Part shown: piece after piece, positions 1 through 64,000 of the stretch | Layout: each line of letters opens with the position of its first letter | Position numbering within the stretch: the first letter of the stretch is position 1 | NCBI RefSeq assembly: GCF_030814715.1 | Contig: NZ_JAUSVO010000006.1 | Coordinates: 248,001-312,000 of the forward strand | Length of the DNA: 64,000 nucleotides | Direction of reading: 5' to 3' | Origin: Kaistia dalseonensis | Lineage (GTDB): Bacteria; Pseudomonadota; Alphaproteobacteria; Rhizobiales; Kaistiaceae | Position numbers and translations under genes: made by a program | The notes under the pieces: generated by a model | Seen by the model: only the letters and a program-made list of their open reading frames with translations | Databases searched by the model: none | What the model was told of the DNA's origin: nothing

Positions 1-184
1 CTCATCACAGCATCGGACCCGAGAGCGGCCGTTTCAAGCGACCCATACTCCCATGGGTGCCTTACGATCAATCAGAAAGAGCCGGCGCATTCCGCTTTTT
101 CGGGCATTGAAGCAATTTCGTCGCGCTCCGGTCGGTCACGCGGTCCAGATCGCGCAAAGCAACGGCCGAAGCACCGGTCCCCGT
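1..184. other. Left edge, no gene recognised
   Basis: This is the stretch downstream of recN. I found no convincing reading frame on either strand. In related bacteria ligA often follows recN. An ATG on the minus strand at about 5-3 could be the start of such a gene, but only its first bases would be inside the window. A weak imperfect hairpin lies around 75-105 and is not good enough to call a terminator. Confidence 0.4.
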
Positions 185-1855
185 TCAGATATTGCCGTGA
201 ATCAGCCGTTCGGCCGCGGCGCGTGCCTCGTCGGTAATCACGCTGCCGGCCAGCATGCGGGCGATCTCCTCGCGGCGATCAGGACCGGCCAGCGGCTTGA
301 CACCCGTCGCGACACGCTCCTCGCCGGCGACCCCCTCCTTGGCGATCAGCATATGGCTGCCCGCCCGCGCGGCGACCTGCGGCGCATGCGTCACGGAGAG
401 AACCTGCACCCGCTCGGCCAGCCGCGCGAGGCGCTTGCCGATCGCCTCGGCGACGGCTCCGCCGACCCCCGTATCGATCTCGTCGAAGACGAGCGTGGGC
501 GCGGAGCCGCGATCGGCGAGCGCGACTTTGATCGCGAGCAGGAAGCGCGAAAGCTCGCCGCCGGACGCGACCTTCATCATCGGCCCGGCGCGCGTGCCTG
601 GATTGGTCCGCACGAAGAAGGAGACGATATCGATGCCGCTTTCGCTGCGCGCCTCGGCATCGCTCTCGATCGAAACGATGAAGGCGGCACGCTCGAGCTT
701 CAGCGCCGGCAACTCCTCGGCGACACGCACCTCCAGATCCGCCGCTGCGCCGCGCCGACGGGCCGAGAGAGCCGCCGCCCGGGCGTCGAAGGCCCGCTGC
801 GCCGCTTCAGCCGCCGCTTCCAGCGCCGCGAGACGCTCCTCGCCCGAATCGAGCGCCGCGAGATCCGCCGTCATGCGGTCCCGAAGCGCGATCAAACCCT
901 CGACGGGGACATCGAATTTGCGCGCAGCACCACGCAGCGCAAAGAGCCGCTCCTCGGTCCGCTCGAGTTCCTTCGGATCGAAAGCACTCTCGCGAATGCT
1001 GCGGGTCAGGATCGTCTCGGCCTCTTCCAGCGCGTCGATCGCCTGGTCGATCGCCTCGACCACGCCGTCGAGCAACCCGCCCGCCTGATCGCGCTTGCGC
1101 TCCAGACGCCGTGCCAGGCTTGCCAGCGTCGGCACGGGCGAGGAGGAGCCGGCGATCGTGTCATGCGCGTCGGCCAGATCGCCCGCGACCTTTTCCGCTT
1201 GCATCATGTGGTGGCGCTGTTCGGCGAGTTCGGTTTCCTCGCCCGGCTGCGGCGCAAGCTTCGCCAGTTCCTCGACCGAGGCACGGAGGTAATCGCCCTC
1301 GCTGCGCGCGGAGCTGATCCGCCGCCGCAGCGCCGTGACTTCGCTCTCTGCCTTGCGCCAGGCGCGATAGGTGTCGGCGACGCCGGCCACCTCGCCATCC
1401 AGCCCGCCGAAGACATCGAGCAGGTTGCGATGAATGGCCGGATCGACGAGCGCGCGGTCGTCATGCTGGCCGTGGATCTCGACCAAGGCGGCGCCGACAT
1501 CGCGCAGGAAGGCGACGCTCACTGGCTGATCGTTGATGAAGGCGCGCGTGCGGCCGTCTTCGGTCTGCACGCGGCGCAGGATGATGCCGCCATCATGATC
1601 GATGGCGTTGCCGTCGAGCAGGCTGCGCGCCGGATGATCGGCCGGAACCTCGAACACGGCCGTGACCTGGCCCTGATTGGCGCCATGGCGCACCAGCCCG
1701 CCATCGCCGCGCCCGCCGAGCGCCAGCGACAGCGCATCGAGCAGGATCGACTTTCCGGCGCCCGTCTCGCCCGTCAGCACGGTCATGCCGGGCGCGAAGG
1801 CAAGCTTGAGCCGATCGATCAGAACGATGTCACGGATCGACAGCTCAGCAAGCAT
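185..1855 (-). CDS. recN: DNA repair protein RecN
   Basis: SMC-like ATPase that acts early in double-strand break repair. The 556 residues match the usual RecN length. The N terminus opens with the family pattern LAELSIRDIVLIDRL and carries the Walker A motif GETGAGKS near residue 32. Near the C terminus are the signature ASGGELSRFLLAIK and the Walker B stretch LVFDEIDTGVGG. The region between is predicted coiled coil, rich in Glu, Ala and Arg. The start is ATG with GAGAGG just upstream. The gene follows bamD after 18 bases and is probably the last gene of the bamD transcript. It acts in the cytoplasm on the nucleoid. Confidence 0.96.
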   Translation of the reverse strand: MLAELSIRDIVLIDRLKLAFAPGMTVLTGETGAGKSILLDALSLALGGRGDGGLVRHGANQGQVTAVFEVPADHPARSLLDGNAIDHDGGIILRRVQTEDGRTRAFINDQPVSVAFLRDVGAALVEIHGQHDDRALVDPAIHRNLLDVFGGLDGEVAGVADTYRAWRKAESEVTALRRRISSARSEGDYLRASVEELAKLAPQPGEETELAEQRHHMMQAEKVAGDLADAHDTIAGSSSPVPTLASLARRLERKRDQAGGLLDGVVEAIDQAIDALEEAETILTRSIRESAFDPKELERTEERLFALRGAARKFDVPVEGLIALRDRMTADLAALDSGEERLAALEAAAEAAQRAFDARAAALSARRRGAAADLEVRVAEELPALKLERAAFIVSIESDAEARSESGIDIVSFFVRTNPGTRAGPMMKVASGGELSRFLLAIKVALADRGSAPTLVFDEIDTGVGGAVAEAIGKRLARLAERVQVLSVTHAPQVAARAGSHMLIAKEGVAGEERVATGVKPLAGPDRREEIARMLAGSVITDEARAAAERLIHGNI

Positions 1856-1873
1856 GGAATGCCTCTCGGCCGA

Positions 1874-2740
1874 TCAGCCCGTTACGACCTTGAACGCCTT
1901 GCTCATCCACGAGCCCTCGTTCTCCTGAGGCTTCACGCCGCCCGACTGCAGCAGCGAATAGGCGTCCTTGTACCAGCTCGAATTCGGGAAGTTGTGTCCG
2001 AGCACGGCGGCCGCCGTCTGGGCTTCCTGCACGATGCCCATCGCCAGATAGGCCGATGTGAGACGATAGAGCGCCTCTTCGACCTGACGCGTATTGGCAT
2101 ATTGCGTCACAACGATCTTGAAGCGATTGATCGCAGCCGGATATTCGCGCCGCTCCAGATAATAGCGACCGATCTGCATCTCCTTGCCGGCGAGCTGGTC
2201 GCGGGCAATGATGATGTCGCGCTGTGCATCGTCGACATATTCGGAGGTCGGGTACTTATCGATCACCTCCTGCATTGCCTGCAGGGCGCGCTGCGTTGCG
2301 TCCTGATCGCGCGTCACGTCCGGGATCTGCTTGAAGTAGGACTGGCCGATCATGTACTGCGCGTAACCCGCATCCGGGCTGCTCGGATAGAGCGAGATAT
2401 AGCGCTTCGCAGCCGAAACGGTCTCGTCGTAATTGCCGAGGCGGTAATTGGTGAAGGCGCTCATGATCAGCGCCTTGCGGGCCCACTCCGTGTAGGGATG
2501 CTGCTTGTCGACTTCGTCGAAGCGCGCGGCCGCCTGCTTGAGCTTGCCGTTCTGCATCAACGCCAGCGCCTGATTGTAGAGCTGACCGGCCGGAATGTCG
2601 GGCTCGTCGACATCGTCCTTTTTCGTCAGGCATCCCGCCAGTGCGATCATGGAGCAGAGCACGATCGCACGGATCGCGACGGAAGCCGCACGACCGAAAG
2701 TCGGGCGAGCGAAGGAACGGGTCTGACCGGCTGCGTTCAT
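1874..2740 (-). CDS. bamD: Outer membrane assembly lipoprotein BamD
   Basis: Essential lipoprotein of the Bam complex, which inserts beta-barrel proteins into the outer membrane. The chosen start gives 288 residues with a short signal segment and a lipobox (IALAGC). The mature chain is a series of TPR-type helical repeats, with motifs such as LYNQALALMQNGKLKQAA and the conserved AGYAQYMIGQSYF. An upstream in-frame ATG at 2815 would add 25 basic residues before the signal peptide, so I prefer 2740. No strong ribosome site is visible for either. It lies between lpxC, after a gap of about 200 bases, and recN. The same genome region encodes an autotransporter, one kind of Bam client. Confidence 0.93.
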   Translation of the reverse strand: MNAAGQTRSFARPTFGRAASVAIRAIVLCSMIALAGCLTKKDDVDEPDIPAGQLYNQALALMQNGKLKQAAARFDEVDKQHPYTEWARKALIMSAFTNYRLGNYDETVSAAKRYISLYPSSPDAGYAQYMIGQSYFKQIPDVTRDQDATQRALQAMQEVIDKYPTSEYVDDAQRDIIIARDQLAGKEMQIGRYYLERREYPAAINRFKIVVTQYANTRQVEEALYRLTSAYLAMGIVQEAQTAAAVLGHNFPNSSWYKDAYSLLQSGGVKPQENEGSWMSKAFKVVTG

Positions 2741-2937
2741 TAACAAATCGAGCCGGCGGGACCGGCCTCGCCTCTTTCGACGGGTCAAAGCGTGCAGTTT
2801 CTTACCGGAAACCACGGCATCCTGTCACCAGCCCTGCCAGCGCATTGGCGCATTTTCGTGGCGAGCGGAGGGACCAACGCAATAAACCTGCTTCATCTGA
2901 AAAATCAGCAGCTTACTGCGTCCAAAAGGTCGCGCTA

Positions 2938-3897
2938 TCAGGATTTGTCGGGACCAAATGCGGCCGCTTCGAGCCGAACGGGCATCTCGGCGCGAATCGG
3001 CCCGCGACGAACGGAAGCCGCGTTGTCGACGAACGTCCAAGCCTCGGGATCGGCGAGAAGCGTCTCGACGATCTTCGCGTTCAGGCGGTGGCCACCGCGA
3101 TAGGACCGGTAGCAGCCAATGACGGGCGCACCGGCCAGTGCCAGATCGCCGACCGCGTCGAGCGCCTTGTGGCGCACGAACTCGTCGGCAAAGCGAAGCC
3201 CTTCGGGGTTGAGGACGCGGTCCTCACCGAGCACGACGGTGTTATCGAGCGAGGACCCGAGGGCGAGGCCCCGCGACCAGTAGAACTCGACATCGCGCAT
3301 GAAACCGAATGTGCGCGCCCGCGCCAGATCACGGCGGAAGGCCGACGGCGTCAGGTCGACGACGAAAGCCTGGCGGCCGATCAGCGGCGATTCGAAATCG
3401 ATCTCGATCTCGAAACGTCGGCCGTCATGCGGCAGCAACTCGGCGAAGGCGGAGCCCTGCTCGACCCGGATCGGCTTCAGCACCTTAATGGCGCGGCGCT
3501 TCGCGGGGAGCGTCATGATGCCCGTCTGGTCGACGAGCGCGACGAAAGCCTCGGCGCTGCCATCCATCATCGGCACTTCGGCGCCGTCGATCTCAACGAC
3601 GACATTGTCGATGCCGAGACCGTTGAACGTCGCCAGGAGATGTTCGATCGTCGCGACCGACAGGCCCATGGAAGCGATCGTCGTGCAGGAATCGGTGGCG
3701 TGGAGATGCTGGATCGTGGCGCTGATCGCGACCGACACCGAACCGGATGTGTCGGTGCGCTGGAACACGATGCCCGTATCGGCCTCGGCCGGATTGAGGA
3801 TCATGGAAACGGCACTACCGCTATGCACACCGATACCGGAGACCACAACGCGATCGCGAAGCGTGGTCTGTAGCGTGCTCTGCTGTCTTGCCATCAA
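2938..3897 (-). CDS. lpxC: UDP-3-O-acyl-N-acetylglucosamine deacetylase LpxC
   Basis: Zinc enzyme of the committed step of lipid A synthesis. It removes the acetyl group from UDP-3-O-acyl-GlcNAc in the cytoplasm. The 319 residues match the family. Visible hallmarks are GIGVHSG near residue 21, the zinc-ligand segment ATIEHLLATFNGLGIDN near residue 82, and the second ligand pair in FVRHKALDAVGDLAL near residue 235, which gives the His and Asp ligands. The position downstream of ftsZ is conserved in proteobacteria. A terminator-like hairpin between ftsZ and lpxC suggests lpxC also has its own promoter. Confidence 0.97.
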   Translation of the reverse strand: MMARQQSTLQTTLRDRVVVSGIGVHSGSAVSMILNPAEADTGIVFQRTDTSGSVSVAISATIQHLHATDSCTTIASMGLSVATIEHLLATFNGLGIDNVVVEIDGAEVPMMDGSAEAFVALVDQTGIMTLPAKRRAIKVLKPIRVEQGSAFAELLPHDGRRFEIEIDFESPLIGRQAFVVDLTPSAFRRDLARARTFGFMRDVEFYWSRGLALGSSLDNTVVLGEDRVLNPEGLRFADEFVRHKALDAVGDLALAGAPVIGCYRSYRGGHRLNAKIVETLLADPEAWTFVDNAASVRRGPIRAEMPVRLEAAAFGPDKS

Positions 3898-4104
3898 TGT
3901 GCCCCAAACGAGCTTGTCAAAATACGCGACTACCTGCCGTTCCCGCCCCTCGCTTCGGAACCAAAACCGGGATTGACGGGCCTTCAGGCTCTCTGTCGAA
4001 TCACCAGATTCCTCAGCATCTTGCGAGGCTGAAGATAGGGCTGGACCAACCGGTCAACAAATCACGCTTTCTAACCGTCTGTAACGCATCGACCCCCTTA
4101 CGAA

Positions 4105-4139
4105 ACGAGGCCCGGCGGGGGTCAGTCGCCGGGCCTCGT
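4105..4139 (-). terminator. Rho-independent terminator after ftsZ
   Basis: A 12-bp GC-rich stem (arms about 4106-4117 and 4128-4139) with a 10-base loop lies just beyond the ftsZ stop. Read on the minus strand it is followed by TTTCGTAAG. It should end most ftsZ transcripts before lpxC. Confidence 0.75.
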
Positions 4140-4159
4140 CTCGATGGAGTTACTGGCTT

Positions 4160-5917
4160 CTAGTTCGCCTGGCGGCGCAGGAAAGCCGGAATCTCCAACT
4201 GATCGTCATCGTGGCGCTGCTCGCGCGGCATCACGCGGCCATGCGGGTCGAGCTCCTGCTGGCGGGGGCGGTAATTGGCCTCCGGAGCGGGTGCGGGAGC
4301 CTGCTGACGCGGAGCCGCCTGCTGCGGGCGCTGCTGCTGATAGCCGGCGGGCGCCTGCTGCTGCGGTGCACGCGGCGCCTGCTGCGGCGCGCGGGCCGGC
4401 TGGGGAGCCGAAACGCGGACCGGGGCAGGCTGCTGGGCCTGCGGCTCTTCCTCGCGACGGCCGAGGCCGACATGCGCCAGGCGGCGCAGCAGGCTCATCG
4501 GGCCGCGATCTTCCTCGTGATGTTCCTCGCCACGCTGCTGCGCGATCTCGCGCTGGGCCATGACGGGGAAATCCTCGACGCGCGGCATGCGGTTCGCAGC
4601 CGGAGCCTCGGCGGCCGGCGGAATGAAGTGCTGCGCCGGAGCGTGGTCGACGACCTGGGTCGGCTGCGGGACCATGTCGAACTCGTGATCGAGTTCGGCT
4701 TCCGCATAGGACATGGACGGCTGCGGCGCCATCGGAGCGATGGTGACGCCCGGATCACGCGCCGACGGCTGTTCGGCATAGGACTGGGCCGGGGCCGGCT
4801 GGCGGAAGGTCGGGGCCGGAGCGGCACGCGATTCCGTATTGACCGAAGGCGTACGCTGAGCCGGCTGGGCGGCAGCCTGCGCGGCGGCCTTCATGCGCTG
4901 GTTCATCTCGGCGATGCGCTGGTCGGAGGGAGGTGTCTCCTGCTCGCGGACATCGCTGTCGATGCCGGTCGCGACGACCGACACGCGGATGACGCCCTCG
5001 AGACTTTCCTCGAAGGTGGCGCCGAGAATGATGTTCGCGTCCGGATCGACTTCCTCGCGGATACGGGTCGCGGCTTCGTCGACTTCGAACAGCGTCAGGT
5101 CACGTCCGCCGGTGATCGAGATCAGCAGGCCACGCGCACCGTGCATCGACGTCTCGTCGAGCAGCGGATTGGCGATCGCGGCTTCGGCCGCCAGAATGGC
5201 GCGGCGATCGCCCGAGGCTTCGCCCGTGCCCATCATCGCCTTGCCCATCTCGCGCATCACCGAACGGACGTCGGCGAAGTCGAGATTGATCAAGCCTTCC
5301 TTGACCATCAGGTCGGTGATGCAGGCGACGCCCGAATAGAGCACCTGGTCGGCCATCGAGAAGGCGTCCGCGAAGGTCGTCTTCTCATTGGCGATGCGGA
5401 ACAGGTTCTGGTTCGGAATGACGATGAGCGTATCGACGCTCTCCTGCAGCTCCTTGATGCCGGCCTCGGCGACGCGCATGCGCCGCGCGCCTTCGAACTG
5501 GAACGGCTTGGTGACGACGCCGACGGTCAGGATGCCGTGCGAACGTGCCGTCCGCGCGATGACCGGGGCAGCGCCCGTGCCCGTGCCGCCGCCCATGCCG
5601 GCGGTGACGAACACCATGTGCGAGCCGGCGAGATGGTCGTTGATCTCGTCAATGACCTCTTCCGCGGCGGCGCGGCCGACATCCGGCATGGAACCGGCGC
5701 CGAGACCCTCGGTCACGGCGACGCCCATCTGGATGAGCCGCTCGGCGCGCGACGATGTCAGCGCCTGGCTATCGGTGTTCGCGCACACGAACTCGACACC
5801 CTCGAGTCCCGAGCGGATCATGTTGTTGACGGCGTTTCCACCCGCACCGCCAACGCCGAAGACCGTGATCTTGGGCTTCAGCTCAGTAATATCCGGCATC
5901 TTCAGGTTGATCGTCAT
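4160..5917 (-). CDS. ftsZ: Cell division GTPase FtsZ
   Basis: Tubulin-like GTPase that forms the cytokinetic ring. The GTPase core covers about residues 15-325, with [17 protein letters not shown] at the start and the tubulin signature GGGTGTG at 109-115. The T7-loop region [11 protein letters not shown] follows in the middle of the protein. The 585-residue length is typical of Hyphomicrobiales FtsZ, which carry a long disordered linker. Here the linker is rich in Gln, Pro and Ala (about 330-570) and has several runs of RAPQQ type. The protein ends with the conserved tail IPAFLRRQ, which binds FtsA. It follows ftsA after 97 bases and a terminator hairpin follows the gene. Confidence 0.98.
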
Positions 5918-6014
5918 TGGTGACCTCGTCGTCTGACCCCTGTGGCCGGTGGCGTAAACCGGCCGTCTTTCCGTTCTTCGGCATCGCTTCGCCAGGAGCG
6001 TTGCCGTCTAACCC

Positions 6015-7337
6015 CTAGAAACTCTCGCGAAACCAGCTTCCGAATCGGGAGAAGTATCCCCCGGTCCCGGTCATGGCCAAGCGATGTCCGCGCATTGCCG
6101 AGACCTGCTCGATCTGGGCGACCTGCGGATAAATCAACAACCCGACGGCAGCCGAGAATGCCGGCCCCTTGGCCGCTTCCGGCAGACCCGTCACACCGAG
6201 CGGACGACCGAGGCGCACATTGCGCGCCAGGATGCGCCGCGCAGCCTCCGTGATTCCCGTAAGCTGACTCGCGCCGCCCGTCAGCACGATCCTGCGGCCA
6301 ACCATCGTCTGGAAGCCGGACGCATTGAGGCGGTCGCGGACGAGTTCGAGGATTTCCTCGATGCGTGCCCGGATGATCCGCGTCAGCGCCGCGCGCGGCA
6401 TCTGGTTCGGCACATCGCGCTCATCGTCGCCGATCGGCAGGACCGACAGGATGTCGCGCTCGTCCGACACGCTCGGCAGCGCGCTGCCATGCATGGTCTT
6501 CAGCCGTTCCGCATCCTCGATCCGGGTGGAGAGGCCGCGGGCGATATCCGTCGTCACATGCTGGCCGCCGATCGCGATCGCGTCGGCATGGACGAACTGG
6601 CCGTCCATGAACACCGAGATCGTGGTCGTGCCGCCGCCGAGATCGACACAGGCGACGCCCAGTTCGGTCTCGTCGTCGACCAGAGCCGAAAGGCCGCTGG
6701 CATAGGGCGTCGCGACCATCGCCTCGACCGAAAGATGGCAGCGGGCGATGCAGAGCTCGAGATTGCGCAGCGGGGCGGATTCGCCGGTGACGACATGCAT
6801 GTCGACGCCAAGCCGCTCGCCCATCATGCCGCGCGGATCGCGGATACCGTTATTGCCGTCGATGGCATAGCCGATCGGCAGCGAATGGATGACCGAGCGC
6901 TCGGCGGTGACCGAATGCTCACGCCCGGCCGCCAGCACGCGCTTGATGTCGGCCTCGACCACTTCATGGCCCGAGAGGGAGACGCTGGCCGAGAAGGATT
7001 CGCTGGCGAGCCGGCCACAGGACACGTTGACGATCAGCGATTCCACGGTGACGCCGGCCATGCGCTCGGCCGCGTCGACCGCAAGGCGGATCGCCTGCTC
7101 GGCCTTGTCGAGATCGACGACGACGCCAGACTTGATCCCGCGCGAACGCTGGTGGCCGATGCCGAGCACCTCGACCGCATGGGTGCGGCCCGGCAGCACG
7201 TCGCCGGTCTCGCGCGGCTTCAGCCTTGCGATCAGGCAGCAGATCTTCGAGGAACCGACGTCGAGAATGGAGACGACGGTGGACTTCTTGGCCGGAAGCG
7301 GACGCATACGGCTATCTGAGGATACGAAAAGCGACAT
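6015..7337 (-). CDS. ftsA: Cell division actin-like protein FtsA
   Basis: Actin-fold ATPase that tethers FtsZ to the inner membrane. It has 440 residues. The first phosphate-binding segment VVSILDVGSSKICCLIA is near residue 21, and the second nucleotide segment VACVDLGGGTTTISVF is in the middle. The last residues, YFSRFGSWFRESF, look like the membrane-binding amphipathic helix. The start codon shares one base with the ftsQ stop (TGATG), so the two are probably translationally coupled. Confidence 0.97.
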   Translation of the reverse strand: MSLFVSSDSRMRPLPAKKSTVVSILDVGSSKICCLIARLKPRETGDVLPGRTHAVEVLGIGHQRSRGIKSGVVVDLDKAEQAIRLAVDAAERMAGVTVESLIVNVSCGRLASESFSASVSLSGHEVVEADIKRVLAAGREHSVTAERSVIHSLPIGYAIDGNNGIRDPRGMMGERLGVDMHVVTGESAPLRNLELCIARCHLSVEAMVATPYASGLSALVDDETELGVACVDLGGGTTTISVFMDGQFVHADAIAIGGQHVTTDIARGLSTRIEDAERLKTMHGSALPSVSDERDILSVLPIGDDERDVPNQMPRAALTRIIRARIEEILELVRDRLNASGFQTMVGRRIVLTGGASQLTGITEAARRILARNVRLGRPLGVTGLPEAAKGPAFSAAVGLLIYPQVAQIEQVSAMRGHRLAMTGTGGYFSRFGSWFRESF

Positions 7338-8245
7338 CAGGTGCTCGCCCCCTTACGCTTGGCGAGCTTGTCGCGCTCCTTGAGTTCGGCCGCGCGGCGC
7401 TCCATCGCGGCCGGCGAAAGCCGGACGAACATGCGGTCACCGAGGCGGAGATCAACCCGCACGATGTCGCGCGAGAGCAGTTCGTCGCTCTTGTCGAAAT
7501 TCTCGATGCGGGCCAACGCGCCCTGGGGATTGTCCTGCGGCAGCATCAGCGTGACGCCGTTGTCGAGGATGAAATCCCAGCGCCGCTCACCGACCAGCAC
7601 GGCCGCCTTGAGACGGGCACGGATCGCCGGTGCGCTGTCGGCGAGAGCCAACGCTTCGCTCGCACGCGTCTCGGCGCCCTGCCCGATCACGCGGACCAGA
7701 TCACCATAGGACTGGTCGCCGGCCTCGCCAATGACCCGGCCATGATCGTCGATGACCGAGAGCTTCTGGTCGTGTTGCCAGAGGACGAAGGGCTTGCGCT
7801 CCTCGATCGTGATGTTGAGCGTGGCCGGATAGACCTTGCGCAGCGTCGCCTTCGCCACCCAGGGCAGCGTCTCGATCCGGTCGCGGGCCGACGCCACGTC
7901 CAGGAAGGGCAGCGATGCGTCGGGCGGCAGTTGCAGCTTGTCAAGCACGGAAACCTCCGAGGTCTCCATCTGCCCGGTGATCTTGACGGAATCGATCAGC
8001 AGACCGCTCGCGGCGCTGACGCCACCGAAGACTTCGTCGAGGCGATCGGCCGCGATCACGCCGGTGACACCGGTCGCGACGAAGAGCAGGATCGTGGCCT
8101 TGAGGCCGACATGGCGCGGAAGACGCGCTTCCACGCGTTTCAGGCCCCGCAAGCGTCGATTGAGCCACAAGCCGAGCCTGGCCCCTGACGAAACCGCCTC
8201 GTCGGCTGCCCCGCCTTCCACCTGCCCCATGGCTCGCCGGCTCAT
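7337..8245 (-). CDS. ftsQ: Cell division protein FtsQ
   Basis: Bitopic divisome protein that links early and late division proteins. I place the start at ATG 8245, where it overlaps the ddl stop as ATGA, giving 302 residues. A longer reading frame upstream only shadows ddl. A basic cytoplasmic tail (1-48) precedes one membrane helix at about 49-66. A POTRA domain follows from about residue 85 (IDSVKITGQ) to [10 protein letters not shown], then the beta domain. The C terminus is charged ([11 protein letters not shown]). The neighbours ddl and ftsA overlap it by 4 and 1 bases. Confidence 0.95.
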
Positions 8246-9165
8246 CTGCCGCAAGACGCGTCCTCCACCATCCAACTGACCAGCGCCGGGAAGTCCATTC
8301 CGGCATGTCGCGCCATATCCGGGACCAGAGACGTCTCCGTCATGCCCGGCTGAGTGTTCACTTCGAGACAGACGAGTTGCCCCGTGCCCCCCGGTCGATC
8401 GTCGTATCGGAAGTCCGCCCGGCTGATGCCGCGACACCCGAGAGCCTGATGCGCCCGCACTGCTAGATTCCGTATACTTTGGTAAATATTTGGTGAAAGC
8501 GGCGCAGGAATTATGTGGCGGGCACCGTCGGCGGAATACTTGGAATCATAGTCGTACCAGCCGCCGTCGGCGGTCTCGAGCTCAATGATATCAAAGGCTT
8601 CGTCGCCCTTGACGCCACAGGTGAGCTCGCGTCCCCCGACGTAACGTTCGACCATGACGATGTCGCCGAAGCCCCAGTCATCCGCAAAAAGTTGTTGAGG
8701 CGGGTAAGCCGCATCCTCGCGCACGATCAAGACGCCGAAGCTCGACCCTTCGGCGACGGGCTTCACCACATAGGGCGGCTCCATCGGATGGGCCCTGGCG
8801 ACATCGAGGCGGTGCATGAGGACAGATTCGGCGACCGGAATGCCGGCCGCCTTCATGACGTCTTTAGCCCGCGCCTTGTTCATAGCGAGCGCCGAGGCGA
8901 GCACGCCGGAATGTGTATAGGGGATGCCGAGGATCTCGAGCACGCCCTGCATGCAGCCATCTTCACCGAAGGGACCGTGCAGCGCGTTGAACGCGACATC
9001 GGGCTTCAGTTCGGCGAGGACCGAGGCGATGTCGCGCTGGACGTCGACGCGCGTCACCTTGTAGCCGGCCGTTTCCAGCGCATCGGCACAGCCTATGCCC
9101 GAATTAAGCGACACCGGCCGCTCGGTCGACCAACCGCCCATGAGGACAGCGACGTGCTTCGCCAA
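8242..9165 (-). CDS. ddl: D-alanine--D-alanine ligase
   Basis: ATP-grasp enzyme that joins two D-alanines for the peptidoglycan stem peptide. The 307 residues are normal for the family. Visible motifs are [15 protein letters not shown] at the N terminus, the substrate loop [15 protein letters not shown], and the metal/ATP motif EVNTQPGMT near the C terminus. The start is TTG with AAGGA nine bases upstream. No ATG exists in a sensible position. In relatives ddl directly follows murB, but here about 6 kb of other genes come between, so ddl-ftsQ-ftsA-ftsZ must rely on a promoter downstream of that block or on read-through. Confidence 0.96.
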
Positions 9166-9261
9166 GACGAGATTCCTTCGTTCGAATCAATTGGAAGGAA
9201 TATGCCAGCGAAGAGGTAAGGAAACGTTAACCAGATGCGCCGCGCACCGAGGCAAAATGAC

Positions 9262-10173
9262 TCAGCGCGGGACAACCGCCTCGGGCGCCACGGCGAAGGC
9301 CGCCTTTTCGCGCTGAAACAGGTCGATCAGGAACTCCCGTGCATGCCGGACGGGCGAGGCAGCGAGGCCATCACGCCGCGTCAGCAGCCAGAGTTCGCGC
9401 GTCGGCGGCGTCACGCCGAGATCGATCGGAACCAACCCCGGCTCCGTGCGTCCGAGAAAGCACGGCAGGAGCGCGACGCCGCAGCCTGACCGCGCCGCGA
9501 TCGCCTGCGAGAGTTGGCTGTTGGAGCGGAACACCAGCCGCGCCGTCGGAAACCGGCCCGCGAGCCAGACAGCCTCCGGCAGATGAACGCTCGATTCGTC
9601 GAAACCGACAAAGAGCGGCGCTCCGCCGGCGGCAAGCCGTGCCAGCCAGGATGGATCGGCGTAGAAGCCGAACGCGATCGTCGCGACATGGCGGGCGATC
9701 AGATCGCCATCCGAGGGCCGCGCCAGCCTCAGGCCGATATCCGCCTCGTGACGCGAGAGGCTGACGCTGCGCCGATCGGCGAAGACCTCGACATCGATCT
9801 CGGGATGGGACGCGCGGAACGCCGCCAGGCGTGGGATGAGGAAGGCATCGGCGAGGCTCGGCGTCGCGGTGATGCGCACAAGGCCGCCCTGCGGCGCTCC
9901 GGCGGCGATATGGGCCAGTCCTTCTGCCGCGGCATCCATCGCCCCGGCAGCCGCCAGGGCGCCCTGCCCGGCCTCGGTGAGCTCATGACCATGCAGCCGC
10001 CGCTCGAACAGCTTCGCGCCAAGCGCCGTCTCCAGCGCGGCGATGCGGCGCGCCACCGTGGCATGGTTCACGCCAAGGGCGCGGGCGGCCGCCGAATAGC
10101 TGCCATGGCGGACGAGCGCGGTGAAGAAACGCACGTCCTCCCAGTCCAGCCTTGTGCGATTTCGATCGGCCAT
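9262..10173 (-). CDS. LysR-family transcriptional regulator
   Basis: 303 residues with the standard LysR layout: a winged helix-turn-helix at about 10-68 (TALVRHGSYSAAARALGVNH) and a substrate-binding domain from about 95 to the end. It is divergent from the metallo-hydrolase gene at 10260, with 86 bases between them. By analogy with most LysR pairs it probably controls that neighbour and itself. The inducer cannot be predicted. It is part of the block that splits the dcw cluster. Confidence 0.93.
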   Translation of the reverse strand: MADRNRTRLDWEDVRFFTALVRHGSYSAAARALGVNHATVARRIAALETALGAKLFERRLHGHELTEAGQGALAAAGAMDAAAEGLAHIAAGAPQGGLVRITATPSLADAFLIPRLAAFRASHPEIDVEVFADRRSVSLSRHEADIGLRLARPSDGDLIARHVATIAFGFYADPSWLARLAAGGAPLFVGFDESSVHLPEAVWLAGRFPTARLVFRSNSQLSQAIAARSGCGVALLPCFLGRTEPGLVPIDLGVTPPTRELWLLTRRDGLAASPVRHAREFLIDLFQREKAAFAVAPEAVVPR

Positions 10174-10176
10174 TGC

Positions 10177-10196
10177 GCGAATTTAGCGAATTTCGC
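10177..10196. promoter_or_regulatory. Candidate LysR operator
   Basis: An imperfect dyad with GCGAA and TTCGC as outer arms sits four bases upstream of the LysR start, in the divergent intergenic region. Position and symmetry fit an autoregulatory LysR site. The inner bases are not symmetric, so the call is weak. Confidence 0.3.
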
Positions 10197-10259
10197 TCAG
10201 GCCTCACAGTCCTATCCTCCGGCCATCAACCGACATCCCACCCGCTCCGGAGCAACGTC

Positions 10260-11051
10260 ATGACTGCCCACGACCTGACCCTCACGCTGATCGGTGGTCC
10301 GACCGTCCTGATCGAGATTGGCGGGCTGCGCCTGCTGACCGACCCGACATTCGACCCGCCCGGCCATTATCATTCCGGCCCGGTCCATCTTGAGAAACAG
10401 AGCGGGCCGGCCCTTGCCCCCGACGCGATCGGCCCGATCGATGCGATCCTGCTCAGCCACGACCAGCATGCCGACAATCTCGACCATGCGGGCCGCGCCT
10501 TCCTGGCCCACGCCCCGCTCGTGCTCACGACGCGGATCGGCGCGGGCCGTCTCGGCGGCCATGCCCGGGGGCTCGATCCATTCGAGACCATCACGATCGG
10601 CGGGACCGATGGCCAGAGCACCCTCACCATCACGGCAGCGCCCGCGCGACACGGCCCGGCGGGCATCGAGCCGATAGCGGGCGATGTAATCGGCTTCCTG
10701 ATCGGCCAGGAGCAGCCCGGCGACACGCTCTACGTCACCGGCGACACCGTCTGGTATGACGGCACGGCCGAGATCGCCCGCCGCTACGCGCCGGCCGCCG
10801 TCATCGCCTTTGCGGGCTCGGCCGAGCCTCGCGGACGCTTTCACCTGACCATGGACAATAACGACGTCATCGAGACCGCCAGCGCCTTTCCCCGCGCCCG
10901 CATCATCGCCGTCCACAATCATGGCTGGGCGCATTTCAAGGAGAGCGAGGCCGACCTGGTCGCGGCCTTCACCGCCCTCGGCATTGCCGATCGCCTGACA
11001 TCGCTCGCTCCGGGCGTGCCGACGCGCCTGCCGCTCGGGCCTGCGAGCTGA
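10260..11051 (+). CDS. MBL-fold metal-dependent hydrolase (UlaG-like)
   Basis: 263 residues from ATG 10260, which has GGAG nine bases upstream. A longer frame starting at 10152 overlaps the LysR gene and has no ribosome site. The fold is metallo-beta-lactamase. The metal-binding loop reads LLSHDQHADNLDHAG (about residues 63-77), and further likely ligands are AARHG, VTGDTVWYDG and VHNHGWAHF. The pattern is closest to the UlaG-like branch, whose members are varied hydrolases. I cannot name a substrate. No signal peptide is seen. It is probably regulated by the divergent LysR gene. Confidence 0.88.
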   Translation: MTAHDLTLTLIGGPTVLIEIGGLRLLTDPTFDPPGHYHSGPVHLEKQSGPALAPDAIGPIDAILLSHDQHADNLDHAGRAFLAHAPLVLTTRIGAGRLGGHARGLDPFETITIGGTDGQSTLTITAAPARHGPAGIEPIAGDVIGFLIGQEQPGDTLYVTGDTVWYDGTAEIARRYAPAAVIAFAGSAEPRGRFHLTMDNNDVIETASAFPRARIIAVHNHGWAHFKESEADLVAAFTALGIADRLTSLAPGVPTRLPLGPAS

Positions 11052-11068
11052 ATACCACCCCAAACGAA

Positions 11069-11092
11069 AACGGCCCGCCGAGGCGGGCCGTT
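11069..11092. terminator. Shared bidirectional terminator
   Basis: 11-bp perfect arms (11069-11079 and 11082-11092) lie between the convergent hydrolase and autotransporter genes. The minus-strand product is followed by TTTTCGTTTGG, so it works best for the autotransporter. The plus side has only a short TT. Confidence 0.75.
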
Positions 11093-11113
11093 CGATCGTG
11101 TTGATCGCCTGGA

Positions 11114-14100
11114 TCAGAAGCGCACTTCGCCGGTGACCTTCACCGCATTCGAATCCGCATTGCTGGCGAAGGAGCCCGAATAGACCACGCCGAGGCTGAC
11201 CCGCTGGTTGAAGGCGAGGTCTGCGCCGGCCTCGACGAGGAGCGAGTCCTGCGCGATCGGCGTGCCGATCACGGTGAAGCCCGTGGCGGTGTTGTTGAAC
11301 AGCATCGCCGCCTCCGGCGGGACGTCGTCGAACGCATGCCGCCAGCCGAGCATGGCGCGCGGCGTCAACCGGTTTCCGTCCACGAGGAAATCGGTCGAGA
11401 AGCGGGCGCCGAGCGTCGAATAGGCGGTGCTGTAGGAAGCACCCGACGAACTCAGCCCCGTCAGCACGGCAGCGGTTTCCGAGAAGCTGTCGCCATTGAC
11501 GCTGACCCAGCCGAGACCGGCATAGGGCTCGATGATCGAGCCGCCGACCTTGGCGTCATAGGCGACCTCGCCGAAGACGTTGCCGGTCGTCGCGTCATAA
11601 TTCGCCTGCGGCCGTTCCGTGACGCCACCGGCCGTCGCGGTGCGCGTGGTGTCGATCGAGCTCCAGCCCATCGACGCGCCGCCCCGCAGCTTGACCGCAT
11701 CGAGCGCGACGCCGCCATAGACTGCCAGCAGGGCCGTGTCGATATCGGCCGAACTCGACCAGTTCGACGTATCAGCCGAGCCCCAGCTATAGCCGCCCGC
11801 GAGACCGAAGGTGTAGTTGTCGTTCGAAAGATCGGCACCGACCAGGGCGCCGCCGACGCTCGAATCCGTATTCGCGCTATTGCCGTCGCCGTCGCGGTTG
11901 AGCCAGGAACCGAACGCCTGGGTCCAGCCGGAATAGTGCGGGCCGGAGGCTTCGAGCGCATCGAAGGCGGCGGTGTTGGGCTTCGCCTCCTCGCCATAGC
12001 CGAGCTTCTGGCTCGGCGCCGCGGTCTTGCCGGGCACGCCAATCTGGCGCAGGCGCTGCAGCAGCGTCAGCTCCGTCTGCATCGACTGGTCGAGCAGCGT
12101 GCCGACGAGATCGGCGTGGATCTCGCCCGAAAGCGAATCATAGGTCTGCGGCAGGAAGGCGCCCGTCGTGCTGTTCGCGATCAGATTGTAGAGCCCGCTG
12201 GCACTGGTGCCGGCGTCGAGCGCATTGGCGACAGCCCACTGGTTCGCAGTCTGGGCGAAGCTCGCAAAGGGCACGCCATTGCGATCGAGCGTGATCGTGA
12301 CGGCATTCGGCTCCATGCCGAGTTGAGGCGTGATGAACAGCGTGCTCGGCGCCTGAAGCGACGAGAAGCCGCTTCCGGTCACGCCGCCGTCAGCGGACAC
12401 GATCGTCGCCTTGGTGCCGACGACATAGGGACCGGGCGCGAGATCGAGCACGACCGTGCCGCCATTGACCGCCGCTGTGCCGGAAACCGCGAGCCGGTTC
12501 GACGCGCCATCGGCCGCCATGCCGACCATGAAGGTCGCGTCGTTGAGGCTGGCATCGCCGTTGACGGAGAGCGTACCGCTCGTTCCGGTGCCGGGCACGA
12601 TCACGGCGCCGAGCCCCGTGGTCACCAGGCCCGAAACGCTGCCGCTTCCGGAAAGCCGGGCGCCACCCTGGACGGTCGTCACCGCGGAGAGCGTGGTGTT
12701 CACCGCAAGCGAGGCACCCGAATAGACCGTGACGCCGTCCGAATAGGACTGGTCGTCGCCGAAGGTCCAGTTGCCCTGACGGATCCCGAGCGTCTCGAAG
12801 GCGCTGACGCGCGACAGCGTCGCGACGTCGGATGACGAGGACCAGACGGAGAGGGAATCAGATCCATCGCCGCCATCGAGCGTGCCAGCGATCGACGAGC
12901 CATCATGCAGCTCGACCGTATCGTCGCCCGATCCCATCGCGACATTGCCGCCGATCGCACCCGAATTGATCAGCCAGTCCTTGCCATAGCTGAACGAGAC
13001 ATCGCCGGCGATGGAGCCGGAATTGGCCAGCACGTCGTCGCCGCCGGCAAAGGAAACCTTGCCGCCGATATTCCCCGCGTTGAGCGTGACGCTCGCCCCG
13101 TGCTCGACGCGGACGTCACCGCCGATGGCGCCTGTGTTGAACAGGAAATTGCCGCCGACGACATCCCCGCCGATGGTGCCGGAATTGGCGAACCAGCCCA
13201 TGCCCCAATCGGCTGATACGCTGCCGCCGATCGAACCGGAATTAGCCAGCAGGCCGAAGCCGCTTCCGAACGCAATGTTGCCGACAATCGCCCCGGAATT
13301 GCTGACCAGATCGGTGCCACGGCCGAGCCAGATATCGCCGCCGATCCAGCCCTCATTGTGCACGGTGTCGTCGCCATTGCCGCCGGCCACGTCGCCGAGG
13401 ATCGCTCCGCTATTGTCGAGCACGTTCCGGCCGTTGCCCAGCGCGACGTCGCCGCCGATCCAGCCGGAATTGTCCACCTTGTCGTCGCCAGAACCGGCAG
13501 CCACATCGCCGCGGATCACGCCGCTATTGTCGAGCGAGTTCCGACCCTTGCCCAGCGTAACGTCGCCGCCGATCCAGCCGGAATTGTCCACCTTGTCATC
13601 GCCCGAGCCGGTAGCCACATCGCCGAGGATCGCTCCGCCATTGTCGACCCTGTTCCGGCCATTGCCGAGCGTAACGTCGCCGCCGATCCAGCCAGAATTG
13701 TCCACCTTGTCGTTGCCGTCGCCGGCAGTGACGCCGCGGAGGATCACGCCATCATTGTCCAGCGAATTCCGGCCGCCGCCGAGGGTGACTTTCCCGGCAA
13801 TCCAGCCGTCGTTCCTGACCTTGTCGTCGCCAGCGCCAGCGGCGACGTCTCCGAGGATCGCGCCGCCATTCTCCAGTGTGTCGTTGCCTGAACCCAGATC
13901 GACGCTGCCGCTGATCCAGCCCCAGTTCTTCACCGTGTCCGAACCGCCGCCCATGTCGACATCGCCGACGATGAAGCCGTAATTCTTGAGTGTGTCGGCG
14001 AAATCACCGCGCAGCGTGATGGCCTCTCCAATATCACTGACGATAGCGCCCGCATTGGTGATCGTCGTCGCGCCATAGGCCGAGCCGCCATCGCTGTCGT

Positions 14101-15193
14101 CGACGACGATCGCCTGGCCCTTACTATGGATCAAACCACCCCAATAGTTGGTGATGCTGCCACCACCGATCGCGATGGCCTCGGGGACGTTGATGTGGGC
14201 GGGATCGTCGGCCCAGACGCCGAGTGCGCCGGTCGATTCGATCGTGCCGTGGTTCTCGATATTGGCCAGATAGTCGATGTCGATCCCGTCGCCATCCGTG
14301 TTCCAGCGACTGGGATGGGAGAGATCTGTCGCCTCGCCCGTGATGGTGCCGTAGTTCACCACATGGACAGCCTTGAGCGTGGCGAGTTCCTCTGGCGTGT
14401 CGACGCCGTCGGGAATTGAGAACCTGATCGCCGGACCATTGCGGCCGATGATATCGCCATCGGCATAGTTAGTGATCTCGAACGAACCGGTCCCGGACTG
14501 CCCGGCGATGCCGCTCTTCGAACCAGAAATCGTGCCGGAATTGTAAACGGTGCCGCTGCCTGCCGTGTAGAAATCGACGGCATTGGCGCGGTTCCAGTAG
14601 GAGCCGGTCCAGACGCCATCCGTCGTATTCTGGATCGTGCCGGTATTGGTGATGGTGGCGTTGCCGCCCGTGCGGACGACGTCCTGCGTCCCCTTGGTTT
14701 CCATCAGGCCATTATTGGTGATCGAGATCGTGCCGCCCGTGGCCGGCCGGAACCCGATGGCCTGCCCGCCGGTCGAGCGGATGGTGCCGTCGTTGACGAC
14801 CGTCACCGTGCCGCCATTAATCGACGAGCTGATGGCGAGCGCGTCGTCGGTGCCCTGGATCAGCGCGCCGGTTTCGTTCGTCAGCGACAGCGAGAACGAG
14901 CCGGAGAAATCCTCGGCGCGGATCGCGCGGCCATCGGTCGACGAAATCGTGCCGGAATTGTCGATCGTCAGGTTCGCATTCGAACCGGTGAGACGGACCG
15001 AGGGATCCCGCGACGTGGTGATCGCTCCACCAGAATCGACCGTCAGCGTGTCGGTCCCCTGCATGGTCAGGCGCGTGGTCCGCGTCGTGCCATTTGCAAT
15101 GGTCGTATTGGCCGCAAAGGCTGACGGCGCCCAGACAATAGCCGTAGCCGCGAGGAGCGCACGGCGGCGCCCACGATCCGAAAGAAAGCTCAT
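11114..15193 (-). CDS. Autotransporter adhesin with 19-residue repeats
   Basis: Type Va secreted protein of 1359 residues. The start is ATG 15193, chosen because it gives a clean signal peptide with a basic head (SDRGRRR) and a cleavage-like SAFA-A near residue 27. A GTG at 15238 is possible. The passenger is beta-helical: first irregular repeats with NxGxI motifs (30-400), then about nineteen repeats of 19 residues (about 402-762) of the form xNxGxIxGDVxxGxGxDxV. A linker with FLPQTYDSLSGEIHADL follows, then a 12-strand autotransporter barrel from about 1086 to the terminal Phe (TGEVRF). The DNA copies in the middle are nearly identical at a 114-bp period. It lies inside the dcw cluster. Confidence 0.92.
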   Translation of the reverse strand: MSFLSDRGRRRALLAATAIVWAPSAFAANTTIANGTTRTTRLTMQGTDTLTVDSGGAITTSRDPSVRLTGSNANLTIDNSGTISSTDGRAIRAEDFSGSFSLSLTNETGALIQGTDDALAISSSINGGTVTVVNDGTIRSTGGQAIGFRPATGGTISITNNGLMETKGTQDVVRTGGNATITNTGTIQNTTDGVWTGSYWNRANAVDFYTAGSGTVYNSGTISGSKSGIAGQSGTGSFEITNYADGDIIGRNGPAIRFSIPDGVDTPEELATLKAVHVVNYGTITGEATDLSHPSRWNTDGDGIDIDYLANIENHGTIESTGALGVWADDPAHINVPEAIAIGGGSITNYWGGLIHSKGQAIVVDDSDGGSAYGATTITNAGAIVSDIGEAITLRGDFADTLKNYGFIVGDVDMGGGSDTVKNWGWISGSVDLGSGNDTLENGGAILGDVAAGAGDDKVRNDGWIAGKVTLGGGRNSLDNDGVILRGVTAGDGNDKVDNSGWIGGDVTLGNGRNRVDNGGAILGDVATGSGDDKVDNSGWIGGDVTLGKGRNSLDNSGVIRGDVAAGSGDDKVDNSGWIGGDVALGNGRNVLDNSGAILGDVAGGNGDDTVHNEGWIGGDIWLGRGTDLVSNSGAIVGNIAFGSGFGLLANSGSIGGSVSADWGMGWFANSGTIGGDVVGGNFLFNTGAIGGDVRVEHGASVTLNAGNIGGKVSFAGGDDVLANSGSIAGDVSFSYGKDWLINSGAIGGNVAMGSGDDTVELHDGSSIAGTLDGGDGSDSLSVWSSSSDVATLSRVSAFETLGIRQGNWTFGDDQSYSDGVTVYSGASLAVNTTLSAVTTVQGGARLSGSGSVSGLVTTGLGAVIVPGTGTSGTLSVNGDASLNDATFMVGMAADGASNRLAVSGTAAVNGGTVVLDLAPGPYVVGTKATIVSADGGVTGSGFSSLQAPSTLFITPQLGMEPNAVTITLDRNGVPFASFAQTANQWAVANALDAGTSASGLYNLIANSTTGAFLPQTYDSLSGEIHADLVGTLLDQSMQTELTLLQRLRQIGVPGKTAAPSQKLGYGEEAKPNTAAFDALEASGPHYSGWTQAFGSWLNRDGDGNSANTDSSVGGALVGADLSNDNYTFGLAGGYSWGSADTSNWSSSADIDTALLAVYGGVALDAVKLRGGASMGWSSIDTTRTATAGGVTERPQANYDATTGNVFGEVAYDAKVGGSIIEPYAGLGWVSVNGDSFSETAAVLTGLSSSGASYSTAYSTLGARFSTDFLVDGNRLTPRAMLGWRHAFDDVPPEAAMLFNNTATGFTVIGTPIAQDSLLVEAGADLAFNQRVSLGVVYSGSFASNADSNAVKVTGEVRF
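13333..13902 (-). repeat. 114-bp tandem repeats in the passenger domain
   Basis: Five closely related copies start at about 13333, 13447, 13561, 13675 and 13789. Each encodes 38 residues, made of two 19-residue half repeats (DNSGWIGGDVTLGNGRNRV and a DNGGAILGDV half). Flanking 19-residue units continue on both sides but have diverged. The central copies look recently duplicated and could vary in number. Confidence 0.85.
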
Positions 15194-15216
15194 GAAGTTA
15201 ACGTCCCAGCCCCCAA

Positions 15217-15232
15217 ATCCCGTAACAGGGAT
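15217..15232. promoter_or_regulatory. Small dyad upstream of the autotransporter
   Basis: ATCCC and GGGAT separated by six bases lie 24 bases upstream of the autotransporter start. It could be an operator or an mRNA leader hairpin. No convincing promoter elements were identified around it. Confidence 0.25.
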
Positions 15233-15419
15233 CAGCACGAGCGTCGGCGAGCGCTGCCATCGCCGTCAAGAGGCGCGGACAAACTGCCGCAGCGTCAGGC
15301 TGGATGCCTCAAGCTATTGATAACAAGCCGTTCTTGGCAAGATCTAGCCCACTCATGGCGGTCACCCTGACGTGGCCTGATGATGCTATCAAGCGATGTT
15401 GTATTCGAGCAACGATCGC

Positions 15420-16360
15420 TCACGTACCGAGGAACGGCTCCACCGCACCACCGAGCAACGGCAGGCCGAGCCGCTTGATCTCCCAGTCGAGGCGGATGCC
15501 GCTCGTCGCGAACACCCGCGCACGGACCGTCTCGCCAAGCAGTTCCAGATCATGCGCGGTGGCGCCGCCCGTATTGATCAGGAAGTTGCAGTGCATCTCC
15601 GAGACCTGGGCACCACCGATGCGCAGGCCGCGGCAGCCCGCGGCGTCGATCAGCTTCCAGGCTGATTCGCCCGGCGGGTTCTTGAAGGTCGATCCGCCGG
15701 TCTTCTCGCGAATCGGCTGGGCGCGCTCGCGATGTGCCTCGACCTCGTCCATCGCCGCCTTGATCACGGCGGGGTCGGCCGGTTCGCCCTGAAAGACAGC
15801 CTCGGTGAAGATGAGATCATCCGGCGCCGCCGTATGACGATAGGTGAAGCCCATATCGGCGTTGGAGAGGACGTGCCGGCGCCCCTTACGGTCGACCGCC
15901 CTGACCTCGACGAGACGCTGGCGCGTCTCGCCGCCATTGGCGCCGGCATTCATCCTGAGCGCGCCGCCCATGCCGCCGGGTATGCCGTGATAGAAAGCAA
16001 AGCCGCTGAGGCCCTGCTCGAGCGCAAAGGCCGCCACCCGCTTGTCCGGCAGCGCCGTACCGACGCGGATGCGATCGCCCGCCTCTGCTACAGCCGATCC
16101 GAACCCCTTCGCCGAGAGGCGGATCACCACCCCGGCTATGCCGCCATCGCGCACCAGCAGGTTCGAGCCGACACCGACCACGAGCACCGGAATATCGTCG
16201 GCGAGCCGCTCCAGGAACAGCGCGAGATCGTCCTCGTCGGCCGGCTGGAACAGCGCCTGCGCCGGACCACCGACGCGAAACCACGTGATCGCATCGAGCG
16301 CGAAATTCGGCGTCAATCGCCCGCGCAGGCCGGCCAGGTCGATATCGAGCGGCGGAAAAC

Positions 16361-16364
<4 letters not shown>
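15420..16364 (-). CDS. murB: UDP-N-acetylenolpyruvoylglucosamine reductase MurB
   Basis: FAD enzyme that reduces UDP-GlcNAc-enolpyruvate to UDP-MurNAc. The start is GTG 16364, overlapping the murC stop as GTGA, which gives 314 residues. The longer frame to 16793 only shadows murC. FAD-binding motifs are [16 protein letters not shown] and [20 protein letters not shown]. The proton-donor serine lies in [10 protein letters not shown] and the final Glu segment is [12 protein letters not shown]. It is the last gene of the upstream dcw block, since the next gene in the same direction is the unrelated autotransporter. Confidence 0.96.
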
Positions 16365-17769
<1,405 letters not shown>

Positions 17770-17773
<4 letters not shown>

Positions 17774-18894
17774 GGAGAAACTCCGAATGGTGCATCGAGC
17801 GTGGCGCCGCTGACGACGCGCTCGACCAGATCGGCCAGACGCTCGTCCGCATCCGGCCGGCCGACGGACCGCGCTGCGTGCGCCGCCTCGACCAGACGCC
17901 CGGGCGCCACGAGAAAGGCGGACAATTCCTGCGAAAGACGGTCCGCTGTCAACTGCGCCTGCGGCACGACCCAGCCGCCACCGGCCTTTTCGAGCACGAG
18001 CGCGTTGGCGCTCTGGTCCTGGTCGATCGCGCCGGGCAGCGGCACCATGATCGCGGGCCGCCCGATGACGGCGAGCTCACAGACCGTCGAGGCGCCGGAG
18101 CGCGAGATGACGAGATCGCTCCAGGCGATGCGCGCGGGCATGTCGCGGAAGAACGGCGCCAGTTCAGCCGAGACGCCGAGCTTGTCATAGGCGGCGCGCA
18201 CCCGCTCCATGTCCTCGGGTCGGCATTGCTGGACCAGGGAAAGGCGCGCGCGGGTCGCGGGATCGAGCTTTGCCAGCGCCTCGGGCAGCAGGTCGGAGAA
18301 GAAGCGCGCTCCCTGGCTGCCGCCGAATATCACCACCCGCAGCGGCCGGTCCGCCGAAAGCGCCTCCGGCGCGATGGCGCTCGCCTCGACCACGGCGCGG
18401 CGGACGGGATTGCCGGTCTGAACGACCGTCGTCCGGACGCCGGGCCCGAGCGCCACGCCGGGAAAGCTGGTCGCAAGCACCGTCGCGCGCGGCGCCAGCA
18501 GCTTGTTGGCACGGCCGAGCACGGCATTAGCGTCGTGCACGATGGTGGGAATGCCCTTATGCGCCGCCGCCAGCATGGGCGGAACGGTCGGATAGCCGCC
18601 AAAGCCGACGACGGCCTTCGGCTTCAGCGTGTTGAGGAGACTGCGCGCCTGCCAATAGCCGCGCCAGAGGCTCCATGCCGCCGCTGCCATCACGACGGGC
18701 GATTTCACCGAGGGCGTCGCGGAACGGATGATGTGCAGTTCCGTCGCGGGAAAATCCTGTCCATAGGTCTCGGCCCGGTGATCGGTCGCGAGATCGATGC
18801 GCCAGCCGCGCCGCTTCAACGCATGAGCGAGCGCCTCGGCCGGAAAGAGATGACCGCCCGTGCCACCCGCGCAGAGAAGGATCGTGTCGGCCAT
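17770..18894 (-). CDS. murG: UDP-GlcNAc:lipid I transferase MurG
   Basis: Membrane-associated GT-B glycosyltransferase that makes lipid II from lipid I. It has 374 residues. The N-terminal glycine loop is [17 protein letters not shown], and the donor-site segments are [20 protein letters not shown] and [24 protein letters not shown]. It starts four bases after ftsW and overlaps murC by four bases. Confidence 0.98.
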
Positions 18895-18898
18895 GAGG

Positions 18899-20062
18899 TC
18901 AGGCGGCCTTCGGCGTCACATTGTCGAAACGGCTGAACCCGCGGCTGAAACTTACCGGCTCGAAGCGGCGACGCGTCAGCGCCAGCACCAGCCCCATCTG
19001 GAAGGCGAGCGCCAGCATGGACGAGCCACCATAGGAGACGAAGGGCAGCGTCATGCCCTTGGCCGGCATCAGGTTCAGGTTCACCGACATGTTGATGCAG
19101 GACTGCACGCCGAAGAGCACCATCAGCCCGGCCGAGGCGAGGCGGACGAAGGCGTCCTGGTTCTTCAGGCTGTGGCTCAGGCCGCGAATGACGATGAAGG
19201 CGAAGACCAGCACCAGCAGCATGCAGAGAATGATGCCGAACTCCTCCGCCGCGACAGCGAAGATGAAGTCGGTATGACTGTCCGGCAGGATGCGCTTGAC
19301 CACGCCCTCGCCCGGACCGCGTCCGAACCAGCCGCCGCGCAGCACGGATTCAAGCGCAGTATCGACCTGGAACGTGTCGCCCGTCGCGGGATCGAGGAAG
19401 CGGTTGATGCGGCCGGCAAAGTGCGGAAACACCGTATAGGCCGCCAGGATACCGAGCGCGCCGAGGCCCGCCAATCCGCCGATCCAGATCCAGGAAAGGC
19501 CGGCGAGGAAGAAGACCGTCGACCAGGCGATGACCACGAGCATGGTCTGGCCGAGATCGGGCTGCGCGACGAGCAGCGCGACCACTATGGTCAAAAGCAG
19601 GATCGCGAAGAGGTTGCCGGGGATGTCGCTGCCGCGCGAGCTTTCAGTGAACAGCCAGGCGGAGAGCACGACGAAGGCCGGCTTCATGAACTCCGACGGC
19701 TGCAGCGAGAAGCCGGCGAGATTGATCCAGCGCCGCGCGCCCTTGACCTCCTGCCCGATGAAGAGCGTCGCGAACATCAGCACGATCGCGATCACGAACA
19801 CGATCAGCGTGGCCCGGCGGACATTGCGCGGCGAAAGCAGCGAGGTGGCGATCAGGATCGCCAGCGTCGGGATCAGGAATGCCACATGGCGCTTCACGAA
19901 GTGGAAGCTGTCGAGGCCGATGCGCTCGGCGACCGGCGGGCTGCCCGCGAGCGAGAGCACCACGCCGCCGATCATCAGCGCGATGACGCCGAAGAGCAGA
20001 AACTTGTCGACCGTCCACCACCATTCGGCAAAGACGCCACGATCGGCCCGGCTGACCATCAC
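18899..20062 (-). CDS. ftsW: Septal peptidoglycan polymerase FtsW
   Basis: SEDS-family glycan polymerase that works with FtsI at the septum. It has 387 residues and about ten membrane helices, from [17 protein letters not shown] to [15 protein letters not shown]. The SEDS signature [20 protein letters not shown] is near residue 123, and the extracytoplasmic loop carries [20 protein letters not shown]. The start overlaps the murD stop as ATGA. Confidence 0.97.
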
Positions 20063-21459
20063 TTCACCTCTACAGTGGTTCTGGCTGGATTGAGCGCCTG
20101 CACGAGATCGCGGAAATGATCGCCGCGCTTCTCGAAGTTCCGGTACTGGTCATAGGAGGCGCAGGCCGGCGACAGCAGCACGACCGACTCCTTCGCCGCG
20201 TCGAGCGCCGCATCGCTGGCGGCAGCCTTGACCGCGGCCTCCATCGTGCCGGCCATCACGACCGGGACCTTGCCTTCGAGCGTTTTCGCGAATTCCTCGG
20301 CGGCCGCTCCGATCAGATAGGCCTTCGCGATCTTGGGGAAATAGGGCGCCAGGCTGGTGATGCCGCTCGTCTTCGCCTTGCCGCCCGCGATCCAGTAGAT
20401 GTGGTCGAAGCTCGCCAGCGCCTTTTCGGCCGCATCGGCATTGGTCGCCTTGGAATCGTTGACGAACAGCACCTTGCCGATGCGCGTCACCTCTTCCATG
20501 CGGTGCGCTAGGCCGGGGAAGCTCTTCAGCCCCTTGACGATCATCGGCTCGGCCACGCCGATCACGCGGGCGGCCGCGATCGCGGCGGCGGCGTTCTGCG
20601 CATTGTGCAGCCCGCGCAGCGATCCGATCCCGTCCAGATCGGCAACCTGGTGCACGGTGGCATTCTCAGCCTCGAAGATCCGGCCGCGATCGGCAAAGAA
20701 GCCGTTCGTCACCGGCCGGCGGACCGAGATCCGCTCCACCGGCTTGCGCGCCCGGTCGAGATCGGTGGCGATCGTCGTGCACCAGTCGTCGTCAATGCCG
20801 ATGACGGCCGTCTGTGCACCGAGCACGAGCCGGGCCTTGATCGCGGCATAGCGCTCCATGGAGCCGTGCCGGTCGAGATGGTCCTCGGTGATGTTGAGGA
20901 GCACGCCCACTGTCGGGTCGATCGAGGGCGTCAGGTCGATCTGGAACGACGAGCACTCGACGACATAGACGCGGTCGCTGTCGAGCGGCTCGAGCGAGAG
21001 GATGGCGGTGCCGATATTGCCGCCGAGCTGGACATCCCAGCCGTCGGTCTTGAAGAGATGGGCGATCAGCGCCGTCGTGGTCGACTTGCCGTTCGTGCCG
21101 GTGATGGCGATGAACGTCGCGCCCGGCGCCACGGCGCGGCGCTCGCGGCAGAAGAGCTCGATATCACCGATGATCTCGATCTTGGCCGCCTTCGCCTTGA
21201 CGACGGTCCAGTGCGGCTGCGGATGCGTCAGCGGCACGCCGGGCGAGAGGATGAGTGCCTCGAGCGTGGCGAAATCGATATCGTGCAGATCCCGCGTCGG
21301 CACGTCCGACGCTGCGGCATTGGCGACCGAATCGGGATTGTCGTCCCAGGCGATGACGTCGGCGCCACCGGCGACCAGCGCCTTGGCGGTCACGAGGCCG
21401 CTGCCGCCCAAGCCGAATACGGCGACCTTCTTGTCCGCGAAGCTGGTGATCGGGATCAT
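20059..21459 (-). CDS. murD: UDP-MurNAc-L-alanine--D-glutamate ligase MurD
   Basis: Cytoplasmic Mur ligase that adds D-glutamate. It has 466 residues with the N-terminal [14 protein letters not shown] loop and the P-loop [18 protein letters not shown] near residue 120. The C-terminal motif [20 protein letters not shown] is typical of MurD. It lies 13 bases after mraY and overlaps ftsW by four bases. Confidence 0.98.
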
Positions 21460-21472
21460 GCCGCCCTGCCCC

Positions 21473-22555
21473 TCAACGGATCTTCAGGCTGGAAAGGCCG
21501 ATGAAGGCCAGCACGACCGCGATGATCCAGAAGCGGATCACGACCTGCGGCTCGGTCCAGCCGAGCTGTTCGAAATGATGGTGGATCGGCGCCATCCTGA
21601 AGACGCGCTTGCCCGTCAGCTTGAACGAGGCGACCTGGATGATCACCGAGACGGCTTCCAGCACGAACAGGCCGCCAATGATGGCGAGCACGATCTCGTG
21701 CTTGGTCGCAACTGCGATCGCGCCCAGAAGACCGCCGAGGGCGAGCGAGCCGGTGTCGCCCATGAAGATCGCCGCCGGCGGCGCGTTGAACCAGAGGAAG
21801 CCGAGGCCGGCGCCGAACATGGCGGCGCAGAGAACGGCAAGTTCGCCCGTGCCGGGCACGAAATGGATCTGCAGATATTCGGCAAAAACGGCATTGCCGG
21901 AGAGATAGGCCATGATGCCGAAGCTCGCCGCCGCCACCATGACCGGCACGATGGCGAGGCCGTCGAGACCGTCCGTCAGGTTCACGGCATTGCCCGCGCC
22001 CACGATGACGAAGGCGCCGAAGGGAATGAAGAACCAGCCGAGATCGATGACCCAGGACTTGATGAAGGGGAACGTCAGCGCATCGGCGAGCGGACCTGCC
22101 GAAAGGCGTGAAATGACGAAGCAGGCGATGGCCGCCATCGCGAATTCGACCAGCAGGCGCGACTTGCCGGAGAAGCCCTTGTGGCTCTGCTTCGTGACTT
22201 TGAGATAATCGTCATAGAAGCCGATCATGCCGAAGCCGAGCGTCACGCCCAGCACGGTCCAGACATAGAAGCTCGACAGGTTCGCCCAGAGCAGCGTCGA
22301 GACCGTCAGGCCGGACAGGATCATCAGGCCGCCCATGGTGGGCGTGCCCTTCTTGGCGAGATGGCTCTGCGGGCCGTCCTCGCGGATCGGCTGGCCGCGG
22401 CCCTGTTTCAGGCGAAGGCCGCGAATGATGCTCGGACCGAACAGGAACACGAAGATCAGCGCCGTCATCGCCGCCCCACCCGCCCGGAAGGTGATGTAGC
22501 GGAAGACGTTGAGCGCGGAGAATTGCGCGGAGAGGTCCCCCAGGAAATAGAGCAT
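21473..22555 (-). CDS. mraY: Phospho-MurNAc-pentapeptide translocase MraY
   Basis: Polytopic membrane enzyme that makes lipid I from UDP-MurNAc-pentapeptide and undecaprenyl phosphate. It has 360 residues and about ten membrane helices. Hallmarks are [15 protein letters not shown] (Asp-rich catalytic loop), [16 protein letters not shown] and [12 protein letters not shown]. The HHHFEQLGW segment lies near the C terminus. Its ATG shares one base with the murF stop. Confidence 0.98.
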
Positions 22556-24006
22556 CAGTTGGGTCCTTGTAGGCCGGGATCACGCTCGGCATGGGGCGAG
22601 AAACGCGTCTTCAGGGTTTCGACCAATGGCGCCATGCGGCTACCATTCGAACCCTTGACCATCACCACGTCACCGGCGGCGACCTCTTCGACGAGAATCA
22701 ATTCGAGTTCGCTCGCCTTTTCCGCATAATGGCCCTGCATGGCTGCCGGCAAGACCTCCCAGAGCGCATGCATGGACGGACCAGCGAGATAGACGCGGTC
22801 GACGCCCGCCTGCATCAGCGGATCGACGAGTTCGGCATGAAGGCGCTGCGTGTCCGGGCCGAGTTCCAGCATGTCCCCGAGCACGGCGATCCGCCGGCCC
22901 GCGCCAGCCGGCGCCGTGGTGGCGAGCACGGCCATGGCGGCCCGCATCGAGGTCGGGCTCGCATTATAGCTCTCGTCGATCAGCGTCGCCTGTCCGCCAT
23001 CGATCCAGATCTGGTGCCGCGCGCCGCGTCCCTTGGGCGCCGCCATGGCACCGAGCGCGGTCGCCGCCAGCTCGATATCGGCACCGAGTTCGACGGTGGC
23101 GAGCAGCACGGCGAGCGCGTTCTGCACGAGATGCCGACCCGGCGCCCCGATCGTGAAGCTGATCTCATTGCCGAGAATATTGGCCGTGACGAGCGAATGA
23201 TCCGCCTGCAGGTCGACCGCCAGCAGCCGCCCCTCGGCACCCGCGCCCTGTCCGAAGCCCAGCACGCGCTCGACGCCGGCATCGATCGCGAGCAGCGCCA
23301 GCTTTTCGAAATGCGGATTGTCGCGATTGAGGATCGCGGCACCGCCGGGCTCGATGCCGGAGAAGATCTCCGCCTTGGCTCGGACGATGCCGTCGATCCC
23401 GTCCTCGAAATACTGCAGATGCACCGCCTCGATGTTCGTGACGATCGCGACATGCGGACGGACCATGCCGACCAGCGGCGTGATCTCGCCCGGATGGTTC
23501 ATGCCGATTTCGAACACGGCATAGCGCGCATCGGCAGGCAGGCGCGACAAGGTCAGCGGCACGCCCCAGTGATTGTTGAAGGAGGCCGGCGAATAATGCG
23601 TCGGGCCGCTCCCGGCGAGCGCGCGGGCCAGCATTTCCTTGGTCGAGGTTTTGCCGACGCTGCCCGTGACCGCGACGATCCGCGCCATTGAGCGCGCCCG
23701 GGCCGCGAGGCCGAGCGCCTCGAGCGCGTGCAGAACGTCGCTCACCACCACGAGCGGCAGTGTCATGCGGCCGAGGGCGGCCAGCCGCTCCTCCGCAATC
23801 ACGGCCACCGAGGCGCCATGGGCGGCGGCGCTGCCGACGAAATCATGCCCGTCGAACTGGTCGCCGCGGATGGCGAAGAAGGCATCGCCCGGCGCCGTCG
23901 TGCGGCTGTCGATCGAGATGCCGGAAATGACGCCGGGCTCAAGCCCGGTCGGTCGGCCATTCATGGCGGCGACGAAATCGGCGAATGTCCACAGGGGCTG
24001 GGTCAT
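22555..24006 (-). CDS. murF: UDP-MurNAc-tripeptide--D-Ala-D-Ala ligase MurF
   Basis: Last cytoplasmic Mur ligase, which adds the dipeptide made by Ddl. It has 483 residues. The P-loop reads [19 protein letters not shown] near residue 115, followed by [14 protein letters not shown], and the C-terminal domain contains [15 protein letters not shown]. It overlaps the murE stop as ATGA. Confidence 0.98.
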
Positions 24007-25463
24007 GCGGCGACCTCCGTTGCGAGCGCGGCGGCCACCACCTCATGATCGGAGAAATGATGCACGACGCCGGCAATGATCTGCCCGGTCTCGTGCCCCT
24101 TGCCCGCGACGCAGAGAACATCGCCCGCTTCGAGCATGCCGATCGCTTCCGAGATGGCGCGGCCCCTGTCGCCGATCTCGATCGCATCGGGCGCGCCGGC
24201 CATGACGGCCTTGCGGATGGCGGCGGGATCTTCCGAGCGTGGATTGTCGTCCGTCACGATGACGAGATCGGCATGGCGCGCCGCCGCCTCGCCCATCAAC
24301 GGGCGCTTGCCGGCATCGCGGTCGCCGCCCGCGCCGAAGAGCGCGATCAGCCGGCCCTTGGTGACCGGCCGCAGCGCTGCCAGCGCGTGATCGAGCGCGT
24401 CGGGCTTGTGGGCATAGTCGATGAAGACCATCGCCCCCTTCGCCGTCGTGCCGACCAGTTCGAGCCGGCCGGGCGCGCCGACGAGACGGCCGAGCGCCGC
24501 GATCGCCGTTTCCGGCGCGACGCCGGCGCCGATCGCAAGGCCCGCCGCAACCAGAGCATTGGAAACCTGGAAATCGCCGAGCAGCGGAAGTTCGACCCGC
24601 ATCGACTGGCCGAAGACGATGAGATCGAGGCTCTGGCTGAAGCGGTCCGGCGTCGCGGAAACCAGCTTGATCGCCCTGCCCTTCGCGCCGACATCGATGA
24701 GCCGCTGCCCGCGCCGCGCGATGGTGGCCATCACCGCCTCCGCATAGCCGCCATCGGCATCGACCACGGCCGGCGCGCCCTCGGGCAGCAGATCGCCGAA
24801 GAGCCGCATCTTGGCGGCGAAATAGTCCTCGACCGTCGGATGATAATCCATGTGGTCGCGGCCGAGATTGGTGAAGCCGGCAGCGCTGATGCGCACGCCG
24901 TCGAGCCGGTGCTGGTCGAGCCCATGGCTCGACGCCTCGATCGCGGCATGCGTCACGCCCTCGCGCGCCAGACGGTCGAGGATCTGATGCAGTTGCACGG
25001 GATCGGGCGTGGTGAGGCTGCCATAGTTCGAGCCGGCCGGCGACACGACGCCGATCGTGCCGACCGAGGCCGCCTGATGGCCCGCCGCCTCGAAGATCTG
25101 GCGGACGAAGGCGGCGACCGAGGTCTTGCCGCTGGTGCCGGTGATGGCGACGATGTGCTCGGGCTGCAGCGGATAGAACCGCGCCGCGAGCAGAGAGAGC
25201 GCGATGCGCGGATCCGCGGCGCGCAGCACGGGCACGCCGATATCGTCAGGGACGAGGGAATCGAGGCCGCAAAGGACAGCGGCGGCACCGCGCTTGACCG
25301 CGTCGGGCGCGAAGCGGGCGCCATCGGCGGCAACACCCTTCAGGGCGGCGAACAGCGTGCCGGGGACGATGGCCCGGCTGTCCGCCGAAATCCCCGTGAT
25401 CTCGACGGCTGCGGCCGTTGGGGTGATCGGGAAGAGGGTCGAGGCTAGGTCGCCTAGGCGCAT
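24003..25463 (-). CDS. murE: UDP-MurNAc-tripeptide synthetase MurE (meso-DAP type)
   Basis: Adds meso-diaminopimelate to UDP-MurNAc-dipeptide. The motif TDDNPRSEDP near the C terminus is the DNPR signature that selects diaminopimelate rather than lysine. The P-loop is ITGTSGKTSVAAFVRQIF. I chose ATG 25463 (MRLGDLAST, 486 residues), which matches the usual N terminus and has AGGA upstream. A TTG at 25520 that overlaps the ftsI stop would add 19 residues and cannot be excluded. Confidence 0.96.
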   Translation of the reverse strand: MRLGDLASTLFPITPTAAAVEITGISADSRAIVPGTLFAALKGVAADGARFAPDAVKRGAAAVLCGLDSLVPDDIGVPVLRAADPRIALSLLAARFYPLQPEHIVAITGTSGKTSVAAFVRQIFEAAGHQAASVGTIGVVSPAGSNYGSLTTPDPVQLHQILDRLAREGVTHAAIEASSHGLDQHRLDGVRISAAGFTNLGRDHMDYHPTVEDYFAAKMRLFGDLLPEGAPAVVDADGGYAEAVMATIARRGQRLIDVGAKGRAIKLVSATPDRFSQSLDLIVFGQSMRVELPLLGDFQVSNALVAAGLAIGAGVAPETAIAALGRLVGAPGRLELVGTTAKGAMVFIDYAHKPDALDHALAALRPVTKGRLIALFGAGGDRDAGKRPLMGEAAARHADLVIVTDDNPRSEDPAAIRKAVMAGAPDAIEIGDRGRAISEAIGMLEAGDVLCVAGKGHETGQIIAGVVHHFSDHEVVAAALATEVAA

Positions 25464-25516
25464 GAGCTGCGAGGTCCTGTCTATCGTTGGAACGGACGGC
25501 CCCCGCTCATCCGCGC

Positions 25517-27253
25517 TCAATACGACACAAGCATGGCATCGGGGTGGCCTTCCTGCTCCGTACGCGGCGTAACGCCCAGGAATTGGGCAGAACGACGAAT
25601 AACATTGCCGGCGACGAAGGCAGCATTCCAGGCGGCGAGCGCCGGCAGGTTCGGCTTCTCCGGCTTCGGATCATCGACGGAGACCAGCAGCACATATTGC
25701 GGGTCGTCCATCGGGAAGCTGGCGAGGAAGGAATTGAGGTAGTGGCCGTTGACGTAGCGCCCGTTGACGATCTTTTCCGCCGTTCCGGTCTTGCCGCCGA
25801 CGACATAGCCGGGCACGTCGGCATGGCGGCCCGAGCCATTGACGGCGTTGAAGCGGAAGAGCCAGCGCATTTCGTCGCTCGTCTTCTTCGACACCATCAC
25901 GGTCGAATCGGCGAAGGCCTGCTCCTGCGTCCGGGGGAAGAAGGTCGGCGACAGGAGATGACCGCCATTGACGAGCGCGACGTCGCCCATCACGGCCTGC
26001 ATCGGCGTGATCGCGATGCCGTGGCCGAAAGCGACGGTCATGGTCGTTACGTCGCTCCAGCGCTTCGGCAATTGCGGCGTCGCCACTTCCGGCAGATCCG
26101 TCTGCAGCTTGGTCGCGAGGCCGAACTGCTTCAAATATTGCTGCTGCAGCGTCTGGCCGACCGTCATGGCCATGCGGGCCGTGCCGATATTCGACGAATA
26201 CTGGAAGATCTCCGGCACGCTCAGCACGCGGCCGAGGCTGTGGGAATCATGGATGGTGAAGCGGCCGACGCGCAGCGGCGCCCGCGCATCGAAACTGTCC
26301 GTCATCTTCACCTTGCCGGATTCGAGCGCCATGGCGAAGGTGAAGCTCTTGAAGACCGAACCGAGCTCATAGCTGCCGGCCGTCATGCGATTGAGGCGAT
26401 CGGGCTTGTTGGCGTCGACCGGGTTGTTCGGGTCGAAATCCGGCAGCGAGGCGAGCGCCAGGACCTCGCCGGTCTTGGCGTTGACGATCGCGCCCATAGC
26501 CGCGGCCGCCTTGTATTTCTCCATTGCGCCGACCAGTTCGTCGCGCAGCACGTGCTGCACGCGCAGGTCGACGGAGAGGCGCACGGGCTCGAGCGCCGCG
26601 CTCTTCACCGCGAAACCCGCCTGGTGCAGGTCGCTCAGCCCGCGCTCGTCAATGGCGCGCTCAATGCCGGCAATGCCCTGATTGTCGGTGTTCACGAGGC
26701 CGACAATGTGCGCGGCGGCGGGGCCGCCGGGATAGAAGCGGCGGTTCTCGGTCAGGAAGCCGACGCCGGGAATGCCGAGATCGTGGATCTGCGTCTGCTG
26801 CTGCGGCGTGATCTGGCGCTTGACCCAGACGAAGCCGGCCTGCGTCGAGAGCTTCTTGCGAAGCGCGGTCGCATCGAGATCCGGCAGCACGCTGGTGATC
26901 AGCTCGGTCGCCTCGTCCGGATCGATGATCTTGTTGGGCTCGGCGAAGAGCGAGGCCGACTTGATATCGGTCGCCAGGATTTCGCCATTGCGATCGACGA
27001 TGTCGGGCCGCGCGGTGGACACCGCCTGCGCGCCGCCGCCACGACCGCCCAGCGTCGACTGGTCGGTCATGCCGAGCATCATCAGCCGGCCGCTGATCAC
27101 GCCATAGACCAGCATGAAGGCGCCCATGGCGAGGATCACGCGGCTGCGGGTCTGGTCGCTGCGCGCCTTGCTCGCACCCTTGAGCTTGGCCACTTTGCGA
27201 CGGCCCGAGGCGGGGCTGAAGACGTCGGGATGGTCCGTGAGCGTCATGGTCAT
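25517..27253 (-). CDS. ftsI: Septal penicillin-binding protein FtsI (PBP3)
   Basis: Class B transpeptidase that crosslinks septal peptidoglycan. The start ATG 27253 overlaps the ftsL stop (ATGA), giving 578 residues. The longer frame upstream shadows ftsL and rsmH. A basic tail and one membrane helix (VILAMGAFMLVYGVISG) are followed by the PBP dimerisation domain and the transpeptidase domain. The active-site serine is in GSVFKSFT, with YSSNIGT and GGKTGTAEK as second and third motifs. Confidence 0.97.
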   Translation of the reverse strand: MTMTLTDHPDVFSPASGRRKVAKLKGASKARSDQTRSRVILAMGAFMLVYGVISGRLMMLGMTDQSTLGGRGGGAQAVSTARPDIVDRNGEILATDIKSASLFAEPNKIIDPDEATELITSVLPDLDATALRKKLSTQAGFVWVKRQITPQQQTQIHDLGIPGVGFLTENRRFYPGGPAAAHIVGLVNTDNQGIAGIERAIDERGLSDLHQAGFAVKSAALEPVRLSVDLRVQHVLRDELVGAMEKYKAAAAMGAIVNAKTGEVLALASLPDFDPNNPVDANKPDRLNRMTAGSYELGSVFKSFTFAMALESGKVKMTDSFDARAPLRVGRFTIHDSHSLGRVLSVPEIFQYSSNIGTARMAMTVGQTLQQQYLKQFGLATKLQTDLPEVATPQLPKRWSDVTTMTVAFGHGIAITPMQAVMGDVALVNGGHLLSPTFFPRTQEQAFADSTVMVSKKTSDEMRWLFRFNAVNGSGRHADVPGYVVGGKTGTAEKIVNGRYVNGHYLNSFLASFPMDDPQYVLLVSVDDPKPEKPNLPALAAWNAAFVAGNVIRRSAQFLGVTPRTEQEGHPDAMLVSY

Positions 27254-27627
27254 GGCTGGATCCCCGATTGCGCGACCGAGGACGGGGCCTTCGGTATCGT
27301 TGCAGTTCGCATGGTGTCGAGGCCGGCATCCGGCGTCGGCGGCTTGGCCGGCACGTCGGCGATGGAGGCAAGCTGGCGCACGTCGAGCGGCTGAAGATTG
27401 AGATAGCTGCCATAGCGCGCGACCAGCGACTGGAGCCGTGCCGGCTGGTCGAGCACGCTCCACTCGGCCTTCAGCACCGTCAGCTGTTCCTTCTCGCGCG
27501 CGATGTCGGCTCGCAGCGCCATCACGCGGTCGGCGGCGCGGCCGGCGCCGTCCTTCATCGCATAGGTGAAGACGGCACCGGTGACCATCAAGGCGACCCA
27601 GACGACGTTGACCGTCTTCGACATCAT
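27250..27627 (-). CDS. ftsL: Cell division protein FtsL
   Basis: A 125-residue bitopic protein recognised mainly by position between rsmH and ftsI. It has a short N tail, one membrane helix ([19 protein letters not shown]), then a predicted coiled coil with a leucine-heptad look ([19 protein letters not shown]) and a Pro-rich end. It is expected to join FtsB and FtsQ in the divisome. Both ends overlap their neighbours as ATGA. Confidence 0.9.
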
Positions 27628-28634
27628 GGCTTCTCCGCCTTGAATTCCGGCAAGGATGGAACGCCCGCGGCCTCCGCATCGAAGGGGCGCGAGGGCGCCT
27701 CGGTGCGGATGCCGGCGCGCAACTTGGCCGATCGGGCGCGCGGATTGCGCGCCGTCTCGGCATCGCCCGGCAGCACGGGACCCTTGTCGATCAGATGGAA
27801 TGTCGGCGCGGCGACCGTGCGCTCCGGCATGTGGCGCGAACCGCCCGCCCTCACCTCGCTCCGCTCGGCGAAGAAGCGCTTGACGATCCGGTCCTCGAGC
27901 GAATGGAAGCTGACGACGACGAGGCGGCCGCCCGGTTTCAGGATGCGCTCGGCCGCGACCAGCGCGTCGCCGAGTTCATCGAGCTCCTGGTTGACGTAGA
28001 TGCGCAGCGCCTGGAACGTGCGCGTCGCCGGATGGATCGGGTCGGACGGCTTCTTGCCGACGACGCGCTCCACCAGCCCCGCCAGTTCGCTCGTGCGCAG
28101 GTATGGCTTGATCTTGCGGTCCTCGGCGATGGCGCGGGCGACCGATCCGGCGCGCCGTTCCTCGCCGAGCGCGGAAATGATCCGCGCGAGATCGCGTGGG
28201 TCCATCTGATTGACGACGTCGGCGGCGCTCGGGCCCGAACGGCTCATGCGCATATCGAGCGGGCCGTCGAAGCGGAAGGAGAAGCCGCGCTCGGCCTCGT
28301 CGAGTTGCATCGAGGAGACGCCGATATCGAGCACGACGCCGTCGACGCTCGCATGGCCGAGTTCCTCGGCGACCTGATCGAGCTCGCCAAAGCGGCTCTC
28401 GACCAGTTGCAAGCGGCCACCCGCTTCCTTCACCAGTTCGGCGCCGCCGGCGATGGCCGTCGGATCGCGGTCGATCGCGATCACGGAGGCGCCCGTCGCC
28501 AGGATGGCGCGCGTATAGCCGCCAAGGCCGAACGTGCCGTCGATGAAGACACCGCCCGGCGCTGGGGCCAGATGCGCGATCACCTCGTTGAGAAGCACCG
28601 GCACGTGCCGCGCATTGGCGTCCGCGCCGCTCAT
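27624..28634 (-). CDS. rsmH: 16S rRNA (cytosine-N4) methyltransferase RsmH
   Basis: SAM-dependent enzyme that methylates C1402 of 16S rRNA. The start ATG 28634 overlaps the mraZ stop (ATGA), giving 336 residues. Family motifs are [30 protein letters not shown] (SAM loop), [20 protein letters not shown]-like segments and [16 protein letters not shown]. The frame extending to 28985 is only a shadow of mraZ. Confidence 0.97.
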
Positions 28635-29095
28635 TGCTGCACTCCCGACGAACGGCCACCGATGCGCTTGCGCAGATCGCGCACGCGGTTCTTGGCTTCC
28701 TCGCGATAGGCGATGAAGCGCTGCGGTTCCCATATCTGAAATTTGTAGCCCTGGCCGACGAAGGTCACCGTATCGGCGATGCCGGCATGCGCCTTGATGG
28801 CCTCGGACAGACCGACACGCCCTTCCGTATCGACCTTCAGGATCTCGCTCTCGCCGATCAGCGTCGTCGACAGGAATTCGTGATCGTCCGAGAACGGCTC
28901 GAAGAGAGCGAGGCTCGCGCGGATCTGCTCCCGGAGACGATTGCCTCCCGCATCCACCGCATTCTGATCGAGCGTCGGACAACAATAGAGCCCCTCGAAG
29001 CCGTCACGCATGAGCACAGACCGGAAAGAGGCCGGGATGGACACCCGGCCCTTGGAATCCAGCCGGTTGGTGAAGGTGGAAACGAACTCGTCCAT
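28631..29095 (-). CDS. mraZ: Transcriptional regulator MraZ
   Basis: AbrB-fold DNA-binding protein, first gene of the dcw cluster and a known repressor of its own promoter in other proteobacteria. ATG 29095 gives 154 residues, beginning [19 protein letters not shown]-like. Two MraZ repeats are visible: [13 protein letters not shown] near residue 12 and [18 protein letters not shown] near residue 85. MraZ assembles as a ring that contacts repeated TGGGN boxes, and four such boxes lie upstream at 29266-29300. Confidence 0.96.
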
Positions 29096-29265
29096 TGCCC
29101 CTCCCGCCCGACCTGTCCTGACACACGACCGCCCTACCCCTGCCCAGCCTCCGGGCACGGATCGAAACCGACGGACGCGGACAGGGAACGCACGCCTGGT
29201 ACGCAAACGGAGAGCCAGCGCCGGCCGCTACAGACCGTCGGGTACGCCCTCGAACCAGGATGATT

Positions 29266-29300
29266 TGGGATAGCATGGGACAGTATGGGCGTCAATGGAA
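29266..29300 (-). promoter_or_regulatory. mraZ promoter with overlapping MraZ boxes
   Basis: On the plus strand TGGGA (29266), TGGGA (29276), TGGGC (29286) and TGGAA (29296) are spaced exactly 10 bp apart, the known MraZ pattern of TGGGN with 5-base spacers. Read on the minus strand, a candidate sigma-70 promoter fits inside: TTGACG at 29295-29290, 17 bases, then TATCCC at 29272-29267. The boxes therefore cover the RNA polymerase site. The implied leader to mraZ is about 165 bases. Confidence 0.8.
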
Positions 29301-29484
29301 TCGGCCCCCACGGGATGTGGAAACCATGGTCAGTGATTGAACTCCGTTAAGCTTAAGGTTTGGTTGCACGGCCGGATTTGCCCACCGCGAGGATGAGCTT
29401 CCGTGGCGGAAAACAGCGGATCCGCGAGGTCCGGCACGAGGATTGCATTGAAAATTCAATGGAGATCGAAAGACCGAGCCCGCC

Positions 29485-30363
29485 ATGCTGGAGAACCCCT
29501 TCGCCTCGGAAGCCTTCGCGATCAGCCGGCCGGCGCTGTCCGGCTATGCGGCGGTGTCGCGATCGGGCCTGACCGTCGAGGCCTATCACAGCGAAGCCGG
29601 GCAGATGCTGTCCTGCGGCGCCATGCATCGCATATCGATCAACCGCACCGCGCACCGCCGTTATGCCTTCCGCCTCGGCGAGGACGGAACCACCCATACG
29701 GTGAAGCGGCCGGCCTTCTCGCTCGGCTTCCAGCCGGCCGGGCGGCCACTCTTCGTCGATGGCGACAGCGCCGATTATATTTCCATCTTCCAGGACCCGG
29801 ACCTCTACCGGTCGATCGCGCCGGGACGGTTCGCGCCGGAGGAGATCGACGAGCGCGCGCTGCTGATGCCGACCGACCCCGTCACGCGCCATCTCGCCTG
29901 CGCGCTGGCCGAGACCGCCAGCCGGCCGGACGGCACGGATTCAATGCTCTCCGAACAGATCGGCATCGCCTTCGCCGTTTCGACCGTCCGCCTGCTCACC
30001 AGCGGCGCGACGATCGCCACCACCGATCGCGCGCCCGCGCTGTCACCGCAGCGCCTGCGTCGGGTGAGCGACTATGTCGATGCGCGGCTCGGCGAGACCG
30101 ACCTCTCCATTTCCGATCTCGCGGCGGTCGCTAATCTCAGCCCCTTCCATTTCAGCCGTGCCTTCAAGGGCGCGACGGGCAAGACGCCGCATCAATTCGT
30201 GACCGAGCGGCGGATCGAGCAGGCGAAGGCGATGATGCCGAACCGGGAATGCGGCCTCTCCGAGATCGCCTACGCCGTGGGCTTCTCCAACCAGGCGCAT
30301 TTCTCCACGGTCTTCCGCCGCGTGACCGGCACGACACCGAAGACCTATCGCGACCAGCTCTGA
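29485..30363 (+). CDS. AraC-family transcriptional regulator
   Basis: 292 residues. The C-terminal 100 residues form the paired AraC helix-turn-helix: DLSISDLAAVANLSPFHFSRAFKG-type first motif (about 200-222) and LSEIAYAVGFSNQAHFSTVFRRVTG-type second motif (about 250-274), ending TPKTYRDQL. The N-terminal 180 residues would hold the effector domain, but I do not recognise a ligand class. It sits in the same direction ahead of the VOC and ABC genes and may regulate them. No strong ribosome site is visible at the ATG. Confidence 0.92.
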   Translation: MLENPFASEAFAISRPALSGYAAVSRSGLTVEAYHSEAGQMLSCGAMHRISINRTAHRRYAFRLGEDGTTHTVKRPAFSLGFQPAGRPLFVDGDSADYISIFQDPDLYRSIAPGRFAPEEIDERALLMPTDPVTRHLACALAETASRPDGTDSMLSEQIGIAFAVSTVRLLTSGATIATTDRAPALSPQRLRRVSDYVDARLGETDLSISDLAAVANLSPFHFSRAFKGATGKTPHQFVTERRIEQAKAMMPNRECGLSEIAYAVGFSNQAHFSTVFRRVTGTTPKTYRDQL

Positions 30364-30460
30364 GGGCTGCGCAAGATCAGAGAAACATAGCGCAGGAACT
30401 CGAAAGCCCGGCCGGGTCCAGCAGGCGACACTTCAGGCCTGTTGATCGTCCGGAGCTCCC

Positions 30461-30916
30461 ATGACGCCCTTCGCCCAAGCCTTTCCGATCACCGACATCT
30501 GCTTCCTGGTGGAGGATGCCGAACGCTCCGTCGCCTTCTACACGGAGAAGATGGGCTTCAAGCTGCGGCGCCGCGCCGAGGGCTTCGCCGATTTCACCGG
30601 CGCCGGCGTGACGCTCGCGCTCTGGGAGATCGGGCATATCTCGCAATATACCGGCGTTTCGGGCCTGCGCGCCCCGCCCCATGTCCACAAGGCCTGCGGC
30701 GCGTTCGAGCTGCCCTCGCCCGCCGCCGTCGATGCCGCCTATGCCGAACTGGCCGGTCGCGGCGTCGTCTTCCATGCGCCACCCTCCGACTTCGTCTGGA
30801 ATGCACGCTGCTGCTATTTCGCCGATCCCGACGACAATCTCTGGGAGCTCTATGCCTGGCTCGATGGCGGGCCGGTCGGCGATGTCGAACCCGAGAAGGC
30901 CGAACTCACCGCCTGA
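30461..30916 (+). CDS. VOC-fold (glyoxalase/bleomycin-resistance) protein
   Basis: 151 residues with two beta-alpha-beta-beta-beta modules: ITDICFLVEDAERSVAFYTEKMGF at the start and CCYFADPDDNLWELYAW at the end. These are typical of the vicinal oxygen chelate superfamily. Possible metal ligands are limited (His 74 region and Glu near residue 128). The family includes lyases, dioxygenases and binding proteins, so the substrate is unknown. It is 97 bases after the AraC gene and 63 bases before the ABC importer. Confidence 0.88.
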   Translation: MTPFAQAFPITDICFLVEDAERSVAFYTEKMGFKLRRRAEGFADFTGAGVTLALWEIGHISQYTGVSGLRAPPHVHKACGAFELPSPAAVDAAYAELAGRGVVFHAPPSDFVWNARCCYFADPDDNLWELYAWLDGGPVGDVEPEKAELTA

Positions 30917-30979
30917 TACCGCGACGACGCGACGAACGACGCTCTTTCCACCCCGATGCGATGCTCCGAGGAGCCAGAC

Positions 30980-32020
30980 ATGACCAAGACCCGAAATGGT
31001 ATCGATCGCCGTTCTCTCCTGAAGGGCGGTGCCTTCACGCTGGCCGCGGCCGGCTCCGGCTTCAGCCTGTTCCTGCCGGAAAAGGCGAGCGCGGAAAATG
31101 CCAAGGTCGTCGTCCAGTATGACTGGCTGATGAGCAACGGCCAGATCGGCGATATCGTTGCGCTGAAGAAGGGCCTGTTCGAGGCGGCCGGCCTCGATGT
31201 CGAATTCTCGCCCGGCGGCCCGAATTCCTCGACCGTTCCGCCCGTCGTCACCGGACAGGCCGCGCTCGGCCAGTTCTCGGATTCCGCCCAATTGCTGCTT
31301 GCCCGCGCCTCCGGCGTCCCGGTCAAGATCATCGCCTGCGGCTTCCGCCAGGGCCCGTTCGCCTTCTATTCGCTGCCCAAGGCGCCGATCCGCACCGTGC
31401 AGGACATGGTGGGCAAGCGCATCGGCATCCAGCCGACGGCCCGCTTCGTGCTCGACGCGATCCTCGCCAAGAACGGCATCGATCCGTCATCGCTGACGAT
31501 CACCAATATCGGCTTCGACATGACGCCGCTGGTCGCGGGCCAGGTCGATGCCGTGACCGGATGGATCACCAACACGCAGGCTCTCGCCGTGATCGGCCCT
31601 GATCGCATCGATCTGATGATGAGCGACACCGGCCTGCCCTCTTATTCCAACGTGTATTTCGCGACCGACGACGCTATAGCCAATCACTCGGACACGCTCG
31701 CCAAGTTCATCGGCGCCGTCGCCAAGGGCTGGGGCTGGACCCATGCAAATCCCAAGGAAGCGGTCGAGCTGACGGTCGCGGCTTACCCCCAGCTCGATCT
31801 CGCGATCGAACTCGCCACCGTCCCGCGCATCCTCTCGCTGAGCTTCGACGCCGCCACGGCGAAGGATGGATGGGGCACGTTCGATCCGGCTTCGATCGCC
31901 GAGCAGATCGCGATCTATGACAAGATCGGCCAGTTCAAGGGCACGGCGCCCAAGCTCGACGATGTCATGACGACGAAGATCCTCGAACTGACCGCGGCCG
32001 AGCGGCCCAAGATCGGCTAG
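30980..32020 (+). CDS. ABC transporter substrate-binding protein (NitT/TauT type)
   Basis: 346 residues from ATG 30980, with GAGGAG upstream. The signal peptide is of Tat type: DRRSLLKGG then a mild hydrophobic stretch ending in KASA. The mature part follows the NMT1/THI5-like fold (LMSNGQIGDIVALKKGLFE, PPVVTGQAALGQFSDSAQLL, GKRIGIQPTARFVLDAIL). Members bind sulfonates, nitrate, thiamine precursors, pyrimidines and similar small molecules. The ligand is not evident. ATPase and permease genes follow. Confidence 0.9.
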   Translation: MTKTRNGIDRRSLLKGGAFTLAAAGSGFSLFLPEKASAENAKVVVQYDWLMSNGQIGDIVALKKGLFEAAGLDVEFSPGGPNSSTVPPVVTGQAALGQFSDSAQLLLARASGVPVKIIACGFRQGPFAFYSLPKAPIRTVQDMVGKRIGIQPTARFVLDAILAKNGIDPSSLTITNIGFDMTPLVAGQVDAVTGWITNTQALAVIGPDRIDLMMSDTGLPSYSNVYFATDDAIANHSDTLAKFIGAVAKGWGWTHANPKEAVELTVAAYPQLDLAIELATVPRILSLSFDAATAKDGWGTFDPASIAEQIAIYDKIGQFKGTAPKLDDVMTTKILELTAAERPKIG

Positions 32021-32152
32021 GCCAAGATCGGCTGACGCATTTCAGACGCTTTGCGCATCGCGCTGACGATGCGGCAAGACATGGTGCCAGGGCATATCGG
32101 GCGAACCGGCCTTCGCATGAAATGCTCTGGCCAAGAGGAGCGAAATCCGGCC

Positions 32153-32947
32153 GTGACATCTCCCATCATCGCGATCGAGGCAGCCGGCCTTGCGGTCGGC
32201 TATCCCGACGAGAGCGGCGCCGTCGCGCCGGTCCTGCAGGGCGTCGACCTCTCCGTTGCGCGCGGCGAATTCCTGACCATTCTCGGACCCTCCGGCTGCG
32301 GGAAATCGACCCTGCTGCGCGCGGTCGCCGACCTGCTGCCGCCCTCTTCCGGCAAGCTGAGTGTTCTGGGCGGCACGGCGGAGCAGGCGCGGCGCCGGCG
32401 CAAGGTCGCCTTCGTCTTCCAGGACGCGACCTTGCTGCCCTGGCGTACCGTCCGCCAGAATGTGGAACTGCCGCTCAAGATCGGGCGCGGCGCGATCGAG
32501 ACCCCGATCGAGACCGACGCCGAGGAATGGCTGGCGCTTGTCGGCCTCGCCGGCTTTGCCGACCGCTATCCCAACCAGCTTTCCGGCGGCCAGCGCCAGC
32601 GCGTCGCCATCGCCCGCGCGCTGCTCTGCAATCCCAGCATCCTGCTGCTGGACGAGCCCTTCGGCGCTCTGGATGAAATCACCCGCGACCGGCTGAACGA
32701 TGAATTGCTCGCGATCTGGCGCCGGACGGGTACTACGATCCTGTTCGTCACCCATTCGATCATGGAGGCGGTCTATCTCGGCGGCCGCGTCATGGTGCTG
32801 GCGGCCCATCCCGGCCGGGTCCAGGAAATCCTCGATCTCTCGGCGATGAAGGATGCGGATGGGCGTTCGGCCCGCGAGGCGCCCGAGGCGATCGCCGCCA
32901 TGGTCCATCTGCGCGGCCTGCTCGCCGCCGGAGCGTCGGCATCATGA
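32153..32947 (+). CDS. ABC transporter ATP-binding protein (NitT/TauT type)
   Basis: 264 residues from the GTG at 32153, which has AGGAG 13 bases upstream. In-frame ATGs at 32051 and 32117 would add non-conserved residues. Motifs in order: Walker A GPSGCGKSTLL, Q-loop VFQDATLLPWRTV, signature LSGGQRQRVAIARAL, Walker B ILLLDEPFGALDE and the switch His in LFVTHSI. The stop overlaps the permease start as ATGA, so the subunits are coupled. Confidence 0.93.
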   Translation: MTSPIIAIEAAGLAVGYPDESGAVAPVLQGVDLSVARGEFLTILGPSGCGKSTLLRAVADLLPPSSGKLSVLGGTAEQARRRRKVAFVFQDATLLPWRTVRQNVELPLKIGRGAIETPIETDAEEWLALVGLAGFADRYPNQLSGGQRQRVAIARALLCNPSILLLDEPFGALDEITRDRLNDELLAIWRRTGTTILFVTHSIMEAVYLGGRVMVLAAHPGRVQEILDLSAMKDADGRSAREAPEAIAAMVHLRGLLAAGASAS

Positions 32948-33705
32948 ACACGCTCAACAAGCGCCGTCTCGGCGCCGTCGCCCTGCCGGTCTTCGGCGCC
33001 GCATCGATCCTGCTGATCTGGCAGTTCCTCGTGCCGGCGCTCGGCATGCCGGCCTATATCCTGCCGACGCCGCTCGCCGTCGCCGCCAAGCTCGTGACCG
33101 ACTGGCGCTTCCTGCTCGAGAATGCGCGGCCGACCATCATCGAAAGCGCGCTCGGCTTCCTGTTCGGCAATGCCGTCGCGATCCTCCTCGCCATCGTCTT
33201 CGTGCACAGCCGCACGATCCGGGGTGCCTATTTCCCGGTCGTGCTGGTCTTCAACACCATACCGATCCTGGCGCTTGCGCCGATCATCATCCTGATCTTC
33301 GGCCTCGGCATGCTGCCCAAGGTCATCATCGCGGCCGTGATCTGCTTCTTCCCGACGCTGGTGAACATGGTGCGCGGCCTGCAATTGCAGAGCGCCAACG
33401 AGATGGAACTGATGCGCGTCCTCTCCGCCAACCGGGTCGAGGTGTTCCTGCATCTTAGGCTGCCGCGATCGGTGCCGCTGCTCTTCGCATCGCTGCGCAT
33501 CGCCGCCACGAGCTGCGTCATCGGCGCCATTGTCGGCGAGTGGATCGGCTCCAACCAGGGGCTGGGCGCACTGATCATCCAGTCGACCTTCAACTACCAG
33601 TCCGACCGGCTGTTCGCGGCCGTCTTCATCGCCTCGGCGCTCGGCCTGATCTTCTATGGCCTCGTCGCAGCGGTCGAGCATCGCTTCGTGCGACGCCCGC
33701 GATAG
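32944..33705 (+). CDS. ABC transporter permease (NitT/TauT type)
   Basis: 253 residues with about six membrane helices (VALPVFGAASILLIWQFLV, ALGFLFGNAVAILLAIVFV, PVVLVFNTIPILALAPIIIL and others). The coupling loop that contacts the ATPase lies around SANEMELMRVLSANRVEVFL. It completes the importer encoded by the two genes upstream. Its stop is only 17 bases from the 3' end of rnpB on the other strand. Confidence 0.93.
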   Translation: MNTLNKRRLGAVALPVFGAASILLIWQFLVPALGMPAYILPTPLAVAAKLVTDWRFLLENARPTIIESALGFLFGNAVAILLAIVFVHSRTIRGAYFPVVLVFNTIPILALAPIIILIFGLGMLPKVIIAAVICFFPTLVNMVRGLQLQSANEMELMRVLSANRVEVFLHLRLPRSVPLLFASLRIAATSCVIGAIVGEWIGSNQGLGALIIQSTFNYQSDRLFAAVFIASALGLIFYGLVAAVEHRFVRRPR

Positions 33706-33722
33706 CCCGGGGCCAGATTTTT

Positions 33723-34116
33723 GCCAGCTGGCCTATAAGCCGGGTTCTGTAAGGCGGCGGTTGCCCGCCGCGCGACGACCATTCATCTTGGACGCCCGTT
33801 GCCGGACGTCTCACGCGACCAACCCGGGCGGCGGGTCCGGAAACAGACTGGGCTTTCGCCCGTGCCGCCCCTATTCGGTCTTGCTCCCGGTGGGGTTTAC
33901 CATGCCGTTCCCATTGCTGGGACCGCGGTGGGCTCTTACCCCACCCTTTCACCCTTACCCGACGCGCGAACGCACCGGGCGGTCTGCTCTCTGTGGCACT
34001 TTCCCTGGGGTCGCCCCCGCCGGGCGTTACCCGGCACCGTGTTTCCATGGAGCCCGGACTTTCCTCCCCTGCAACCTTTCGGTTTCGCAGGAGCGGCCGT
34101 CCGGCCAGCTGGCTCA
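33723..34116 (-). ncRNA. rnpB: RNase P RNA (class A)
   Basis: Catalytic RNA that matures the 5' ends of tRNAs. Read on the minus strand it contains the universal segments GAGGAAAGTCCGGGCTC near the 5' end and ACAGAACCCGGCTTA near the 3' end. The ends pair as an 11-bp P1 helix (34103-34113 with 33723-33733). Other matching cores are GGGTAAGGGTGAAAGGGTG and CCGAATAGGG. The boundaries are good to a few bases. The plus-strand frames through here are not genes. Confidence 0.96.
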
Positions 34117-34192
34117 GGGGGCTTAGGGGGGAGACGGGTGCGGGTCAAGCCCGCCCCGTTATTCGAAGCCGCCGAAGCGACCCGTCCGCCGA

Positions 34193-34699
34193 TCAGTTGG
34201 AGGCGATCAGCTGCTGGACCTTGCCGCAATAGCGCAGCGGCCCCTTGGACATGCGCGTCGCGCCATGGCCGCCATTATATTTCAGGATCGTGCCGCAGAG
34301 GTCGCCGCCGGCGAGCTTGCGGGCCTGGCCCAGATACAGCATGCCGTAGCGGATATTGGTCGCCGGCTCGTAGAGGCCCTTGGCCGTGCCGGTATAGCCC
34401 ATGCCGCGCGCCGTCTGCAGCTTGACCTGCATCAGGCCGATCTCGCCGGCCGAGCCGCGCATGTTGGGCTGGTAGTTGCTCTCGACCGTGATGACGGCGT
34501 GAGCAAGAGAGAGGGGAACGTTGTTGGCCGTCGCATAGCTTGCGATCAGGCTGTCGAACCGGCCATCGCTGCGATCGGCAGCGGCAATGCGGGTCTCGTT
34601 GGACTTGAGGAGGCGGCCAGAGGCGGCCTGGGCGGAAGAAACCGAGAGGCCGCCGAGAACGACAAGGGCGGCAAGACCAGTTACGCAGAACTTCTTCAT
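34193..34699 (-). CDS. Small lytic transglycosylase (SLT fold)
   Basis: 168 residues with a signal peptide (MKKFCVTGLAALVVLGGL, cleavage near SAQA). The SLT domain shows the catalytic Glu in AVITVESNYQP and the following GSAGEIGLMQV motif, then NIRYGMLYLGQA and KYNGGHGA. It would cleave glycan strands to 1,6-anhydro products in the periplasm. The start 34699 was chosen for the signal peptide. Upstream in-frame ATGs exist and no Shine-Dalgarno site is clear. The adjacent amidase fits a role in wall turnover. Confidence 0.9.
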   Translation of the reverse strand: MKKFCVTGLAALVVLGGLSVSSAQAASGRLLKSNETRIAAADRSDGRFDSLIASYATANNVPLSLAHAVITVESNYQPNMRGSAGEIGLMQVKLQTARGMGYTGTAKGLYEPATNIRYGMLYLGQARKLAGGDLCGTILKYNGGHGATRMSKGPLRYCGKVQQLIASN

Positions 34700-34826
34700 C
34701 CGGGAGATGCACTCACATCGTTGACGATGGCGCATCCTTTCCGTGCCCAACCGCACCGAAATGGGGCGGGCGAACTAAAAACAGATTACAGCCTTTAACA
34801 TTTCGTGATTATAGCCTTGCTGAAAT

Positions 34827-35618
34827 TTATCCCCCACCCTGCGCCCCTGCCGCAGCGTCAGGCACCGCCCGGGGTGGCAAGGCGCGCGCCAGGCGGTGCA
34901 ACGTGGCGATGGTCGAGGCATCGGCGATGCCATCCACGCGCTCCGGCCGGAAATGGCGCTGGAATGCCGTCACGACAGTCTCGGTATGGGCATCGAATCG
35001 GCCATTGATCTCAATTGCATAACCGTAGAACGCCAGCAGGGCTTGCAGCGCCGCGATCGGCTCGCCGGCCTCGCCGCGCTGGAAGAATCGGCCGCCGCGC
35101 ATCGGCTCGGGCGTCACGAAATGGCCAAGCCCGGAGGCCGCCAGATCGGCCCAGGGAAACTTCTCGCCAGGGTCGCGCTTGCGCGTCGGTGCAATGTCCG
35201 AGTGTGCGAGAACACGTTCCGGAACGATCCCGTTTCGAGCGCAAATGTCGCACCCGAGCCGGATCACGGATTCGATCTGGCGCGCCGGGAAATCCGGATA
35301 GCCATGATCATGGCCCAGATTGGCGATCTCGATCCCGATCGAACGGGAGTTGATATCGGTCTCGCCATGCCAGGATGAAACGCCGGCGTGCCACGCCCGT
35401 TCCCGCTCTGCGACAAGCTGCGTCACCGTGCCGTCCTCGGCGACGACATAATGGCAGGAGACCTGAGAGGCGGGATCGCTGAGGAGGTCGATCGCGGCCT
35501 CGGCGCTCGCCATGTCGGTATAGTGCAGGATCAATATGTCGATCGGCTTGCCTTCGGCGCGCGGGCCGAAATTCGGCGAGGGCCGCAACTGATCGACCAG
35601 CCGGCTGTCGGGGGTCAT
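34827..35618 (-). CDS. N-acetylmuramoyl-L-alanine amidase with PG-binding domain
   Basis: 263 residues. An N-terminal Amidase_2 domain (about 20-165) shows the zinc ligands in ILILHYTDM and AHSDIAPTRKRDPGEKFPW, as in AmpD. A C-terminal peptidoglycan-binding domain (about 185-250) has AALQALLAFYGYAIEINGRFD. AmpD acts on anhydro-muropeptides in the cytoplasm. No signal peptide is visible here, although the extra binding domain also occurs in exported AmiD-like enzymes. The start overlaps the stop of the TerB-DnaJ gene as ATGA. Confidence 0.93.
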   Translation of the reverse strand: MTPDSRLVDQLRPSPNFGPRAEGKPIDILILHYTDMASAEAAIDLLSDPASQVSCHYVVAEDGTVTQLVAERERAWHAGVSSWHGETDINSRSIGIEIANLGHDHGYPDFPARQIESVIRLGCDICARNGIVPERVLAHSDIAPTRKRDPGEKFPWADLAASGLGHFVTPEPMRGGRFFQRGEAGEPIAALQALLAFYGYAIEINGRFDAHTETVVTAFQRHFRPERVDGIADASTIATLHRLARALPPRAVPDAAAGAQGGG

Positions 35619-36319
35619 GCGAAGGCGCGCTCCTGGCGGATGCGATCATAGGCGCCGTTGAGCGCGGCGAGCTTGGCGGTGGCGATCGCGATGAACTCGG
35701 CCGGCACGCCGCGCGCGATCAGCTTGTCGGGATGGGTCTGCGCGACGATCCGCCGGTAATGCTTCTTCACATCGTCATTGGAGGCCGAGCGATCGATGCC
35801 CAATATGGCATAGGGATCGCCCTCCTCCGGCACGATATGGCGGTCGGCGATACGCTGGAACGCCGCCTCCGTCATGCCGAATTCGGTTCCGACCCGCGCC
35901 AGGAAGGCGAGCTCGTCCTCATGCACCATGCCGTCGGCCTTGGCGATGTGGAACAGCCCGTCGACAATGTCCTCGAAGATCGGGTCGCCATCATCGAACA
36001 GGCCGCGAATGCGACGCGCATAGGCGTCGAAGCCGCCAATATCCTGCTTGGCGAGATTGAACAGCCGCGCGACATTCTTCCGCTCATTGTCCGGAATCTC
36101 GAACAATTGCTCGAAGGCGCGGATCTCGTCGCCGGTCACGACGCCGTCGGCCTTCGCCATTTTCGCGGCGAGCGCGATCATCGAGATCGAGAAGGATGCA
36201 TGCCGCCGTTCGGACGCCGTGCCGAATGTCGCCCGCACCGCATCGACGATATGGTCGATCAGCGTGCAGGTGCCGGGAATGCTACAGATGATTTCGCCGA
36301 GGCGCTGCCAGATGCTCAT
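35615..36319 (-). CDS. TerB-like and DnaJ domain protein (DjlA-like)
   Basis: 234 residues. A TerB-like helical domain (about 40-155, with MAKADGVVTGDEIRAFEQLF and IAKADGMVHEDELAFLARV) is followed by a J domain (about 168-232). The J domain reads DPYAILGIDRSASNDDVKKH and keeps the HPD tripeptide in VAQTHPDKLIARG, so it should stimulate a DnaK partner. DjlA of enterobacteria has an N-terminal membrane helix, and none is obvious here. It is coupled to the amidase gene by a four-base overlap. Confidence 0.9.
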   Translation of the reverse strand: MSIWQRLGEIICSIPGTCTLIDHIVDAVRATFGTASERRHASFSISMIALAAKMAKADGVVTGDEIRAFEQLFEIPDNERKNVARLFNLAKQDIGGFDAYARRIRGLFDDGDPIFEDIVDGLFHIAKADGMVHEDELAFLARVGTEFGMTEAAFQRIADRHIVPEEGDPYAILGIDRSASNDDVKKHYRRIVAQTHPDKLIARGVPAEFIAIATAKLAALNGAYDRIRQERAFA

Positions 36320-36545
36320 GGCTCCGCAACATAAGGCATGCCCCGACGGGAAGCGAGTGTCCGGGCACCCGATCCACCCGCCCGCTTTGCAAATTCACCC
36401 GCCGCCATGAGCCCCCCGGCTCCGCCGGCTCCGTTGCGGCAACCCGCTCCGCGCCTTGTGGCGAACCGCCTCGCAAGGCGGCTGCGCGCTTGCGGCGGTC
36501 GTGCGAGCTGTGGTTCTTGGGAGCAGACAAAACAAGGGGACAACC

Positions 36546-39500
36546 ATGACGAAGGGTGCCAAGGCGGTCGGCTGGGATTTCTGGATCGATCGTGGCGGCA
36601 CCTTCACGGATATCGTCGCGCGCCAGCCCGACGGCACCATTCGCGCCCACAAGCTGCTCTCCGAAAACCCCGGCGCCTATCGCGATGCCGCCATCCAGGG
36701 CATTCGCGAACTGATGGGCGTGCCGACGGGCGAATCGATTCCTGCCGGCGCGATCGACACCGTGAAGATGGGCACCACCGTCGCCACCAACGCGCTGCTC
36801 GAGCGCAAGGGCGACCGCACGCTCCTCCTCATCACACGCGGTTTCCGCGACGCGCTGAAGATCGGCTATCAGGCGCGGCCGGACATCTTCGCCAAGAAGA
36901 TCATCAAGCCCGAACTGCTCTATGAACGCGTCAGCGAAATCGGCGAGCGCGTCCGCGTCGACGGCACGATCGAGATTTCGCCCGATCCGGTCGAGATCGA
37001 GACCGCGCTGCGCGCCGCCTTCGCCGACGGCCTCCGCTCGGTCGCCATCGTCTTCATGCATGCCTGGAAATATCCGGCGCATGAGGAAATCGCCGCCGCC
37101 ATCGCGCGGGCCGTCGGCTTCCCACAGATCTCGGTCTCGCACCGTGTCTCGCCGCTGATGAAGCTGGTCGGGCGCGGCGACACCACCGTTGTCGACGCAT
37201 ACCTCTCGCCGATCCTGCGCCGCTATGTCGAGCAGGTGGCGGGCGAACTCGGCGTGCTGCCGAAGGACATTGCGCTGCAAGCCCCCTCCCAACCCTCCCC
37301 CCTGCGGGGAGAGGGCTTTTCCGCCTCGGCTGTGGAAACGCCCGCGACAGACGCAGGCGGGCCCTCTCTCCCCGCAGGGGGGAGAGTTGGAGAGGGGGCC
37401 TCGTCGAGCTCCGCTCCGTCCGACACCCACGCCCCGCGCCTGATGTTCATGATGTCCTCGGGCGGGCTCACCGCGGCCGAGCTGTTCCAGGGCAAGGACG
37501 CGATCCTCTCCGGCCCCGCCGGCGGCGTGGTGGCGGCGGTCGAGACAGCGCGGCAGGCCGGCTTTGGCCATGTCATTGGTTTCGACATGGGCGGCACGTC
37601 GACTGACGTCTCGCATTTCGACGGCACCTATGAGCGCTCCTTCGAGACCGAGGTCGCGGGCGTGCGCATGCGCGCGCCGATGATGCGCATCCATACGGTG
37701 GCGGCCGGCGGCGGCTCGATCCTGCATTATGACGGCGCGCGCTTCCGCGTCGGCCCGGATTCGGCTGGCGCCAATCCCGGCCCCGCCTGCTATCGCCGCG
37801 GCGGCCCGCTCGCGGTCACCGACGCCAATGTCATGACGGGAAAACTCCGGCCGGAATATTTCCCCCGTATCTTCGGCCCCGGCCGCGACCAGCCGCTCGA
37901 CGCGGCGATCGTGCGCGAGAAATTCGAGGCGCTCGCGAACGAGATCGGCGATGGCCGCTCGGCCGAAGAGATCGCCGACGGCTTCCTGAAGATCGCCGTC
38001 GAGAACATGGCGAACGCGATCAAGAAGATCTCCGTCCAGCGCGGCTATGACGTCACCGGCTATGCGCTGAACTGCTTCGGCGGCGCCGGCGGCCAGAGCG
38101 CCTGCATGGTGGCGGATAGCCTCGGCATGACCACGGTGCTGATCCACCCCTTCTCGGGCATCCTCTCCGCCTATGGGATGGGCCTCGCCGATATCCGCTC
38201 CAACCGCAGCAAGGCGGTGGTGAAGCGGCTCGCGGCGGAACTCTATCCCGAGCTCCACGCACTTGAATCAAGACTTGAAGACGATGTTGCCGGCGAACTT
38301 CAAGGACAGGGCGTAAGCGATTCAGAGATCACGATCTTCGTCCGCGCCCATCTGCGCTATGACGGCACCGATACGCCGATTCCGATCGAGGTGCTGAAGA
38401 AGGATGCCGAGACCGGCACGCCGTCCTGGCTGCCGCTCGAGGAGACCATCGCCGCGTTCGAGGAGGCCCATCGCAAGCAGTTCGGCTTCGTTTTCGAAGG
38501 TAAGGCGATCGTCGTCGAAAGCCTGGAGGTCGAGGCCGTCGGCGGTGGCGCCGCCATCATCGAGCCGGCGCTGGATGCACCTGAATCCCACCCCGCGCCC
38601 ACCGCCGAGGCGCCGCTCTTTTCCAGCGGCGGCTTCCATACTGCCGCGATCCACCTCCGCGCCGACCTGCCGCGCGGCGCCGTCCTGGCCGGCCCGGCCC
38701 TGCTGATCGAGCCGCACCAGACGATCGTGGTCGAGCCCGGCTGGCAGGCCGAGATCACCGCGCGCGACCATGTCGTGCTGAAGCGCGTCGTGCCGCTCCA
38801 GCGCAGCCGCGCTCTCGGCACGGAAGCCGACCCAGTCATGTTGGAGGTGTTCAACAACCTCTTCATGTCGATCGCCGAGCAGATGGGCGTGACGCTGCAG
38901 AACACGGCCTATTCGGTCAACATCAAGGAGCGGCTCGATTTCTCCTGTGCCGTCTTCGACGCTGAAGGCCATCTCGTCGCCAACGCGCCGCATATGCCGG
39001 TGCATCTCGGCTCGATGGATCGCTCCGTCGAGACGATCATCGACCTGAACCGCGGCACGATGAGCCCGGGCGACGTCTATGCGCTGAACGCCCCCTATAA
39101 TGGCGGCACGCATCTCCCCGACATCACGGTCGTCTCGCCCGTCTTTGACGATGCCGAAAAGGAGATCCTGTTCTTCGTCGCGAGCCGTGGCCATCATGCC
39201 GATGTAGGCGGCTCGGCCCCCGGCTCGATGACGCCGCGCGCCACGACCGTCGACGAGGAAGGCGTGCTGATCGACAATCTGAAGCTCGTCGATCGCGGCC
39301 ATTTCCGCGAGGCGGCCCTGGTCGAGGTGCTGACCAACCACCCCTACCCCGTGCGCAATGTCGTGCAGAACGTCGCCGACCTGAAGGCGCAGATCGCCGC
39401 CAACGAGAAGGGCGTGCAAGAACTGCGCAAGATGGTCGAGCATTTTGGGCTGGACACGGTCACGGCCTATATGGGCCATGTGCAGGACAATGCGGCCGAG

Positions 39501-40370
39501 AGCGTTCGCCGCGTGCTTTCGGCGCTCAAGGATTCCGAGTTCGAGGTCCAGACCGACCAGGGCGCGGTGATCAAGGTCAAGATCACGCTCGACCGCGACA
39601 AACGCGAGGCGACGGTCGATTTCACCGGCACCAGCGCGCAGCAGGCGACCAATTTCAACGCGCCCGAGCCGGTGACGCGCGCCGCCGTGCTCTATGCCTT
39701 CCGCGTGATGGTCGAGGGCGATATCCCGATGAATGCCGGCTGCCTCAGGCCGATCAACATCATCATTCCCGAAGGCTCGATGCTGGCGCCGCGTTATCCG
39801 GCGGCGGTCGTCGCCGGCAATGTCGAGACCAGCCAGCATGTGACGAACGCGCTGTTCGGCGCGCTCGGGGCGCTGTCCTCGGCGCAGGGCACGATGAACA
39901 ATCTGACCTTCGGCAACCAGACCTACCAATATTACGAGACCATCTGCTCCGGCTCACCGGCAGGTGTGTTCAACAATGGCGAAGGCTTCGACGGCACGGA
40001 CGGCGTTCATACCCACATGACCAATTCGCGCCTGACGGACCCCGAAGTGCTGGAATTCCGCTTCCCCGTCCTGCTCGAGGATTTCCACGTCCGCGAAGGA
40101 TCAGGTGGCCGGGGCCAGTGGTCGGCCGGCGGCGGCACCAAGCGCACGCTGCGCTTCCTGGAGGAGATGGATTGCGCCATTCTCGCCTCCCACCGCACCG
40201 TCTATCCGCACGGCCTCGCCGGCGGCGATCCCGGCATGATCGGCCGCACCGAGGTTCGCCGCATCGACGGAACGATCGAGGAACTGCAGGGCTGCGACCA
40301 GACGGTGCTGAAGCCCGGCGAGGCGGTGATCGTCACGACGCCGACGGGCGGCGGCTACGGCCCGGCATGA
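36546..40370 (+). CDS. 5-oxoprolinase, HyuA-HyuB fusion
   Basis: 1274 residues from ATG 36546, with AAGGGGA upstream. ATP-dependent opening of 5-oxo-L-proline to glutamate is the expected reaction. The HyuA half has the nucleotide segment [14 protein letters not shown], then [30 protein letters not shown] and [15 protein letters not shown]. The HyuB half starts near residue 760 ([20 protein letters not shown]) and runs to [10 protein letters not shown]. The fused layout matches OPLAH-type enzymes rather than two-subunit hydantoinases. Residues about 246-285 come from an inserted palindromic repeat (37281-37399), and the reading frame survives it. No related pathway genes adjoin it. Confidence 0.92.
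37281..37399. repeat. Palindromic repeat inserted in the oxoprolinase gene
   Basis: Two GC-rich arms of 36 and 39 bases (37281-37316 and 37361-37399) are near-perfect inverted copies, with a 44-base spacer. The coding strand reads them as [11 protein letters not shown] and [12 protein letters not shown], the usual translation of this rhizobial repeat class. Related sequence recurs at 51763-51803 and about 52127-52155. Confidence 0.85.
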
Positions 40371-40383
40371 GCTGAACAATCAC

Positions 40384-40425
40384 CGGCCGCTCGGCACGAG
40401 GCTGCATGCTTCCAACGAGCGGCCG
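40384..40425 (+). terminator. Stem-loop after the oxoprolinase gene
   Basis: A perfect 10-bp stem (CGGCCGCTCG at 40384-40393 with its complement at 40416-40425) has a 22-base loop, 14 bases past the stop. There is no T run, so termination is uncertain. It may protect the mRNA end. Confidence 0.4.
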
Positions 40426-40489
40426 CTGGCGGTTCCCGTCGACAGGCGTCATGAGCCCGAAACCCCGACTGAGCCCTGGCCGGCGCCGA

Positions 40490-40518
40490 TTGTGCGGCAT
40501 CGGGCAAGGCGCTAGAAT
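40490..40518 (+). promoter_or_regulatory. Candidate promoter of the protease module
   Basis: TTGTGC at 40490-40495 and TAGAAT at 40513-40518 are separated by 17 bases, a good sigma-70 fit. The start of transcription would fall about 25-30 bases before the protease ATG. It suggests the two-gene module is transcribed independently of the oxoprolinase. Confidence 0.5.
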
Positions 40519-40551
40519 GCGCGGTGTTTCGCTCGCACTGCGAGGGCGTCG

Positions 40552-41523
40552 ATGCGCTTCTCGACGGACGATCTGGACAAGATTCTCCCTCGGGATCTTC
40601 CTCCCCTCGCGGCGGTTCCCGGCGTGGTGGTCGCTGCCTATGACGAGCTCACCGAAGGCGACCATGATCCGCTGATACGGCGCTCCGCCTTCTGGACCCA
40701 TGCGATCTTCGCTGCCCTGCGTCGCCGGAGCTGGTCCTTCGCGCCCGAGCGAGAGATACCGCCCCTCCTTGCGACCGCCTTTGGAGCGGACGGGTTCGGG
40801 CCCAATGCGACACTCTCCGTCGGCGCGCTCGATCCGGATTTCGAGGAGGAGGCCTTCGGCCTTGTGCTGACGCTGCCGCACGAGCGGGAGTCGGCGGTCA
40901 TCGGCACGATCTCGCTGCCGGAATTGAACGATGCGCGCTTTCCCGTCGCGGTGCGCGCCCTGGCGGAGGAACCGCATGCGGCGCCTTCGCTTCCCAACGC
41001 CACCACGACCTGCTGGGCCGAGGACGCCCTGTCGCCCGGTCGATGGGGCTTCGTCACCTGCAGCCATGCCCTGGCAGGCGTCGCCACCGGTGCCAGCGTG
41101 CCACTCGTCGGCGGCGGCCATGGCACCGTATTGCGCAAGGGCTGGCCCTTGATCGATGCGGCGCTCGTTCAGAGCGCGTCACCGACCAGCATTCTCGCGC
41201 CGCTGCCGCTCGTCAGTTTCCCGACAACCGGACTGACGCTGAGCGTCCATTGCGGCAGTGGCGCGGTGAGCCGCACGGTTGTCGGCGTGACCAACACGCT
41301 CGGCGTCCTCGGCGATCCGCATCATCCCATCAAGATCTATACCGACACGCCGTGCACCCCCGGCGACTCGGGCTCGCTCATCACCAGCGCGGGCGATGGC
41401 GCTGCCATCTATTGCGGCGCGCTGTCGGGCGCCACCGTCGGCGGAACCGGCGGGCAGACCGTCGGCTTCGCCCAGCACCTCGAACAGGCGGCGATCATCC
41501 TGGATTTCAAGCCATTTCAGTGA
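40552..41523 (+). CDS. Trypsin-like serine protease of a conflict-type module
   Basis: 323 residues. The second half has the chymotrypsin-fold triad: His172 in FVTCSHALAG, Asp202 in WPLIDAALVQ and Ser273 in TPGDSGSLI. The first 150 residues form a separate domain I do not recognise (MRFSTDDLDKILPRDLPPL, FWTHAIFAAL, LPHERESAVIGTISLPEL). No signal peptide or membrane helix is seen, so it is probably cytoplasmic, which is unusual for trypsin-like proteases in bacteria outside the HtrA group. The ATG has GAGGG upstream. A Trypco1/Pepco-like gene follows after 10 bases. Together they resemble the protease cores of predicted NTP-regulated conflict systems, but no NTPase gene is next to them. Confidence 0.8.
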   Translation: MRFSTDDLDKILPRDLPPLAAVPGVVVAAYDELTEGDHDPLIRRSAFWTHAIFAALRRRSWSFAPEREIPPLLATAFGADGFGPNATLSVGALDPDFEEEAFGLVLTLPHERESAVIGTISLPELNDARFPVAVRALAEEPHAAPSLPNATTTCWAEDALSPGRWGFVTCSHALAGVATGASVPLVGGGHGTVLRKGWPLIDAALVQSASPTSILAPLPLVSFPTTGLTLSVHCGSGAVSRTVVGVTNTLGVLGDPHHPIKIYTDTPCTPGDSGSLITSAGDGAAIYCGALSGATVGGTGGQTVGFAQHLEQAAIILDFKPFQ

Positions 41524-41533
41524 GGAGGACGAC

Positions 41534-41911
41534 ATGGCGAAGAATGCGACCAAGGCCAAGGCGAAACCCGGTTGGGAGATGACGATCCTGGCCCCCGCGG
41601 GCACGGAGGAGACTGTCCCGACCGGTAAGGGCTCGTCGGAGTTTCACAGCAAGGGCCTGATCGCCGGGATCTTCGGGGGCGAGGAAGTGCCGCTCGACGC
41701 GGCACAAACCGAGGAGACCACCACGCAATGGACCCAGACGGTCACCGGACTGCTCGCCACGGTGAACCAGTGGAGCAGCGCTGCCACGGCGAAATGGAAG
41801 ATCGACGAGGTCACCGTCGGGCTGACACTGAGCGCGGAGGGCAAGCTGCTCTTCATCGCCAAGGGCAGCGCCGAGGCCAGCATCGAGATCAAGCTCAAAT
41901 ATCTCGGCTGA
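41534..41911 (+). CDS. Trypco1/Pepco-like small protein
   Basis: 125 residues with a very good ribosome site (GAGGAGG). A basic Ala-Lys N tail (1-12) leads into a domain ending IDEVTVGLTLSAEGKLLFIA and then EASIEIKLKYL. That layout, a helix (QTVTGLLATVNQW) followed by an IDEV strand and alternating strands, resembles the trypsin-co-occurring (Trypco1) or peptidase-co-occurring (Pepco) domains. These are known mainly as partners of peptidases in predicted conflict systems. It lies 10 bases after the protease gene in the same direction. I recognise it by pattern and context, without a profile search. Confidence 0.65.
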   Translation: MAKNATKAKAKPGWEMTILAPAGTEETVPTGKGSSEFHSKGLIAGIFGGEEVPLDAAQTEETTTQWTQTVTGLLATVNQWSSAATAKWKIDEVTVGLTLSAEGKLLFIAKGSAEASIEIKLKYLG

Positions 41912-41988
41912 CGGCTCGGCGCCCGCGCTGGCTTCACCCATGGCGCCACGGGGCAAACGCATTCGGCCCCGCGTGCCTTTGGCTTTGA

Positions 41989-42005
41989 GCCGCCTTCGGC
42001 GGGGC
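41989..42005. other. UUCG-type hairpin between convergent genes
   Basis: A short CCGCC/GGCGG stem closed by a C(TTCG)G-like loop lies between the Trypco1-like and oxidoreductase genes. No T run follows on either side. It may be a weak transcript end. Confidence 0.25.
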
Positions 42006-42012
42006 CTACGCC

Positions 42013-43020
42013 CTACCAGCCGGCCAGCACGACCTTGCCGATCATGCGGCCGCTCTCGACCTGTTCATGCGCCTTGCGGAGGTTGGCGGCGTTGATCGGG
42101 CCGAGCTTCCCGGTCAGCGTCGTGCGGATCTTGCCGGCATCGACGAGATCGGCCACCTCGTTCAGGAGGGTGTGCTGCTCGATCATGTCGGGCAGGCCGA
42201 AGATCGGCCGCGTGAACATCAGTTCCCAATGGAGCGATACGGCCTTGCGCTTGAACGGCACGATGTCGAAGACCTTCGGGTCGTCGATCACGCCGATATG
42301 CCCCTTGGGCGCGACGAGTTCCGGCAGTTGCGGCAGATTGTGGGTCGTGCCGGTCAGGCTCAGGATGATATCGACGGTCTTGAAGCCGAGCGCATCCAGT
42401 TGCGGCGCCATCGGCTTGGTGTGATCGACAATGTGATGGGCGCCAAGCGACCTGGCCCATTCGGCGCTGTCGGTGCGCGATGCTGTGCCGATCACGGTCA
42501 GATCCGTCAGCGTCCGCGCAAGCTGGATCGCTATCGAGCCGACGCCACCGGCCGCACCCAGGATCAGCAGCGAGCGCGTGTCGCTGCCCGCGCCCTTGCG
42601 GACGCCGATGCGATCGAACAGCAGCTCATAGGCCGTGATCGCGGTCAGCGGGATGGCGGCGGCTTCGGCGAAGTCGAGCGTCTTCGGCTTGCGACCGACA
42701 ATACGCTCGTCGACGAGATGATACTCGGAATTGGTGCCCGGCCGCGTGATCGAGCCGGCGTAGAAAACCGCGTCGCCCGGCTTGAACAGCGTCACCTCGG
42801 AACCGACCGCATCGACGATGCCGGCCGCATCGAAACCGAGCACGCGCGGATCGGCCTGGTCGCCACCGGCACGAACCTTGACGTCGACCGGATTGACCGA
42901 GACCGCCTCGACCTTCACCCGAAGGTCGCGCGGACCGGGCTGCGGCGTGTCGAGGGTGATGTCGACGAGGGCATCGGGGTCGCTGGCGGGAAGGGATCGA
43001 GTGAAAGCGATAGCGCGCAT
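42013..43020 (-). CDS. Quinone-oxidoreductase-like MDR family dehydrogenase
   Basis: 335 residues from ATG 43020, with a GGAG-type site upstream. It is a medium-chain dehydrogenase/reductase: GroES-like N-terminal domain (VSVNPVDVKVRAG, GFDAAGIVDAVGSEV) and a Rossmann domain with LILGAAGGVGSIAIQLA. The zinc-ligand cysteines of true alcohol dehydrogenases are absent, so it is probably a NADPH-dependent quinone or enone reductase. It is divergent from the HxlR gene, which probably represses it. Confidence 0.9.
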   Translation of the reverse strand: MRAIAFTRSLPASDPDALVDITLDTPQPGPRDLRVKVEAVSVNPVDVKVRAGGDQADPRVLGFDAAGIVDAVGSEVTLFKPGDAVFYAGSITRPGTNSEYHLVDERIVGRKPKTLDFAEAAAIPLTAITAYELLFDRIGVRKGAGSDTRSLLILGAAGGVGSIAIQLARTLTDLTVIGTASRTDSAEWARSLGAHHIVDHTKPMAPQLDALGFKTVDIILSLTGTTHNLPQLPELVAPKGHIGVIDDPKVFDIVPFKRKAVSLHWELMFTRPIFGLPDMIEQHTLLNEVADLVDAGKIRTTLTGKLGPINAANLRKAHEQVESGRMIGKVVLAGW

Positions 43021-43156
43021 GTCCGTCTCCGTTTCTGGCAGCCACGGCAATCTGCCGGGCGACATGCAGCCATTTCGACCTTATTGACGTCGATCGCAAG
43101 AATGCACATTTTGGACGTATAGTGACCGTTTGGATACTAATGGACGAGGCTTGGGA

Positions 43157-43510
43157 TTGACGGACGATTGCCCGCCCACGACAGACGGCAAATGCCCTGT
43201 CGAGACTGCGCTGGAACTGATCGACGGCAAATGGAAGGGCGTCGCCCTGTTCCACCTGCTCGACAAGACGCTGCGCTTCAACGAGATCAGGCGGCGCATA
43301 CCGAACGTCACGCAGCGCGTGCTGACCAGGCAGTTGCGCGAGCTGGAACAGGACGGGCTGATCATCCGCACCGTCTACGCCGAGGTGCCGCCGCGTGTCG
43401 AATACCGCCTCTCGCCGCTCGGCGAGACGCTGCGTCCCATCATCGTCGCACTCTGGAACTGGGGCACGGCCTACAAGGCCCGCCAGATAGAGGAGAGCGA
43501 GGCGGCCTGA
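43157..43510 (+). CDS. HxlR-family transcriptional regulator
   Basis: A winged-helix regulator of about 117 residues. The core is CPVETALELIDGKWK, LRFNEIRRRIPNVTQRVLTRQL and RTVYAEVPPRVEYRLSPLG, all typical of HxlR/YodB. There is no ATG. The TTG at 43157 has GAGG eight bases upstream and gives the expected length, while a TTG at 43130 is also open. Cys14 and nearby residues could sense electrophiles or thiol stress, as in YodB and QorR. This fits the divergent quinone-oxidoreductase-like gene. Confidence 0.88.
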   Translation: MTDDCPPTTDGKCPVETALELIDGKWKGVALFHLLDKTLRFNEIRRRIPNVTQRVLTRQLRELEQDGLIIRTVYAEVPPRVEYRLSPLGETLRPIIVALWNWGTAYKARQIEESEAA

Positions 43511-43534
43511 TCGAGTCGGGCCGCCCCTGCCCTG

Positions 43535-44236
43535 TCAGGCCGCGATCGAGAGCGCGTCCTCGAGCCAGCGCCAGTCGCTCGGCTCCAGTACTGGTTTCAC
43601 GCCGGCATCGAGCACCGCCGCGAAGATCGGGGCGGGCATGGCCGCCTTCATCCCGCCGAGCATCCCGACGCGTTCGCTCGGGTTCATGGCCGGAATCATG
43701 ATACGCAGGAAATGCAGCATCATCTCGGGATCGACCGAGCTTACGATGCGCTGTTCGATCGCCGCCAGGGTCTCGTCATCGAAGGTCTGGTGGAGCAGCG
43801 ACAGCGTCTCGGTCTCCTCCTCGACCATGTGGGTGAAGTCCTCGGCGATGAACTGCGAATAGCGCAGGTAGAGCGCGCGAAGCAGGGCCGAGCGGCGCGG
43901 CGCCATGGCGACTTCGAGCGTGTTCAGCATCTGCTCGATTTCGTCGAAATCGCGCTCGTGATGCTCGTGGTCCTCGACCAGCCCGTCGGTCGCGCCGAGA
44001 TGCCGCTCCTCGATCACGCCATGGATGTGCTCGTTCTCATGGATGAGATGCTTGCGGCCGAGCGTGACCAGCAGGCGCATGTCGGCGATGAGCGCCGCGA
44101 GCCCGTCATCATTGTAGGCGTCGATCGAACCGATGCGCTCCAGGAGCCGCATCTGCGCGCGGCGCAGGCCCTTGTGGATCGTCGTGTAGAGGTTGTAGCG
44201 CTCTTCGTTGACATAGATGGTGGAATGGAAAGTCAT
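43535..44236 (-). CDS. Hemerythrin-like protein
   Basis: 233 residues, all helical in appearance, with a hemerythrin-type spread of His and Glu: TIHKGLRRA, LIHENEHIHGVIE, DHEHHERDF and FTHMVEEETE. These could bind a di-iron centre that senses or carries oxygen or nitric oxide. The C-terminal third (NPSERVGMLGGMKAAMP) is conserved in a paralogue at 63450. GAGGAG precedes the ATG. A perfect CRP-type operator lies about 60 bases upstream of the start, so expression probably responds to a CRP/FNR-family regulator. Confidence 0.82.
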   Translation of the reverse strand: MTFHSTIYVNEERYNLYTTIHKGLRRAQMRLLERIGSIDAYNDDGLAALIADMRLLVTLGRKHLIHENEHIHGVIEERHLGATDGLVEDHEHHERDFDEIEQMLNTLEVAMAPRRSALLRALYLRYSQFIAEDFTHMVEEETETLSLLHQTFDDETLAAIEQRIVSSVDPEMMLHFLRIMIPAMNPSERVGMLGGMKAAMPAPIFAAVLDAGVKPVLEPSDWRWLEDALSIAA

Positions 44237-44284
44237 GATGTTCTCCTCACTGTTGACGTTCCTCTAGACGCCCCCGTTTCAGCC

Positions 44285-44306
44285 GTCTGTGATTGTTGTC
44301 ACAGAC
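44285..44306 (-). promoter_or_regulatory. CRP/FNR-type operator
   Basis: GTCTGTGA, six bases, TCACAGAC is a perfect dyad and contains TGTGA-N6-TCACA, the CRP consensus. A TCTAGA-like -10 at 44263-44268 would put the transcription start about 40 bases from the dyad centre, the class II activator position. It belongs to the hemerythrin-like gene ending at 43535. Confidence 0.7.
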
Positions 44307-44362
44307 AGCCAAAGCGGTTTGGAGAAGCGAAAACGGCGGAAGACGGGCCGATAGGCCGAAAA

Positions 44363-45313
44363 TCACTGTTCGGCGTAGGACATGGGAATGGAGGCCGGCG
44401 GCGTGTAGCGTCCCGTCGCCGGCTGGGTGGGGACTGCAACCGGAGGCAGGGCCGCCGACGGAACCGGCGTATAGGCCGGGCCGGTGGCGGCAGGCGCGAT
44501 CTGGTCGGGCGCGCCGAGATTATCGTCCCAGCGATAGGTGAAGGTCCGCTGCTCCATGGTCTGCGGCGGCGGCACCTGCGGATCGGGCAGGCTCACCATC
44601 GGCGTATCGAAGCCATGCACGGCCGGTGGCGGCATGGGAATGTTCGGCCGGCAATAATGCGACGTGCCATCGGCATTGTGGTGGGCGAGGTCGATATGGA
44701 TATGGTCCTCGTGCAGCCGGTTCGATCCGGGCCCGAGAACGGTCGTGAAGTAGCGGCAGGCAGTCACCAGGGCCTCGCGCAGGAAGGCCTGGCTCGCGGG
44801 ATCGCCATTGCGCCAGTCGGTCCGGACGCGGATGGTGCGGCCATCGGCGAGACGAAATCCGGCAACGTCGAACGCATTGGCGAAGGCGTGCTCGGAGAGC
44901 CTGTCGCCGCGCGTATTGTTGCGTGACCGGCAGGCATAGGTGCCCATGGTCAGGATCTCGGTGACCGGCATGCCGAACCGCGCCTGCGCCGCCGGCTGGA
45001 TCGACTCGGTCATCCAGCGTTCCATGGTGTAGGTCATCAGGCAGCCGAGCAGCACGTCGCCACCCGTCACCGCCACCACGCCCTTCTCGAAGGCATTGAC
45101 CTTCAGCGGCTGCTCGATGCCGCAGGCGCCGCGCCCATCGACCTCGCGGGCCGGTCGCTGGAAATAGCTCGGCACGACCAGCTTCTGCGCATAGCACGCA
45201 CGCTCGGTCGCATCCCGCCAACTCTCTCTTTGCTCGAACAATCCGAGAGAGCAGCCGGCAAGCGAGCCGAGCGCGAGCACCAACCCGATACGCAACGCAA
45301 CGCCACACAACAT
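44363..45313 (-). CDS. Extensin-like C-terminal domain lipoprotein
   Basis: 316 residues from ATG 45313. The N terminus is a lipoprotein signal with lipobox SLAGC. The middle (about 50-235) is the extensin-like C-terminal domain. It contains YACRSRNNTRGDRLSEHAFA followed by NAFDVAGF and later HEDHIHIDLAHH. The His and Asp spacing resembles zinc D,D-peptidases of the VanY/MepA type, which suggests, as inference, a wall hydrolase. The last 80 residues are Pro-rich and disordered. No clear ribosome site. Confidence 0.85.
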   Translation of the reverse strand: MLCGVALRIGLVLALGSLAGCSLGLFEQRESWRDATERACYAQKLVVPSYFQRPAREVDGRGACGIEQPLKVNAFEKGVVAVTGGDVLLGCLMTYTMERWMTESIQPAAQARFGMPVTEILTMGTYACRSRNNTRGDRLSEHAFANAFDVAGFRLADGRTIRVRTDWRNGDPASQAFLREALVTACRYFTTVLGPGSNRLHEDHIHIDLAHHNADGTSHYCRPNIPMPPPAVHGFDTPMVSLPDPQVPPPQTMEQRTFTYRWDDNLGAPDQIAPAATGPAYTPVPSAALPPVAVPTQPATGRYTPPASIPMSYAEQ

Positions 45314-45405
45314 GAACGCAACAATGCGGCGCAATCGCTTAAGGAAAGGCTAACCATACACGCGCCTGTTGCCCCCTGTGGGAGGTCGCGGCGTCGCCGG
45401 CCGTG

Positions 45406-46467
45406 TCACCCCAGGCTCGTCGTCGCGACCTGCTCGGCATGGCGCGCGCGCATGAAGCGCAACGCCCGCTCGGCCTCGGCAAAGGGCAATCCGACATAGC
45501 CCTCGATCGCGGCGGCGACCGCCTCCGGCGCCTGCCCGAAGCGGCGCCCGCGAATATCCGCGATCAGCGCGAAGGTGTCGTCCTCGATCCCCGCCGCCTT
45601 GCAGAGGATGGCGAGAAGCGCGGAATCCGTCTTGGCGATCATGCGACTGACCAGATCGGCGGGGAGCCCGGCATGATCGGCGAGCAGGATCGCCACTTCG
45701 AGCATCCGGTCATGCGAAGCGATGGCGCTGATCACCGAGGCGACCGGTCGGCTCGCCGCATCGGCTGCTTCGCTCCTGTCGGCCATCGCGGTCTTGAGAA
45801 CCACGACTTCACCGGTCGCCTGGTCCGGATCGACCTTGCGCGGCGAACGCGGCGCATGAACCGGGAATGGCACCAGTTCGCCCATGGCGCCCAGCGGCTC
45901 GCCCGAACGGCTGGCGAGGCCACGGCGCAGGGCCGGGTCGGAACCCGCCTCGGTCACCAGGCGGCCGAGGCCAGCGATCGAGAGCCGTGCCCGCGGATTG
46001 CGCGCAACGGCCTGCAGCACGGTGGTGTCGCCATTGTAGATCAGGGCGTCCGAGACGCTCTCAGAGAGCTCGCTGCGACCGGCGATCGCCACCATGTGGT
46101 CGCGCGGCAGGCTTTCCGACAGGCGCACCAGGTCCTCGTCCGAGAGCACCGTCGAGTGACGCAGGATCGGGTCCGCGAGCAGGATCTCGTCCTGCGCCAG
46201 CGCGATGATCAAGGCATGCGGCGCTGTTTCGAGCTCGGCCAGGCGCAGCGCGATCTCCGCGCGCTCCGCCATGGTGATGCCCGGCACCAGATGCCACACG
46301 ATGTCGCTGTAGATCTCGGACACGTCGCTCGAAACGCCGTGGCCCGCGCTCGCGAAGAGATCGGTGATCGACCGCAGCAATTCCGCTCGACGGGCCGGTG
46401 AACGGTCATGCGCCAGCGTCGTCAGATGGTCGAACATGCGCGCCTCGACAACTTGAAGGTTATGCAT
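45406..46467 (-). CDS. DUF2336 family protein
   Basis: 353 residues made of helical HEAT-like repeats, with FDHLTTLAHDRSPARRAELLRS at the start and several ISDADPxLR-like units (PILRHSTVLSDEDLVRL, ALIYNGDTTVLQAVARNP). The family is common in alphaproteobacteria and has no settled function. Scaffolding or regulation has been suggested by fold. No signal peptide. It stands alone on the minus strand. Confidence 0.85.
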   Translation of the reverse strand: MHNLQVVEARMFDHLTTLAHDRSPARRAELLRSITDLFASAGHGVSSDVSEIYSDIVWHLVPGITMAERAEIALRLAELETAPHALIIALAQDEILLADPILRHSTVLSDEDLVRLSESLPRDHMVAIAGRSELSESVSDALIYNGDTTVLQAVARNPRARLSIAGLGRLVTEAGSDPALRRGLASRSGEPLGAMGELVPFPVHAPRSPRKVDPDQATGEVVVLKTAMADRSEAADAASRPVASVISAIASHDRMLEVAILLADHAGLPADLVSRMIAKTDSALLAILCKAAGIEDDTFALIADIRGRRFGQAPEAVAAAIEGYVGLPFAEAERALRFMRARHAEQVATTSLG

Positions 46468-46744
46468 CGCAGCTTCGCAGCTAAGTCATAAAAAACGATT
46501 GATGAAGGCGGCCAATTCGTCCGCGCCGCTTAGCAAAGATGGCAATTCGGAGGCGGAACGATCCGTTCGGCACGGCAGCCCCAGCAGGCCGATTAGGGTA
46601 GATAATTCTACGGCTTACCCGAAAATTGGCACGAATCCGCCACGAACGGAGCGGCGCTGCGATTCATGCCTCTTGTGAATATGGCGAAATGCGTTAATGT
46701 TTACAGCGGAAATAGGACGTGAAAGAGAGACCCGGGAGATGTCC

Positions 46745-46828
46745 ATGAGCCTCGCTAGACCGTTCCAGCTGCTCGCTGTCAGCGCCGCTTTCGTGTTTGT
46801 TGCGGCCATCATCCTCGGAGCGATCTGA
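46745..46828 (+). CDS. Small membrane peptide, 27 residues
   Basis: A start at 46745 with GGGAG six bases upstream gives MSLARPFQLLAVSAAFVFVA and seven more residues ending LGAI. It is one hydrophobic helix with a basic N end, so it probably inserts into the inner membrane with the N terminus inside. A strong terminator follows 42 bases after the stop, which supports a real short transcription unit. A TTGTGA/TAATGT pair at 46673-46700 could be its promoter. Function unknown. It is too short for routine gene finders. Confidence 0.7.
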   Translation: MSLARPFQLLAVSAAFVFVAAIILGAI

Positions 46829-46869
46829 GGCGAGGCAGAGCAGGATCGGCACAGCCGACACGGGTAGAG

Positions 46870-46902
46870 ACCGGGCCTTCCCAGGAAGCGTCCGGTTTTT
46901 TT
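46870..46902 (+). terminator. Rho-independent terminator after the 27-residue gene
   Basis: An interrupted stem (ACCGG with CCGGT, and CTTCC with GGAAG) is followed by seven Ts at 46896-46902. It points along the plus strand only, so it serves the small gene. Confidence 0.85.
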
Positions 46903-46941
46903 GTGCCCGGAGCGCCTCCGTCGCGATCCGCCCGAGGCCCT

Positions 46942-47262
46942 CTACAGGCCGAACAACGCGCGCATCGCGGCGACCGCGGCCATGCCCGCCAGCGCGGCGA
47001 TGATGTCGTTGCGCCGCCAGAGAAAGACCGCGATCGTCGCGGCGAACCCGGCATATTCCGCCGGCCCGCCATGCATCGCGATCGGCGCTAGGATCGCGCC
47101 CATGATGGCGAGCGGCAGGGCCTTCAGCCATGCCTCAACACGCGGCGTCACCGCCACGAAGCGCATCAGGAAAAACCCCGATATGCGGGTGGCGTAGGCG
47201 GCGAGCGCCATGGCGAAGACGATGATGGCAAAACCCGCCGTCGTGTTCGGATCGATGCTCAT
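46942..47262 (-). CDS. azlD: AzlD-type amino acid transporter small subunit
   Basis: 106 residues with about three to four membrane helices (GFAIIVFAMALAAYATRISGF, LPLAIMGAILAPIAM, DIIAALAGMAAVAAM). It pairs with AzlC. The start overlaps the azlC stop as ATGA. The AzlCD/BrnFE/YgaZH family moves branched-chain amino acids, and some members export methionine. Being the last gene of the methionine operon, it may do so here. Confidence 0.92.
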   Translation of the reverse strand: MSIDPNTTAGFAIIVFAMALAAYATRISGFFLMRFVAVTPRVEAWLKALPLAIMGAILAPIAMHGGPAEYAGFAATIAVFLWRRNDIIAALAGMAAVAAMRALFGL

Positions 47263-47957
47263 GCAGCAGCCGTCCCCTTGGGTCGGAATGCCGCGACGAG
47301 GCTACCCGCCAGGCCGCCCGCCAGCACATGCCAGGAGCCGCCGACGAACCGTTCGAAGATGACGGCGACAAAGCCGCCCACCACCAGGGGCAGTATGTCT
47401 TCCCTGCCCTTCCAGAAGCCGCAGGCGAGCGAGAGGAAGAAGGCTGGCAGGAAGAAGTCGAGGCCGAGGCGCCGCGTATCGCCCAGAAGCTGGCCGAAAC
47501 CCGCTCCGACGATCGATCCCGCCACCCAACCCACCATGCAGGCAAGGCCCATGCCGACGAACACGGCAACGTCATGCCGCCCCTCGTCGCGTTCGCGCAT
47601 CGCGACCGCCCAGTTGGGATCGACGAGGAAAAACAACGAGCTATAGGCGATCCACGGCGAGACGCCGCGCATCCAGGGCTGAATGGCGGCGCCGAACAGT
47701 ATGTAGCGCGCGTTCATCGCGACAACAGCGACCACGACAGCGATGACAAGATCCGGCGCGCCCCAGGAATGGAGCGCCAGCAGCTGCGCGGTGCCGGCGA
47801 ACACGAAGGTGCTCATCGTCGCGGCGCCAAGGACAGAGATGCCGATCTGACCTGCCACGACCCCAAAGACGGCGCCGAACGCGACCATGCCCGGCAGCAA
47901 GCCAATACCCTCGAGAAAGCCGCGGCGGAAGCCGTGCGACGTGAAATGCCCGCTCAT
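47259..47957 (-). CDS. azlC: AzlC-type amino acid transporter large subunit
   Basis: 232 residues with about seven membrane helices. Family hallmarks are FLEGIGLLPGMVAFGAVFGVVA near the start, then TFVFAGTAQLLAL and NARYILFGAAIQPWM. It starts 35 bases after the metH stop, so it is probably on the same transcript. The position in a SahR-type methionine operon suggests that the substrate is methionine or a related amino acid, which is inference. Confidence 0.93.
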   Translation of the reverse strand: MSGHFTSHGFRRGFLEGIGLLPGMVAFGAVFGVVAGQIGISVLGAATMSTFVFAGTAQLLALHSWGAPDLVIAVVVAVVAMNARYILFGAAIQPWMRGVSPWIAYSSLFFLVDPNWAVAMRERDEGRHDVAVFVGMGLACMVGWVAGSIVGAGFGQLLGDTRRLGLDFFLPAFFLSLACGFWKGREDILPLVVGGFVAVIFERFVGGSWHVLAGGLAGSLVAAFRPKGTAAA

Positions 47958-47992
47958 GTCGGCGCTCCTCGGCCCGTCCGGTGATGCCGTGC

Positions 47993-50668
47993 CTACTCAG
48001 CCGCCTCGACGCGGACGGGGTCATAGTTCAGCACCGGCGCCAGCCAGCGCTCGGCCTCGCGCAAGGTCCATCCCTTGCGGGCGGCATAATCGGCGACCTG
48101 ATCCGCCTCGATCCGGCCGACGCCGAAATAGAAGCTCTCGGGATGCGCGAAATAGAGGCCCGAAACCGACGATCCCGGCCACATCGCATAGCTTTCCGTG
48201 AGCTTGATGCCGGCCTGCTTCTCGACGTCGAGAAGCTCGAACAGCGTGCGCTTCTCGGTATGGTCCGGCTGCGCCGGATAGCCCGGCGCGGGCCGGATGC
48301 CGGCATAGGTCTCGCGGATCAACTCGGCCGGCGCCAGTGTCTCATCCGGCGCATAGCCCCAGAACTCCTGCCGCACGCGCTGGTGCATGCGCTCGGCAAA
48401 AGCCTCGGCAAGGCGATCGGTCAGCGCCTGGCTGAGAATCTTGGAATAGTCGTCATTGGCGCGATCGAAACGCTCGGCGACGGCCTCCTCGCCAATGCCG
48501 GCCGTGACCGCGAAGCCGCCGATATAATCCGCCACGCCGGTTTCCTTCGGCGCGATGAAATCGGAGAGCGCGACATGGCGGCGCTTGTCGGTCGAGCGGG
48601 CGATCTGCTGACGCAGCGTGAAGAAGCGGGCAGCCTCCTCGGAACGCGCCTCGTCGGCATAGAGCGCGATATCGTCGCCAACAGCATTGGCCGGCCAGAA
48701 GCCGATCACCGCATTGGCCGAGACCCACTTCTCGTCGACCATCTGCTTCAGCATGGCCTGCGCATCATTGAAGAGCGCCTTCGCCGCCTTGCCGACCTTC
48801 TCGTCCTCGAACAGCAGCGGATAGGTGCCCTTGATCTCCCAGGTCGCGAAGAAGGGCGTCCAGTCGATGAACGGCACCAGCTCCGCGATCGGATAGTTCA
48901 CAAAGCTCCGGCTGCCGAGGAAGGACGGCTTTTTCGGGCGATAGGCGGACCAGTCGAGCTTCAGCCCATCACTGCGCGCAGCCGCCAGCGTGATGCGGCG
49001 CTTATTGTCCTGCGCGCGGGCATGGGCGTCGGCAATCTTCAGATAGTCCGCCTGGACATCGGCGACGTAATTCGCCTTGTCGCGGCCGAGCAGGCTGGAG
49101 GCGACGCCGACGGCGCGGCTTGCATCGAGCACATAGACCGCCTGGCCGCGCGCATAGTTCGGATGGATCTTGACGGCGGTGTGGACCTTCGACGTCGTCG
49201 CGCCGCCGATCAGTAGCGGCACGTCGAAGCCTTCGCGCTCCATCTCGGCCGCGACATGACACATCTCGTCGAGAGACGGGGTGATCAGGCCGGACAGGCC
49301 GATCGCATCGACGTTCTGCTCCTTCGCCACCGCGAGGATCTTCGCCGCCGGCACCATGACGCCGAGATCGATCACCTCGAAATTGTTGCACTGGAGCACG
49401 ACGCCGACGATGTTCTTGCCGATGTCATGCACGTCGCCCTTGACGGTCGCGAGCAGGATCTTGCCAGCAGAGGACGAGCCGGTCGTGCCGAGGCGGAGCT
49501 TTTCCTCTTCCATGAAGGGCATCAGATAGGCGACGGCCTGCTTCATCACGCGGGCGGATTTCACCACCTGCGGCAGGAACATCTTGCCGGCACCGAACAA
49601 ATCACCGACCACATTCATGCCGGCCATCAGCGGGCCTTCGATGACGTCGAGCGGCCGGGTGGACTTCGCCCGCGCCTCCTCGGTGTCGATCTCGATGAAA
49701 TCTGTCAGGCCGGAAACGAGCGCATGTTCCAGCCGCTTTTCGACCGGCCATTCGCGCCAGGCGAGATCGGCTTCCTTCTTGGTGCTGGCGCCGCCCTTGA
49801 AGCGCTCGGCGATCTCGAGCAGCCGCTCCGTGCCATCGGCGCGGCGATTGAGGACGACGTCTTCGCAAAGCTCGCGCAATTCCGGGTCGATATCGCTGTA
49901 GACCGGCAGCGCGCCGGCATTGACGATGCCCATATCCATGCCGACCGCGATCGCATGATAGAGGAACACCGAATGCATCGCGGCGCGGACCGTCTCATTG
50001 CCGCGGAACGAGAAGGAGAGGTTCGAGACGCCGCCGGAAATATGGGCGTGCGGCAGGTTCTGGCGGATCCAGCGCGTCGCCTCGATGAAGTCGACGCCGT
50101 AATTATTATGCTCCTCGATGCCGGTGGCGACCGCGAAGACGTTCGGATCGAAGATGATGTCTTCCGGCGGATAGCCGATCTCATGCACGAGGATCTTGTA
50201 GGCCCGCGCGCAGATCTCGGTCTTGCGCTGGAATGTGTCGGCCTGGCCCTTCTCGTCGAAGGCCATGACGACGACGGCCGCGCCATAGCGGCGAAGCTTC
50301 TTCGCGTGCTCGCGGAACTGCTCCTCGCCTTCCTTCATCGAGATCGAATTGACGATCGGCTTGCCCTGAACGCATTTCAGGCCCGCCTCGATCACCGACC
50401 ATTTCGAACTGTCGATCATCACCGGGACGCGGGCGATATCCGGCTCGGCGGCAAGCAGGTTCAGGAAGGTGACCATCGCCGCTTCGGAATCGAGCAGGCC
50501 CTCGTCCATGTTGACGTCGAGGATCTGAGCACCATTGGCGACCTGCTCGCGCGCGATATCGAGCGCGGCGGAATAATCTCCCGCGGTGATCAGCTTCCGA
50601 AATTTGGCAGAGCCGGTGACGTTGGTCCGTTCACCGATATTGACGAAGATCGCAGTCGACTTGGTCAT
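47993..50668 (-). CDS. metH: Methionine synthase, folate/cobalamin/activation subunit
   Basis: 891 residues that correspond to the last three modules of MetH. The pterin-binding domain (about 1-300) starts [19 protein letters not shown]. The cobalamin-binding domain carries the base-off histidine motif DVHDIGKN near residue 410 and the [13 protein letters not shown] segment. The SAM-dependent reactivation domain ends with [20 protein letters not shown] near residue 850. The homocysteine-binding module is encoded separately just upstream, with an ATGA overlap. The pair should transfer methyl from methyl-tetrahydrofolate to homocysteine through cob(I)alamin. Confidence 0.97.
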
Positions 50669-51726
50669 GAAGCGAGTTCGAACGGTTCGAGGCCGGAGAG
50701 GCGCATTTTCGGCGCGATCTCGGGCGGATGGCGGGGCTCGACACCCTTTACCGCTTCTGCGATCGCATGGATATGGTCCGGCGTCGTGCCGCAGCAGCCG
50801 CCAACTACATTGACGAGGCCCGAACGGGCAAATTCGCCGACGAGCTTGGCCATCGCCTCGGGGCTTTCGTCATATTCGCCGAACTCGTTCGGCAGGCCGG
50901 CATTCGGATAGGCGCAGACGAAGGTGTCGGCAACGCGTCCGATCTCGTCGATATGCGCGCGCATCTCGCGAGCACCCAGCGCGCAGTTGAGCCCGATCGA
51001 GAACGGGTTCGCATGGCGCAGCGAATACCAGAAGGCCGATGGCGTCTGGCCGGAGAGCGTGCGGCCGGACAGATCGGTGATCGTGCCGGAGATCATGACG
51101 GGCAGTTCGACGCCCTTTTCCTCGAACACGTCCTCGACAGCCGCGACGGCCGCCTTCGCATTCAAGGTGTCGAAGATGGTCTCGATCAGGATGATATCGG
51201 CACCGCCATCGATCAGCCCCCTTGCCGCCTCGGCATAGGCCGTGCGCAATTCGTCGAAGGTCACACCGCGAAAGCCGGGATTGTTGACGTCGGGCGAGAT
51301 CGAGGCCGTGCGGTTGGTCGGACCGATGGCGCCGGCGACGAAGCGCGGCCGGCCGGTCTCCCGCGCCACGGCATCGGCAGCCCGCTTGGCCACGCGCGCA
51401 CCTTCGAGGTTCAGTTCATAGGCGAGCGCCTCCATGCCGTAATCGGCCTGGGCGATCGTGGTCGAGGAGAAGGTATTGGTCTCGACGATATCGGCACCGG
51501 CCTCGAAATACTGCCGGTGGATCGCCTCGACGGCGTCGGGCCTGGTGATGACGAGCAGGTCGTTATTGCCCTTCAGATCACGCGGCCAATCCTTGAACCG
51601 CTCGCCGCGAAAATCGGCCTCGGTCAGCTTGAGCCGCTGGATCATCGTGCCCATGGCGCCATCGAGCACGAGAATGCGCTCGGATGCGATGTGGTGGAGG
51701 GTTAGGGCGGAGGCAGCCTTACTCAT
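50665..51726 (-). CDS. metH: Methionine synthase, homocysteine-binding subunit
   Basis: 353 residues, the homocysteine S-methyltransferase module of MetH as a separate protein. It starts near [16 protein letters not shown] and has [20 protein letters not shown]. The zinc cysteines are in [11 protein letters not shown] and [13 protein letters not shown]. In E. coli this is joined to the rest of MetH in one chain. Split versions are known in several alphaproteobacteria. Its start overlaps the stop of the DUF559 gene as ATGA, which now couples them. Confidence 0.96.
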
Positions 51727-52142
51727 CGTTCATTCTCCAAACCGACCTGGGACGCTGGCGCCCCCTCTCCCTCAGGGAGAGGGTTGGGGTGAGGGCCTTG
51801 CCGCACCATCCGGACAATCTCGGTTGCTACACCATCAATATTGGTCAGCACATCTGAATTCCAGAAACGCAGGACACGATAACCCAAGCCCTGCGGATAC
51901 TCTGTTCTTCTTGCATCATAGTCGACCCGCACACCGGCGTGTTGACTGCCGTCCAGCGCGACGACCAACATCGCCTCGATACAGACAAAATCCGCAACAT
52001 ACGGACCAATCAGGACCTGCCGTCGAAACTTCAGCCCTTCAAGACGACGATCGCGAAGCTGGAACCATAGCGTGCGCTCAGCATCGGTCTGACCGCGACG
52101 AAGCGACTTTGCCAGGCTGGTCTTATGCCGCAAGGCCCTCAC
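51723..52142 (-). CDS. DUF559 endonuclease-domain protein inside the met operon
   Basis: 139 residues of the DUF559 family, a PD-(D/E)XK nuclease fold related to very-short-patch repair (Vsr) enzymes. The core is [48 protein letters not shown] and [14 protein letters not shown]. The start is GTG. The first codons lie in one repeat arm and the C terminus reads through another ([12 protein letters not shown]), so both ends of the protein come from repeat DNA. It separates metF from metH. No target is known for this family. Confidence 0.85.
51763..51803. repeat. Inverted repeat, left end of the DUF559 unit
   Basis: It contains a perfect 10-bp palindrome around 51773 (CCCTCTCCCT and its complement), then GGTTGGGGTGAGGGCCTTGC. 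The outer part matches, in reverse orientation with one base gap, the repeat at 52127-52155. Confidence 0.8.
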
Positions 52143-52155
52143 CCAACCCTGTCCC
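52127..52155. repeat. Inverted repeat, right end of the DUF559 unit
   Basis: GCCGCAAGGCCCTCACCC and the next 11 bases are the reverse complement of about 51776-51803 with a few changes. Together they frame the nuclease gene like terminal inverted repeats. The GTG start of the gene lies inside this arm. Confidence 0.8.
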
Positions 52156-52199
52156 AGAGGAAGAGAGCTTCGATCGCGCCCTTCCCTCCATCATTGCGT

Positions 52200-53126
52200 T
52201 CACGCCGCCGCCTCGGTCGATTGCACCGGCTTCTCCGGCCGCATGCCCAGAAGATGGCAGACGGCATAGACCAGATCGGCGCGGTTCATCGTATAGAAGT
52301 GGAAATCGCCGACGCCGCGATCAACCAGGTCGAACACCTGCTCGGCGCAGACCGCCGCCGCCACCAATTGGCGTGTCGCGGCATCGTCTTCCAGCCCCTC
52401 GAAGCGCGCCGCGAACCAGGCAGGAACCGTCGCTCCCGCCTTCTGCGCGAACTTCGCCGTCTGCGTGAAGTTCAGCACCGGGACGATGCCGGGAACGATC
52501 GGGATCGAAATACCGGCGGCCGCGACGCGGTCCAGGAAGGCCATGTAGAGATCATTGTCGAAGAAGAACTGGGTGATGGCACGGCTCGCGCCGGCATCGA
52601 CCTTGCGCTTCAGATTGTCGAGCTCGGTCTGCCAATCCGCACTTTCGGGGTGACGCTCGACATAGGCCGAGACGGAGACCTCGATTTCAGGACGGCGGCG
52701 GCGGATCGCTTCCACGAGATCGGCGGCATGGCTGTAGCCTTCGGGATGCGGGCGATAGACCGAGCCGATGCCTTCGACCGGATCGCCGCGCAGCGCCACG
52801 ATATGGCGGACGCCGGCCTCGGCATATTCATCGACGACGGCATCCACCTCGGCCCTGGTTGCGCCGACGCAGGTCAGATGCGCGGCAGGCTTAAGCGCCG
52901 TCTCGGACAGGATGCGCGAGACCGTGGCGTGCGTCCGCTCGCGCGTCGAGCCGCCTGCGCCATAGGTCACGGAGACGAAGTCGGGCGAGAGCGGCGCGAG
53001 CCGCTCGATCGACTTCCAGAGCGTCTCTTCCATCGCCTCGGTCTTGGGCGGAAAGAACTCATAGGACACCCGCAGGCCCGACGAGCCAGCCCCGCTCCGA
53101 CTTGCCCGATCGATCACATTCCCCAT
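52200..53126 (-). CDS. metF: Methylenetetrahydrofolate reductase MetF
   Basis: FAD enzyme that makes 5-methyl-tetrahydrofolate, the methyl donor for MetH. ATG 53126 overlaps the upstream stop by one base (TGATG), giving 308 residues. Motifs: SYEFFPPKTEAMEETLW, VSVTYGAGGSTRERTHATV, HIVALRGDP, and DAGASRAITQFFFDN. The gene directly follows the SahR-type regulator and is part of the same operon. A frame to 53189 is a shadow of the regulator end. Confidence 0.97.
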   Translation of the reverse strand: MGNVIDRASRSGAGSSGLRVSYEFFPPKTEAMEETLWKSIERLAPLSPDFVSVTYGAGGSTRERTHATVSRILSETALKPAAHLTCVGATRAEVDAVVDEYAEAGVRHIVALRGDPVEGIGSVYRPHPEGYSHAADLVEAIRRRRPEIEVSVSAYVERHPESADWQTELDNLKRKVDAGASRAITQFFFDNDLYMAFLDRVAAAGISIPIVPGIVPVLNFTQTAKFAQKAGATVPAWFAARFEGLEDDAATRQLVAAAVCAEQVFDLVDRGVGDFHFYTMNRADLVYAVCHLLGMRPEKPVQSTEAAA

Positions 53127-54130
53127 CACGCCGTCTCCAACCCCAATGATGCTTTGGCGACAACGAAGCGTGGATCGCGCGCGAGCCACAATGTCACCGT
53201 CAATTGTTCCGTCTCGGACTTGGCGCCGAGATCGATGACCTGTTCCAGCACCAGACCCGCCTGCTCCACCCAGCCGCGCATCGTCTCATGCGAAAAACCG
53301 AGGCGGCGATGGGCATGTTGCTCACGGAGGAATTCGAGACCATGCGGCGCGAAATCAACCACGAGCAACCGCCCGTTCGGCCGCAGAACACGCGCAGCCT
53401 CGGCCAATGCCTGGGCCGGATCGTCGAGATAATGCAAGACCTGATGGATCGTCACGACGTCGAAACTGTCGCGCGCCATGGGCAGCTTCATGATGTCGCT
53501 ATGGCGGATCTGCGCATGCGCGATGCCCGCCTTGTCGAGATTGGCGCGGGCGACGGCGAGCATCGCAGTCGAGGCGTCGATGCCGACACCCCTGCGGTAG
53601 AGCGGCGCAAAGAGTTCGAGCAGGCGGCCCGTGCCAGTGCCAATATCGAGTAGGCTATCGACGGGACGACCGCCGATGATCTTCAGCATCTCCGCCTCGA
53701 CGGCCGCGTCCGGCACATGCAGAGAGCGGGTCGTATCCCAGTCGGCGGCATTCGCGGCGAAATAGCGTGAAGCCTGCGCCGCATGCTCGCGCTTGACGGC
53801 GGCGAGCCATTCGCGGTCGCGCACCAGCGCCGGATCAGATGGATCGGCGAGTGCGACGAGGTCACGAACCAGCCGCCGCTCGGCCCCCGATTCGGCGATG
53901 CGGTAATAGACCCACGCCCCCTCGGGATAGCGCTCGATGAGGTTCGCCTCGGCGAGCAGCTTCAAATGGCGCGAAATGCGCGGCTGCGACTGGCCGAGGA
54001 TCGCGGTGAGATCCTTGACCGTCAGTTCACCGTCGGAGAGCAGCGCGAGAATACGGTAACGCGTCGCCTCACCCGCGCCCTTCAAGGCGGCGATGATCGC
54101 ATCGGTCGAGAGAGAGGATGGCGCGGACAT
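53126..54130 (-). CDS. sahR: ArsR-type regulator fused to a SAM methyltransferase domain
   Basis: 334 residues. An ArsR winged helix (about 15-90, GELTVKDLTAILGQSQPRISRHL) is followed by a class I methyltransferase-like domain (about 145-290) with the SAM/SAH loop LLDIGTGTGRLLELFAPLY. This fusion is the alphaproteobacterial form of SahR, which senses S-adenosylhomocysteine and represses methionine-cycle genes. Its position ahead of metF and metH, with a 20-bp palindrome upstream, supports that role. ATG 54130 was chosen because the longer frame runs into AT-rich promoter DNA. Confidence 0.88.
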   Translation of the reverse strand: MSAPSSLSTDAIIAALKGAGEATRYRILALLSDGELTVKDLTAILGQSQPRISRHLKLLAEANLIERYPEGAWVYYRIAESGAERRLVRDLVALADPSDPALVRDREWLAAVKREHAAQASRYFAANAADWDTTRSLHVPDAAVEAEMLKIIGGRPVDSLLDIGTGTGRLLELFAPLYRRGVGIDASTAMLAVARANLDKAGIAHAQIRHSDIMKLPMARDSFDVVTIHQVLHYLDDPAQALAEAARVLRPNGRLLVVDFAPHGLEFLREQHAHRRLGFSHETMRGWVEQAGLVLEQVIDLGAKSETEQLTVTLWLARDPRFVVAKASLGLETA

Positions 54131-54165
54131 GGTTCCTGCGTGTGACGGCGATGGCGTGGCAATAC

Positions 54166-54185
54166 ATATAAAGATATCTTTATAT
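54166..54185 (-). promoter_or_regulatory. SahR-type operator, perfect 20-bp palindrome
   Basis: ATATAAAGATATCTTTATAT is fully symmetric, stands out as AT-rich in GC-rich DNA, and lies 36-55 bases upstream of the sahR start. Its core AAAGATATCTTT fits what I recall of SahR sites in alphaproteobacteria. It would give autoregulation of the sahR-metF-metH-azlCD operon. Confidence 0.8.
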
Positions 54186-54296
54186 CTGTAAAGGCTACCG
54201 ACACGATTTCCTCCGCCCAGCGACCAGCGGCGTCCGCTGGACCAACGATCCGCCGCCACGACTGACGAGGGCCTGTGAGCCAAGGCCAAAACGAAA

Positions 54297-54330
54297 AAGG
54301 CTCCGTCCGGGGTGATCCGGGCGGAGCCTT
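54297..54330 (-). terminator. Rho-independent terminator after katA
   Basis: 13-14-bp arms (54297-54309 and 54317-54330, one bulge) are followed on the minus strand by TTTCGTTTTGG. It lies 44 bases past the catalase stop and separates katA from the met operon. Confidence 0.85.
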
Positions 54331-54373
54331 CTGAACTTTAGCGGCCGGCACGTCCCGGCCGCGATCAACCCGC

Positions 54374-55837
54374 TTATTCGGCGGCCGTGGCGAGACCTTC
54401 GGTCGGCAGGCCCAGCTTCTTCGCGACACCGAGACCATATTCCGGATCGGCCCGGTAGAAATGCACCAGCTGCCGGTTGATGATCTCGACCGGAACGCCC
54501 TGCATCGCCGCTGCGAGGTTGCCGAACAGCCGGTCCTTCTCCTCGGGCTTGAACAGGCGGAACAGATTCCCCGCCTGCGTATAGTCGTCATTGCCGAGGC
54601 GATGATCATAGCGATCGGCATCGCCCTTGATCTTGAGCGGCGGCTCCTTGACGGCCGGGTCCTGCTGCGGGCCACCGAACGAATTCGGCTCGTAATAGGC
54701 GTCGTTCGGCGTCGTCGGCGGGAAGAACCGCATCGCGCCGTCCTTGTGATAATTGTGCACCGGCACCTTGGGCGCGTTCACCGGCAGCGCCTCATAATGC
54801 GTGCCGAGGCGGTAGCGATGCGCGTCGGCATAGGAGAAGATGCGCGCCTGCAGCATCTTGTCGGGCGAGAAGCCGATGCCGGGAATGATGTTCGACGGCG
54901 AGAACGCGACCTGCTCGATCTCGGCGAAATAATTCTCCGGGTTGCGGTTCAGCTCCAGAATGCCGACGTCGATCGGCGGATAATCCGCATGCGGCCAGAC
55001 CTTGGTCAGATCGAAGGGATTGTAAGGCGTCTTGTCCGCATCGGTCTCGGGCATGACCTGGACCTGCATCTTCCAGCGCGGGAACTCACTCTTCTCGATC
55101 GCGCCGAAGAGGTCTTCCTGCGTGGATTCGCGGGTCTTGCCGACGACGGCCGCGGCCTCGTCATTGGTCCAGTGCTCGTGGCCCTGCAGCGTCTTGAAAT
55201 GGAACTTGACCCAGAAGCGCTCGTTCGCCGCATTGATGAACGAATAGGTGTGCGACCCATAGCCATTCATCTTGCGCACCGAAGTCGGCAGGCCGCGATC
55301 CGAGAACAGGATCGTCACCTGATGCAGGCTCTCCGGCGAAAGCGACCAGAAATCCCACATCGCCGTCGGCGAGCGAAGGTTGGTCTTCGGGTGGCGCTTC
55401 TGCGTGTGGATGAAGTCGGGGAACTTCAGCGGATCGCGGACGAAGAAAACCGGCGTGTTGTTGCCGACGAGGTCCCAATTGCCCTCCTCGGTGTAGAACT
55501 TGAGCGCGAAGCCGCGCACGTCGCGCTCGGCATCGGCTGCGCCGAGCTCGCCCGCCACGGTCGAGAACCGGGCGATCATGTCGATCTTCTTGCCGATCTG
55601 CGAGAAGACCTTCGCCTTGGTATAGGCGGTGATGTCACCCGTGATGGTCAGCGTGCCATGGGCGCCCCAGCCCTTGGCGTGGACGACGCGCTCCGGAATG
55701 CGCTCGCGATTCTGATGCGCCAGCTTCTCGACGAGCTGCCAATCCTGCAGCAGGACCGGGCCGCGCTCGCCAGCGGAAAGCGAATTCTGATTGTCTGCGA
55801 TCGGCGCGCCGGCCGTTGTGGTGAGTTTGTCCGTCAT
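54374..55837 (-). CDS. katA: Monofunctional haem catalase
   Basis: 487 residues from ATG 55837 with GGGAGA upstream, the length of small-subunit catalases. The distal histidine is in PERVVHAKG and the distal asparagine region is [16 protein letters not shown]. The proximal tyrosine is in [14 protein letters not shown]. It breaks hydrogen peroxide into water and oxygen in the cytoplasm. It is divergent from oxyR with 151 bases between them that hold OxyR-like sites, so it is most likely peroxide-induced. Confidence 0.96.
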
Positions 55838-55911
55838 GACGGTCTCCCGATGCTGCGGCACTCGCGGCCGCTTCGAACCGCCGCCAGAATGCCACGCGTT
55901 TAGATCAGTTC

Positions 55912-55952
55912 CAATCATATTGAATGGTGATTGCGATAAGAATAGCTTATCG
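55912..55952. promoter_or_regulatory. Tandem OxyR-like operators between katA and oxyR
   Basis: Dyad one is CAATCA-N10-TGATTG (55912-55933). Dyad two is CGATAAG-N5-CTTATCG (55934-55952), close to the OxyR half-site GATAG/CTATC. Their centres are about two helical turns apart, as expected for an OxyR tetramer. They overlap the region where both promoters must lie. Confidence 0.65.
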
Positions 55953-55988
55953 GCAACCATTCCAGATCCCGTTTGGACCCGCACGCGT

Positions 55989-56921
55989 TTGATCACACTC
56001 CGCCAGCTCCGCTATTTCGAGGCGGTCTCGCGCCATCTGCATTTCGGCCGCGCCGCTGAGGAATGCGCGGTGACACAGCCCGCGCTCTCGCAGCAGGTGC
56101 AGGAAATGGAGGCGATCCTCGGCGTTCCATTGCTGGAGCGTGGCCCGCGCCGGATCGCGCTGACGCCGAAGGGCGAGGCCGTCGCCCGCCGCGCGATCCG
56201 CATTCTCGGCGATGTCCGCGACCTGATGGATTACGCGCAGCACGGCGGCGCCCTTCTCGCCGGACCGCTGAAACTGGGCGTCATTCCCTCCATCGCGCCC
56301 TACCTGCTGCCGAAGGTCCTGCCTCTGGTCCAGGCGCGCTATCCGCAGCTCGAGCTGCATCTGCGCGAAACGCTGACGACCGCCCTCGTCGACGAATTGC
56401 TGCAGGGCAAGCTCGATGTCGTGCTGATGGCGCTGCCGGTCAGCGATACGAGCCTCGAAAGCGAAGCCCTGTTTGTCGATCGCTTCCTGCTTGCGAGCCA
56501 ATCCGGACCGGCGCTTGATTCGGCTGCGGTGGCGAGCCCGGAGATGATCCCGCCCGACCGGCTGCTCCTGCTTGAAGAGGGCCATTGCCTGCGCGATCAA
56601 GCCCTCACCTATTGCCGCATTCCGCGTTCCGGCATGCTGAACGGCTTCGGCGCAGCCAGCCTCTCGACCATCATGCAGATGGTCGCGAACGGCTATGGCG
56701 TCACGCTGCTGCCGGAGATCTGCGTCGATATCGAGGCCCGCGACAAGCGCATCGCGCTGACCCGTTTCGCGTCGCCCGAGCCACAGCGCGAGATCGGCCT
56801 CGTCTGGCGCCGCTCATCGCCGCGTCGCGGCGACTTTGCGGCCCTGGGTGAACTGCTCGTCGAGGGAATGAGCCGGCCTGCCGATCTGCTCCACCCCGCG
56901 GCGAAGGCCGTGGCCGGATAG
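55989..56921 (+). CDS. oxyR: Peroxide-sensing regulator OxyR
   Basis: 310 residues from TTG 55989 ([12 protein letters not shown]), the only start that fits the family. A frame extends upstream through the promoter but is not conserved. The LysR helix-turn-helix covers about 1-60. The redox pair is clear: [14 protein letters not shown] places two cysteines nine positions apart, exactly like Cys199 and Cys208 of E. coli OxyR. Peroxide should form the disulfide and switch on katA next door. Confidence 0.93.
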
Positions 56922-57030
56922 GAAAACGCGTCTGCGCAGCGGGTCTTGGCAGCAGGTCTTGTATGACGGGCCGTTAACCTTATTGGCTTTATGATCCGTG
57001 CCATGATTCATTTGCCATCGGGAGGGGCCG

Positions 57031-58707
57031 GTGGGGCGGCGAACGGCATTCGGCAGCATCGTCATGGCAACCGCACGCGCGAGCGTTCGGGCTGAGCGCA
57101 TGGCACGGGCAGCGGCGATAAGAGCGGAAAAGGATGCAGCCTACGAGGCGCGCCTTGCCGAGCGCGCTGCTTTGCGTGCGCAGCAGCGGCCGGTCCTCGA
57201 AAGCGTGAGCGGTGGACGCGGCACCGTCTCCGCGCATGCGAGCGAGAAGGCGCGGCGCGAGGATTATATCCGCAACCGCAAGGCGGAAGCCTCCGACATC
57301 AACGAGACCTTGCGCGACTATCTCGCCAGCCTGCATGCGCTGCTCGAGAAGACGACGGGCTACGACCAGCCAATATCCTTCGCCGAACTGCGGATCACTG
57401 GCGAGCCGGAGCCATTCGAGCCCGTCGCCGCCGATCTGGCGCCGCTTCCCCGCCCCCGGCCGGAGAGCTTCATGGCCGAGGCGGCACCGCCCAAGGGCGT
57501 ATCGGCCCTGTTGCCGGGCGCCAAGAAGCGCTGGCATGGCGAAGTGGAGCGGATGAGCGAGCAGGTCCAGGCAGAATATGATGCCGCCCTGACGCACTGG
57601 ATGGAACTGGAGCGCGCCCGCCTTGAGCGGCTGACAGAGCAGGAACTCGACTATTCGATCCGCCGCGAGGGCTTCCTGCGCAAGCAGCGTCTGCGCGATC
57701 GCGCGGTCGCGGAATTCGAGGCAGATTACCGGACCGGCGATCGCGACGCCGTCGCGATCTATGTCGGCATGGTCCTGGAGCGTTCACTCTACCCCGATAA
57801 TTTCCCGCACGATTTCTCGGTCAGCTTCGTCCCGACGGCCAATCTGGTGGTCGTCGACTACGAACTGCCGACCATCGAGGCGGTGCCGAAGACCTTCGAG
57901 GTCCAGTATATCCAGTCGAACGACCGGATCGTTTCGGTGCCGGTCCGCAAGCTCGACCGCACCGGGATCTATCAGGACCTCATCGCCGCCATCGCCATCC
58001 GGACGCTGCATGAAGTCTTCGCGACCGATCAGACCGGCCTTGTCTTCAATGTCTGCTTCAATGGCTATGTGCGGACGACGAACCCGGAGACCGGCGAGAA
58101 GGAGATGCCCTACCTGCTCTCCGTCAAGGTGACCAAGCCGGAATTCGAACGGATCGACCTGGCCCGGGCCGAGAAACGGACCTGCCTGCGCGGCTGGGGC
58201 GCCATCGTTTCGCGGCAGCCCGACGAACTCGTGCCGATACGCCCGATCGTCGATCTCGACATGGCCGACCGCCGGCTCGTCATCCAGACCGATGGCTCCA
58301 CCCGCGCCGCCCAGCCCGTCGACGTGATGAGCGTTTCCGAGCCCGATTTCGAAGGTCTGTTTAGCAGGATCAGCGCGCGGCTCGGTTTCGATGGCGCAAC
58401 GACAAGACGCCCCTCCGCGGACGCCGTCGAATGCGTCGCCTATGATTCGAGGCCCGAAATGGCCGGCGCCGTCATCGTCCGCGCGACGCGTCGTCGCGAG
58501 CCGGTCGACGGGACGGCGGTTGGCGGCTTCTTCGAGACCATGTTGAGCGAGCGCGAGAGCATCGGGCTCCACTTGACGACAAGCGCCTATACGCATGAGA
58601 GCTTTGCCTTCGCGCGTGAACGTCCGATCGAACTGATCGACGGCAAGGGCTTCCAGTTCCTCTTGCGTGAGGCCGGCATCGAGGCAAGGATCGGCACGGC
58701 CGACTAA
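57031..58707 (+). CDS. Mrr-like restriction endonuclease homologue, active site degenerate
   Basis: 558 residues from GTG 57031, with GGGAGG upstream. An Arg/Ala/Glu-rich coiled coil (about 15-110) is followed by a middle domain (about 235-450, MVLERSLYPDNFPHDFSV and IRTLHEVFATDQTGLVFNV), as in a family of actinobacterial restriction-like proteins. The C-terminal Mrr domain (about 445-558) keeps IELIDGKGFQFLL and LTTSAYTHESF. Its catalytic positions differ: the usual Asp is Glu467 and the usual Gln-x-Lys is Arg484-Ala-Thr486. It may bind DNA without cutting it. A solitary gene with two hairpins after it. Confidence 0.82.
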   Translation: MGRRTAFGSIVMATARASVRAERMARAAAIRAEKDAAYEARLAERAALRAQQRPVLESVSGGRGTVSAHASEKARREDYIRNRKAEASDINETLRDYLASLHALLEKTTGYDQPISFAELRITGEPEPFEPVAADLAPLPRPRPESFMAEAAPPKGVSALLPGAKKRWHGEVERMSEQVQAEYDAALTHWMELERARLERLTEQELDYSIRREGFLRKQRLRDRAVAEFEADYRTGDRDAVAIYVGMVLERSLYPDNFPHDFSVSFVPTANLVVVDYELPTIEAVPKTFEVQYIQSNDRIVSVPVRKLDRTGIYQDLIAAIAIRTLHEVFATDQTGLVFNVCFNGYVRTTNPETGEKEMPYLLSVKVTKPEFERIDLARAEKRTCLRGWGAIVSRQPDELVPIRPIVDLDMADRRLVIQTDGSTRAAQPVDVMSVSEPDFEGLFSRISARLGFDGATTRRPSADAVECVAYDSRPEMAGAVIVRATRRREPVDGTAVGGFFETMLSERESIGLHLTTSAYTHESFAFARERPIELIDGKGFQFLLREAGIEARIGTAD

Positions 58708-59061
58708 TGTCAGGTTCGCCGCCTCGCATCAGGAGCCGGCATCCTGCCGCGTCAGCTCCTGCGCTGACATATGGGCGCGATCGACGGATCGCGCTGTTTT
58801 GCCGGCTGGCAAAATCTGGACGGTTCAGCCATTGCAGCACCGCTGCGGCTCGCAATCGTTCTGCAAAACGGCAACACTTGTAACATTTTGAAACCGTTCC
58901 AGCCTCGAACTGCTGCCAAAGGGTCGACAGCCCCGCCTGATCTCAATACCAAGTTGCACGAGTGGTATTGGCGCTCGGGGTCGCCGCGCGGCGCCGATCT
59001 GACCGCAAAACAATGACCGGCCTGCGGAAAATAAAAGTAGCCGAAAGTGAAACATTAAGAC
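58708..59061. other. Intergenic stretch with two hairpins
   Basis: 354 bases without a gene. The first third holds the two stem-loops listed separately. The rest is less GC-rich and ends in an A-rich segment (GGAAAATAAAAGTAGCCG) before algI, which probably contains its promoter, though no clear -35/-10 pair stands out. Confidence 0.6.
58775..58814 (+). terminator. Tandem hairpins after the Mrr-like gene
   Basis: GCGCGATC-GACG-GATCGCGC (58775-58794) is followed by TGTTTT, a reasonable terminator. The T run is itself the left arm of a second perfect hairpin, TTTTGCC-GGCT-GGCAAAA (58797-58814). Confidence 0.65.
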
Positions 59062-60480
59062 ATGGCCTTCTCTTCGGTTACATTTCTATTCTATTTTCTG
59101 CCGCTCTTTCTGATAATATACTTCATCACTCCGGGAATTCGGGCCAAGAATACGGTCCTCCTCATATTCTCGCTGGTGTTCTACGGATGGGGCGGGCTCT
59201 CCAATCTGATCGTGCTCGGCTGCTCGATCCTGGGTAATTTCCTGCTCGCCCTGTGGATCGACCGACGCGAACCACATGCGAAGTTCATCAGCCTCATCGT
59301 GGCGGTCTCGGCTAATCTCGCCGGGCTCATCGTCTTCAAATATATCGGGTTCTTCGCGCAGAACCTGAATGTCGTGCTGGCGCCACTGAACCTTGCCGTT
59401 CCTGTGCCACATCTCGAGCTGCCGCTCGGCATTTCATTTTTTACATTCCACGCCATTTCCTATCTGGTGGACATCTATCGCGGCAAGGCGCGGGCGAACC
59501 CCCGGCTTGAGGAAATCGCCGTCTACCTGACGATGTTTCCGCAGTTGGTCGCCGGCCCGATCGTCCGTTATTCGACGATCAACTCGCGCCTGCGCGAGCG
59601 CCGCACGACATTGGGGCGCGTCTCGGCGGGTCTGCGCATCTTCATCATCGGCCTGTCCTGGAAGGTGCTGATCGCCGATGCGGTGGCGCCGCTGGCCGAG
59701 CAGGTGTTCGACAAGATCAGCTCGCCCAATCTCGCCGAAGCCTGGATCGGCGTGCTGAGCTATACGCTGCAGATCTATTTCGATTTCGGCGGCTACACCA
59801 ACATGGCGATCGGCCTTGCGCTCGCCATGGGGCTGAACTTCCCGCGCAATTTCCGGCTTCCCTACAGCGCCCGGTCGGTCGGCGATTTCTGGCGCCGCTG
59901 GCACATGAGCCTGTCGAGCTGGTTCCGCGACTATCTCTACATCCCGCTCGGCGGCAACCGCCGCGGCCACCTTCATACGGCGCTGAACCTGTGGACGGTG
60001 TTTCTGCTCTGCGGCCTCTGGCATGGCGCGAGCTGGAACTTCGTGATCTGGGGCATCCATCACGGCACATTCCTCGTGCTGGAGCGCACGCGCTTCGGCA
60101 AATGGCTGGCCGCCCTGCCGCGCCCGCTGCCCAATCTCTACACGCTGGCCGTCGTCATCACCGGTTGGGTCTGGTTTCGTGCCGACAGCCTCGAAGGCGC
60201 GGAGCAGATGTTCAGGGGCATGATCGGCCTCAATGGCGGCCTGGAACTCGGCACGGCGACGATCGCCGCGCTCCAGCCCGCCACAATCCTGGTCTTCATC
60301 ATCGCCTGGCCGCTCGCGATCTGGGGCATTCCCAGCATCGGCAAGGGATGGCTCTCGGTCACCACGCGCCGCCGCATCTATGCCCCGCTCGATGCGCTCG
60401 GCGCGCTGTTCTTCTTCATCCTGAGCATCGTGACCGTCGCCGCCTCCGCCTACAGCCCCTTCCTCTATTTCCGGTTCTGA
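59062..60480 (+). CDS. algI: MBOAT O-acyltransferase (AlgI-like)
   Basis: 472 residues with about ten to twelve membrane helices. MBOAT motifs are YIPLGGNRRG preceded by FWRRWHMSLSSWFRDYL, and the catalytic histidine in CGLWHGASWNFVIWGIHHG. AlgI-type proteins pass acetyl groups across the inner membrane to an SGNH-fold partner that acetylates an exported polysaccharide. The next gene, 10 bases on, is such a partner. No polysaccharide synthase is in the window, so the target is unknown (alginate, cellulose, or another polymer). Confidence 0.92.
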   Translation: MAFSSVTFLFYFLPLFLIIYFITPGIRAKNTVLLIFSLVFYGWGGLSNLIVLGCSILGNFLLALWIDRREPHAKFISLIVAVSANLAGLIVFKYIGFFAQNLNVVLAPLNLAVPVPHLELPLGISFFTFHAISYLVDIYRGKARANPRLEEIAVYLTMFPQLVAGPIVRYSTINSRLRERRTTLGRVSAGLRIFIIGLSWKVLIADAVAPLAEQVFDKISSPNLAEAWIGVLSYTLQIYFDFGGYTNMAIGLALAMGLNFPRNFRLPYSARSVGDFWRRWHMSLSSWFRDYLYIPLGGNRRGHLHTALNLWTVFLLCGLWHGASWNFVIWGIHHGTFLVLERTRFGKWLAALPRPLPNLYTLAVVITGWVWFRADSLEGAEQMFRGMIGLNGGLELGTATIAALQPATILVFIIAWPLAIWGIPSIGKGWLSVTTRRRIYAPLDALGALFFFILSIVTVAASAYSPFLYFRF

Positions 60481-60490
60481 GGAGCAAGCG

Positions 60491-61585
60491 ATGACACTTC
60501 TCCTTTCCTATCGGCGCTGGTGGGCAATCATATTCGTGGGGCTGCTGGTCCTGCCGTTCTTCGGCCATTTCATGGGCGACCTGCCGACGCCGGTGCGCAC
60601 GCGGATCGCGCCCGAAGAGCAATGGTGGCGGAACGCGGCCGCGCGCCTCGACCCCTTCATCAATGAGACCTTCGGCTTTCGCGGCGTGATGCTCGCGGGC
60701 AACCGCGCCTATCTGCGCGTACTCAAATCATCGCGGTCGCGGCCGGTCATCATCGGCGCCGAAAAGCAGATGTTCTATACGGGCGACCAGAATCTCGAGA
60801 AGGCGCTCGGGACCGTCGTCGACAGCGAAGGCCTCGCACGGCTGTTCAGTGTCATCGATGATCTTAATGCACGGGCCAAGGCGGTCGGCGCCAAGCTGGT
60901 GGTCACCTCGCCGCCATCCGGCGAGACGGTCTATTTCGACCTGTTGCCGAGCTGGGCGCGAGCCCAGAAGGTCAAGCCGACGGAATACGACCTCCTCCAG
61001 AGCGCCATGGCCGAGCGGGGCGTAACCTTTGCCGACCTGCGGCCGGCCCTGATCGCCTCACGCGAGGGCGGCAGGCCGTATCGCCGCACCGACACGCACT
61101 GGAACTTCCGCGGCTCGCTGATCGGTCTGAACGAGGTGCTGAAGGCAGCCGGCCGACCGGATCTCGAAGTGTCGGAAGAGAAGATGCTCGGGCCGCTCGA
61201 ACCGGAAATATCGGGCGATCTCGTCCGCCTCAACGGCGATCCGCCGAGCAAGGACGACGAGAACTATCGCGTCAACGATTGGAATGGCTGGCGGGAGCAC
61301 ATCACGCCGATCGACGGCATATTCGCGACGCCGGATGAGCATGAATTGTTCCCGCCCTACGCCTATGAGACGGGGCATCCCGGACCGCGCGTGTTGATCT
61401 ATGGTGATTCCTTCACCCAGGGCTATTGGCCGCCCTTCCTGGTGGACCGCGTCAGCGCCCTCGCCTGGACCCACCACAAATATTGCGATGCCGACCTGAG
61501 CGCGGTCGAGCGCTTCAAGCCCGACATCATCATCTATGCGCCGACCCAGCGCAGCCTCGCCTGCAAGGCCGCGCCGGCGCCATAG
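60491..61585 (+). CDS. AlgJ/AlgX-type SGNH O-acetyltransferase
   Basis: 364 residues. A single N-terminal membrane helix (WWAIIFVGLLVLPFFGHFM) anchors a periplasmic domain. The catalytic Asp-His pair is in YRRTDTHWNFRG near residue 200, and the serine is in VLIYGDSFTQGYW near residue 305. These match the ALGX/ALGJ domain. It would transfer acetyl from the AlgI-like protein to a polysaccharide. GGAG precedes the start. It ends six bases from the convergent tam gene. Confidence 0.9.
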   Translation: MTLLLSYRRWWAIIFVGLLVLPFFGHFMGDLPTPVRTRIAPEEQWWRNAAARLDPFINETFGFRGVMLAGNRAYLRVLKSSRSRPVIIGAEKQMFYTGDQNLEKALGTVVDSEGLARLFSVIDDLNARAKAVGAKLVVTSPPSGETVYFDLLPSWARAQKVKPTEYDLLQSAMAERGVTFADLRPALIASREGGRPYRRTDTHWNFRGSLIGLNEVLKAAGRPDLEVSEEKMLGPLEPEISGDLVRLNGDPPSKDDENYRVNDWNGWREHITPIDGIFATPDEHELFPPYAYETGHPGPRVLIYGDSFTQGYWPPFLVDRVSALAWTHHKYCDADLSAVERFKPDIIIYAPTQRSLACKAAPAP

Positions 61586-61591
61586 TGCCGG

Positions 61592-62371
61592 TCACGCCCT
61601 GACGGCGAGCACGAAGATCCGGGGGAAGCGCAACAAGACGCGACCATCCGCCATTGGCGGATAGGTGGCCGCTATGCGCGCCGTATAGGCGGCCAGGAAT
61701 TCTGCGCGAAGGTGCGTCGGCACGCGGTCGAGATAGGGTCGCAGGCCCGTCCCCTTGACCCATTCGACGATTGCGGCGGCGTCGGCGAGTGGGTGATTGT
61801 AGACCGTGTGCCAGACGTCGACACGGGCGGAGGCCGCGTGAAGCGCGTCGAAATAGGCTGAAGGCGCCGGCAAGGCCCGCCGCCGCAGGCTCTGTCCGGC
61901 AAAGGCTGATGCCCACGGCCCGGAATGGGCAACTTCCTCCATCAGCAGATGCGTCGGCTCGCCCAGATTGTCGGGCATCTGCACGGCGAGCGCACCGCCC
62001 GATGACAACGTGCCCAGCAGCCGAACCAGCACCTCCAGATGATTCGGGATCCACTGGAACACGGCATTGGCGAAAAGCACGTCGACCGGCGCCTCCGGCA
62101 TCCAGTTCGCGAGATCGGCAGCGATGAAGCGATGATCCGGCAGGCGCTTGCGCGCCGTCTCCAGCATGTCCGGGTCGGAATCGAGGCCAGTCAACTCGGC
62201 CGCCGGCCAGCGCGCGGCGAGAAGCTCGGTGGAGTTCCCGGGCCCGCATCCAAGGTCGATGACCGTCTTCGGCGCGGTAAGCGGCACCTGCGCCAGCAGG
62301 TCGCGCGCAGGGCGCGTCCGTTCATCTTCGAATTTGAGATATTGGCTCGCCGACCATGCCGTTGCGTTCAT
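61592..62371 (-). CDS. tam: Trans-aconitate 2-methyltransferase
   Basis: 259 residues, class I SAM methyltransferase. Motif I is [20 protein letters not shown], and [17 protein letters not shown] and [19 protein letters not shown] are characteristic of Tam. It esterifies trans-aconitate, a by-product that inhibits aconitase. Solitary gene, convergent with the acetyltransferase. Confidence 0.94.
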
Positions 62372-62464
62372 GGGCTCTTCTCACTCCGCCGCTGATTTGG
62401 GCTGCAAGATAAGCCCGTTCCACCGATCGGCTACGCCCGTTCGGCAACATTTTCGTGAAGCCGC

Positions 62465-63304
62465 TCAGAGGTAATGCGCGACGGCGACACTGCTCGGCAG
62501 GCCCGAATCGAGAAATTGCGCACCGGCGGACGACACGCCGCGACGGCCGACCTCGCCCGGCGTCAGGCCGAGATAGCTGCGCCAGTTCCGGATCTGATGC
62601 GCCTGGTCGGCATAGCCGTCAATCGGATCGCCCTCGCCGCTCAACACGGCGTAGAGGCTGCGCTGCAGCCGGTGCACGCGCTGGAAGCGTTTGGGCGAAA
62701 GCCCGAGATGCTCGGCGAAGACGCGTTCCAGTTGGCGGACGGAGAGATCGACGCTGCGGGCCGCATCCGCGACGCTCGCGCCGTCCAACGTCAGACGTTC
62801 GGCTGCAAGCGCGAGACCATCGATCGCGCGCAGCGTGGGCATCCGCTCGAGCCGCCGGCGTAGCCAGGCGAAAACGGCCTCGCCCAGCGCGACCTCATCG
62901 GGCGCCGCGGCAGCATGACGGCGGAGCCGTTCTATCTCGCCATCGCCGAGCAGCCCGCCAAGGTCGATGCCGTTCCCGGCGATTTCCGTGCCGATTGACG
63001 GGAAGAGGCTGGCCGCTCCACGGGGGGTCAGCAAAATCAGGAGCGTGCGGGTCGCGCCGGCGGGCCGGAAGAGGCGGATGCGATCCTGAATGCCGTTGAG
63101 GCTCGCCAGCGGGCGCCGATCCTCGAATTCGGTCTCGACAGGTTCACCCAGATGAACGCAAAGGACCGTGCCCGTATGGGGCGTCACCCGGAGCGCCTCG
63201 CCGACCAGCGCCCCTGACAGGTCCACGCAATGCCAGACGGCGCTGACGAAAGGCGCGATATCGGCCCGGATCGGAAGAGTGGAAAACTGCATTGTCGGCC
63301 GCAT
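62465..63304 (-). CDS. AraC-family transcriptional regulator
   Basis: 279 residues. The C-terminal helix-turn-helix pair lies at about 165-260 (GASVADAARSVDLSVRQLERVFAEHLG-type), with the second motif less typical (DGYADQAHQIRNWRSYLGLTP). The N-terminal half resembles a DUF6597-like sensor (IRADIAPFVSAVWHCVD). Starts at 63304 or 63292 are both possible and neither has a clear ribosome site. It is divergent from the hemerythrin-like gene at 63450 and may control it. Confidence 0.88.
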   Translation of the reverse strand: MRPTMQFSTLPIRADIAPFVSAVWHCVDLSGALVGEALRVTPHTGTVLCVHLGEPVETEFEDRRPLASLNGIQDRIRLFRPAGATRTLLILLTPRGAASLFPSIGTEIAGNGIDLGGLLGDGEIERLRRHAAAAPDEVALGEAVFAWLRRRLERMPTLRAIDGLALAAERLTLDGASVADAARSVDLSVRQLERVFAEHLGLSPKRFQRVHRLQRSLYAVLSGEGDPIDGYADQAHQIRNWRSYLGLTPGEVGRRGVSSAGAQFLDSGLPSSVAVAHYL

Positions 63305-63449
63305 CGATCGATCGGTTGAGACCCGCCATCATAGCGCAAGAGACGGCGGGCCGCTGTCGCATTTGTTCAATATTGCGGTCCGGTCGGCCGCTAGACCTCG
63401 TCACACCGGCGGCAATGCACCGCTGTTCCCGAACTTGAAGGAGACGATT

Positions 63450-64000
63450 ATGAGCCCACCCATCCCCGATTTCTATGGTCCGATCCATAAGGCGATCCGG
63501 CTTGCCCTCGGCGACTTTCTCATCCTTCTGGGCTCTTCGGATGCGGCCGACCGCGCTCACTGGACCCGCGTCGAGGTCGAATGGAGCCGCATCGAAGCCC
63601 TGCTCGAAGCGCATAGCCATCACGAGGACGTGCATGTTCATCCGATGATCCATGTCGCGGCGCCGGAGGTCGCGCACACGCTCGATGCCCAGCACGAAAC
63701 GCTCGACAGCAGCATACACGCGCTTGCCGAGACCGTGAGCGAGCTGAAGGCCCTCGATGGCGCGGATGATCGGCGACGGGCCGCGCGGTCGCTCTATCTG
63801 CGCTATTCGACCTTCATGGCCGCCTATTTCCATCACCTGATCGAGGAAGAGATGCGCGCCATGCCGGCCCTGGTCGAGCATTTCCCACCGTCGGCCCTGC
63901 TCGACGCGCACCGCGCGCTCGTGGGCAGCATCTCGCCCGAGGACAAGCTGGCCGACCTGCCGATCATCGCACGCGCGCTCGCGCCGCATGAACGGATCGG
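63450..64000 (+). CDS. Hemerythrin-like protein, cut by the window end
   Basis: At least 183 residues, open at the right edge. The ATG has GAAGGAG eight bases upstream. The pattern follows the protein at 43535-44236: GPIHKAIRLALGDF, EAHSHHEDVHVHPMIHV, DAQHETLDSSIHAL and FHHLIEEEMRAMP align with its His/Glu segments, and SLYLRYSTFMAAYF matches ALYLRYSQFIAEDF. The two are paralogues. It probably binds a di-iron centre. The 145-base gap upstream separates it from the AraC gene. Confidence 0.85.
   Translation, partial: MSPPIPDFYGPIHKAIRLALGDFLILLGSSDAADRAHWTRVEVEWSRIEALLEAHSHHEDVHVHPMIHVAAPEVAHTLDAQHETLDSSIHALAETVSELKALDGADDRRRAARSLYLRYSTFMAAYFHHLIEEEMRAMPALVEHFPPSALLDAHRALVGSISPEDKLADLPIIARALAPHERI

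What the first reader, a model, noticed from the sequence alone, without database searches (positions are those of the whole stretch)
40490..41911. Stand-alone cytoplasmic trypsin-like protease plus Trypco1/Pepco-like protein
Seen: a complete His172/Asp202/Ser273 triad, no signal peptide, an unrecognised 150-residue N-terminal domain, a 125-residue partner gene 10 bases downstream with a strong ribosome site, and its own candidate promoter. Known: trypsin-fold proteases with Trypco1, Trypco2 or Pepco partners form the core of predicted NTP-regulated conflict systems, usually with STAND NTPases. Inference: here the pair stands without an NTPase, so it may be a minimal protease-based immune or stress module with a new sensor domain at the protease N terminus.
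Basis: partly seen in the sequence, partly recalled or inferred. Interest (0 to 1): 0.85.

Follow-up and report, generated by a model that had tools for sequence, protein, structure and literature searches.

The report
Acquired two-gene protease module
A bacterium carries, at a spot where close relatives have nothing or other genes, a small two-gene cassette that makes an internal protein-cutting enzyme and a little partner protein of a type also found beside other kinds of hydrolase, which suggests, without proof, a minimal immune or stress switch.

Summary
The window encodes a 323-aa protein with a His172/Asp202/Ser273 triad and no signal peptide, then, 10 bases on and behind a strong ribosome site, a 125-aa protein over the Pfam cut-offs of both Pepco (39.4 bits) and Trypco1 (34.9 bits). 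The pair alone fills a 1.6-kb insertion: in six same-genus genomes the flanking genes are adjacent, and in two others different genes sit there, in one a membrane pYEATS protein. The insertion holds no NTPase gene.

The protease matches no family or structure library by sequence. The N-terminal region aligns too, so it is probably a shared domain. Other Pepco genes stand beside patatin, CHAT and caspase enzymes. A partner that also serves a lipase is more likely a regulator or adaptor than a protease substrate.

Verdict: a real, horizontally acquired, NTPase-free hydrolase-plus-Pepco module, a new variant of a known kind. Immune role and inhibitor model are inference. Structure prediction failed (pLDDT 33 and 43).

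The parts
40371..42012 (.). inserted interval between the conserved hydantoinase/oxoprolinase gene and the alcohol-dehydrogenase-like gene
   Evidence: flanks adjacent (about 20-240 bases between aligned ends) in six same-genus genomes, different cargo in two others
40490..40518 (+). candidate promoter TTGTGC-17-TAGAAT
   Evidence: 8 of 12 consensus bases, only site of its grade in the window (criterion set afterwards); missed by the stricter scan
40552..41523 (+). 323-aa trypsin-like serine protease, apparently cytosolic
   Evidence: open frame and triad; remote full-length relative
40552..40974 (+). N-terminal domain, residues 1-141, no known family
   Evidence: no Pfam or NCBIfam match; aligns with the same region of the G1116 protease, 0 of 1022 natural control segments as good, 12 of 1000 shuffles as good
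40975..41520 (+). trypsin-like catalytic domain, residues 142-323; His at 41065-41067, Asp at 41155-41157, Ser at 41368-41370
   Evidence: motifs; triad aligned with His481/Asp521/Ser597 of the relative
41522..41528 (+). strong ribosome-binding site GAGGAGG of the partner gene
   Evidence: sequence
41534..41911 (+). 125-aa Pepco/Trypco1 partner protein; domain at residues 50-123
   Evidence: Pfam Pepco 9.3e-10 and Trypco1 2.5e-8, both over cut-off; NCBIfam CU044_2847 family 2e-7

Best explanation
A horizontally acquired two-gene module made of a cytosolic trypsin-fold protease and a Pepco/Trypco1 partner. Shown: the two genes, their adjacency, their joint presence at a variable site, the membership of the partner, the absence of an NTPase gene in the insertion, and a remote relative with the same layout. 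Inferred: the partner, probably made in excess because its ribosome site is the stronger, binds the protease, perhaps through the N-terminal domain, and keeps it off. Infection or stress breaks or remodels this complex, and the freed protease then cuts cell proteins and stops growth. About 0.9 that this is a trypsin-like protease working with a Pepco partner, 0.6 that it is a conflict (defence) module, 0.4 that the partner is an inhibitor rather than an activating adaptor.
For: Pfam hits of the partner over both cut-offs. Triad. Flanks adjacent in six same-genus genomes and other cargo in two, one a pYEATS protein at 4.3e-16. Remote protease in G1116: 78 identities over 295 aligned residues, global score reached by 0 of 1000 shuffles and 0 of 1022 other segments, triad in register, Pepco-like gene overlapping its stop codon. 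That relative gives a weak Trypsin_2 match (0.0021, below cut-off) and a local score to one true trypsin, L045, reached by 5 of 500 shuffles, the links to the trypsin fold. Of seven other Pepco loci, six have a same-strand hydrolase gene directly adjacent: patatin 1, CHAT 2, caspase with iHD-CE 1, iHD-CE 1, trypsin-like 1; the seventh, G1040, below cut-off, was dropped as false by eye. A partner that serves a lipase as well as proteases cannot always be a protease substrate.
Against: No Pfam, NCBIfam, PADLOC, PHROGs or PDB sequence match for the protease (one search lists three unrelated chains at E 1-1.7). HMM-HMM comparison gave under 3% probability, with trypsins and with the relative. The local score of 57 with the relative was reached by 6 of 1000 shuffles and 8 of 959 other segments (at least three of the eight lie in loci fetched because they resembled the protease). 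The N-terminal part alone is weaker against shuffles (12 of 1000 global, 32 of 1000 local). The relative against the other two trypsins scored at shuffle level. The relative was found through its Pepco-like gene, which is itself below the Pepco cut-off (23.4 bits against 27), so its adjacency is not independent. AlphaFold models were useless (pLDDT 33.2 and 42.7). Nothing here tests function, and an NTPase elsewhere in the genome was not sought.
Confidence: 0.6

Rival explanations
1. The partner is the protease's substrate: a pro-effector that is cut and thereby switched on, like the gated nucleases of nuclease-protease pairs.
For: Protease-activated partners are reported for Hachiman and AVAST (PMC12799240, abstract and passages read). 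The two genes are adjacent.
Against: The same partner family stands beside a patatin lipase, which would not cut it. The partner is small and its only matches over a curated cut-off are Pepco, Trypco1 and CU044_2847; PHROGs gave two weak hits of unknown function.
Confidence: 0.15
2. The partner is an activating adaptor or sensor that recruits the protease to an NTPase-type core encoded elsewhere in the genome; the module is an effector supplied in trans.
For: Trypco1 genes elsewhere sit with trypsin-NACHT-FGE proteins or with a trypsin in what looks by eye like a MoxR operon (Kaur et al. 2020, passages read).
Against: The inserted interval holds only the pair. Of 14 neighbouring ORFs scanned, 10 had Pfam matches, none to an NTPase, vWA or STAND family, and 4 had no match (not every ORF of the window was scanned). 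The genome has one Trypco1 and one Pepco match, both this gene.
Confidence: 0.25
3. A housekeeping stress protease with a partner chaperone, kept for proteostasis, not for conflict.
For: No defence genes among the neighbours scanned: methionine synthase, catalase, extensin-like and similar.
Against: Found in 1 of 28 genomes of its family, its own, at a site with variable cargo; housekeeping genes are rarely so patchy (general knowledge).
Confidence: 0.15
4. The protease is catalytically dead or the frame is a relic; the triad motifs are chance.
For: No family match.
Against: Intact frame with coding-like composition, rare motif order (16 of 300,000 shuffles), triad kept in the relative.
Confidence: 0.05

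Closest known systems
Trypco1-trypsin pairs of VMAP MoxR-vWA ternary systems (Kaur et al. 2020, PMC7159879, passages and section 33 read) and trypsin-NACHT-FGE proteins seen here (L041, L043)
   Same: small Trypco1-type protein encoded next to a trypsin-like peptidase
   Different: no MoxR, vWA, VMAP or STAND gene in the insertion; the protease has its own N-terminal domain and scores at shuffle level against the three trypsins tested
Other Pepco loci: patatin (G635, L032), CHAT (G1055, L068; Streptomyces NBC_01006 plasmid, L083), caspase with iHD-CE (Azospirillum brasilense plasmid, L082), iHD-CE (G1173, L069)
   Same: Pepco gene adjacent to and on the same strand as one hydrolase-type gene
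   Different: hydrolase type; the iHD-CE versions are large multidomain proteins, with weak ATPase-like matches in L082, and there the Pepco gene comes first
DUF11-hydrophobic segment-protease plus Pepco-like gene of G1116 (L070)
   Same: N-terminal domain, triad, downstream Pepco-like gene
   Different: adds a DUF11 part and two hydrophobic segments, so probably membrane-anchored; 78 of 295 aligned residues identical
Nuclease-protease pairs of Hachiman, AVAST, Lamassu and DRT (PMC12799240, abstract and passages read)
   Same: trypsin-like protease with a paired gene
   Different: their partner is an MBL nuclease and the protease is fused to a defence enzyme
EACC1 two-gene systems (PMC7159879 section 33 read)
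   Same: two genes, constant small component plus a peptidase gene
   Different: EACC1 has a conserved membrane helix; this partner has no such stretch

Membership tests
Pepco (PF24393) | profile score over curated cut-off | tested here: met
   39.4 bits against 27, residues 50-123, profile 39-110 of 112
Trypco1 (PF19493) | profile score over curated cut-off | tested here: met
   34.9 bits against 24.6, profile 31-96 of 98; first 30 positions not matched
Trypsin-like (PA clan) serine protease | His-Asp-Ser triad in order with GDSG-type motif | tested here: met
   in register with the relative
Trypsin-like (PA clan) serine protease | match to a trypsin profile (PF00089, PF13365) | tested here: not met
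   no Pfam match at E up to 1 for the whole protein or up to 10 for its two halves; the relative matches Trypsin_2 at 0.0021, below cut-off
Trypsin-like (PA clan) serine protease | double beta-barrel fold | tested here: inconclusive
   single-sequence AlphaFold model, pLDDT 33.2; no fold search run
Trypco1-trypsin NTP-dependent conflict system | MoxR-vWA-VMAP or STAND NTPase in the same locus | tested here: not met
   insertion holds only the pair; 14 neighbouring ORFs scanned, 10 with other matches, 4 with none
Nuclease-protease pair | MBL nuclease partner | tested here: not met
   partner is Pepco/Trypco1, 125 aa
EACC1 two-gene system | membrane helix in the small component | tested here: not met
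   highest 19-residue hydropathy 1.04
Anti-phage defence system | protection against phage | not testable with these tools
   no experiment; no PADLOC match

The most novel reading that the evidence does not exclude
Pepco is a general control partner for cell-damaging hydrolases (trypsin-like, CHAT, caspase, patatin), and this pair is a minimal NTPase-free form: a protease held silent by a Pepco protein and released by infection, working like a toxin-antitoxin pair in which the toxin is a protease.
Probability: 0.33. Interest if true: 0.75.

Novelty: new variant of a known kind. Interest (0 to 1): 0.52.

Why it matters
Trypco1 was named for the genes it sits beside (PMC7159879, passages read); Pepco's name suggests the same, and I found no stated function for either. 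A free-standing pair bounded by an empty-site comparison reduces the question to two proteins, without the NTPase machinery. The patatin and CHAT neighbours say the partner is not specific to trypsins, which points to regulation or recruitment of hydrolases. The probably shared N-terminal domain is a concrete candidate for the docking site.

Tried and rejected
Relatives of the protease: found in 1 of 61 relatives, 1 of 385 genomes of the class and 1 of 28 of the family, each time its own genome. Plasmids: none at E 0.01, two hits at E 4 and 9 taken as chance. Phages: none. Viral contigs: no pattern match; three motif scans gave 0, 0 and 1 stretch, the one read in frame and unrelated. Genome contigs: 52 pattern matches, none confirmed; a motif scan gave 14 stretches, read in frame, none a relative. 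In 149 genomes of the phylum of G921, 11 had matches at E 0.002-0.07 (13 matches, 10 fetched); the alignments are partial and I judged them chance by eye. The partner had no plasmid match. The G1116 protease found nothing in plasmids, phages or viral contigs, nor did the two-sequence alignment in viral contigs (67 pattern matches, none confirmed).

G1040's Pepco-like match (22.2 bits, below cut-off) lies in a longer frame beside what looks by eye like YidC and was dropped as false without a scan. Trypco1 loci L046, L047 and L048 were read as ORF lists only. The MAFFT alignment A3 put the catalytic His out of register; I used a BLOSUM62 global alignment instead. Fold searches were not run because both models were too poor. 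No clear boundary repeats were seen at the insertion (short repeats only), and no transposase gene lies in it.

Control caveats: the 1022 segments overlap, include orthologues of the same flank genes, and include loci picked for similarity to the protease. The triad control used 600 of the 1022.

Literature searches: Trypco1 (2 papers), Pepco with peptidase (1, unrelated), trypsin-co-occurring (1), CU044_2847 (0), pYEATS (0), HD-CE or Calcineurin-CE (31, the 10 listed unrelated), two combined searches (8 and 0 papers). These searches turned up no description of a Pepco-patatin or NTPase-free Pepco-protease pair; most subscription papers are not held.

Full report
What was claimed and what is there. 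The finding describes a stand-alone trypsin-like protease and a Trypco1/Pepco-like partner at 40490-41911. The protease frame is 40552-41523 on the + strand, 323 aa, with H172, D202 and S273 exactly as stated. The partner frame is 41534-41911, 125 aa, 10 bases downstream, behind GAGGAGG. In Pfam the partner hits Pepco (9.3e-10, 39.4 bits, cut-off 27) and Trypco1 (2.5e-8, 34.9 bits, cut-off 24.6) over residues 50-123 and 52-123, and NCBIfam's CU044_2847 family. The protease itself matches nothing in Pfam, NCBIfam, PADLOC or PHROGs, and nothing credible in the PDB by sequence.

Is the triad more than chance? A pattern with the right residues, order and spacing, written after seeing the protein, occurred in 16 of 300,000 shuffles of it. 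The codon-position composition fits coding in both frames. The promoter is only suggestive: the tool's scan found none, but TTGTGC-17-TAGAAT at 40490 is the only site of its grade in the window (criterion chosen afterwards).

Boundaries. Seven same-genus genomes with the dehydrogenase orthologue were first compared. In six of them (G005, G006, G007, G008, G010, G011) the hydantoinase and dehydrogenase genes are neighbours with roughly 20 to 240 bases between aligned ends. In G001 the gap holds a 235-aa protein with a pYEATS domain (4.3e-16) and two N-terminal hydrophobic stretches by eye. A wider look added G013, where about 3 kb hold a PqqD-like gene with a weak HPr-kinase match and an NTP_transf_5 gene. 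In the other five same-genus genomes (G002, G003, G004, G009, G012) no dehydrogenase orthologue lies in the stretch fetched. So of 14 genus genomes, counting this one, three carry three different cargoes at one site, six are empty and five are not comparable. Of the 14 genomes of other genera in the family, one (G015) has the two flank genes side by side; the others showed no dehydrogenase match in the stretch fetched, two of which were cut short by contig ends. The insertion in the window contains the pair and no other gene, which is the strongest evidence that the two genes are a complete transferable unit. Its GC content is that of its surroundings, and no clear repeats mark its edges.

How rare is it? 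The protease was found in 1 of 61 relatives, 1 of 385 genomes of the class and 1 of 28 of the family, each time its own genome, and in no plasmid, phage, viral contig or genome contig searched. Trypco1 and Pepco each match once in the genome, both times this gene.

A remote relative. Pepco searches gave 1 of 199 relatives, the own genome, 2 of 398 genomes of the phylum, one of them own, 0 of 7 genomes behind loci, and 4 of 296 genomes of the phylum of G921 with 2 over cut-off. G921 is the genome of a locus titled Marmoricola, an actinobacterium by my own knowledge. I read the neighbours. In G1116 the Pepco-like gene is below the Pepco cut-off (23.1 and 23.4 bits against 27). The gene before it encodes 659 aa: a hydrophobic start, a DUF11 domain (7.1e-23), a proline-rich linker, a second hydrophobic stretch, then about 330 residues with a weak Trypsin_2 match (0.0021, below cut-off). 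Those 334 residues align with the window protease from end to end: 78 identities in 295 aligned positions. The global score was reached by 0 of 1000 shuffles and by 0 of 1022 other 334-residue segments; the N-terminal part alone by 0 of 1022, the protease part alone by 1 of 1022; the triad falls in register, as it did in only 2 of 600 control alignments. Against this, the local score was reached by 6 of 1000 shuffles and 8 of 959 segments; the N-terminal part alone was reached by 12 of 1000 shuffles in global and 32 of 1000 in local mode; and HMM-HMM comparison gave probabilities of about 1 to 3%. Three Trypco1-linked trypsins, a patatin and a CHAT protein scored at shuffle level against the window protease; the G1116 protease resembled one of the three trypsins (L045, 5 of 500 shuffles) and not the other two. 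I read this as real but remote homology. The partner of G1116 is 32% or 21% identical to the window's, depending on the alignment (blastp over 36 residues, 14 identical, 3e-6 in a one-sequence comparison). Its likely start codon overlaps the protease stop. Because G1116 was found through Pepco, the adjacency is not an independent count; the likeness of the protease is.

What the partner goes with. Seven other Pepco loci were looked at; G1040, below cut-off, was dropped as false by eye. In the other six the neighbour is a same-strand gene of a hydrolase type: patatin in G635 (1.9e-37; also a PADLOC phospholipase effector match), CHAT in G1055 and in a Streptomyces NBC_01006 plasmid, caspase with iHD-CE in an Azospirillum brasilense plasmid, iHD-CE with a caspase-like start seen only by eye in G1173, and the trypsin-like gene of G1116. 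The two plasmid loci came from tblastn with two of the other Pepco proteins. Trypco1 gave 8 of 329 genomes, 7 over cut-off, this one included in both counts. Of five neighbouring proteins scanned, three held a trypsin domain: two trypsin-NACHT-FGE proteins and one separate trypsin followed by genes that look like a MoxR operon by eye; the other two were CHAT and TIR proteins on the opposite strand. This agrees with Kaur et al. 2020 (PMC7159879; passages and section 33 read), which places Trypco1/2 with trypsins in ternary systems; the word Pepco does not occur in its main text. Doré-type DGR loci with Trypco1 adapters are described in PMC10907252 (passages read).

Mechanism. A partner that serves a lipase as well as proteases is unlikely to be simply a substrate. 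A regulator or recruiting adaptor fits better. In the window, and in the patatin and Streptomyces CHAT pairs, the partner gene follows a strong ribosome site, which would favour excess partner. I therefore propose that the partner holds the protease off, perhaps through the N-terminal domain, and that infection or stress releases it. Every step after 'two genes that travel together' is inference. The substrate model has a precedent in nuclease-protease pairs (PMC12799240; abstract and passages read), and trypsin-like peptidase activity is reported as needed for lysis by the Caulobacter LypABC system (PMC13236601; passages read). Both keep proteolysis in bacterial immunity plausible; neither tests this pair.

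Limits. Both AlphaFold jobs ran without an alignment and failed (pLDDT 33.2 and 42.7), so neither fold is confirmed and no complex was modelled. An NTPase acting from elsewhere in the genome was not sought. Not every ORF of the window was scanned.

Noticed in passing
L032 (G635) 7289-11693, - strand: Patatin-like phospholipase followed 44 bases later by a Pepco gene, preceded by three genes that overlap or nearly touch (two scanned in Pfam and PADLOC without a match, the 136-aa one not scanned); looks like an uncharacterised lipase-based operon.
   Followed up: partly
L028 (G001) 4523-5230, - strand: At the same chromosomal site as the window's pair, a same-genus genome carries a pYEATS protein with hydrophobic N terminus; the site looks like a small variable-cargo spot.
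   Followed up: partly
L117 (G013) 1192-3551, + strand: Same site, third cargo: PqqD-like gene with a weak HPr-kinase match overlapping an NTP_transf_5 gene.
   Followed up: partly
L082 (Azospirillum brasilense plasmid NZ_CP059450.1) about 4956-9853, + strand: Pepco gene, not in the plasmid gene table, overlapping a 1527-aa protein with caspase and iHD-CE domains and weak ATPase-like matches.
   Followed up: partly
L070 (G1116) 3600-7002, - strand: DUF11 part joined through a hydrophobic segment to an N-terminal domain plus trypsin-like protease, then a Pepco-like gene, then a 307-aa protein of unknown family; could be an outside-sensing version of the window's module.
   Followed up: partly
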